In this document: positions 1-37,611 of the stretch, piece after piece | How the letters are laid out: the number at the start of each line of letters is the position of its first letter | How positions within the stretch are numbered: position 1 is the first letter of the stretch | Assembly: GCA_947259685.1 (NCBI GenBank) | Contig: CAMYNC010000013.1 | Coordinates: forward strand, 1 to 37,611 | Source of the DNA: an uncultured Desulfuromonadales bacterium | GTDB taxonomy: Bacteria; Desulfobacterota; Desulfuromonadia; Desulfuromonadales; Geopsychrobacteraceae | DNA: 37,611 bases | Direction: 5' to 3' | Translations under genes and position numbers: made by a program | Notes under the pieces: generated by a model | Seen by the model: only the letters and a program-made list of their open reading frames with translations | What the model was told of the DNA's origin: nothing | The model's database searches: none

Positions 1-974
1 CTGATAACTTCATCGTTCTTTACGACACGTCTTCCTCAATGGATGAAATCTATAAAGATACAGGCAAGAAAAAAATTGACCTAGAAAAGGCCATTTTAAA
101 AATCAGAAATGCGGCGCTGCCCGAGCTTAATTTTAACGCGGGTCTTTACACCTTCACGCCTAAAGCTTTTTCCATGCCGAAAAAGGTTCTTCAGGCCTAC
201 TACCCTATGCAGCCTTACGACCTCGTTGAATTCGATAAGGCGATCGAGCAGCTCCCCACCAAGGCAAGCGGTACCACCCTCCTCCAGGCCGGTCTTACCG
301 AACTCAAAGATATTTTGTCGGGCCTCAGCGGACGAACGGTGGTTTTTGTCGTGACCGATGGCGATTACACAAAATCGGAATTCCGGGAAAATCCACTGAA
401 CATTGCCAAGAAATTGGCCCGCGATTTCGACGTCTGTTTCAATGTCATCAGCAGCGGTTCTGCTGCCAAGGAAGCTCAGTTGCGGGAACTCGTCTCTTCT
501 ATCAACGCCTGCTCAAGGGTGAACAGCTTCGATCAGTTTATCGAACGTCCCCTGATGCTCAGCGGGGCGCTGTTCGTGGTTGATGAACGGATTGTTGAAA
601 AGGCGGTTGATATCGAAAAAATCATCGGAGTTAAGCTGGGGCATATGCTCTTTGCCTATAACAAGGCTGATATCAATCCTGACTACGCAGCTGACTTGAG
701 CCGGCTTGGCAAGTATCTGCAAGGCACTCCGGAGGTCCGTCTGGTGCTTAATGGCTTCACCGACAGCACCGGCTCCCAGGAATATAACCTCGGCCTGTCC
801 CGACGCCGGGTTGCCGCCTGTGCCGATTACATGGTGAAAAATTTCAATGTTGACCCTGAGCGGATTTCCCTCAACTGGTATGGAGAGGCAGACCCTTTGG
901 CGAGCAATGATACCGAAGAAGGCCGACGCATGAATCGGCGGGTCGAAGGTTTTGTCATGCCCATAGATCAATGA
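1..974 (+). CDS. VWA-OmpA domain protein, 5'-truncated by window edge
   Basis: The reading frame is open from base 3, so the gene starts before the window. The first visible residues include a DTSSS motif, which is the DxSxS metal-ion-dependent adhesion site of a von Willebrand factor A domain (about residues 1-170 of the visible 323). The C-terminal third is an OmpA-family peptidoglycan-binding domain: GFTDSTGS, the YNxxLSxRR pattern, GEADP and GRRMNRRVE are all present. An ATG at 39 lies inside the MIDAS motif and cannot be the true start. The protein is probably exported and anchored to peptidoglycan in the periplasm, but the signal peptide is outside the window. Family-level confidence is high; the specific role is unknown. 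Confidence 0.88.
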   Translation, partial: DNFIVLYDTSSSMDEIYKDTGKKKIDLEKAILKIRNAALPELNFNAGLYTFTPKAFSMPKKVLQAYYPMQPYDLVEFDKAIEQLPTKASGTTLLQAGLTELKDILSGLSGRTVVFVVTDGDYTKSEFRENPLNIAKKLARDFDVCFNVISSGSAAKEAQLRELVSSINACSRVNSFDQFIERPLMLSGALFVVDERIVEKAVDIEKIIGVKLGHMLFAYNKADINPDYAADLSRLGKYLQGTPEVRLVLNGFTDSTGSQEYNLGLSRRRVAACADYMVKNFNVDPERISLNWYGEADPLASNDTEEGRRMNRRVEGFVMPIDQ

Positions 975-1187
975 TTTTCAGTTGCGCAGCTGAACCCAAA
1001 ACTCCCTGAGGAGTGCGTGGGCACTGAAAAATACTGGAAATACCGCAAAACTCTGCCGGTTGAATTTCTCTCAGTTTTTTCGCAGAGAAGTTTACCGATG
1101 TCCTGGCCAAAGAACTAAGCCCTCAGGCTAAGGCAAATAATTGCTATGCCGTTATGACAAATTTATTTCAAAAAGGAGAAAGCCACC

Positions 1188-2039
1188 ATGAGATGGATCC
1201 TGACTATTGTCTTCGTTACAGCCTTTTTTGCGTCCCCCTTGTTTGCTAAAGAATTAACCGGAACTCTTCAGCAGATCCAAAAATCTGGAAAGGTCAAAAT
1301 TGGTTATCGTGACTCTTTGCCGCCGATGTCTTTTTTGGACAAAGCCGGACAACCGGTCGGCTATTCTCTAGATCTTTGTGGCCATATTGTCAGTGAGATA
1401 GAAAAAACTATTGGCACTGGGATAAAGGTAGAATATGTCCCGGTAACAGCTGAAAATCGCTTTGCCGCCTTGCCTGAAAACAAAATTGATATCTTATGTG
1501 GGGCAACGACCAAAACCATTTCTCGTGGCGAAATGGTTGATTTCACTCAGTTGACATTCGTCACCGGTGCTTCATTTATGTCCCGGAAGGGTACGAAGAT
1601 CAGGAACAACTTCAGTGGGAAAAAAATTGGCGTTGTAAAAGATACGACGACCGCTGTGGCGCTGAAAAAACTGCTTCAGGAAACCAAGACAGAGGCTGAG
1701 GTGGTCTTTTTGAATTCCTCGGCAGAGGCCCTTAAGGCGATGGAGCAAGGGAAAATCGATACTTATTCGGCCGACCAGGTTGTCCTTATCGGTCTGGCCA
1801 TTACCGCAGAGGAACCAGATCGTTTTTCGGTTCTTCCCGACCTGTTTACTTATGAACCCTTTGCCTTGGCCGTGAGAAGAAATGATGCAGACTTCCGGCT
1901 GGTTGCTGATCGCGTGATAGCCGATCTTTACCGATCCCGAAAGATCCTGGATATTTACGATCGCTGGCTCGGCCAGTTTTCCAGCGGAAGGTCTACAGCA
2001 TTTGATGCGTTGATCCAGCTTAATGCCATACCAGAATAG
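1188..2039 (+). CDS. Periplasmic amino-acid-type ABC solute-binding protein (SBP_bac_3, GltI-like)
   Basis: The 283-residue protein begins with a clear Sec signal peptide (MRWILTIVFVTAFFASPLFA, cleavage after residue 20). It then follows the family 3 solute-binding pattern, from GKVKIGYRDSLPPMSF through the GYSLDLC and DILCGATT blocks to the C-terminal lobe. The order of blocks resembles E. coli glutamate/aspartate-binding GltI. The start is supported by AAGGAG about 9 bases before the ATG. No permease or ATPase gene adjoins it, and a strong terminator follows, so it is probably transcribed alone. It may feed a transporter encoded elsewhere or present ligand to a receptor. The two cysteines in the first lobe could form a disulfide. 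Ligand identity cannot be read from the sequence. Confidence 0.88.
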   Translation: MRWILTIVFVTAFFASPLFAKELTGTLQQIQKSGKVKIGYRDSLPPMSFLDKAGQPVGYSLDLCGHIVSEIEKTIGTGIKVEYVPVTAENRFAALPENKIDILCGATTKTISRGEMVDFTQLTFVTGASFMSRKGTKIRNNFSGKKIGVVKDTTTAVALKKLLQETKTEAEVVFLNSSAEALKAMEQGKIDTYSADQVVLIGLAITAEEPDRFSVLPDLFTYEPFALAVRRNDADFRLVADRVIADLYRSRKILDIYDRWLGQFSSGRSTAFDALIQLNAIPE

Positions 2040-2196
2040 GCAGTTTAACGCAGATATTTACGCTCCATAAAATTGGTCCTTCAGCATAAGCTGTGGAGAT
2101 CTTCAGGTTCTGGAAAATTGCCAGGGGGATGATGCCAGGCGATTCCAAACCGATTCCAAAAGCCAGGGGAAAAGAGTACTTATAGTTGCGGAGGTT

Positions 2197-2232
2197 CGGG
2201 CTACAGATTTTTCTGTAGCCCGTTTCCCTTAT
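2197..2232 (+). terminator. Rho-independent terminator after the solute-binding protein gene
   Basis: A perfect 11-bp stem (CGGGCTACAGA, 2197-2207, paired with 2212-2222) closes a TTTT loop. It is followed by a T-rich stretch on the plus strand. It lies about 160 bases after the stop of the solute-binding protein and before the convergent efflux operon. Confidence 0.85.
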
Positions 2233-2290
2233 CTTCTTTCACCGTACCCTCCGCTTAGTTGAACCGTTCCTCCGCTGCTTCAGCTTCGCC

Positions 2291-3703
2291 TCATTGAGTT
2301 TGCTCTGTCGCTAGATCGGCCAGGTCGACCCAACCGCCGCCCATGGCTCGGTAGACGTCGACCAGACTGGTCAAGACCTCGGCCTGAGTCTGCACATAGT
2401 CGAGCTGACCGGAGAACAGGCTGCGGTTGGCATCGAGCACCTGCAGGTAGCCGGTGGTTCCGGCGGCGTACTGGTAGCCAGCGAGTTTCGCATAGGTCTG
2501 CAGGGCATTGACCCTGCGCCCCTTGGCGGCCTGGACTTCGCGCCCTTTAGTGGTTGCCACCAGGGCATCTTCCACATCACGGAAACCGGAAAGGATCGAT
2601 TGCTGATACCTGTACAGTGCTTCGCGCTGGGCAGCCTCACTGCTCATCACCTGCCCTTCGATGGCGCCGAAGGTGAAGATCGGCGCGAGCAAATCACCAC
2701 CGATCTGCCAGATCTCCGAAGGGCCTTCAAGCAGGTCGTTGGAGTGAATGCTGGCCCGACCGTAGGCGCCGGTCAGCGCCAAACGTGGGAAGTAGAGCGC
2801 GCGGGCTACGCCGATTTGGGCATTTGCGGCAATCAGCACCTGTTCGGCCCGGATGATGTCGGGTCGCTGCGCAAGGAGCTCCGAGGGGAGTTCGGCCGGG
2901 ATCCCGGGGATGGTCAGTTCGTCGATCGTTTTGCCGCGCGGGATGGCTTGCGGGTTGCGGCCGAGCAACAGGGAGAGCAGGTATTCCTGTTGAGCGATCT
3001 GCGCTTCGATCTGCGGAATGGTCTGCCGGGCTTCTTCATACTCTGATTCGACCTGGCTGACCTCGACCTGGGACACGGTGCCATGTTTGTGACGCAGGCG
3101 GAAGATACGCAACGATTCGGCATAGGCCTGTTCAGTCTCGTGGGCGATCTCCAGCTGGCGATCGAAACCGCGCAGGAGCAGGTAGTTGCTGGCGACATTG
3201 CTCACCAACGTCAGCAGCACGCTGCGTCGACCCGCCTCGCTGGCCAGAAACTCGGCTTGGGCGGCCTCGTTCAACCGGCGGATGCGCCCCCAAAGGTCGA
3301 TTTCCCAAGTGGCACTAAGCACTCCCTGGTAATTGCTGTAGTCGGAATTGTCACCAGGAATCAAACCTTTTTCCGTATCCTTCTGCCGGTAGGCACTCAC
3401 CGAAGCGCCGATCTGCGGGTAGTACTCGGACCGGGTGGTGCGCCACTGGCCGAGGAACTGGTCGACCCGGGCGGTGGCAGCCTTGATATCGAGATTATTG
3501 GCCAGCGCCGTGGTGATCAGGCCGTCGAGAACCGGGTCGTCGAACTGCTGCCACCAGGCGGTATCAACCAGGTTGGCCGCAGACTCATAGGAGATAGTCC
3601 ACGCCGCGGGCGTTTCAACCTCCGGCTGTACATAATCGGGGCCGACGATGGTGCAGGCAGCAAGCAGCAGCAGGAAAAGACCAGCAAGCAGCAGGTTACG
3701 CAT
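2291..3703 (-). CDS. RND efflux outer-membrane lipoprotein (NodT/OprM/TolC-like)
   Basis: This is the outer-membrane channel of the tripartite efflux pump encoded here. The start at 3703 gives a 470-residue protein whose first residues are a lipoprotein signal with lipobox LLAAC, so Cys17 would be lipidated. A longer frame to 3772 would put 23 charged residues before the signal, so I reject it. GGAGGTG lies about 6 bases upstream of 3703. The first motif of the mature protein is VGPDYVQPE, typical of NodT-family factors, followed by two repeats of long helical pairs (for example AATARVDQF and LEIAHETEQAYAESLRI). The start overlaps the end of the pump gene by 8 bp, which suggests translational coupling. 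Confidence 0.92.
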   Translation of the reverse strand: MRNLLLAGLFLLLLAACTIVGPDYVQPEVETPAAWTISYESAANLVDTAWWQQFDDPVLDGLITTALANNLDIKAATARVDQFLGQWRTTRSEYYPQIGASVSAYRQKDTEKGLIPGDNSDYSNYQGVLSATWEIDLWGRIRRLNEAAQAEFLASEAGRRSVLLTLVSNVASNYLLLRGFDRQLEIAHETEQAYAESLRIFRLRHKHGTVSQVEVSQVESEYEEARQTIPQIEAQIAQQEYLLSLLLGRNPQAIPRGKTIDELTIPGIPAELPSELLAQRPDIIRAEQVLIAANAQIGVARALYFPRLALTGAYGRASIHSNDLLEGPSEIWQIGGDLLAPIFTFGAIEGQVMSSEAAQREALYRYQQSILSGFRDVEDALVATTKGREVQAAKGRRVNALQTYAKLAGYQYAAGTTGYLQVLDANRSLFSGQLDYVQTQAEVLTSLVDVYRAMGGGWVDLADLATEQTQ

Positions 3704-6700
3704 GATGGTCACCTCCCTGGGCCACAACCTCTGGTTCAGCCTTCTTTTTGCGGCTGAACAGCCCGGTGGCATTCTCGAGCACTACGAAGAAGAGTGGCAC
3801 GAAGAACGAGGCCACCAGGGTTGAGGCGAGCATACCGCCGATGACTCCGGTGCCGATTGCGTGCAGGCTGTTGGCGCCGGCACCGGTAGCGATCGCCATC
3901 GGCACACAGCCGAGGATGAAGGCCAGCGAGGTCATGACGATTGGTCTCAATCGCAGGCGGGCCGCCTCGATGGCCGCCTCATTGACTTCCATCCCGCTAT
4001 GCAGGTTATCCACGGCGAACTCGATGATCAGGATGGCGTTCTTGGCCGCCAGTCCGACCAGGGTCACCAGGCCGACCTGGAAATAGACGTCGTTTTCCAA
4101 CCCTCGACCCCAGGTCAGCAGCAGGGCACCACAAACTGCAAAAGGGACTGCCATGACCACGCCGATCGGCAGCGACCATTTTTCGTACTGGGCCGCCAGG
4201 ATCAGAAAGACCATGATCAAACCGAAGATGAAGGCGGAGCTTGACGTGCCACCGGCCTTCTTCTCCTCGAAGGCTTGACCGGACCAGGAGAATCCGTAAC
4301 CCGTGGGGAGAACTTCGGCAGCAACCGCTTCCATGGCGGCGATCGCCTCCCCGCTGCTGTGACCGGGGGACTGGTTGCCGGTCAGCTTGGCTGCCGGGAA
4401 GTTATTGAAACGCGGCAGCAGGCCGGGGCCGGCGACATAGTGGACCGTGGCCAGGGCCGTGAGCGGTATCATGCTGCCGTTACTCGAACGCACATAAATC
4501 TGTTCAAAATCAATGGGTTGGTCGCGATATTCAGGCTGAGCCTGGATAATAACCTGCCAGATCCGGCCGAAATCGACGAACTGAGAGACGTAGGAAGACC
4601 CGAAGTAGGCCTGCAGGGTCTGGTAAACGTCCGCAACCGGAACGCCGAGGATTTCTGCGCGGGCGCGGTCGAGATCGAAATATAGCTGCTGCTCCGACGC
4701 GGAGAAGGTCGTGGAGACACCGGTCAAGGTCTTGTTGTCGCGGGCTTTGGCAACAAAATCTTTAGTTACCTTATCCAGCTCCTGCGGGCTGCCGCCGCCC
4801 ATGCTCTGAATGTAGAATTCGAAACCGCCGGTGGTTCCCAGACCAGGGATCGATGGTGGATTCAGAGGGAAGATAATACTCTCTTTGATGCCTCCCAGTT
4901 TTTTACGCATATCGGCGACCACGGCAAAAGCCGACTGATTCTCCTCCTTGCGCTCCTCGTATGGTTTTAGCGAGGCAAACATCAGCGCCGTGTTGGTCTT
5001 GTACTGGCTATCGATGATGCTGTAGCCGTCGATCTGGGCGACCGCATTCATCGCCGAGTGCTCAAGGAGCATTTTGACGGCCTCGTCACTCGCGGCTGAG
5101 GTCCTATCCAGGCTGGAAGCATCGGGCATGATGCTGCCGACAAAGATGTAGCCCTGATCCTCCTCAGGAACGAAACTGCCCGGGACAATACTGAACATGA
5201 AGACCGTACCGACCAGTACACCGCCGAACAGCAGCATACCAATCAGTTTGTGACCGATCAGCCAGCGGACTCCGCCCACATAGTGATTGGTCACCCAGGT
5301 GAAGCCATTTTCAAACCACTTGAAGAACCCCTTCTTCTCATGCGTACCCGGCCTGAGAATCCGGGCAGCCAGGGCCGGAGAAAGGGTCAGTGCGACCACC
5401 CCGGAGATCACCATGGCGATGGCGATGGTGATGGCGAACTGTTTGTAAAGCGTTCCGGTCATGCCGCCCAGGAAGGCGACCGGCAGGAAGACCGAGACCA
5501 GCACCAGGACGATAGCGATCAGGGCTCCGGCCAACTCCTCCATTGCTTTTACCGCCGCCTCCTTCGCGCTCATGCCGAGTGTTGCCATACTGTGCTCGAC
5601 GCTCTCAACGACGATGATGGCATCATCGACCACCAGGCCGATAGCCAGAATCATGCCGAACAAGGTGAGCATGTTAGTAGAGAAACCGAGCATGTAGATG
5701 CCGATGTAGGTGCCGATGATGCAGATCGGTACGGCTATGATCGGGATGATGGTAGCGCGGAAACTCTGCAGGAAAAGGAAGACCACCAGCACCACCAGGA
5801 TGACTGCTTCAAAGAAGGTGTGCACCACCTTTTCGATGGAGGCCTCGGTAAACGTGCTGGTGTCGAGCACGATGTTGTATTTGAGACCATCTGGAAAGCT
5901 CGGCTGGATCTGATCGATCAGGGCACGGACATTGGCCGAGGTTTCGATGGCGTTAGCACCGGGCTGCTGGTAGACGATAATCGCAGCCGAAGTTTTGCCG
6001 TCTACCTTGGCTCGCAGCGAGTAATCCTTGGAACCTAGTGCGGCGTGACCAACATCCTTGAGACGGACAATGGCGGCCCCTTCTTCGTCGGTACGAAGGA
6101 TGATCTCGTCAAATTCAGCCGGTTTGGTGAGCATCCCCTGGGAGGTGACCACGAAGCTCTGCTGGGTCCCCTCCGTGGTCGGGTTCTGACCGATCGAGCC
6201 GACGCCGAAGGCTTGATTCTGTCCCGCAATGGCGTTGGAGACATCCTTGGCGGTCAGCCCCATCTGCGCCAGACGGTCAGGCTTGAGCCAGATGCGCATG
6301 GCAACATCAGGGACTGGAAACATACTCGAAAGGTTCGCACCTGGTATACGTTTGATCGCATCGAGCAGGTAGAGGTTGACATAGTTGCCCAGATAAGTCT
6401 GGTCGTAGCGATCATCCTCGGAGTAGAAGCTGATGACCATCATGAAAGCGTTGGAACGCTTCTGCACGATGACCCCCTGCTTGGCGACCACCTCGGGTAA
6501 CTGAGAATTGGCCTGGCTGACGCGATTCTGCACGTTGACCTGGGCCAGGTCCGGGTCGGTCCCCGGATCGAAGGTCACGGTCAGGGTCATGTTGCCGGTC
6601 GAGGAACTGGTCGAGAGCATGTAGCTCATGTCATCAACACCATTGACCTGCGCCTCGATCGGCGCAGCCACCGTGTTGGCAACAACCTCGGCAGTCGCAC

Positions 6701-6851
6701 CTGGATAGGTCGTAGTGACCTGCACGGTCGGCGGCGCAACATCCGGGTACTGGGCAACCGGAGTCGCCTTCATGGACACGAGCCCGCCCAGGAGGATGAC
6801 AATTGAGATAACCGCAGCTAAGACGGGCCTATTGATAAAAAAACTTGCCAT
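3696..6851 (-). CDS. RND multidrug efflux inner-membrane pump (HAE1/AcrB family)
   Basis: The 1051-residue length and MASFFINRPVLAAVISI start are typical of hydrophobe/amphiphile RND pumps. The proton-relay residues are visible: Asp409-Asp410 in GLVVDDAIIVVE (AcrB Asp407-Asp408) and Lys937 in GLAAKNAILIIEFA (AcrB Lys940). The N-terminal helix, two large periplasmic loops and the two six-helix blocks occur in the usual order. It would export hydrophobic or amphiphilic compounds by proton antiport, fed from the periplasm. It lies between the fusion-protein gene (10 bp upstream) and the outer-membrane factor (8-bp overlap). The substrate cannot be inferred. No local TetR- or MarR-type regulator gene is present. 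Confidence 0.96.
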   Translation of the reverse strand: MASFFINRPVLAAVISIVILLGGLVSMKATPVAQYPDVAPPTVQVTTTYPGATAEVVANTVAAPIEAQVNGVDDMSYMLSTSSSTGNMTLTVTFDPGTDPDLAQVNVQNRVSQANSQLPEVVAKQGVIVQKRSNAFMMVISFYSEDDRYDQTYLGNYVNLYLLDAIKRIPGANLSSMFPVPDVAMRIWLKPDRLAQMGLTAKDVSNAIAGQNQAFGVGSIGQNPTTEGTQQSFVVTSQGMLTKPAEFDEIILRTDEEGAAIVRLKDVGHAALGSKDYSLRAKVDGKTSAAIIVYQQPGANAIETSANVRALIDQIQPSFPDGLKYNIVLDTSTFTEASIEKVVHTFFEAVILVVLVVFLFLQSFRATIIPIIAVPICIIGTYIGIYMLGFSTNMLTLFGMILAIGLVVDDAIIVVESVEHSMATLGMSAKEAAVKAMEELAGALIAIVLVLVSVFLPVAFLGGMTGTLYKQFAITIAIAMVISGVVALTLSPALAARILRPGTHEKKGFFKWFENGFTWVTNHYVGGVRWLIGHKLIGMLLFGGVLVGTVFMFSIVPGSFVPEEDQGYIFVGSIMPDASSLDRTSAASDEAVKMLLEHSAMNAVAQIDGYSIIDSQYKTNTALMFASLKPYEERKEENQSAFAVVADMRKKLGGIKESIIFPLNPPSIPGLGTTGGFEFYIQSMGGGSPQELDKVTKDFVAKARDNKTLTGVSTTFSASEQQLYFDLDRARAEILGVPVADVYQTLQAYFGSSYVSQFVDFGRIWQVIIQAQPEYRDQPIDFEQIYVRSSNGSMIPLTALATVHYVAGPGLLPRFNNFPAAKLTGNQSPGHSSGEAIAAMEAVAAEVLPTGYGFSWSGQAFEEKKAGGTSSSAFIFGLIMVFLILAAQYEKWSLPIGVVMAVPFAVCGALLLTWGRGLENDVYFQVGLVTLVGLAAKNAILIIEFAVDNLHSGMEVNEAAIEAARLRLRPIVMTSLAFILGCVPMAIATGAGANSLHAIGTGVIGGMLASTLVASFFVPLFFVVLENATGLFSRKKKAEPEVVAQGGDHHA

Positions 6852-6861
6852 ATCGGATCGC

Positions 6862-8058
6862 CTATTTCTTTGTCGCAGGAGCGGCGGGATCAGTTACTTT
6901 TGCAGCGGGTGCCGCAGCGACCACCTTGACCGGAGCTCCGGGCGCAAGACGCTGGAAACCGTCGGTGACGATCTGATCCCCGGAATTAATCCCTTTCGTG
7001 ATGATCCAGTCCTGCTCAACCCAGTCGCCAACAACAACCGGGCGAATTTCCACGGTCCCCTTGCTACTGACCACGTAAACAACATGGCCGTTGGAGGTTT
7101 GCTGAACCGCGCGCTGCGGCACGACCAGCGCGTTCGGGCGTGTTGCACCCGTGAGAGTCGCCTTGACGAACATCCCGGGTTGTAGTTTGGACTCCGGGTT
7201 AGGCAGTGCTGCACGCACCAGGAAGGTTCCAGTATCGGTGTTGAACGATGGATCGACAAAGCTGAGCGTGCCGCTGTATGGATACTTGTCGCCCTCGGAG
7301 AGCTCGAGTTCAACTTGGTACTCGTGGTTGGGTGGAAAAATTAGCTGGCCGGCAGCTTGCTGCGACCGACTGGCGTCCAACTGGTTCTGTGAGACGCTGA
7401 AGTTGACCCAGATCGGGTCGAGCTGGGCCACGTAGCTCAAGTGACCACCGAGGCCAGCTGTCAGATAGGTCCCTTCACGGACCAGGGCCTCGCCGGTGAC
7501 CCCTGCCACCGGAGCCTTGATCACGGTGTAACTCAGGTCGAGCTCAGTCTGCTCAAGGCGTGCCTGGGCCGAGTGGACAGCTGCTTCGGCCGATTTGACC
7601 GCACCGATAGCGTTGTCCAGGTCACTTTTACTTGCGGCATCGAGTTCAGCCAGCGGCTGGATGCGGTTCAGGTTGGCCTGTGCTGTCCAGAGCTGCGCCT
7701 TGTTATTTGCGAGCGCGCCGCGCGCCGCCTCGACCTGGGCTTTGAAAGGTTTCTGGTCCATCAGGAACAGGGTCTGCCCCTTTTTGACCACATCCCCCTC
7801 CTGGTACAGGATCTTATCGAGAAAGCCGTTGACCCGGGCCATGATTTCAACCTGGTGGGAACTTTCCACCTGGGCGACAAAGGAGAGCGAAACCGGGACG
7901 GTCTTCGGCTCAACCTTGATGACCTGAACTTCGGCCGGTGGCGGCGGGGGTGGCGCTTCCTCTTTCTTACAGGCGGCCAGGGTCAGTACCACAAGCGCAG
8001 CGAAGCCCAGAATGAGCATTCCGGGCTTTCCTCCAGCAAGAGCTTTACATAGGTTCAT
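6862..8058 (-). CDS. RND efflux periplasmic adaptor lipoprotein (membrane fusion protein, AcrA-like)
   Basis: The ATG at 8058 has AGGAG 8 bases upstream and gives 398 residues. It starts with a lipoprotein signal ending in the lipobox LAAC, followed by a proline-rich tether (PPPPPP). An open frame to 8154 would add 32 residues ahead of the signal peptide, which is unlikely. The biotinyl-lipoyl half-motif ARVNGFLDKILYQEGDVVKKG, the alpha-helical hairpin (about residues 100-190), the matching half-motif near IKAPVAGVTG, and the beta-barrel and membrane-proximal domains follow in the usual order. It bridges the pump and the outer-membrane channel and is the first gene of the operon. The C-terminus is alanine-rich. 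Confidence 0.94.
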   Translation of the reverse strand: MNLCKALAGGKPGMLILGFAALVVLTLAACKKEEAPPPPPPAEVQVIKVEPKTVPVSLSFVAQVESSHQVEIMARVNGFLDKILYQEGDVVKKGQTLFLMDQKPFKAQVEAARGALANNKAQLWTAQANLNRIQPLAELDAASKSDLDNAIGAVKSAEAAVHSAQARLEQTELDLSYTVIKAPVAGVTGEALVREGTYLTAGLGGHLSYVAQLDPIWVNFSVSQNQLDASRSQQAAGQLIFPPNHEYQVELELSEGDKYPYSGTLSFVDPSFNTDTGTFLVRAALPNPESKLQPGMFVKATLTGATRPNALVVPQRAVQQTSNGHVVYVVSSKGTVEIRPVVVGDWVEQDWIITKGINSGDQIVTDGFQRLAPGAPVKVVAAAPAAKVTDPAAPATKK

Positions 8059-8136
8059 AGCAGAAACTCCTGATACAAATTGTTGCCCCCCTGCCATCAC
8101 AAGGGAGCTGGGAACATATTCAATTAAAGGTATATT

Positions 8137-8165
8137 TTGACAGACAATTTCCATATTGCCATAAG
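8137..8165 (+). promoter_or_regulatory. Candidate sigma-70 promoter for an orphan intergenic transcript
   Basis: A perfect TTGACA (8137-8142) is followed after exactly 17 bases by CATAAG (8160-8165), a 4/6 match to the -10 consensus. The last -10 base is not T, which weakens the call. No protein gene follows on this strand before the terminator at 8243, so the only evident product would be a short RNA. Confidence 0.35.
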
Positions 8166-8171
8166 GATTTG

Positions 8172-8279
8172 ATATTCCCTTTCAGATTCGAGTTCTTGAT
8201 TGCCCCGCCAGAACATCTGTCTACCTGGCCCACGCAGTACCGCGGGAAGCTGATAAAATACAGCTTCCCGATTTTTTAT
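8172..8279 (+). ncRNA. Candidate small RNA of about 105 nt
   Basis: The interval from the predicted transcription start (about 7 bases after the -10 element) to the end of the T-tract contains no plausible start codon with a ribosome-binding site. It ends in a very strong intrinsic terminator. Every gene for 5.8 kb upstream is on the other strand, so the terminator is not explained by a protein gene. I recognise no known RNA family. An alternative is that the hairpin blocks readthrough into the metalloprotease operon from antisense transcription of the efflux operon. Confidence 0.3.
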
Positions 8280-8280
8280 T
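8243..8280 (+). terminator. Strong intrinsic terminator with no upstream gene on its strand
   Basis: A perfect 10-bp stem (CGGGAAGCTG, 8243-8252, with 8261-8270) closes an 8-base A/T loop and is followed by ATTTTTTATT on the plus strand. The minus strand lacks a T-tract on the corresponding side, so it is directional. Confidence 0.7.
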
Positions 8281-8574
8281 ATTCCCTCTCCCGCTTGATC
8301 CCTCATTAATCTCTGATAGAAATAAAGACAGTCCAGATTGCAATCACGACATTCCCGACAGCGCCAATCCTGGGTTGAGGAGGGGGACGGAGAGCGACCA
8401 ATCTTTTGCGGACGAAGATGGCCGAGCTGCCGAAGGGTAATGAATCCTTGTGGTGTGTTCGGTCTTTGCTTTTTCTGGACTGCTTGGGCAAAGGAGATGA
8501 CCTAAACTCAAGGTGCCGGATGGCGGCTTCGGCAGAGCCTCCGGTGCTTCAACGGAAAAAGGGGGCTGCGGCTT

Positions 8575-10812
8575 ATGAGTTCATTAAACGGAGAAGTCAT
8601 TCTGGCGGATCAAGGGGTTGGCGATCCACTGCAGTTGCGGATTTACGGCGATGAGTTTTATGCCCGCCGCGAAACCTTGGACGGATACACAGTTATCTAC
8701 GATAGCCAGCAGCGGCGTTATTGCTACGCGACCTTGGCGGTCGGCAGGTTTGTCTCCACCGGGATTCCCGCCTACAAACCGGCACCAGCCAATTTGCGCA
8801 GACATCTGAAGGAAGATCCCGAGGTCCGTAACGAAAAGTTTGGCTTGCGCTACCAGCGGATCAGACCGGTAGAAGAGGATGCGAATACCGGCTTGACGCG
8901 TACCCTGGGTCCGGACGGCGGTCTGCTCACCGGCCGTAAGCTTCACCGGGGACAGGTGAGAGGGTTGACGGTGATTGTCGATTTTGACGATGTGCGCAGC
9001 AATATTTCCCAGGCCGATGTTGAGGCGATGTTCAATGCCGATAACTACTCGGAAAACGGCAATTTCTCTTCAGTGAAGGGATACTTTGAAACCGTTTCTT
9101 CAGGAAAACTGACCTACACAAACCTGGTGGTCGGCCCGGTTCGGCTCTCGAAACGCCGCAGCCACTACATCAACAATCTGTTGGTCAAAGAAGCGCTGGA
9201 TATTGTGGTGAATGAACTGCATGTCGATCTTTCCCAGTTCGATTCTAAAAATGAAGGCATCGTCGATGCGATTAATTTTCTCTATGCCGGAAATTCTCAG
9301 TATGACGGTAATCTCTGGCCGCACAATTCTTTTACCAGCCTGCAATATGGCAACATGAACGCTCACTACTATCAGCTGACCGGGCTTGGCTTGCACAAGG
9401 TGGATCTGCGGATCGGTACGATCTGCCACGAAAACGGCCATCTGCTCTGCCGCTTCCCGGATATGTACGATTATGGCAAACGGGATGGCGACCACGAGAA
9501 AAGTCAGGGGATCGGCAGCTACTGCCTGATGGGTTCGGGCAACCATCTCAACCAGCGACGCACCCCGTCGCCAGTCTGCGGCTATCTGCGGGATCTCGCC
9601 GGCTGGGTCGATACAATTATCGATTTGAACAATCCGGGGACTTATCGCGCCGAGCATGGCAAGTATAGCCAGATCATGAAGTTCAGCACGGAAAAGGCCA
9701 ACGAATATTTCATTGTCGAAAATCGCACCCAGTTGGGGCTGGATACGCATTCGCCGTCAAGCGGTCTCGCGGTACTGCACTGCGACACGCTAGGCTCGAA
9801 CGAGTGGCAGGAGGGCACGCGTAACAAGCACTATCAATGTGCGCTGGTCCAGGCCGATGGGCATCTTGACCTGGAGAACAACCGTAACACCGGTGATGCG
9901 GGTGACCTCTTTCAATCCCTCAGCGGGCTGGCACTCTCCAATACCACCACCCCTTCAAGCCGCGAGTGGGATGGCACCGATTCGGGACTGCAGATCCGCG
10001 ATGTGGCGGCGCCGGCCCCGGTGATTGAGTTCTCAGTTGGCAGTGCCGCGCCGAGCAATACGGTGCATGTGGAAACCTGGCCGAGCCTGGTGATCCCTGA
10101 CAACACTCCGAGCGGACTTTCCAGCGTATTGGCGGTTGCTGGTCGTGGTGGACTCAGCGCGATTTCGGTCAGCGTCGATATTATCCACAGCTGGATCAGC
10201 GACCTGAAAGTCGAGCTGCGCTCTCCGGCCGGGACCAGCGTGCTGCTGCATAATCGCGAGGGGAATGATGGCGACGATATCAAACGCAGCTGGAGCAGCG
10301 CTGACTTTGCCGAACTGCAAAGACTGCACGGCGAAGCGGTGCAAGGCGACTGGACCCTGCATCTGGTGGACCATGCCTCCGCCGATGTCGGCCGGCTGCT
10401 GTTCTGGAGTCTGGATCTGCAGCTTGCCGCCAGCACCGGCGGCGTCATCGAAGAACGGCTTGAGCCCCGCATCGCCATTCCGGATTCCAGTCCCGCCGGC
10501 ATCAGCAGTGTGATGCCGTTATCCCAGGCGGGCCAGGTCTCAGATATTCTGGTTGCGGTGGATATTGAGCATAGCTACATCGGCGATCTGCAGATCGAGT
10601 TGGTTGCTCCTTCCGGGCTGACCGCGCTCTTGCATAATCAGGAGGGCGACTGGCGGGACAACCTCGATCGCACTTATGACCGGAGCACAACCCCGGTGCT
10701 GCAGGGGTTTGTTGGCGAAGCGATCAGCGGCGATTGGCAGTTGCGGGTGCGTGACCTGGCGCCGATCGACCAGGGACAGTTAAATGCCTGGTCCTTGAAA
10801 ATTACCTACTGA
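8575..10812 (+). CDS. M6-family zinc metalloprotease with two C-terminal P/Homo B domains, no signal peptide
   Basis: The 745-residue protein has an N-terminal M6-type region (LRIYGDEFYARRETLDGYTV near residue 20). The peptidase core carries a zinc-binding HExxH at His285-Glu286-His289 within TICHENGHLLCRFPDMYDYG, followed by GIGSYCLMGSG, as in immune-inhibitor-A-like proteases. Two repeats of about 120 residues follow, near 497-619 and 620-745 (IPDNTPSGLSSV and IPDSSPAGISSV; DWTLHLVDHA and DWQLRVRDLA). These match the P/Homo B domain of proprotein convertases. M6 enzymes and P domains are usually secreted, but no signal peptide is visible. The frame has a stop at 8503 and no hydrophobic segment before the ATG, which also lacks a strong Shine-Dalgarno site. 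It sits 31 bp ahead of the CHAT gene and is probably co-transcribed. Family is confident; substrate and location are not. Confidence 0.87.
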   Translation: MSSLNGEVILADQGVGDPLQLRIYGDEFYARRETLDGYTVIYDSQQRRYCYATLAVGRFVSTGIPAYKPAPANLRRHLKEDPEVRNEKFGLRYQRIRPVEEDANTGLTRTLGPDGGLLTGRKLHRGQVRGLTVIVDFDDVRSNISQADVEAMFNADNYSENGNFSSVKGYFETVSSGKLTYTNLVVGPVRLSKRRSHYINNLLVKEALDIVVNELHVDLSQFDSKNEGIVDAINFLYAGNSQYDGNLWPHNSFTSLQYGNMNAHYYQLTGLGLHKVDLRIGTICHENGHLLCRFPDMYDYGKRDGDHEKSQGIGSYCLMGSGNHLNQRRTPSPVCGYLRDLAGWVDTIIDLNNPGTYRAEHGKYSQIMKFSTEKANEYFIVENRTQLGLDTHSPSSGLAVLHCDTLGSNEWQEGTRNKHYQCALVQADGHLDLENNRNTGDAGDLFQSLSGLALSNTTTPSSREWDGTDSGLQIRDVAAPAPVIEFSVGSAAPSNTVHVETWPSLVIPDNTPSGLSSVLAVAGRGGLSAISVSVDIIHSWISDLKVELRSPAGTSVLLHNREGNDGDDIKRSWSSADFAELQRLHGEAVQGDWTLHLVDHASADVGRLLFWSLDLQLAASTGGVIEERLEPRIAIPDSSPAGISSVMPLSQAGQVSDILVAVDIEHSYIGDLQIELVAPSGLTALLHNQEGDWRDNLDRTYDRSTTPVLQGFVGEAISGDWQLRVRDLAPIDQGQLNAWSLKITY

Positions 10813-10843
10813 ATAACGCGCAACCAGCGGGAGGTTGACACCT

Positions 10844-13800
10844 ATGGTCAAGCTGAGAATTCCGGGCCAACAGGACAGCAGTCTGGCATCTTCGGAGCTT
10901 GAAGGGAAGCGGGCCAGGGGGCTCTTTTCGGTCACTCCCAAGGCGGCTTTCAGGATCGACGGTGGGCGGGCGCTCAGCGGAGAAGCGCTGGCACTGCAGG
11001 AAGCCGACGTTGATGAAAATGATCTGGTCGAAATTGAGCTGGAAGGGGGCGTACGGCTCTGGACCAGGGTCGATCGCCTGCGTGAGGATCTAGGCACCCA
11101 GGCGCAACGCGGTGGTGCCGAGGATGAACTTGTACTGCCGGTGGCGCTCCCCTTCGGCACCCCGAGTCGCGGCTTGGGCTCCTGGATTCTCAAAGCACTG
11201 CGGATTTCCAAGGTCGATCTGGCTGAAGACCTGGCCGAGAAGAGCGCGGTGGCGATTGCCCGCAAGCTTGAAGATCAGTTGGAACCGAAACCGGGCCTGT
11301 ATCGCTGTAGCTTCGGTGATCGCTGTGAGTTAAGCGCCGTTGGCGACCAGGATCCTGCCTTCAGCAGCGAGCGGCCGGCGCTGCTGTTTATCCATGGCAC
11401 TGCTTCAAGCACCGAGGGGAGTTTCGGCGGACTCTGGGAGCGTGACCAGCTGCCGGTACTCAGAGAGTTGCACAGCTTTTACGAAGGGCGGTTGTTCGCC
11501 TACCAGCACCGCACCCTCACCGAAAGTCCGATCGAAAATGCCCTGGCACTGGTCAAACAATTGCCGGCCGGCGCCAACTTGCATATCGTCAGCCATTCCC
11601 GTGGTGGCCTGATCGGCGAACTGCTCTGCCGGAGTTCCCTGGCAGACGGCCGCGAACCCTTCGACGCCGATGAACTTGAGCTGTTCCAGGCCGCGGAGCG
11701 GGCGGTTGATCGCCAGCAGCTGGAAGAACTGGGCAGGCTGCTCAAGGCCAAGGCGTTTAAAATCGAGCGTTTTCTCCGGGTTGCCTGCCCGGCCCGTGGC
11801 ACCACCCTCGCCTCGGGACGACTTGACCGCTACTTCTCGATTATCGTCAACGCCATCGGCTTGATTCCAATCCTGCGCCTGAGCCCGGTATACGAACTGG
11901 CCACCGGGTTTCTGCTGACGGTCATCAAGACTCGGACCAAGCCGGATGAGCTGCCGGGTCTGGAAGCGATGATGCCTAGTTCGCCCCTGGTGCGGATGTT
12001 GAATCGTCCCGGCGTCACCAGTGAGGCCGATCTGGCGGTGATTGCCGGGGACATCGAAGGAGAAGGGCTCTGGGGCCGGCTTAAAGTTCTCGCCACCGAC
12101 CTGTTTTTCCGTGAGGATCATGACCTGGTGGTCAATACCAGTGCCATGTATGGCGGGATGGAACGCGTGGACGGTGCCCGCTACTTTTTCGATCAGGGTC
12201 CGGAAGTCTGTCATTTTAACTATTTCCGTAATGAAGAGACCACTCGGAAGCTGCAAACAGCCCTGACCGAAGGCTCCAGCGTGGGATTTATCCCCCTGAA
12301 GCCGCCGCGCGAAATTTCCGAGCGCGCTTACCGAGGGCCGGGGACCCAACCGCTGCCGATGGTGTTTGTTCTGCCGGGGATTATGGGCAGTCATCTGACC
12401 GTGGATGAGAACCGCATCTGGCTCGATCCCCTCGACCTGGCCCGGGGTCGTTTCAAAAAGCTGAAGATCGACGCTGAGCGGGTGGTTGCTGAGGCTCCGC
12501 TGGCCAGCGGTTATCTGGATCTTATCGAACATCTGCAGGGCACGCATGAGGTGATCCCTTTCCCCTTCGATTGGCGCCGCTCGATTCTGGAAGAAGCGCG
12601 CCGCCTGGCCGATGCCGTGGCCAGCGCTCTTGATCAGGCTGAAGCGGCCGAGCAGCCGGTCCGCCTGCTCGCGCACTCCATGGGTGGCCTGGTGGCCCGG
12701 GCGATGATTGCCGAACGGCCCGACCTCTGGCAGCGGATCTGCCAGCATCCCGGTGGCCGGTTGATCATGCTCGGGACTCCCAATGGCGGTTCCTTTTCCA
12801 TCCCCCGGCTGCTGCTTGGCCAGGAACGGATTTTGCGCCAGCTGAACTTGCTCGATTTAAGGCACGAGCAGAAAGAGCTGTTGAAGATTATCTCCGCTTT
12901 TCCGGGGGTGCTGGAGATGCTCCCAAGCCATTCGGAGCACAATTTTTTCGACAAGCAGATCTGGCGCGAGCTGCGTGACGCCGATCCACAAGGCTGGATT
13001 TCCCCGGTCGAGAAAGCCCTCAAAAACGCCAAGGCCTGCCGCGAAGTTCTGGATAACAGCCCCATCGATCCTGAACGGATGCTGTATGTCGCCGGGCGGG
13101 CGCCGGCCACCCCGGTCGAATTGCAGATCGATGCGCAGCAGCAAGGCAACAAAGCGATCCGTTTTCTGGCCACCAGCCGCGGCGATGGCCGGGTCCCCTG
13201 GAGCACCGGCATCCCCAGTGGGGTTCGCACCTGGTATCTGGATGTCGTCCATGGTGACCTGGCCGATCATCGGCCGGCCTTCACTGCGTTGCAGGACTTG
13301 CTCGAGGATGGTCATACCACCCGGCTGCGCGACACTCCGCCTTTGGCTGAGCGGGGAGCGAGCGAACTTTTCGAGCTGCCGGCCGAGGAACTGGAACAGT
13401 TCCCCAACCGGGAGGATCTGTTTGCCGCCGCCCTCGGGGCTTCGACCCCGCTGTTCAAGCCGCAGGCCAAACAGGCCCCGGTGCGGGTGTCGGTCGCCCA
13501 CGGCAACCTGGCTTTTATCGAAAATCCCGTGGCGGTTGGCCACTATCAGGGCGATACCATCGCCAGTGCCGAAGCCTTTCTTGACAACCGTCTGAACGGT
13601 TTGCTGCGGCAGCATCATCACCTTGGGCTTTATGCCGACGCGCTGGAAACGGCCGAGGTGTTTTTTAACCCTGCCGACTACGCCCAACCTGGTGGTGCTA
13701 TTGTCGTTGGCCTTGGTAAAGTTGGTGAATTGACTGCCGGAACCCTGACTCGAACCTTTGCCCACGCTGCTCTCAAATACGCGACGGCGATTGCCGAAAC

Positions 13801-16237
13801 CGGCCTGGTCCGCTTTACCAGTGCTGGCGCAGGGCCCCGGAAGGCGACTATTTCGACTCTGTTGATCGGCACTGGGGCCGGTGGCATGTCGGTGGAAGAT
13901 TCCGTGTCGGCGATTCTACGTGGGATTAAGCAGGCCAACCTCTCTCTGGCGGAAGCCCGTCTGGAAAACCGGGTGGTGATTGACGCCGTCGAATTTCTGG
14001 AGCTTTGGGAGGACCGCGCCATTCAAGCGGCGCATGCGCTGGAGCGGGTCTCCCAGGAAGCTGAGCTGGGCGCTTATTTCGATTGTCGCTGCCATCTCCG
14101 CACCTTGCCGGGCAGAAAATCCCGGGTGACATTCGATGAGCCCGCTGGCTGGTATCACCGCCTGCAGATCCTCGGCGAAAGCAATGGCGCACTGCGCTTC
14201 AGCGCTTTGACCGGAGCGGCGCGTTCCGAGGTGGCCCTGGTTAAGACCCAACGGGCGCTGGTCGACCGGTTTGTCGAGTCGTCGATCCGCACCACCGCCT
14301 CAAATAATGATCTGGCGAAAACCCTCTTCGAACTACTGATTCCTAATCGGCTCAAAGAGCAGGCGCCCAATCGCCAGGATCTGGTGCTGGTTCTCAATGA
14401 AGACTCTGCCTGTTATCCCTGGGAACTGATGCAGGATCGCTGGGGGCAGGATGATCGTCCGCCGGCGGTCACCGCAGGGCTGTTGCGGCAGTTGGAAACC
14501 CAGGTATTTCGCGAGCGGGTGCAGACCGTCGCCAAAAACGCTGCGCTGGTGATTGGTGATCCTCTCAGTTCTGCGCCGGTGTTGAAGGGCGCCCAGGAAG
14601 AGGCCCAGCTGGTCGCCGACTTGCTGGCCGGGCAGGCGTTTACGGTAGTGCCGCATATCCGGGTCAACGCCGATGCTATCGTGCATGCGCTGCATGCCGA
14701 TGCCTATCGGGTTTTGCATCTGGCCGGCCATGGCGTCTACCAGCATCAGACCGGCAGTCAGAGTCAACGCTGTGGCGAGTGCGGGTCTGTTCACCGCTGC
14801 GAAGGGGAATCAGTCAGCGGTATGCTGATCGGCGACGGGGCCTTTTTAACTCCGGCCGATGTCGAACAGATGCGTCAGGTTCCGGAGCTGGTGTTTATCA
14901 ACTGCTGCCACCTGGGGCGGATCGAAGGTCAGGAGCCGCTGGAAAGGCCGCAACTTCATCGGCTGGCCGCCAATCTGGCGGCCCAGTTTATCCGCATGGG
15001 GGTGCGTGCCGTGGTGGCTGCAGGCTGGGCGGTCGACGATGGCGCGGCAAAAACCTTTGCCGGCTGCTTCTATCGGGAAATGCTGGCCGGAGCCCCCTTC
15101 GGCAGGGCGGTATTGGCTGCTCGCAAAGCGGCCTATCTCACCCACCCGGGGATCAACACCTGGGGCGCTTACCAATGTTATGGTGACCCCGACTTCACAC
15201 TTGCCAAAACCGCTGGCAGGCGCTCCAGTAGGCGTAGCCCTGCCACCGAGATCCCGAAGTTCGTCGCGCCCAGCGAAGCTGTCAACCAGCTGGAGAACCT
15301 GGCCAGCGACGCCATGACTGCTTCCGACGCCTGGGTTGAGGTGTTACGCAAGCAGGTCAAAGGCATCCGCGACAACCTGCCACAGCCCTGGCGAAAACTG
15401 GCGGCGGTGCATGCCGCATTGGGCAAGGCGTTCGGTGAACTCGATCAGTTTGAAGACGCCATCCATCATTACCAGGCCGCTCTGGCCGCTTCCGACGAAA
15501 GCCTGCCGGTTGCTGCGGTCGAGCAATTGGCTAATCTCAGGGCGCGCTGGAGCGTGGAAATTTATCACCAGCAAAGTCAGAAAAAGCCACCTCAGGCAGG
15601 TTCCTTGAAGCTTCCAAGCCCGGCGGAACTGATTGCCGCTGCCAAGCAGGACCTTGGCCATCTGCTGCAGCTGAATCAAACCGTCGAGCGACTTTGTCTG
15701 CTGGGAGGAACCTATAAGCGCGAGGCGATGACTATCAGTGATCCGCTGAAACGCTCTCTGGCTCTGGCCGAGATGGGCAAGGCTTACCAGCATGCGCATG
15801 AAAAAGCCAACCTGGAGCGGGGGGAGGTTTATCCTTACCCGCTGCTGAATTGGTTAACGGCCGATCTGCTGCTCAGTTGGTTGCGTAAAGGGCATAGCCG
15901 TGACACAGCCTACCAGCGCTGGCTCGATCGTGCCCAGACGGCAGCTGAACGCCTAGATAGGGAAAGCCCCTCGTTCTGGAACAGCATTATCATTGCCGAA
16001 ACAACTCTCCTGCGGCATCTCGATTCCGGAGATCTGGAAAAGCACCTGAGCGAAATTCTTGATGGTTATCTCCACGGCAAACGGCGTGGCGCCTCTCCGC
16101 GAGAATTCCGTTCGGTGCGCGAACACCTCGATTTTCTCCTCGAAATGCTCAGCAGCAAGGGCATGCCTGCAGTTCAGGCGGGTCAATATGAAGCCTTGAC
16201 CAAGCTGAATACCGAACTGCTGGCCGCGCTGGGGTGA
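10844..16237 (+). CDS. Giant multidomain protein: two alpha/beta-hydrolases, M17-N-like domain, CHAT protease, TPR-like tail
   Basis: The ATG at 10844, with GGGAGG 9 bases upstream, gives 1797 residues; a TTG at 10835 is less likely. Domains in order (residues): an unassigned N-terminal region (1-170); hydrolase 1 with oxyanion-type His184-Gly185, nucleophile Ser252 in SHSRGG, Asp425/427 and His457; hydrolase 2, LCAT-like, with PGIMGSHL at 511, Ser612 in AHSMGGL, LGTPNGGS, Asp781 and His803; a domain at about 880-1075 resembling the N-terminal domain of M17 aminopeptidases (VGHYQGDTIASAEAFLD, GGAIVVGLGKVGELT); a CHAT domain at about 1160-1410 with His1296 in HLAGHG and Cys1355 in INCCHLG; and a TPR-like helical tail from about 1490. 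All catalytic residues appear intact. CHAT domains are caspase-like cysteine proteases. Coupling one to lipase-like domains suggests proteolytically controlled membrane or lipid attack, which is inference. It is followed by a terminator. Confidence 0.85.
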   Translation: MVKLRIPGQQDSSLASSELEGKRARGLFSVTPKAAFRIDGGRALSGEALALQEADVDENDLVEIELEGGVRLWTRVDRLREDLGTQAQRGGAEDELVLPVALPFGTPSRGLGSWILKALRISKVDLAEDLAEKSAVAIARKLEDQLEPKPGLYRCSFGDRCELSAVGDQDPAFSSERPALLFIHGTASSTEGSFGGLWERDQLPVLRELHSFYEGRLFAYQHRTLTESPIENALALVKQLPAGANLHIVSHSRGGLIGELLCRSSLADGREPFDADELELFQAAERAVDRQQLEELGRLLKAKAFKIERFLRVACPARGTTLASGRLDRYFSIIVNAIGLIPILRLSPVYELATGFLLTVIKTRTKPDELPGLEAMMPSSPLVRMLNRPGVTSEADLAVIAGDIEGEGLWGRLKVLATDLFFREDHDLVVNTSAMYGGMERVDGARYFFDQGPEVCHFNYFRNEETTRKLQTALTEGSSVGFIPLKPPREISERAYRGPGTQPLPMVFVLPGIMGSHLTVDENRIWLDPLDLARGRFKKLKIDAERVVAEAPLASGYLDLIEHLQGTHEVIPFPFDWRRSILEEARRLADAVASALDQAEAAEQPVRLLAHSMGGLVARAMIAERPDLWQRICQHPGGRLIMLGTPNGGSFSIPRLLLGQERILRQLNLLDLRHEQKELLKIISAFPGVLEMLPSHSEHNFFDKQIWRELRDADPQGWISPVEKALKNAKACREVLDNSPIDPERMLYVAGRAPATPVELQIDAQQQGNKAIRFLATSRGDGRVPWSTGIPSGVRTWYLDVVHGDLADHRPAFTALQDLLEDGHTTRLRDTPPLAERGASELFELPAEELEQFPNREDLFAAALGASTPLFKPQAKQAPVRVSVAHGNLAFIENPVAVGHYQGDTIASAEAFLDNRLNGLLRQHHHLGLYADALETAEVFFNPADYAQPGGAIVVGLGKVGELTAGTLTRTFAHAALKYATAIAETGLVRFTSAGAGPRKATISTLLIGTGAGGMSVEDSVSAILRGIKQANLSLAEARLENRVVIDAVEFLELWEDRAIQAAHALERVSQEAELGAYFDCRCHLRTLPGRKSRVTFDEPAGWYHRLQILGESNGALRFSALTGAARSEVALVKTQRALVDRFVESSIRTTASNNDLAKTLFELLIPNRLKEQAPNRQDLVLVLNEDSACYPWELMQDRWGQDDRPPAVTAGLLRQLETQVFRERVQTVAKNAALVIGDPLSSAPVLKGAQEEAQLVADLLAGQAFTVVPHIRVNADAIVHALHADAYRVLHLAGHGVYQHQTGSQSQRCGECGSVHRCEGESVSGMLIGDGAFLTPADVEQMRQVPELVFINCCHLGRIEGQEPLERPQLHRLAANLAAQFIRMGVRAVVAAGWAVDDGAAKTFAGCFYREMLAGAPFGRAVLAARKAAYLTHPGINTWGAYQCYGDPDFTLAKTAGRRSSRRSPATEIPKFVAPSEAVNQLENLASDAMTASDAWVEVLRKQVKGIRDNLPQPWRKLAAVHAALGKAFGELDQFEDAIHHYQAALAASDESLPVAAVEQLANLRARWSVEIYHQQSQKKPPQAGSLKLPSPAELIAAAKQDLGHLLQLNQTVERLCLLGGTYKREAMTISDPLKRSLALAEMGKAYQHAHEKANLERGEVYPYPLLNWLTADLLLSWLRKGHSRDTAYQRWLDRAQTAAERLDRESPSFWNSIIIAETTLLRHLDSGDLEKHLSEILDGYLHGKRRGASPREFRSVREHLDFLLEMLSSKGMPAVQAGQYEALTKLNTELLAALG

Positions 16238-16349
16238 TTCAGGCGCTGCCGGTCTCGCCAATAGTTCGCAAGCGGGACGCTGTGAAATCGCAGCTTGCCG
16301 CTTTGCGTTCAGCATCGGTTCTGGACAGTATCCAAGCAACTTTTGTCAA

Positions 16350-16398
16350 TAATCCGACCCCCAAAAGGAATTTTGTTGGGTCGGATTAGTTATTTTTT
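16350..16398 (+). terminator. Intrinsic terminator of the M6-CHAT operon
   Basis: An 11-bp inverted repeat (TAATCCGACCC, 16350-16360, with 16378-16388) encloses a second short stem (CAAAA/TTTTG). It is followed by a T-rich run (TATTTTTT, 16391-16398) on the plus strand, 113 bases after the CHAT gene stop. Confidence 0.8.
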
Positions 16399-16498
16399 AA
16401 AAAAGATGTGTCTGAATATTGACACATTACAGAGATTAGATTATTGTTGGCTCATATTTAAGCTTCTGAACCTTTTTAAATAGATTGACGATATATAT

Positions 16499-17554
16499 AT
16501 GATTGCAGGAATGACAGCGGATGGCTCCTCCTTCGGAGGCATGATCGGCCGTTCAGCGCAGATGCTGGAAATGTTTGAGCTGATCGCCACGGTGGCTGAA
16601 GAAGGCGAGAGTACGGTGCTGATTCAGGGTGAAAGCGGCACCGGTAAAGAGTTGATTGCCCGGGCCATTCATGAAAAAAGTCCCCGCAAAGCGGGCCATT
16701 TTGTACCGGTCAACTGTGCTGCTATTCCAGACGAACTGCTGGAAAGCGAGCTCTTTGGTTATGTTAAGGGAGCCTTTACCGGTGCCCAGCAGTCGAAGAT
16801 CGGACGGGTACAGTTTGCCGATGGCGGAACCTTGTTTTTGGACGAAATCGGTGACATGAAACCGATTCTGCAGGCCAAGCTGCTGCGGGTTCTGCAAGAG
16901 CGCGAAGTCGAACAGGTTGGTGGCGTGCGGCCGATGAAGGTCGATGTGCGGGTGATTGCCGCAACCCATCAGAACCTGGAAAAACTGGTCGAAGAGGGAC
17001 GTTTCCGGGAAGATCTCTATTATCGCCTGGCGGTGATTCCGTTGGCGGCACCGGCATTAAAAGAGCGCAAGGAAGATATCCCCTTGCTGGTCGATCGGTT
17101 TGTGCAGCAGTTCAGTCGTCGCAAGTCGGACACCCCGACCAGGCTCGCTCCAGTTGTCATGCGCAGCCTACAGGCCTATGGTTGGCCGGGAAATGTGCGG
17201 GAACTGGAGAACCTGATGCAGCGACTGGTGATTCTGCATCGCGGCAAGCTGATTACCTTGAAGGAGCTGCCGGAGAAATACCGCTGCGAACCCTTGCCGG
17301 AGGAACCTGCCTGCCAGGCGCCATTGCAGCAGCCGTCGGGAAGCATCGCTGCCACCGCAGGGGTGGCTTCGCCCGCGACCCAGTGGTCGGAAGAGGGGCT
17401 CGACTTCAATGGTCTGATCAGTGAGTTCGAAGATCGGTTGATCATGCAGGCCCTGGACCGCAGCGGTGGCAACAAGAAGGAAGCGGCTCGCCTGCTCAAC
17501 CTGAAGCGAACCACGCTGATCGAGAAAATCAAAAAGAAAAATCTGTCGGTTTGA
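16499..17554 (+). CDS. Orphan sigma-54-dependent transcriptional activator (AAA+ and Fis-type HTH, no sensory domain)
   Basis: The 351-residue protein consists almost only of the sigma-54 interaction AAA+ domain and a C-terminal Fis-type helix-turn-helix. Visible motifs are Walker A GESGTGKE (44-51), the sigma-54 contact loop GAFTGA (91-96), Walker [13 protein letters not shown] with Asp115-Glu116, the arginine-finger region [17 protein letters not shown], and the HTH with [16 protein letters not shown]. No receiver, PAS or GAF domain precedes the core, and an in-frame TAG at 16481 prevents an N-terminal extension. The ATG at 16499 has no good Shine-Dalgarno site; a second ATG at 16511 is possible. 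It would hydrolyse ATP to open sigma-54 promoters. Its position between a terminator and the convergent che operon makes flagellar/chemotaxis genes or the CHAT module possible targets, but no target is shown. Confidence 0.9.
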
Positions 17555-17576
17555 AGCCGAAAATTTTAGCCGAATT

Positions 17577-17616
17577 TAAAAAGGCGCCCTGATGAAGATC
17601 GGGGCGCCTTTTTTAT
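17577..17616. terminator. Bidirectional terminator between the sigma-54 activator and the che operon
   Basis: A 9-bp stem (AAGGCGCCC, 17581-17589, with 17602-17610) has an A-run before it and a T-run after it, so it can act on both strands. It lies just after the activator stop and beyond the last gene of the che operon. Confidence 0.85.
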
Positions 17617-17720
17617 CGCGATGTTTATTCCTCTTCAGACCGGTTTTTAGGTTGAACCTAGAGACTGCAGTTGGGCGCGAAAAAGATGTTGTGCGGACTT
17701 TCGTGATTCAACCGTTGTTT

Positions 17721-19451
17721 CTAGTTTAAAATATGCTGGCTGACTTTTGCTTGAATTTCGTCACTGCTGGCCGGCAGGACCAGGATGTCCCGGGCACCAT
17801 ATTTGATGGCCCTCAGCACCGCTGAACGGGTCCATTCCGGTCCGGCGAAAATCATCGGCGGCAGCGGCCGACCGGACGACTGCAGCTTGATGGCGGTCGC
17901 AAAACCTTTTTCACTGACCTCGGACATTAACAGAAACACCCCGACCACCTGGTTCTGCTGATAGCTGGCTTTGATATCGTCCTGAAAGGACAGGTTTTTC
18001 ACCTCGTAGCCGGCCGCAGCAAGAATCTCGGCAAAGGGTGGTGCAGCATCCGCCTGTTCGTGAATAATCATCACCACCGGTGGCCCGGAAGCAGCGGGTG
18101 TGGCGGTTGGTTCAGTCGTCGGGCCTCCCGCTGCAGCGGGTTCTGCTGTTGCCGTTGTTTGGGCTCCCTGGCTGGCGTCGAGATCGAACAGTTCGGCAGG
18201 AAACAGCAGCTGCACCCGTTTGAGCTGGTAGCCTTCCATTGCGAGGGCGAAGGAGGCGAGGTAGTAATCGCCAGCCGGGAAGGGTTGCTCTGAGTCGGGC
18301 TCGACCTGGGTCGGAACCAGCACCTCGGTTTCAGCTTTGACAAAGCGCAGCGCCTGGGGGTAGCGATCTGCAAAGACTTGCGTCAGTCCGCCCGCCAGAA
18401 TGTTGGCCACTTCGCCGAATGCATCGGAAACTTCCTCGTCAAACTGGCCTTTTTCGGCTTGCTCGTTAATCTGCTCCTCGGGGAGCATGATCATGGTGCC
18501 ACCAAGGATAACCGCGTCGGCGACCTCAAGCGCCAGATACCCCTGCCCTTGGCGATCACCGCTGACCTGAAGTTGGGTCAGGGTGGATTTTTCCACGCAG
18601 TGGGAAGAGAAAAACTCCTCCTTGGTGGTCATCACCAGCTGCAAGTCGGCAGAGCTAAGCTCTTGACCGATCAAGGCACCGACCTCTTCGCTAACCTGGG
18701 TAATCGTCGCCTTGAAAACCGTGTCGAGCAATTTTTTGGCATCGGCAAACGCTGGCTTGGGGGCGGGGGCGACGGTCGGCTCCGCAGGGGGTGGTTCGGC
18801 AACTGGCTGCTGCTCTGCTGCTGGTGCGGTTTCGGCGGCTGGTTCAGCTGGCGCTTCTGGCGCTTCGGCGGCAGGACTCCCAGCTAACTCGAAAATTGCT
18901 GCGGGTACGACCAATTCGAGCAGCCCGAGGTCTTTTTCTCCGGCACTCAGGATGCAGCTGGAGACATGGTAATTGCCAGGAGGAAAGGGCTGCTCGCCGG
19001 CGGTATCGACCTTGTCGGGAATCAGCTCTTCGACCGATTCCTTGATGAAGCGCACAGTTTTTGGATACTTATCGACGAAGCTCTGGGTAAACACCCCGGC
19101 AACTATATTCGCCACCTCGCCGAAGGCATCAGCCAGTTCGCCATCCAGTTTGCCGAGTTCGGCGTGCTCTGAGATCATCTCCTCAGGCAGCATGATCAGC
19201 GTGCCGCCGAGGAAAATGGCGGTGTCGATCTGGGTGAGAAGGTAGGCTTGGCCAGGCTGGTCACCGTTGACGGTGATTCGGGTCAGCGCAGTTTTATTAC
19301 GCTCGGTCTGAGTGAAAAAGTCTTCTTTGGAGACAAGGCGAAGCTGGATGTCGCCACAGCTTAACTCCTGTCCAAGCAAGGTGCCGATTTCTTCGGCCAG
19401 GTTTTCCAGCGCCGCTTTGCAGACGACGTCAACAGTGGCCAGTTGCTCCAA
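17721..19451 (-). CDS. Tandem CheX/CheC-like phosphatase-domain protein with degenerate C-terminal receiver
   Basis: The 576-residue protein contains two related CheX/CheC-type domains, about 1-190 and 240-430, separated by an alanine/proline/glutamate-rich linker. Each carries the acidic/asparagine signature D-x3-E-x2-N (Asp108, Glu112, Asn115; Asp343, Glu347, Asn350) in DAFGEVANI. In known family members Glu and Asn help water attack phospho-CheY. A second linker leads to a receiver-like fold at 456-576. It starts VVMIIHEQ instead of an acidic pair, has LLMSE where the phospho-aspartate should be, and LVLPAS where Lys-Pro is expected, so it probably cannot be phosphorylated. The start is a TTG with a nearby GAGGG. 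The frame is shared with the upstream gene across one TAA and 12 codons. It is the last gene of the che operon. Confidence 0.8.
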   Translation of the reverse strand: MEQLATVDVVCKAALENLAEEIGTLLGQELSCGDIQLRLVSKEDFFTQTERNKTALTRITVNGDQPGQAYLLTQIDTAIFLGGTLIMLPEEMISEHAELGKLDGELADAFGEVANIVAGVFTQSFVDKYPKTVRFIKESVEELIPDKVDTAGEQPFPPGNYHVSSCILSAGEKDLGLLELVVPAAIFELAGSPAAEAPEAPAEPAAETAPAAEQQPVAEPPPAEPTVAPAPKPAFADAKKLLDTVFKATITQVSEEVGALIGQELSSADLQLVMTTKEEFFSSHCVEKSTLTQLQVSGDRQGQGYLALEVADAVILGGTMIMLPEEQINEQAEKGQFDEEVSDAFGEVANILAGGLTQVFADRYPQALRFVKAETEVLVPTQVEPDSEQPFPAGDYYLASFALAMEGYQLKRVQLLFPAELFDLDASQGAQTTATAEPAAAGGPTTEPTATPAASGPPVVMIIHEQADAAPPFAEILAAAGYEVKNLSFQDDIKASYQQNQVVGVFLLMSEVSEKGFATAIKLQSSGRPLPPMIFAGPEWTRSAVLRAIKYGARDILVLPASSDEIQAKVSQHILN

Positions 19452-19487
19452 AGTGCCCTCTTCTATGGTGGTCGGTGCGGCAGGAGC

Positions 19488-19946
19488 TTAATTCAGGCTG
19501 TACTTCATCTCAACGAAAAACCGCCCCTGCTCAAGAATGAACGGGATTATAACCCGATTACTTTTGGTAGGGGAAGCGATGGTAAAAGATTTCCCCGAAA
19601 TTGCGGTCGGGATCGATAGTTCCAGGGCGACATCTTCTGCAGCAAATGCTTCTTTGAGGCTACCGGCCAGCATGTTGGAAATCTCGCCGAGGGCGTCTTT
19701 CACATCGGCATCGATCTCTTCGATCTCCATCCCGAGCATCGCCCCGGTGATCGCCAGACCGGCCGGTTTTGCGCAATGGATGCCGAGCATGCCGGTAAAA
19801 TCCCCGCTTAAGCCGATCATGGCTGAAACGTGACAATCAAGCACCTCCTGGCCCACCGCTAAGGCCTCCTCTGCTGAGATATCCAGAAAGATCATGGTGC
19901 TGAATATCTCTTCGGTCGCCTGAACGATTTTGTTAGCAAATTCCAC
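19488..19946 (-). CDS. CheX-like chemotaxis phosphatase
   Basis: I place the start at a GTG (19946), which aligns exactly with the start of the adjacent paralogue and has a G-rich Shine-Dalgarno 7 bases upstream. A TTG at 19958 would add four residues. The 152-residue product is a single CheX/CheC-type domain with DALGEISN (D-x3-E-x2-N) and a proline 22 residues after the Asn. These are the features of CheY-P phosphatases that lack a CheC-type amphipathic docking partner. It is a close relative of the next gene upstream (shared ATxEIFSxMI and GMEIEEID/GMEVEEID blocks) and probably arose by tandem duplication. Cytoplasmic; expected to dephosphorylate one of the CheY proteins of this operon. 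Confidence 0.85.
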   Translation of the reverse strand: MEFANKIVQATEEIFSTMIFLDISAEEALAVGQEVLDCHVSAMIGLSGDFTGMLGIHCAKPAGLAITGAMLGMEIEEIDADVKDALGEISNMLAGSLKEAFAAEDVALELSIPTAISGKSFTIASPTKSNRVIIPFILEQGRFFVEMKYSLN

Positions 19947-20005
19947 AGTAGCCCCCAAAAAACCAGTTGGAAAATAATGATCGGAACTGAACTGCCGGCA
20001 CCAGG

Positions 20006-20467
20006 TTAACCATCCTGGCGGATCTGCAGTTCAACCATGAAGCTGTTGCCGTTAAAGATAAACGGTACGGTCACAGTCTCTGCATTGGTCAGGCAATCGA
20101 CGGCATACTCTTGGCCATGTACCGCCGAAGGCATCGACAACTTGACATCGCTGCCTTTGGGATCGATGGCGGTCTTCATGCTGCCGGCGAGCATATTAGC
20201 TAACTCGCCGATGGCATCGCAGACATCCTCATCGATCTCTTCGACTTCCATGCCGAGAAAGGCGGCGGTGACAGCCAAAGCCGCCGGCTTGGTCAAATGG
20301 ATAGCCAGCAGACCTTTGGTGGTTCCGGCCAGGCCGACCAGCCCGGAAATACTGTCGGTGAGCATGTCGTTTTGGCGAATAAAGGGTTCGCCAGGACTCA
20401 CTTCCAGCATGATCATACTGGAGAATATTTCCTGAGTTGCATCTATGATTTGTTGCGTTGTTTCCAC
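20006..20467 (-). CDS. CheX-like chemotaxis phosphatase (paralogue)
   Basis: A GTG start at 20467 preceded by AAGGAG at good distance gives 153 residues. The catalytic signature DAIGELAN is present, and a proline follows 22 residues after the Asn. The protein is the same length as its downstream neighbour and aligns with it from the first residue. Its place between cheY (20548-20919) and another CheX-like gene supports a role in removing phosphate from CheY. Which of the two CheY-like proteins it acts on cannot be told from sequence. Confidence 0.86.
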   Translation of the reverse strand: METTQQIIDATQEIFSSMIMLEVSPGEPFIRQNDMLTDSISGLVGLAGTTKGLLAIHLTKPAALAVTAAFLGMEVEEIDEDVCDAIGELANMLAGSMKTAIDPKGSDVKLSMPSAVHGQEYAVDCLTNAETVTVPFIFNGNSFMVELQIRQDG

Positions 20468-20547
20468 AAATGTCTCCTTGAAACGCCGGGCAGCTCAGGC
20501 TTGCCGCCCGGCAATGAGTAAACACTTACGGTTCAGGCTGGATCCTC

Positions 20548-20919
20548 TTATAGCCAGGGACCGAGGGTTTCGTTGATCAGGTCGGGGGTGAAGGGCTTTT
20601 TTACCGCCCCCTTGGCGCCGTAAGATTTGGCTTCGTCGATGATATCGGCGCCGGTTTCAGTCGAGATCATGATCACCGGGATATCTTTGATGGCCGGATC
20701 TTCCGACTTGGCTTTGAGAAATTCCAGGCCGTTCATGTTCGGCATATTGATGTCACTTAAAACGACATCAACGGAATTATCGGCCAGGGAGGCCAGGGCT
20801 TCCTGGCCATCGCCGGCTTCCAGGATCTGGTCAAAGTCCAAGCCGGCCTGGCGCAAAGCGCGCGAAACGATTTTCCGCATGGTGTTGGAATCATCGACGA
20901 TCAGGACAGTCTTTCCCAT
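20548..20919 (-). CDS. cheY: CheY chemotaxis response regulator
   Basis: A stand-alone receiver domain of 123 residues. The acidic pair Asp9-Asp10 in IVDDSNTMRK, phospho-acceptor Asp56 in LSDINMPNMNG, Ser86 in MISTET and Lys108 in VKKPF are all intact. The NxMRKI sequence after the acidic pair is typical of true CheY rather than other receivers. AAGGAG lies 9 bases before the ATG. Phosphorylated by CheA, it should bind the flagellar switch or another output. It lies directly between CheX-type genes. Confidence 0.93.
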   Translation of the reverse strand: MGKTVLIVDDSNTMRKIVSRALRQAGLDFDQILEAGDGQEALASLADNSVDVVLSDINMPNMNGLEFLKAKSEDPAIKDIPVIMISTETGADIIDEAKSYGAKGAVKKPFTPDLINETLGPWL

Positions 20920-20969
20920 TTTTATTACTCCTTTAAGTGGTCAATATTAAATCGGTTCGAGGGTGGTTT

Positions 20970-21446
20970 TCAGTTATTCAGGCTAACCAGTGGGGTTCCG
21001 CTGGCCATCAGCAGCAGGGGGTGTTCCTCTCCGGTCATCAGTTTCCAGACAATTGAATTCTCTTCCAGCTCAGGCAGCGGCCCCTCGCCAGGTTCCGGCA
21101 GCCCCAGTTTGAAGGTCTGGTCCTCTTTGAGCAGTTTAGTCATAAATAGCCCGGCAATTGTATTGAGCAGCTCAAACAGAATATCGTTCATCAGCAGCTG
21201 GTTGATTTCGGTCTCTGCCAGCCCGAGAATCGCACCGGTGAGAGATTTAAGCACCGCTTCAGGCATGGCCAGCCGCAATTCTCCCTGCACTGGATCCTGG
21301 ATCAGGATGCTGGTCCAGACCAGCTCGCCAGCGGGGATCTTAAAATCCTGGTCATAGTGTTCCATCGCTTCGGTGAAGGCCATGTTTTCAAAGGTCTGGC
21401 TGACGGCCGCTATCATCGCTAAATAAAGTGGGGTTGGTTCGCTCAT
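20970..21446 (-). CDS. Divergent CheX/CheC-like chemotaxis protein
   Basis: The ATG at 21446 with GGAG 7 bases upstream gives 158 residues (MSEPTPLYL start). The frame is open to 21488, but that start would overlap the preceding gene. Overall sequence is far from the other CheX-like genes here, but NDILFELLN preserves D-x3-E-x2-N and a proline lies 22 residues after the Asn, as in the paralogues. That supports a CheC/CheX fold with a probable phosphatase centre. The rest of the core is leucine-rich. A regulatory rather than catalytic role remains possible. Confidence 0.72.
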   Translation of the reverse strand: MSEPTPLYLAMIAAVSQTFENMAFTEAMEHYDQDFKIPAGELVWTSILIQDPVQGELRLAMPEAVLKSLTGAILGLAETEINQLLMNDILFELLNTIAGLFMTKLLKEDQTFKLGLPEPGEGPLPELEENSIVWKLMTGEEHPLLLMASGTPLVSLNN

Positions 21447-21477
21447 GCAGATCTCCATACTTGGTGCGGAGGCAGGG

Positions 21478-21852
21478 TCAATCTTCAAGAAAATCTTCCA
21501 GGGCGGCCATCATCACCGGCGGTGAAACCGGCTTATTTATCACCTGGCGTGCGCCCATTTCGAGCAACTGGGTTTCCTTGGCTGGATTGCCGGCGCTGGT
21601 AATAACAATCACCGGCAATTCGCAGAGCTTGGGGCTGGCTTTGACCCATTTGAGCAGGGTTTCACCATCCATCACCGGCATATTCAGGTCGGTCAGCAGC
21701 AGGTCGGGGATCTGTTCTTTGGCCGCCGCCAGCGCTTCTTTGCCATGTTCGGCTTCGACCATTTCGGCATCACCCAGCCCGATGATTTCGAGACAGCGCT
21801 TGATAAACATCCGCGCCGTGGCAGAGTCGTCAGCAATAATGATCCGTTTCAT
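21478..21852 (-). CDS. CheY-like single-domain response regulator (second)
   Basis: The 124-residue receiver has Asp8-Asp9 (IIADDSATARM), phospho-acceptor Asp55 (LLTDLNMPVMDG), Thr85 and Lys107 (INKPVSPP). The ATG at 21852 shares its A with the TGA stop of the HDOD gene, so translation is likely coupled. It differs from the other CheY around the acidic pair (TARM rather than TMRK), so it may have another partner, such as a phosphate sink or a non-flagellar output. Confidence 0.9.
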   Translation of the reverse strand: MKRIIIADDSATARMFIKRCLEIIGLGDAEMVEAEHGKEALAAAKEQIPDLLLTDLNMPVMDGETLLKWVKASPKLCELPVIVITSAGNPAKETQLLEMGARQVINKPVSPPVMMAALEDFLED

Positions 21853-22733
21853 CAATTATTTCCCTCGTTTTCAGCCAGTGATTCCTGTAGCTTGGTGAAC
21901 TCTGTGTCGACCGTCAGCATCACATTTGCCAGGGTGTTAGGTGATAGGGTTAAGTAGTCAGTGTAGGCCAGGTCAAGGCGGTACTGCAGGCTGTCGGAGC
22001 CGGTGCCGAAACCACCCAGCATGGCAATGCTGTCGCCCAGATGGACAGCGTAAACCAACGCCCGGTTCGCTTCAGTCGCTTGGCTTGGTTGATGGTGATA
22101 GCGGATCACCTCGACCAGCGCTTCCGGCAGTTGCCAGACCTTGGCAAGTTCATAGCCGGCCTGGGTATGATCAAAACCGACCATCGCTGCTTCAGCCGCC
22201 AGGTAGTCGCCGCTGTCTTCGGTAGTAATCATCTGAATGGCAGCGGGTGCGGTCCCCTGCAGATAGTCGGAAATCAGGGCTTTGCCGATATCGTGCAGCA
22301 GGCCGGCGGTGAAGGCCAGGTCGGGGCTGATATCGGCATCGCTCTGGGTGACCACTTCGCGTGCGGCGATCGCGGTGCGCAGGTCGTGCCGCCAGAGATC
22401 GCCGCCAGTCGCTTCGTAGCCGGCCAGTTCCTTGTCAAACAATTTGGCGGCACAGTCACCGATGGCGATACTGACGATGATCCGCTCACCCAGATAGGAG
22501 ATGGCGCGGTCGATGGATGTGATGTTGCTCAGCAGGCCAAAGGCCGCCGAGTTGACAACTTTCAATACCCGGGCGGTCAGTTTGGCATCGGTTTTCACCA
22601 GGTTGACGATATCGATCAGGTCATGATCTTCCTGGGCGGTCAGCTGCAGCAGGCGGTTGGCGCTCGGTGACAACAGCGGGACCGCATTGACGATGGCCAG
22701 TAATTCGCTTTGCGAAAGTTTTTTACTCATCAT
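21852..22733 (-). CDS. HDOD-domain signalling protein
   Basis: The 293-residue protein is a single HDOD domain: LLSPSANRLLQLT, VLKVVNSAAFGL, ISYLGERIIV and GLLHDIGKALI with His147-Asp148. HDOD proteins are HD-superfamily relatives that usually lack hydrolase activity and act as signalling scaffolds. This one keeps the HD pair but I cannot identify the full metal-ligand set. It begins six bases after cheD ends, with two adjacent ATG codons and a GGGGG leader, and overlaps the following CheY-like gene. Its place inside a che operon suggests a link between chemotaxis signalling and another output. Confidence 0.88.
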   Translation of the reverse strand: MMSKKLSQSELLAIVNAVPLLSPSANRLLQLTAQEDHDLIDIVNLVKTDAKLTARVLKVVNSAAFGLLSNITSIDRAISYLGERIIVSIAIGDCAAKLFDKELAGYEATGGDLWRHDLRTAIAAREVVTQSDADISPDLAFTAGLLHDIGKALISDYLQGTAPAAIQMITTEDSGDYLAAEAAMVGFDHTQAGYELAKVWQLPEALVEVIRYHHQPSQATEANRALVYAVHLGDSIAMLGGFGTGSDSLQYRLDLAYTDYLTLSPNTLANVMLTVDTEFTKLQESLAENEGNN

Positions 22734-22739
22734 CGCCCC

Positions 22740-23228
22740 CTACAACTGCCAGTTCGGCCGCCCGGGCGAACTGAGCGTCACCTGACCGGATTCGATTGAA
22801 ATAGCCACAGTGCGGCTGAAATTCCCTCCCAGATCTTCGGCTACGGCCCCCATCCCATAGGCCCAGAGGATTTTTTTGATCGCCAGCGCGTTGCGCTTGC
22901 CGATCTGGAAGGTGTCGTTGGTATCCATCACGTTAGCACCTCCGCAGAGCTTGACAACCATCCCTTTGCCCTTTTTGTGACACCCATACTTGGTCATTTC
23001 TTTCAGCAGCGCCGGGATCGCGGTGTCGGCAAAGTAGCCTGGCTTTTCCGCCGCTTTGTTTTTGTTGATCGCCGAATCGGGCAGGGCGATATGCGCCATG
23101 CCGACCGTGCGGGTTTTCGGATCGAGGAGAATGACCGAGATACAGGAGCCCAGGGCGAAGGTTTTCACATCTTCCCCCAATTTATTCGAGGCGCCGTAAT
23201 CTCCAACTCCGAGAATCAGTTGTCCCAT
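22740..23228 (-). CDS. cheD: CheD chemoreceptor glutamine deamidase
   Basis: The 162-residue length is standard. The catalytic residues known from Thermotoga CheD (Thr21, Cys27, His44) map to Thr23, Cys29 (FALGSCISV) and His46 (GMAHIALP) with constant offset. The protein converts specific receptor glutamines to glutamate and, in species with CheC, is held by CheC-type phosphatases to give feedback. The ATG follows the cheB stop without a gap (TAAATG), so the two are probably translationally coupled. The nearby CheX/CheC-like proteins are candidate partners. Confidence 0.94.
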   Translation of the reverse strand: MGQLILGVGDYGASNKLGEDVKTFALGSCISVILLDPKTRTVGMAHIALPDSAINKNKAAEKPGYFADTAIPALLKEMTKYGCHKKGKGMVVKLCGGANVMDTNDTFQIGKRNALAIKKILWAYGMGAVAEDLGGNFSRTVAISIESGQVTLSSPGRPNWQL

Positions 23229-24287
23229 TTATCTGTTCTCCGTCAACAGCCCGAGCAGAGCCGGGGCAACCTTATCCAAGGGGACCAGACGTTCGGCACC
23301 ACCTTTTTCGAAGGCTACTTTCGGCATGCCGAAAACCACCGACGAAGCTTCATCCTGAGCGATGCTGCGCGCACCGGCCTGTTTCATCGCCAGCATCCCT
23401 TCGGCACCATCCTGGCCCATGCCGGTGAGCATCGCACCGACTGCATTGGCGCCGACCTGTTCGGCCACCGAGTGCATCAGCACATCGACCGACGGACAGT
23501 GGCCGCTGACTTTTTCAGTGCCGCCGCAATGCACTTCATAAAAACCGCCGCTACGGACCACTTTCATCTGCATGCCACCCGGCGCCACCAGCACCAGCCC
23601 GGCCCGTACCCGATCGCCATTTCCCGCTTCTTTGACCTGCATCGGGCAGAGCTGGTTCAGACGGTCGGAAAACATTTTGGTGAAGCCGCTCGGCATATGC
23701 TGGACAATCACCACCCCCGAAGTGGTCGCCGGCAGCATTTCGATCACCCGGCGCAGTGCTTCGGTGCCGCCGGTCGAAGCACCGATAGCGATCACCTTGT
23801 CGGTCGATTCGGCCAGTGCCTTGCTGCCAGGAACCGCTGCCTGGACCGCGGGCTGCAAGCGCTTGCCTTTCCAGTAGGAGACATTGGCGGTCGAGGCGAT
23901 TTTAACCTTGGCGCGCAACTCCATCAGCATGGCGTTGAGGCCGGCAGCGACGTTGCTGGTCGGTTTGGCGACAAAATCGACCGCCCCGGCATCCAGGGCA
24001 TCGATGGTAATCTGCTTACCACGTTGGGTCAGCGAACTGACCATCACCACCGGAATCGGATATTGCGGCATCAGCTTGCGCAAAAATGCCACTCCGTCCA
24101 TGCGCGGCATCTCGACGTCCAGGGTTAGCACATCCGGCTGCAGCTCAACGATTTTGTCGCGGGCGATATAGGGATCGGCGGCCGTTCCGACCACATCGAT
24201 ATTCGGGTCGAGGGACAGCCCCTGACTGAGGATATTGCGCACCAGGGCCGAGTCATCAACCACCAGTACTCGGATAACCCGTTTCAT
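23229..24287 (-). CDS. cheB: CheB protein-glutamate methylesterase
   Basis: The 352-residue protein has an N-terminal receiver (Asp11-Asp12, phospho-acceptor Asp57 in LTLDVEMPRMDG, Lys in VAKPTS). A linker leads to the methylesterase domain. The catalytic triad is Ser171 (GASTGG), His197 (VQHMPSG) and Asp293 (GMGQDGAEG), offset by exactly seven from Salmonella Ser164/His190/Asp286. It removes methyl groups from receptor glutamates when phosphorylated by CheA. The start overlaps the cheR stop (TGATG). Confidence 0.96.
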   Translation of the reverse strand: MKRVIRVLVVDDSALVRNILSQGLSLDPNIDVVGTAADPYIARDKIVELQPDVLTLDVEMPRMDGVAFLRKLMPQYPIPVVMVSSLTQRGKQITIDALDAGAVDFVAKPTSNVAAGLNAMLMELRAKVKIASTANVSYWKGKRLQPAVQAAVPGSKALAESTDKVIAIGASTGGTEALRRVIEMLPATTSGVVIVQHMPSGFTKMFSDRLNQLCPMQVKEAGNGDRVRAGLVLVAPGGMQMKVVRSGGFYEVHCGGTEKVSGHCPSVDVLMHSVAEQVGANAVGAMLTGMGQDGAEGMLAMKQAGARSIAQDEASSVVFGMPKVAFEKGGAERLVPLDKVAPALLGLLTENR

Positions 24288-25153
24288 CAGGCTCCTCCTT
24301 TCTGATAAAGCGCCGGCTTCAGGTAGCGGTAAAGCTCCTGGCTGCGGCCGAGAGTTTCCGAATGACCGATGAATAGGTAGCCGCCCGCTTCGGTATGCTG
24401 ATGATAGCGGCTGACCAGCGCCTCACGGGTCGGTTGATCGAAATAAATCATCACGTTCCGGCAAAAAATCATTTGAAACGGTTTCTTAAACGGGAAGCTA
24501 CTGTTCATCAAATTGAAACGCCTGAAGGTGGCTTCCTTTTTCACCTTATCGATGACCGCCATCTCGCCGGACCCGGCGGGAGTGAAATATTTCCGCTGCA
24601 AATGCTCCGGAAGCTGTTCGACGCGGTCCTTGCTGTAGACCCCGCGGCGAGCGATGGTCAGAGCCCGGTCGGAGATGTCGGTTGCCAGGATCCCGGCATT
24701 CCAGGAGCTGTATTCTGCGCCCAGGTATTCCATCATCAGCATCAGCAGGGTGTAGGGTTCTTCGCCTGAAGAGCAGCCGGCACACCAGATCCGCAGATCT
24801 TTGTTGTTGGTTTTTTTCAGCTTTTCGACCACCGCCGGCAGGGCGGTTTGATAAAAGTAGTCAAAGTGCTCTTTTTCCCGGTTGAAGTAGGTATGATTGG
24901 TCGAAATCAGATCGACCAATTTTCCCAGCGCAGCTTCGCTTTTATCCTCAACCAGATAATCGTAATACTGATGGAAGGTGGCCAGGTTCAGTTGCCGCAT
25001 CAGCTTCTGTAGTCGGCCGACCAGCAGCGAGCGTTTCTGCTCGGTCAGGTTGATCCCGAAGCGCCGGTGGATCAGATCGCGCAGCTGGACAAACTCCTGA
25101 TCGGAGATGCTCATCATGCTGTGCACCTGAATTCGCTGTGGTTGCGCAATCAT
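24287..25153 (-). CDS. cheR: CheR chemoreceptor methyltransferase
   Basis: The 288-residue protein has the all-alpha N-terminal domain (SDQEFVQLRDLIHRRFGI) and the SAM-dependent methyltransferase core with motif WCAGCSSGEEPYT, ATDISDRAL and FCRNVMIYFD. It methylates glutamates of chemoreceptors. The ATG at 25153 has only a weak AAGG; an internal ATG twelve codons on is a possible alternative. The receptor gene just upstream ends in an x-aromatic-x-x-aromatic peptide that could dock CheR. Confidence 0.95.
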   Translation of the reverse strand: MIAQPQRIQVHSMMSISDQEFVQLRDLIHRRFGINLTEQKRSLLVGRLQKLMRQLNLATFHQYYDYLVEDKSEAALGKLVDLISTNHTYFNREKEHFDYFYQTALPAVVEKLKKTNNKDLRIWCAGCSSGEEPYTLLMLMMEYLGAEYSSWNAGILATDISDRALTIARRGVYSKDRVEQLPEHLQRKYFTPAGSGEMAVIDKVKKEATFRRFNLMNSSFPFKKPFQMIFCRNVMIYFDQPTREALVSRYHQHTEAGGYLFIGHSETLGRSQELYRYLKPALYQKGGA

Positions 25154-25180
25154 CTGTCTTAACCTTAACTGGTAGCTATT

Positions 25181-27247
25181 TTAGTATTTGCCGAATTCGT
25201 CGTCATCCAGGGCAATTTTCGGTGCTGCTTTGCCCTGAGGGGTCGCCAGATTGTCCCAGCCCGAAGCCGCCGGTGCCAGCGTTGGGTTGGTCGCCGGTTT
25301 TGGCGCTGCCGTTACCTGGTTACCGGTGAGCGACGAACGGTTGGCATAGTTCGCGGCCGGAATCGCTCTGGGAATCGCTGTTGGCTGTTGGTTCAGCGCC
25401 CGGCTGCATTCCTGCTGATCAAGAGTAAAGCGGCCGAGTAACTGATTAAGATTTCGCGCCTGGGTGGAAAGCTCTTCGGCGGTGGTCGCGGTATCCTCGG
25501 CAAACGCGGTGTTCTGCTGCCCGACCTGGTCGATCTGGTTCAAGCCGATGTTGATCTGATCGGTGCTCTGTGCCTGATCGTTACTGGCGGCGGCGATTTC
25601 GCCCATCAGGTCGGTGGCCTTGGTGATGCCGCCGACAATCTCGCCCAGGGCGGCCGCGGTGGTGTCGGCCAGCTCGGCGCCGTTGCCCGCTTTGGCGACC
25701 GAACCTTCGATCAGCTCAGCGGTCTCCTGAGCGGCTTTGGCGCTGCGGGCGGCCAGGTTGCGCACTTCTTCGGCGACTACGGCAAAGCCTTTGCCATGCT
25801 GGCCGGCGCGGGCCGCTTCGACGGCGGCGTTAAGGGCCAGCAGGTTGGTCTGGAAGGCGATCTCATCGATAACCTTGATGATTTTCTGTACGTTCTGTCC
25901 CGAAGCGTTGATTTCCGCCATCGCCTGGACCAGGCTGCTCATCTGCTGGTTGCCTTTTTCTGCAGCGCCTTTGGCTTCGTTAGCCAGCCGGTTGGCCTGG
26001 TTGGCATTTTCCGCGTTGCGCCGGGTCTGGTCGGCCATGACCGAAACCGAGCGGCTGATCTCTTCCAGAGAGGCGGCCTGGCGGGTGGAACCCTCGGTCA
26101 ATGACTGGCTGGTATTTTCGACTTCTGCTGAACCGCTATCGATCATTTCGGCGGTACCCAGCAGTTGGCGAAGAATATTTTTCAGGTTGGTATGCATTTG
26201 CACCAGCGCATTCCCCAGCTCATCATGCTCGCCGGAAACAGCAATCTGCCTGGTCAAATCGCCATCGGCAATCTGCCGCGCCAGTTCGGCGCGCAGTTTC
26301 ATGGCATTGGCCAGTCCCATCAGCGCTGAGCCGAGTTCCTGCATCTGGTTGGTCGGGCCGTAGAGCTCGCAGCTTTTGCAGTCTTCACCGCGCTGGGCGC
26401 GTGGGCAGTGCTTGTCAACGGCAAAAGACCCGGCGCTGACCCAGCAGATATCGGTTTTTCCGAAAGCGGGACAGTCCGGTTCACTGCAGCCCTTTTTTCC
26501 GGAACAGTCAACCGGCTTGCCACAATCGACCTGAATATTCGTTTCTCCCTGGGAAAGCTGATAGATTGCTTTGCGGATTTGGTGCAGCGGCGAGGATATA
26601 CTGCGATTCACCAGCCAGACCAGCAGCCCGGTGACCAGCATGACGATCAGCAGTACCGTGTAGTTAGTCAGGCGGATGTTGCCGAGCGCTGCTTCGACGT
26701 CATCGACATACAGGCCGGAACCGAGGATCCAGTCCCAGGCCGCCAGCCGCTTGACGTAGGAGATCTTCTCCACCGGCTCATTGAAACCCGGTTTGGTCCA
26801 GAGGTAGTTGACAAAGCCGCCACCCTGTTTGCGACAGACATTGACCATTTCGACGAACAGCTTTTTTCCACTGGGATCGGCCGATTTGGCGAGATCCTTG
26901 CCGTCCAGCGCGGGCTTGATCGGATGCATGATCATCGTCGGCTGCATGTCGTTGATCCAGAAATAGCCGCTTTTGCCATAGCGCAGTTTCTTCACTGCCG
27001 CAACCGCCTGCTGTTGGGCATGTTCGCGGCTGAGTTGGCCGATTTTTTCCAGTTCAGCGTAGAATTCCAGCACGTTATAGGCAGTTTCGGTCTGGTGTTG
27101 AACCTTCAGTCTGCGGTCTTTATAGCTGTCGCTGCGTATCCCCTGATACAGCCCGACTAAAGCAATGCTGAAAATGATCGTGATCGCCAAAGCCATCAAG
27201 AGCAGTTTTTTGGTCAGGTTGAGCATGAATAACTTCTTTAAACTCAT
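25181..27247 (-). CDS. Methyl-accepting chemotaxis protein with Cache sensor and cysteine-rich insert in HAMP
   Basis: The 688-residue receptor has TM1 (about 14-36) and a periplasmic single Cache domain with [11 protein letters not shown] at 90-100 and [15 protein letters not shown]2 spans about 193-214, followed by a first HAMP helix. An insert at 242-293 holds eight cysteines (including DCPAFG, ICW and CKSCELY). Then come a second HAMP-like unit and the signalling coiled coil with the conserved hairpin ([20 protein letters not shown]). It ends LDDDEFGKY, matching the x-aromatic-x-x-aromatic CheR/CheB docking pattern. The Cache domain should bind small organic ligands. The Cys-rich module resembles one seen in other deltaproteobacterial receptors and could bind metal or sense redox (inference). 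AAGGA precedes the ATG. Confidence 0.94.
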
Positions 27248-27303
27248 CGGTCCTTCTCCAGCGGGGGTAAGGGAGCACAGCAGTTAATTCAATAGCAAAT
27301 CCT

Positions 27304-27801
27304 TTACTGTTCTTCCTGGCTGGTGATCAGTGCCTGCATCTCTTCGCTGTAGAGCAGCTTGTTGACATCGAGGAGGATTTTGACTTCGGTGTTGATTTTG
27401 CCCATCCCCTGGATGTAGTGGCCGCCGGCGTTCTTTCCAGTGCGGGGGGGCGGTTCGACATTCTTTTCCGGGATATCGGCCACTTCGCTGACCTCATCGA
27501 CCACCAGACCGACTTCGGTCCCTTCGACGTTCACCACGATGATGCAGGTCCGGTCATCGTAATCGCGGTCCGGCAGCACAAAGCGGGCGCGCACATCCAT
27601 CACCGGGATCACCTTGCCGCGCAGGTTGATAACCCCGCGAATAAAGGCCGGCATGTCAGGGACCTCGGTGATCTTCTGGATGCCGATAATTTCAATCACG
27701 AAGCGGATTTCGATGCCGTAATCCTCACCGGCCAGGTGAAAGGTCAGATACTTGTCCTTCTGGGTATCTTCGTTTTCGACAGCGAGCATATCTTCAGCCA
27801 T
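27304..27801 (-). CDS. cheW: CheW chemotaxis coupling protein
   Basis: The 165-residue protein is a single CheW domain (YLTFHLAGEDYGIEI, IRGVINLRGKVIPVMD, GLVVDEVSEV). It joins CheA to receptors in the polar array. GGAGG lies shortly before the ATG, and the start overlaps the end of cheA by 8 bp. The receptor gene follows after a gap of about 56 bases. Confidence 0.96.
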   Translation of the reverse strand: MAEDMLAVENEDTQKDKYLTFHLAGEDYGIEIRFVIEIIGIQKITEVPDMPAFIRGVINLRGKVIPVMDVRARFVLPDRDYDDRTCIIVVNVEGTEVGLVVDEVSEVADIPEKNVEPPPRTGKNAGGHYIQGMGKINTEVKILLDVNKLLYSEEMQALITSQEEQ

Positions 27802-30148
27802 GGACTTCCTCCTTCACAGCGGTTTGCTTCTCTTCACTGGCTAACTTTTTATTTTCTGCCGATTCGACCAGGCTGCCGACATCGAGGATCAGGCTGACGC
27901 CGCCATCGCCAAGGATGGTGCAGCCGGAAACCCCGGAGACATTGCCGATAAAATCGGACAACCCTTTGATGACCGTCTGCTGTTGGCCGACGATTTCATC
28001 GACGAACAGGCAGAAGCGGGTGAACTGGTATTCCAGAACGATCAGGATGCCGTCGGTCAGGGTGCGGGAGGCGGGTTCCTTCTCCAGGATTTCGTGCAGA
28101 CGGATGATCGGGAAGAAGTTTTCCCGGACCCGAGCCAGCTCTTCGCCGTCGGGAGTGATGGTGATCTGTTCCATATTCGGGCGGAAGGCTTCCAGGATCG
28201 ACAGGGTTGGAACGATGCAGGTGGTGGTGCCAACGCGCACCAGCATACCGTCGATAATCGCCAGAGTCAGTGGAATCCGCAGGTCGATGCGGGTGCCCTG
28301 ACCGGGGGTGCTGCTGACATCGATCTTGCCCTTGATCTTTTCCAGGTTGCGCTTGACCACATCCATGCCGACGCCACGTCCGGAGATATCGGTGACCTCT
28401 GCGGCAGTGGAAAAGCCTGGCGCGAAGATCAGGTTATAGACCGCCTTGTCCGGCATCTCGGCCGCTTCCTCTTCATCGACCAGCCCTTTGCTGATCGCTT
28501 TCTGCAGCAGCTTTTCCCGGTTCAGACCGCGGCCGTTATCCTCCACGGTGACCCAGACTTCGCCCTCTTCGTGGCTGGCGGAAAGTTTCACCGTGCCTTT
28601 TTCGTCCTTGTCCTTGGCCATCCGCTCGGCCGGGGTTTCCAGGCCATGGTCGAGGGAATTGCGCAGCAGGTGGACCAGCGGGTCGGTAATGGTTTCGATC
28701 ACTGTTTTGTCGATTTCGGTCTCTTCGCCCAGCAGTTGCAGTTCGACCTTTTTTCCCGCTTTGGCAGAAATGTCGTGTACCAGTCGGATCATCCGCCGGA
28801 ACAGTCCGGCGACCGGAATCATGCGGATGGTCATGGCCATTTCCTGCAGCTCACGCACCAGCTTCGACATATGCTGTCCGGCCTTGTTGAAGTTTTCCAA
28901 CTCCATCCCTTGCAGGTCGGGGTTGTTGATCAACATGTTTTCGGCGATGACCATCTCGCCGATCAGATTGATCAGATTATCGAGCTTACCTAGGTCGACG
29001 CGGATATCCTGGCGTTTGGCCGGAGTTTTGCCACGTGCGGCGGGTTTTGCCTCTGCTTTGGCTTTGTTCAGCTCATTCTGCTGCTTTTTCAGCGCATTGG
29101 TTACCTGTTTTGGGGTGGCGTCGCCCTTTTCCACCAGAATCTCACCGACCGGTTTTTTCTGCGTTTCAACCGCCGCCGTAACCGATTTTTCCTCCACTCC
29201 CTCTTCGACCAGAAACTCGCCGAGCAAGGGGGGCACCAGCAGCTCCAGCTGCTGCAGCTGTTGGTCCAGGTTGTCAATGATGCCGGCTTTGCCTTCAGTG
29301 ACATCGTTCAACGCCTGCTGCAGCAGATCGAGGGCGGCCAGCAACTGATCGGCAGGGTTGTCAACCGCCAGCTTTGAACCGGATTTGACGCGATCGAGAA
29401 TGTTTTCCATCTGGTGGCTTAGCTTCTCCATCTGGGAGAAGCCGAAAAAGCCGCAGTTGCCTTTAAAGCTGTGAATCTGGCGAAACAGGTCGCCGATCGA
29501 TTCGGTATCGCTGGGATTTTCGCTCCAGGCGAGCAGGCCTTGTTCTGCATTCTGCAGCAGCTCATTCCCCTCCTGTACGAAGCTCTGGCGCATCTCGTCG
29601 TTGATTTCCAGCTGCGGCAATTCGCCGGTATCGAGTTGCGGCTCAACGGTCTGGTCGATCTCCTCGACCACCTCTGCTGTCGGTTGCTGCGCAATCTGTT
29701 CTTCGCCAGCCGGCTCTGCCGCGGGAGTCTTCTCGCCACCTTTAGCCACTTCGATCGCGTTGTGCAACTGCAGGGATATTGCATCGGCAGCCTGGGCGGT
29801 CGAGTCATCGCGGTAATCATTGTCCACGATGTCGAGCGCCTCCTTGGCAAAGTCACAGGCGGCGCAGAGGAGATTAACGTGGTCGGGGACCAGCTCGATC
29901 TCATTATTCCGGATCAGGTCGAGCAGGTTCTCCGCAGCGTGAGCCACCCGGGTGATATGGTCGAACTCTAGGAATCCGGCGCTGCCTTTCATCGAATGGA
30001 AGAGGCGGAAGATCGCGTTCATGGTTTCCGAGTCGCTGTTCTGCCCCAGCTCGATAATCGCCGGTTCCAGCTGCTCGATCATGTCGCGACTCTCGGTCAC
30101 GAATTCCTGGATAATCTCAATCTGGTCGCTGTCGATGTCGTTGCTCAT
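27794..30148 (-). CDS. cheA: CheA histidine kinase with two Hpt domains
   Basis: The 784-residue protein has two phosphotransfer domains: His51 in FRLFHSMKGSAGF and His226 in FRQIHSFKGNCGF. A segment at about 309-364 holds two LGExLVExG repeats (LGEFLVEEG at 309, VGEILVEKG at 334), resembling the short repeats of MshE/GspE N-terminal domains. Then come the P3 dimerisation helices (LDNLINLIGEMVIAENML), the ATPase (HLLRNSLDHGLE, VEDNGRGL, GRGVGMDVV) and the CheW-like P5. A canonical CheY-binding P2 is not evident. It autophosphorylates under receptor control and passes phosphate to the CheYs and CheB. It is the first gene of the operon; GAGG precedes the ATG. Confidence 0.96.
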   Translation of the reverse strand: MSNDIDSDQIEIIQEFVTESRDMIEQLEPAIIELGQNSDSETMNAIFRLFHSMKGSAGFLEFDHITRVAHAAENLLDLIRNNEIELVPDHVNLLCAACDFAKEALDIVDNDYRDDSTAQAADAISLQLHNAIEVAKGGEKTPAAEPAGEEQIAQQPTAEVVEEIDQTVEPQLDTGELPQLEINDEMRQSFVQEGNELLQNAEQGLLAWSENPSDTESIGDLFRQIHSFKGNCGFFGFSQMEKLSHQMENILDRVKSGSKLAVDNPADQLLAALDLLQQALNDVTEGKAGIIDNLDQQLQQLELLVPPLLGEFLVEEGVEEKSVTAAVETQKKPVGEILVEKGDATPKQVTNALKKQQNELNKAKAEAKPAARGKTPAKRQDIRVDLGKLDNLINLIGEMVIAENMLINNPDLQGMELENFNKAGQHMSKLVRELQEMAMTIRMIPVAGLFRRMIRLVHDISAKAGKKVELQLLGEETEIDKTVIETITDPLVHLLRNSLDHGLETPAERMAKDKDEKGTVKLSASHEEGEVWVTVEDNGRGLNREKLLQKAISKGLVDEEEAAEMPDKAVYNLIFAPGFSTAAEVTDISGRGVGMDVVKRNLEKIKGKIDVSSTPGQGTRIDLRIPLTLAIIDGMLVRVGTTTCIVPTLSILEAFRPNMEQITITPDGEELARVRENFFPIIRLHEILEKEPASRTLTDGILIVLEYQFTRFCLFVDEIVGQQQTVIKGLSDFIGNVSGVSGCTILGDGGVSLILDVGSLVESAENKKLASEEKQTAVKEEVHG

Positions 30149-30243
30149 CGCGTAACCTCAATCCGTTTTTAGCTAGGGCTCAAGTCAGGGTGCTAGCGCT
30201 TTGGTGGCCAGGAGTCGGGAGGGACTCCCTGTAGCGAAAATTA

Positions 30244-30271
30244 ATTATACAGAGCAAATAAGCATATTCAA
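30244..30271 (-). promoter_or_regulatory. Sigma-70-type promoter of the che operon
   Basis: On the minus strand a perfect TATAAT (30249 down to 30244) is preceded by a 16-base spacer and TTGAAT (30271-30266). The predicted start lies near 30237, giving a cheA leader of about 90 bases. Spacing is one base short of optimal. Confidence 0.55.
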
Positions 30272-30445
30272 AGCAAAAACAATAGAAAGGCTTAATTTTT
30301 CTCGATGGAGCCATCCAAGTGGCCGAAATTGCATTTAAAGTGGTTCTTTGTTCGGTATTGTTGGGTTTCTCCAAGGTGTCCGGGACCCTCCTAGTCCCGG
30401 CCAAATTCTTCATCACCCAGGGAGAGGGGCTGGATGGGTAAGGCG

Positions 30446-30492
30446 AAAGAACAGGCGCACCAACGGTTGTCAGTGCGCCTGTTCTTTTATTT
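30446..30492 (-). terminator. Terminator after the CZB-hemerythrin chemoreceptor gene
   Basis: A perfect 15-bp stem (30446-30460 with 30473-30487) encloses a 12-base loop, just beyond the receptor stop at 30507. The stem carries AAAGAAC/GTTCTTT ends. The T-run is better on the plus strand, so it could also work in that direction, where no gene is seen. Confidence 0.75.
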
Positions 30493-30506
30493 GGTTTGGC
30501 AAGGAG

Positions 30507-32705
30507 TTAGCGGCTTTTCTTGACATGCGGGGCGAAACCGTCCCGGTCCTGCTGTTCAATGTGATTGATCAGCCAGCCTTTTAGGAACTGGTAGATATCG
30601 GCGGGAGCCAGTCGTTCGCCCGATTTCAACTTGGTAACGAAATCGGCTACCTTGGCGACGAATTCCTGATGAATGGCCTTATGATTCTGCAGGTCGGGAT
30701 AGCCGGTTTTCGCCATCAGGTCTTCCTCGGTGCGGAAGTGGGAGACCGTGTAATCGACCAACTCGTCAACAACCTGACCGAGCAGCATCCGGTCGCCACC
30801 ATCGACCATGCACTTGAACAGCTGATTGATCAGTTCGACCAATTTGCGGTGCTGCCGGTCGATCAGGGTCAGGCCGGTGTCTAGCTTATCGTCCCAATGG
30901 ATGACGAACTTATTGTTCGATTGCTGCGGCGCCTGCTGGGCCAGAGATGCCCAACCGCTATTTGCCAGACTTTGCGATCTTACTGCTACCCCGGGCGAGG
31001 GCGCTGGCATGGCGGGAGTGCTGGCGGTCGGTGTATTTTTCAAGATGAAGCGGCTGAGCAGCTGTTTGAGTTCGGCGGCCTGACTGGACAGCTCTTCGCT
31101 GGTGGCGGCACTCTCCTCGGCGCTGGCGGTGTTCTGTTGGATGACCTGATCGATCTGTTGCAGGCCGATATTCACCTGCGAGACGCCATTTGCCTGTTCG
31201 CTGCTGGCGGCGGCAATTTCGCCGAGCAGATCATCAACCTTGGTGATCGCAGTGACGATCTCTTCCAGGGAACCTGCAGTGCGTTCGGCGATCTGGGTCC
31301 CGTTGCTGGCTTTTTCCACCGAGCCCTCGATCAGTTCGGCGGTTTCCTGGGCGGCTTTGGCACTGCGTGCCGCCAGGTTCCGCACCTCTTCGGCGACCAC
31401 AGCAAAGCCTTTGCCATGTTGTCCGGCCCGGGCCGCCTCCACTGCGGCGTTCAGGGCCAGCAGGTTGGTCTGAAAGGCGATCTCGTCGATCACCTTGATG
31501 ATTTTGTTGATATTCTGTCCCGCTTCGTTGATCTCGCCCATGGCGGTGATCATCTCGGCCATCCGCTCACTGCCAGTGGCAGCAGCCTGAGCAGCCTCAC
31601 CCGCCAGTTGGTTGGCTTGGTTGGCATTGTCGGCGCTCTGTCCGGTCTGTGCGCCAATCTCGTTCATCGAACTGCTGATCTCTTCCAGCGAAGCGGCCGA
31701 TTCGGTGGCCCCTTGCGAAAGCATTTGGGACGAATCACTGACCTGGACACTGCCTGAGGCAATCTGATCGGTTGAAATCTGCACCTGATGCATCAGCTGA
31801 TTAAGTTTCTCGCCCAGAACCTTCAAGCTGCCGCGCACATGGTCGCGGTTGTCACGCGGACTGACGCTGAAGGTCAGATCGCCCTTTGCCATCCCTTCCA
31901 GAGAGGCGACCACTTCCTGCTGCAAGCTATCGGCAAAACCGTCCATGGCGTTTGCCATCTGGCCTATTTCATCGTTACGATTCATCTTCAACCGGGTATC
32001 GAGATGGCCATTAGCCAACTCTTTGATCATCAGCACGGTTTTCCCCAGTGGTTTTTTAAGCGAGCGGGACAGGTAGCAGGCCAGGCTGATACCGAACAGC
32101 AAAGCGACAACACTGATGATAATCAGCGCCCAGCGGGTCGCCAGCGCTTCGTTGACCATTTGCTCTTCGGAGAGGATTGCAGCTTTGGCCATCTCGGTCA
32201 TGCTGCGCAGCGACTTTTGCACGCCGGCCAGGTTCAGCTGGGTTGTGGTGTGGTAGATCTGTTCAGCTCGCTGTTTTCCGGCACCATCATCCTGGGTCTT
32301 ATTGTAGGCTGTGGCGATCTGTTTAGCAGAAGCATGCAGGTTGATGTGGAAGGATTCGACCTTGCGCAGTTCGGAATTTAGGCTCGGCAGCAGTTGTTCG
32401 GCCTGATGGCGGCCCTCTCCGTAGTACCATTTGCCGAAGCCGCACTTGGTGTGATCGAGCTGCACATCCAGGACTTTAATCTCCGCATCGGAGATAAAAC
32501 TGGAAACTTTCTGTGCCCAGTTGAGATGATCGACCTCCCGCTGCAGCAACTCGCCACGTAACTGGTTCCCGGCCGAGACTTCCAGGCAGTTATCAACGAC
32601 CTTAGTGAGTCCCCAGATTCCCCAACTGGCCGAAATGAGCATCAGGAACAGTAGAAGTCCTGCAAGTAGACAGATTTTTGTGCCGACCTTCAGATTGTCA
32701 AACAT
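30507..32705 (-). CDS. Chemoreceptor with periplasmic CZB-like domain and C-terminal hemerythrin domain
   Basis: The 732-residue protein has TM1 (about 11-33) and a periplasmic helical domain with the chemoreceptor zinc-binding pattern: His60 (DHLNW), Cys88 ([13 protein letters not shown]), His120 and His124 (FHINLHA). TM2 lies near 190-210, followed by HAMP, the signalling hairpin ([20 protein letters not shown]) and, from about Trp604, a bacteriohemerythrin domain. The latter keeps [23 protein letters not shown] and [10 protein letters not shown], enough for a di-iron site that binds oxygen. Known CZB domains bind zinc and are mostly cytoplasmic. It appears to combine two inputs, one on each side of the membrane. 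It has its own promoter and terminator and lacks the aromatic docking peptide of the other receptors. Confidence 0.92.
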
Positions 32706-32756
32706 ATAGGCCCCCAGAATAGAAATTTAAGAAATCTCGTTAGTGATAGCCAATAA

Positions 32757-32785
32757 ATATTATTCCAGCAAGGTTTCCCTGTCAA
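32757..32785 (-). promoter_or_regulatory. Sigma-70 promoter of the CZB-hemerythrin receptor gene
   Basis: On the minus strand a perfect TTGACA (32785-32780) and TAATAT (32762-32757, 4/6) are separated by exactly 17 bases. The predicted start near 32750 leaves a leader of about 45 bases before the ATG at 32705. Confidence 0.6.
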
Positions 32786-32871
32786 GACCATTAAGAACTA
32801 TTTATGAGGTTGTGCTGTATAGGTAAGTGTCCGGTTTGTAATGAGAAGTTCTTGAGCGGGGAGCTGCTGGA

Positions 32872-34137
32872 TTAGTGCGGTTGCGGGCCCCGGCCTTGGG
32901 AGTGCGGATTCTTAATGGGGCGCCGGCGACGCGGCCGGCGCTTTTTAGGGGCCTTGTCAGCCGCGGGGGCGTGAATCGTCTGCTGCCATTCAGTAACCAA
33001 TGGTGTCAGGTCTGGGCGGATCTGGGCCCAGAGTTGGAACAGTTCAAACGATTTGGGGGTCAGGGGGTGTTGCAGAAAACGCCGCTCGCCGCGGAAGCCG
33101 CGACCTCGCGCCAGGCGGAAACAGCCGACCAACAGTTCGCGGGCGGCATGGCGGATCCCTTGGGCGATGCTGAAATAGCGGCAGTGGGGGATGATGATCT
33201 CGTTGGCCTGATGCAGGGCTTCGGTAATGTGGGTTTCGCGGTTCGGCGGGCAGCTGTCCATGAACAGCCGCAGGTAGAGGGCCGCGATGGCGAAGCTTTC
33301 TTCGATCTGAACACCATTTTTGGTGCGCTGGTCGATGATCGCCAGTAGTTCGATGCTTTCATCGGTGCCGGGATAGCCGGCCAACAGGTGCGGCAGCATG
33401 CCCAGCTCGCGACAGCGCTTAAGCACCGGCCCGGCGACGCCGTGACGATAGAGTTCCATGATCTCTTCGCGGATGCGGGCTGGTGCTGCGTTGGCAATCA
33501 GCGCTTTTTTGGCTTCGATGCCAGCGAGGATCGTCGGGTCGAGGCTGAAATCGAGTCGGGCGGCAAATTCCAGCGCCCGCAGCATGCGTACTGGGTCTTC
33601 TTCAAAGCGGATCAGCGGATCGCCGATCACCCGGATGATTTTATTTTCCAGATCTTTAAGGCCGCCGACATGATCGATGATGGAAAAGTCAGCGATGTTG
33701 TAAAATAGCGCGTTGATGGTGAAGTCGCGACGGAAGGCGTCGTCACGCGGTGTGCCGAAAACGTTTTGCACGAAATGGAAATGCTCATCCTGGTCTTCTG
33801 GGAGCTCATCCTCGGTTGGATGACGGCGGAAGGTGGCGACCTCGATCAGCTTGTTGCCGGCAAAGCGGATATGCGCCAGGCGAAAGCGCTTGCCGATCAG
33901 AAAACAGTTGCGGAACAACCGTCTGACTTGCGCCGGAGTGGCATCGGTGCCGATATCGAAATCTTTCGGCTTACGCCTGAGGAGCAGATCGCGCACGCTA
34001 CCACCGACCAGATAGGCCAGCTGGCCATTGCGGTGCAGGCGGTAAAGGACCTTGAGGGTGTCTTCGTCGATCTGTTTACGCGAAATCTGGTGCTTATCGC
34101 GTGGCAGGATGGTCACATCCGATTGTTGTTTGCTCAT
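32872..34137 (-). CDS. pcnB: Poly(A) polymerase / tRNA nucleotidyltransferase family protein (PcnB-like)
   Basis: I choose the ATG at 34137 (MSKQQSD), giving 421 residues. The frame is open to 34338, but the extra 67 residues look non-coding and would overlap miaA. The nucleotidyltransferase core has LVGGSVRDLLL, PKDFDIGTDATP (the two metal-binding Asp) and the IGKRFRLAHI segment that favours PcnB over plain CCA enzymes. RRDFTINALFYN, GDPLIRFEEDPVRMLRA and the helical body follow. The C-terminus is very basic (KKRRPRRRR), as in enzymes that bind RNA. Related bacteria have separate A-adding, C-adding and poly(A) enzymes, so the exact activity is uncertain. It is divergent from miaA. Confidence 0.88.
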   Translation of the reverse strand: MSKQQSDVTILPRDKHQISRKQIDEDTLKVLYRLHRNGQLAYLVGGSVRDLLLRRKPKDFDIGTDATPAQVRRLFRNCFLIGKRFRLAHIRFAGNKLIEVATFRRHPTEDELPEDQDEHFHFVQNVFGTPRDDAFRRDFTINALFYNIADFSIIDHVGGLKDLENKIIRVIGDPLIRFEEDPVRMLRALEFAARLDFSLDPTILAGIEAKKALIANAAPARIREEIMELYRHGVAGPVLKRCRELGMLPHLLAGYPGTDESIELLAIIDQRTKNGVQIEESFAIAALYLRLFMDSCPPNRETHITEALHQANEIIIPHCRYFSIAQGIRHAARELLVGCFRLARGRGFRGERRFLQHPLTPKSFELFQLWAQIRPDLTPLVTEWQQTIHAPAADKAPKKRRPRRRRPIKNPHSQGRGPQPH

Positions 34138-34263
34138 CGCTCGTCTTTGCAAGAGGTGGTTGCGCGGACTATAGCAGAGTTGGAATCCTAGACAAAAGGG
34201 ATTTGCTAGGCAGGGCAGGTTCTTTTGTTCTATTCTGTGGAATATTTTCTCCAGGGAGCAGCA

Positions 34264-35190
34264 ATGAGTGTAGCAACCCCCAACCTGATCGTCATTCTCG
34301 GCGCCACCGCCGGAGGTAAAACCGGCCTGGCGGTACAACTGGCCGGCAAGTTAAACAGCGAAATCATCTCCGCCGATTCCCGCCAGGTTTATCGCGGTAT
34401 GGATCTGGGTACCGGCAAGGACCTGCAGGAATATGGCGAGATCCCTTACCATTTAATCGATATTGCCGAACCGGGCAGCGAGTACAACGTTTTTCAGTTT
34501 CAGCGGGATTGTTTTTCCGCCGTTGAAGAGATCTGGGAGCGGGACAAGCTGCCGATCCTCTGCGGCGGCACCGGCATGTATCTGGATGCGGTGCTGCGTG
34601 GTTACCGGCTGCTCGAGGTGCCGGAGGATCCCGCTCTGCGTGAGGAACTGGTCGTGAAAAGTGATGTTCAATTGCGTGAACAGTTACTGAAACTGAAATC
34701 TGAACAGCATAACCTAACAGATCTGGAGGATCGTTCGCGGCTGATTAGAGCGATAGAGATTGCCAGGGGCGAGCAAGCTGCTGCGACCGATTTACCACCT
34801 TTGCCACAAATCCAGCCACTGGTGTTCGGCTTAAAGTGGCCCCGCGAGATTCTGCGGCAGAGGATTGCCCTGCGTTTGCAGCAGCGGCTGGATGCGGGGA
34901 TGATTGAGGAAGTTCAGCAGCTCTACGATGCTGGTGTGCCTTGGGAAAAGTTAGAATTTTATGGGCTGGAGTATCGGCTGATTGCTCAGCATCTGCAGGG
35001 CAAGTTGAATCGTAACGACATGGTACAGAAGCTGCGCAGCGCAATCGGCCAGTTCGCCAAGCGGCAGGAGACCTTTTTTCGGCGGATGGTGAAGCGGGGG
35101 GTGGAGATTTGTTGGTTGGAGGGGCAGGGGGAGCCGTTTGCGGATATGTGCAAAGGCTTAGATGAGGTCCTTTCGGCCCGCCGCTTCTAA
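34264..35190 (+). CDS. miaA: tRNA dimethylallyltransferase (MiaA family, divergent)
   Basis: The ATG at 34264 has GGGAG 7 bases upstream and gives 308 residues. The P-loop GATAGGKTGLA, DSRQVYRGMDLGTGK, YHLIDIAEPGSEYNV, PILCGGTGMYLDAVL and FAKRQETFFRR follow the MiaA order. The family adds dimethylallyl to A37 of tRNAs reading U-starting codons. Several usual residues differ (GPTASGKT is GATAGGKT; DSMQVY is DSRQVY; the central Arg-rich helix is altered). This may be the second, divergent MiaA type found beside a canonical copy in Geobacter-like genomes (from memory, not checked). A close glycosyltransferase gene follows. Confidence 0.88.
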   Translation: MSVATPNLIVILGATAGGKTGLAVQLAGKLNSEIISADSRQVYRGMDLGTGKDLQEYGEIPYHLIDIAEPGSEYNVFQFQRDCFSAVEEIWERDKLPILCGGTGMYLDAVLRGYRLLEVPEDPALREELVVKSDVQLREQLLKLKSEQHNLTDLEDRSRLIRAIEIARGEQAAATDLPPLPQIQPLVFGLKWPREILRQRIALRLQQRLDAGMIEEVQQLYDAGVPWEKLEFYGLEYRLIAQHLQGKLNRNDMVQKLRSAIGQFAKRQETFFRRMVKRGVEICWLEGQGEPFADMCKGLDEVLSARRF

Positions 35191-35200
35191 GGTTTAAAAA

Positions 35201-36457
35201 TTGAATGAAACAACCAACAAACAATTAAAAAAATACCTCCGCACCCGGGCCCTCCCCTCCCCCTGGCAGCTCACCGGCAACGAACGAAAAGATTTTTCCG
35301 CCGCCGTAGTGATCCCAGCGCTGGCTGAAGAAGACAGTCTGCCACGAACCCTGGCGGCCCTTGCCCGCAATCCGGCCGCAGAGCTGTCCCGCACGCTGGT
35401 GCTGATCGTCATCAACAATCGACCAACCGCTACAAAAACGCAGCAACAAGAGAATCAAAGAACTCTCAAGTGTCTACAATCCTATCCTCTTCCCGAGCTC
35501 AATCTGGCTTGGGTCGATGCCAGTTCGCCAGGCTTTGAACTGCCCGAAAGAGAAGGCGTCGGCATGGCGCGAAAAGTCGGTTTCGACCTTGCCTTGGCGT
35601 GCCTCGACTGGACCTGCCGGCCGCTGTTGATCTCTTTAGATGCTGATACGCTGGTCGATGCCAATTACCTCCCGGCAATCTTTGCGCACTTTGACGCTTC
35701 GCCCAAAGGGGGTGCAACCATTCCCTTCCGCCACCAGCCGGGAGAAACCGTCGCTCAGGAAGCGGCAATCCGCCGTTACGAACTCTATTTGCGCAGCTAC
35801 CTGTTCGGCCTGCAGCAGGCCGGCTCCCCCTATGCCTATCACAGCATCGGCAGCGCTTTTGCCTGCGCTGCCGAAGCCTATCTGGCGGCCGGCGGGATGA
35901 ATCGCCGCCAGGCTGCCGAGGATTTTTACTTTCTGCAGCAGTTGGCGAAAACCACTGGGGTGGAGATGCTTGCCGGGACAGTTGTCCGGCCGTCGGCACG
36001 ATTCTCCGCACGGGTGCCTTTCGGCACCGGCAATGCGGTGCAGGGACAGGTGGAAGAGGGCCGTGAGGCGTTTAAATTCACTTCGACGGCGGCTTTTCAA
36101 CTGCTCCAGGCCTGGTTGTGTGCGGTCGAGCAGGGCTGGGAATGTTCGGCGGAAGAGCTGCAGCGGCATGCTCGCCAGCTTTCTGCAATCCTGGCGGATT
36201 TTCTGGAGGAGTTGAATTTCCGCCGCAACTGGCAGAAGCTGCAAGCGAATCACTGCGCACGCACCCAGCGGATTGCTGCCTTTCATGCCTGGTTCGACGG
36301 GCTGCGCACCCGCCAACTCTTGGCGAGGCTTGATGAGGACAAGGTTTGCGAACGACCGAAGTTGCTTACAGAATTATTGGAGTGGGGCGGTTATATGGCT
36401 AAGAGGTGCGAAGGCGAACAGCTGGAAACGCTCGAAACTCTACAAGGTGTCAGGTAG
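35201..36457 (+). CDS. Family 2 glycosyltransferase
   Basis: The 418-residue frame starts at a TTG (35201), with AAGG 8 bases upstream; an in-frame TAA at 35195 excludes a longer start. The GT-A fold is seen in AAVVIPALAEEDSLPRTL at the N-terminus, the nucleotide/metal-binding LISLDADT (DxD-type), the acceptor region IGSAFACAAEAYLAAGGMN, and AEDFYFLQQLAK with the conserved acidic pair. The C-terminal 130 residues are helical and not recognised. No membrane segment is obvious. It begins 10 bases after miaA and probably shares its transcript. Donor and acceptor cannot be inferred. Confidence 0.82.
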   Translation: MNETTNKQLKKYLRTRALPSPWQLTGNERKDFSAAVVIPALAEEDSLPRTLAALARNPAAELSRTLVLIVINNRPTATKTQQQENQRTLKCLQSYPLPELNLAWVDASSPGFELPEREGVGMARKVGFDLALACLDWTCRPLLISLDADTLVDANYLPAIFAHFDASPKGGATIPFRHQPGETVAQEAAIRRYELYLRSYLFGLQQAGSPYAYHSIGSAFACAAEAYLAAGGMNRRQAAEDFYFLQQLAKTTGVEMLAGTVVRPSARFSARVPFGTGNAVQGQVEEGREAFKFTSTAAFQLLQAWLCAVEQGWECSAEELQRHARQLSAILADFLEELNFRRNWQKLQANHCARTQRIAAFHAWFDGLRTRQLLARLDEDKVCERPKLLTELLEWGGYMAKRCEGEQLETLETLQGVR

Positions 36458-36498
36458 CTGCAGGGGCGTTACCGTAATGCAACGCCCCTGCAGTTTTC
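36458..36498 (+). terminator. Terminator of the miaA-glycosyltransferase operon
   Basis: A perfect 13-bp stem (36458-36470 with 36481-36493) begins directly after the glycosyltransferase stop and is followed by TTTTC. It also faces the convergent receptor gene ending at 36497 and may serve both. Confidence 0.85.
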
Positions 36499-37611
36499 AG
36501 AATTTGCCGAATTCGTCATCGTCCAGCTTGATCTGCGGTGCTGCTGAGTCCAGGTGGCCCCAGCTGGCTACAACCGCTTGGGTTTGCTGGACAGGGGCAG
36601 TTTTAGCCGACGGGCGGCTTTTCATCGCCAGGGCGGCAGCTTGGTCCGTTCTGGTTGATCCAGAGAGTCTAAAGCGTTGCATCATCTCGTTTAGCTGACT
36701 GGTCTGAGCGGAAAGCTCTTCGCTGGTTGCAGCGCTCTCTTCGGCGCTGGCGGTATTCTGCTGGATCACCTGATCTATCTGGCTCAGGCCCTGGTTGATT
36801 TGATCGATCCCCTGAGCCTGCTCATTACTGGCAGCGGCAATTTCCGCTACCAGGTCGGTCACCTTGCCAATCGAGGAGTCGATCTCACCCAGGGCATCAG
36901 ATGTTTGAGTGGCGATTTCGGTGCCACGGGCGGTTTTTTGTACCGAGCTTTCGATCAGTTCTGCGGTCTCCTTGGCGGCTTTGGCGCTACGCGCCGCCAG
37001 GTTGCGAACCTCTTCGGCAACCACAGCAAAGCCTTTGCCGTGCTGCCCGGCGCGGGCTGCTTCTACGGCGGCGTTGAGCGCCAACAGGTTGGTCTGGAAG
37101 GCGATCTCATCGATGACTTTGATGATCTTGCTGATATCTTGCCCTGCAGAATCGATTTCGCACATGGCGGAGACCATCTCCTGCATCCGTTGATTGCCGT
37201 TGCTGGCGACCTGCTTGGCTTCTCCTGCCAATTGGTTGGCCTGCGTGGCGTTTTCGGCGTTCTGCTTGGTCTGGCTGGCCATCTGGTTGATCGAGGCGCC
37301 GATCTGCTCGATTGAGGCAGCTGATTCGGTGGCTCCCTGAGACAGAGTCTGACTCGCTCCAGCTACCTGTAGGCAGCCGGTGCCGATCTGTTCACCAGAT
37401 GATTGAACCTGTAACAGTAGATCCGTCAGATCTTCGTGAACCTTCTTCACTGTCTGCCGAACCGTATCCTGTCCATCACGCGGCTTCACCTCGGAGGTCA
37501 GGTCACCGTTGGCAATTTTTTGTAGCGGACCGATGACCTCATTCTGAAAGCTGTCAGCAAAGCGGTCCATGGCTTTGGCCATCTCGCCGATTTCATCCTG
37601 GCTGTCCATCT
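36497..37611 (-). CDS. Methyl-accepting chemotaxis protein, N-terminus cut by window edge
   Basis: The visible 370 residues start inside a HAMP domain ([18 protein letters not shown]). The methyl-accepting signalling domain with hairpin [20 protein letters not shown] and the adaptation helices follow. The frame is open to the window end, so the sensor and membrane segments lie beyond it. It ends LDDDEFGKF, almost identical to the tail of the receptor in the che operon, with an aromatic at positions 2 and 5 of the last five residues. It is convergent with the glycosyltransferase gene. Confidence 0.94.

Follow-up and report, generated by a model that had tools for sequence, protein, structure and literature searches.

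Do the M6-type metalloprotease gene and the giant gene that follows it on this contig of an uncultured Desulfuromonadales bacterium form a dedicated two-gene module, and is that module one of cellular conflict? A preliminary description, made from the sequence alone, treated the pair as a module and put forward, as inference, a defence or suicide role. The present analysis covers the window, that is, the whole stretch of 37,611 nt, and keeps one half of that interpretation: a conflict-type CHAT/lipase protein without a gasdermin or CRISPR neighbour holds up, while two genes acting as one fixed module do not. We give a probability of about one half to reading the locus as one version of a modular toolkit for conflict inside the cell, whether cell death or phage defence, Thoeris- or caspase-like in kind, with a swappable pro-protease.

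Anatomy of the locus and its neighbours

Family scans were run with Pfam on 24 ORFs of the window, smaller or overlapping ORFs being left out. Both genes lie where the preliminary description had placed them in the ORF list (Table 1). The 31 bp spacing it reported is borne out when the giant is taken to start at ATG 10844; the ORF list gives TTG 10835, and the ATG matches the N-terminus of the family (consensus MxxLRIPG). The neighbours are unrelated to the pair, as had been claimed: a divergent RND efflux operon lies upstream, and a sigma-54 activator followed by a chemotaxis cluster lies downstream, with an HlyD-type protein and the sigma-54 activator as the flanking genes. This neighbourhood is housekeeping in nature and lacks defence-island character. 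Among the 24 ORFs scanned, no gasdermin and no Cas7-like (gRAMP/Cas7-11) family was found, in agreement with the earlier remark on gasdermin and CRISPR genes. Nor did the same scan return a TIR or other signal-maker gene, an MBL-fold nuclease, a VMAP family or a secretion-system family. Elsewhere in the window, an OmpA-vWA protein occupies positions 39-974, a sub-threshold AAA_3 match falls on the sigma-54 activator only, and an HDOD protein at 21852-22733 matches Cas3_HD weakly (E 5.7e-5), which is taken as the common HD fold.

The terminator attributed to the pair is convincing, since none of 200 shuffles gave an equally good hairpin. The hairpin upstream of the leader is weak on its own because the scan returned 9 terminator-like sites against 8.3 expected from shuffles. 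A promoter scan gave 3 sites against 3.0 expected and was not used.

Table 1. Features of the locus, with nucleotide positions in the window or residue numbers in the protein
Feature	Position	Strand	Remarks
Terminator-like hairpin	8243..8270	+	between divergent efflux operon and leader
c-di-GMP-I (GEMM-I)-like aptamer, diverged	8353..8434	+	RF03167 25.0 bits, E 0.0011
Terminator-like stem and U-run	8420..8474	+	would hold aptamer 3' half, ON-switch topology
M6 metalloprotease	8575..10812	+	745 aa
M6 prodomain-like N-terminus	residues about 1-125	+	
M6 domain	residues 132-402 of 8575..10812 protein	+	HENGH at 285-289
M6 P domains, two	residues about 494-620 and 620-745	+	E 2e-40
Giant CHAT/phospholipase protein	10844..16237	+	1797 aa from ATG; ORF and family N-terminus
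DUF7379 alpha/beta hydrolase	11381..11647, residues 180-268	+	E 5.4e-36; Ser252
LCAT / lysosomal phospholipase A2-like (LPLA2) domain	12350..13321, residues 503-826	+	LCAT E 7.7e-9; Ser612, Asp781
Macro-like domain (Peptidase_M17_N-like)	13478..14104, residues about 879-1087	+	GTGAGG at 1009
CHAT protease domain	14132..15217, residues 1097-1458	+	E 1.2e-28; His1296/Cys1355
TPR-S domain	15449..15859, residues 1536-1672	+	PF20308 E 3e-10
Operon terminator hairpin, then U-run	16350..16388	+	-21 kcal/mol, z -4.43

The giant protein and the M6 protease

The giant joins lipase-like domains to a CHAT protease, as described, and its CHAT domain is separase/Craspase-like. A macro-like domain, a TPR-S domain and a riboswitch-like leader before the M6 gene are additions to the earlier picture. 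Ser252, Ser612, His1296 and Cys1355 of the giant (numbered from the ATG) do not vary across the 34 sequences aligned, and the residues that had been named for mutation (Ser252, Ser612 and Cys1355 here, Glu286 in the M6 protein) are the right ones. Fold comparison recovered the phospholipase and CHAT folds; a sequence search of solved structures with the giant gave no match. The macro-like domain was recognised by Foldseek through 2dx6_A, which we take to be a macro domain (TMt 0.73), and macroH2A (TMt 0.66-0.69), while by sequence PF02789 reaches E 2.2e-4, below its cut-off; its boundaries were set by exclusion of the other domains, with no listed range behind them. No signal peptide is visible on the giant.

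Homologues of the giant are numerous (of 7993 scored, 4529 reach E <= 1e-20), and 16 of 120 among the matches listed, read by eye, contain a TIR domain (PF13676) within the homologue itself. Ten plasmid records match the giant, seven over at least 80% of it; one plasmid match (H10) covers the lipase part only. A phage or viral origin was considered and set aside, with no relative in the phage and viral collections. Carriers are patchy in groups centred on a carrier (14/244, 4/299 and 5/118 genomes, the 118-genome group lying partly within the class of the 244-genome group), and groups centred on a non-carrier gave 2/297, 2/345 and 7/198 genomes.

The M6 protein is a zinc protease with P domains, as proposed (TIGR03296, E 6.8e-48, 164 bits against a cut-off of 110.8), and H285, E286 and H289 of its zinc motif are invariant in 34 aligned homologues. 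The reported lack of a signal peptide also stands: judged by eye, none of the 34 aligned M6 proteins has an N-terminal hydrophobic stretch. Fold comparison is zymogen-like, and the sequence search of solved structures returned P-domain matches only. Of 7994 scored, 1350 count as M6 homologues at E <= 1e-10; five plasmid records match, none over 80% of the M6 protein.

Conservation of the pair and history at the locus

The preliminary description had made conservation of the two genes together its own test. M6 loci were taken from species genomes, the best 80 of 116 being used, 69 of them with at least 1.5 kb downstream and 11 with less than 1.5 kb. The giant is present at none of these best 80 of 116 loci; the top other match in the set is a CHAT-like fragment that adjoins M6 in one locus (L009, E 8e-5). 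When the genomes behind 44 of the 80 were searched in full, a giant-like match turned up anywhere in four. M6 mostly stands alone, a co-directional gene lying within 100 bp in 14 of the 69 loci with room. Joint conservation of the two genes thus largely fails, and the fixed two-gene module is rejected on the 0/80 count, on the four of 44 genomes and on a remnant of M6 in a related locus, described below.

Within the order to which genome G267 belongs, 118 genomes were compared. Six hold an M6 match, two at full length and four as P domain only, and five hold a giant. Both genomes with a full-length M6 (G075 and G013) also encode a giant, on a different contig and preceded by a peptidoglycan-binding gene. 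G267 itself contains a locus, L106, that is syntenic with the window through the chemotaxis genes, the sigma-54 activator and the giant (81.6% protein identity, 77.5% DNA identity). In L106 the giant begins within about 145 bp of the leader and the full M6 is gone. Just 5' of the giant stands an in-frame remnant, QGQQNALSLDVFY-stop, in which 8 of 13 residues equal the M6 C-terminus; among 666 stop-anchored 13-mers, the next best reach 5 matches. Given this remnant in a syntenic locus, the M6-giant arrangement appears to predate the split between the window and L106, with M6 lost afterwards in L106 and the giant kept. Judged from these sequences, M6 is dispensable in L106, the exact M6-giant pair is rare, and the better unit would be a giant with a swappable partner.

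Partners upstream of the giant

A survey of 33 loci, 25 collected first and 8 fetched afterwards and not picked by partner, was used to describe what precedes the giant. It comprises 29 giants and 4 shorter CHAT relatives without lipases (L118, L192-L194); two loci are cut by a contig end (L115, L189) and two have broken frames (L114, L117). Incomplete pieces (L121, L125), a short CHAT relative with TIR neighbours (L144), two copies of the L142 locus in other plasmids (L141, L145) and plasmid matches H5 and H9 were left out. For L187 and L191-L194 (clostripain C11 or caspase C14 genes) and for L188 and L190-L192 (TIR genes), the assignment comes from tblastn against previously annotated partners, a procedure that new types would escape.

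A second protease lies directly upstream and co-directional in 10 of the 33 loci (with 6 of the 29 giants and with all 4 of the shorter CHAT relatives). It is M6 in the window only, C11 in L112, L113, L118 and L187, and C14 in L123, L191, L192, L193 and L194. These 10 do not amount to independent events, because four are shorter CHAT relatives and L192-L194 may be kin; in the later 8 loci, where that possible kinship also applies, a protease is upstream in 5 and a TIR gene near in 4. TIR genes occur on either side within about 4.5 kb in 11 of 33 loci (L109, L110, L111, L113, L114, L115, L120, L188, L190, L191, L192). The gene preceding the giant is of the TIR-PASTA type in L109 and L111, TIR-TPR in L110 (575 bp) and L115, patatin-TIR in L114 (315 bp) and a ThsB-like TIR-REC in L120 (260 bp; E 3.2e-52 against ThsB models). 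The L109 neighbourhood also holds SIR2 (SIR2_2), nSTAND1-pYEATS and patatin genes, and L140 has a periplasmic-binding gene with nSTAND1 upstream. An Azotobacter plasmid giant, the single restriction case, adjoins type I restriction genes, Fic genes, a recombinase and IS elements. It is these neighbours (TIR, caspase, clostripain, patatin-TIR, nSTAND1, SIR2 and, once, type I restriction) that bear out the conflict-type part of the earlier proposal.

Other upstream genes are peptidoglycan-binding (L107, L108), amidase (L122), solute-binding (L142) or a housekeeping-looking nitroreductase (L119), or have no assigned type (L116, L124, L143). No upstream partner is seen in L106, L117, L135 and L139, L136 ends at the contig end, and L188-L190 have no known partner type upstream. 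Single M6 loci elsewhere are followed co-directionally by similar genes: a TIR gene in L005 (E 2e-55 against the TIR-PASTA of L111), an amidase in L002 (E 3e-43 against that of L122) and a peptidoglycan-binding gene in L047 (E 5e-111 against that of L115). A partner pool common to M6 and giant, drawn from single cases, is only suggestive because rank-1 M6 neighbours homologous to giant neighbours are not enriched (5/141, against 2-6 of 59-125 at ranks 2-8).

A riboswitch-like leader

Upstream of M6 lies a diverged c-di-GMP-I-like aptamer. Like the c-di-GMP-I (GEMM-I) riboswitch it has the P1b pairing and a terminator downstream; unlike it, the leader scores far below the gathering cut-off of c-di-GMP-I-GGC (RF03167; 59 bits) and has three non-standard pairs in the RF03167 alignment. 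No c-di-GMP-I element (RF01051/RF03167) reaches its gathering cut-off in the window, nor in 16 further giant loci. Our own model R1, in which 18 riboswitches from the order were combined with a second L106 copy that is a relative of the window leader, scores the aptamer at 26.7 bits (E 4.9e-4). That second copy (53.5 bits, cut-off 35) stands before two other genes. Over 204 bp the leader (8276-8479) shares 88.7% identity with L106, a higher conservation than that of the DNA encoding the giant; the terminator-like stem is kept in the three copies aligned. Folding of the whole 141 nt gave z -0.65 and no support. By hand mapping, the P1b pairing is kept, one P1b pair differing from the family on both sides, and so are the ligand-contact positions G20, A47 and C92.

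A riboswitch leader as a family trait was rejected, R1 finding it at E < 0.01 in just two of 28 sources, the window and L106. GEMM control of M6 loci fared likewise: across 50 of the 80 (best 80 of 116) plus L137 and L138, R1 matches at E <= 1 only in L137/L138, and these were not counted because the match, on the other strand, precedes a small ORF that by eye resembles a flagellar rod protein (L137). Riboswitches of this kind are common in the order, with RF01051 present in 104 of the 118 genomes, and the leader may therefore be no more than a regulator of the usual local sort. The leader's topology, with a terminator-like stem that would sequester the aptamer 3' half, is the one given for the pilM ON-switch (PMC9262584), and GEMM-Ib switches stand before cytochrome, pilus and polysaccharide genes in Geobacter (PMC6456294). 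The leader, with its terminator, may gate expression, with c-di-GMP or cGAMP as candidate ligands.

Relation to known systems

Pfam already names the domains of the giant, and databases annotate members as CHAT proteins. As an architecture, the giant family is undescribed in the open-licence literature as far as listings and passages go, and neither 'DUF7379' nor 'TPR-S domain' appears in any paper of the open-licence literature searched. No PADLOC model fits the locus: M6 has no match, and the giant matches only HamA at E 0.062, taken as chance.

Thoeris types II and IV use a TIR signal and a macro-domain or caspase-like effector; the giant resembles them in its macro-like fold and caspase-like protease, and TIR stands beside or is fused to some giant relatives, whereas the giant fuses macro-like, CHAT and two hydrolase domains and no TIR was found in the window. 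Craspase (TPR-CHAT/Csx29, type III-E CRISPR) and SAVED-CHAT differ in that the giant has lipases attached and no Cas7-11 or SAVED partner was found. Immune inhibitor A, an M6 zymogen, carries an export signal; the zymogen-like M6 protein here has two P domains and no visible signal peptide. Unlike a gasdermin-protease pair, the locus has no gasdermin beside the giant. In HamM/protease-HamA, AVAST and Canu (PMC12799240) an enzyme gene also adjoins a defence-protease gene, whereas the partner of the giant is a protease rather than an MBL nuclease, and activation is putative here. VMAP/MoxR ternary systems (PMC7159879) similarly accompany a caspase-superfamily domain with an alpha/beta-hydrolase; in the giant both are fused, and no MoxR or VMAP gene was found.

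Discussion

In the mechanism that we favour, the macro-like and TPR-S domains of the giant would sense a signal of infection or stress, probably a nucleotide of the ADP-ribose type, like those produced by TIR enzymes. The macro domains of ThsA (TM-macro) bind ADPR and IAD (PMC11204291), and the TIR product N7-cADPR activates the caspase-like protease of type IV Thoeris (PMC12847820). The signal would switch on the separase-like CHAT protease, and this would release both hydrolases, LCAT/PLA2-like and DUF7379, for an attack on membrane lipids; in VMAP systems an alpha/beta-hydrolase gene is always beside the caspase (PMC7159879). The upstream gene would be a swappable partner, the M6 zymogen taking the place of the C11 or C14 protease of relatives. 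Activation of this zymogen, with its N-terminal prodomain, would fall to CHAT or, in response to a different cue, to M6 itself, and activated M6 would act as a second, executing protease. Pro-nucleases activated by proteases are on record for defence pairs (PMC12799240). The c-di-GMP-I-like leader and its terminator may gate expression of the pair. The sequences themselves show how genes and domains are laid out, that catalytic residues are conserved, that the upstream partner changes, that M6 was lost in L106 and that the leader is conserved; the signal, the order of the cascade, the lipid target, cell death, defence and the leader's ligand are inferences. A more ambitious generalisation, that giants are single-protein immune receptors uniting a macro-like sensor of ADP-ribose-type signals, CHAT and a PLA2-like lipase, triggering interchangeable pro-proteases (caspase, clostripain or, here, a metalloprotease) in a cascade of two proteases, and armed in this lineage through a riboswitch of the c-di-GMP family, is tentative and on present evidence unlikely.

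Several other readings were weighed. The genes might be neighbours without partnership, the giant a self-sufficient effector and M6 an independent gene that came between leader and giant and was lost in one lineage. The absence of the giant from all 80 M6 loci (best 80 of 116), the retention of the giant with M6 deleted in L106, and the two genomes with both genes on different contigs and a peptidoglycan-binding gene before the giant all fit this account, whereas the mere 31 bp between the two genes downstream of a single conserved leader, the presence of a protease directly upstream in 10/33 loci and the single cases of partner types common to both genes sit poorly with it; we hold it unlikely, if well worth keeping in view. 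A c-di-GMP-controlled envelope or lysis module, serving wall, membrane or biofilm remodelling or developmental lysis rather than defence, is improbable. Neither M6 nor the giant shows a signal peptide, the TIR, caspase, nSTAND1 and SIR2 genes nearby belong to conflict families, and R1 finds the leader in the window and L106 only (28 sources, E < 0.01), against the points that suggest such a role: the c-di-GMP-I-like leader itself, the prevalence of RF01051 in the order (104/118), peptidoglycan-binding or amidase partners of both giant (L107, L108, L122) and M6 (L002, L030, L047), and the Geobacter genes behind GEMM-Ib (PMC6456294).

Delivery of lipase and protease effectors to other cells as cargo of an injection or contractile system is very improbable: the scan of 24 window ORFs gave no secretion-system family, and a 1797-aa protein with TPR-S and macro-like domains suits an intracellular receptor. 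M6 and P-domain proteins are usually secreted, which is what a nutritional protease and lipase acting outside the cell would have in its favour; the lack of an N-terminal signal in 34 aligned M6 proteins or in the giant makes that reading scarcely credible.

For the modular conflict toolkit, which we prefer, the consequences would reach beyond this locus. Work on caspase-like immunity in bacteria is recent and has connected such proteases with TIR signals, with CRISPR and with gasdermins. The giant family unites on a single polypeptide a phospholipase, a separase-like protease and what may be a nucleotide sensor, and is paired with exchangeable second proteases; the partner series of M6, C11, C14 and TIR makes the question directly testable. 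If the system works as proposed, it would represent a bacterial caspase-style protease cascade in which a metalloprotease replaces a caspase, and would tie phage defence to membrane-lipid attack.

Genomic Neighborhoods of the Giant CHAT Protein and Its Relatives

Shorter CHAT proteins, with open frames of 1011–1054 aa, are encoded at L192, L193, and L194, and correspond to the half of the giant CHAT/phospholipase protein that starts at the macro-like domain, without the lipases. In each of these three loci, a C14 caspase-like gene lies directly upstream of the shorter CHAT gene. The cluster beside the long giant homologue of L109 encodes TIR-PASTA, patatin, nSTAND1-pYEATS, and SIR2_2 proteins, together with an uncharacterised 224-aa protein that recurs in five loci according to BLAST clustering.

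Features near the giant and M6 genes and their homologues
Locus	Position	Strand	Feature	Remarks
L109	13246-19589	-	Dense conflict gene cluster	Adjoins long giant (2166 aa)
L009	12339-13061	-	CHAT-like fragment, LAGHG motif	Adjoins M6 gene
L110	6462-6562		Two Acido-Lenti-1 RNAs, mutually opposed	Between TIR-TPR gene and giant
L106	13774-19865	-	c-di-GMP-I riboswitch, two large genes behind	Riboswitch score above cut-off
L137	5363-5461	+	Strong c-di-GMP-I riboswitch	About 500 bp past M6 stop, strand opposite M6
L138	3036-3134	+	Strong c-di-GMP-I riboswitch	About 500 bp past M6 stop, strand opposite M6
Window	17721-21488	-	Chemotaxis cluster	Four CheX-domain genes, CheY-like gene among them

Riboswitches and M6 Neighbors

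The riboswitch of L106, the second in this syntenic relative, lies with its two large genes upstream of the giant's own leader. These genes encode about 1076 and 853 aa; a Pfam search returned no match for either, and the first matches a tail-fibre protein weakly. The riboswitch of L137 precedes a small ORF that, read by eye, resembles a flagellar rod protein.

In the Methanothrix/Methanosaeta loci L038, L041, L046, and L071, a class-I glutamine amidotransferase-like gene follows the M6 metalloprotease gene after 11–14 bp, an assignment made by Pfam for L038 only and through the BLAST cluster for the others. The CHAT-like fragment and M6 gene of L009 are possibly a decayed M6-CHAT neighbor pair.
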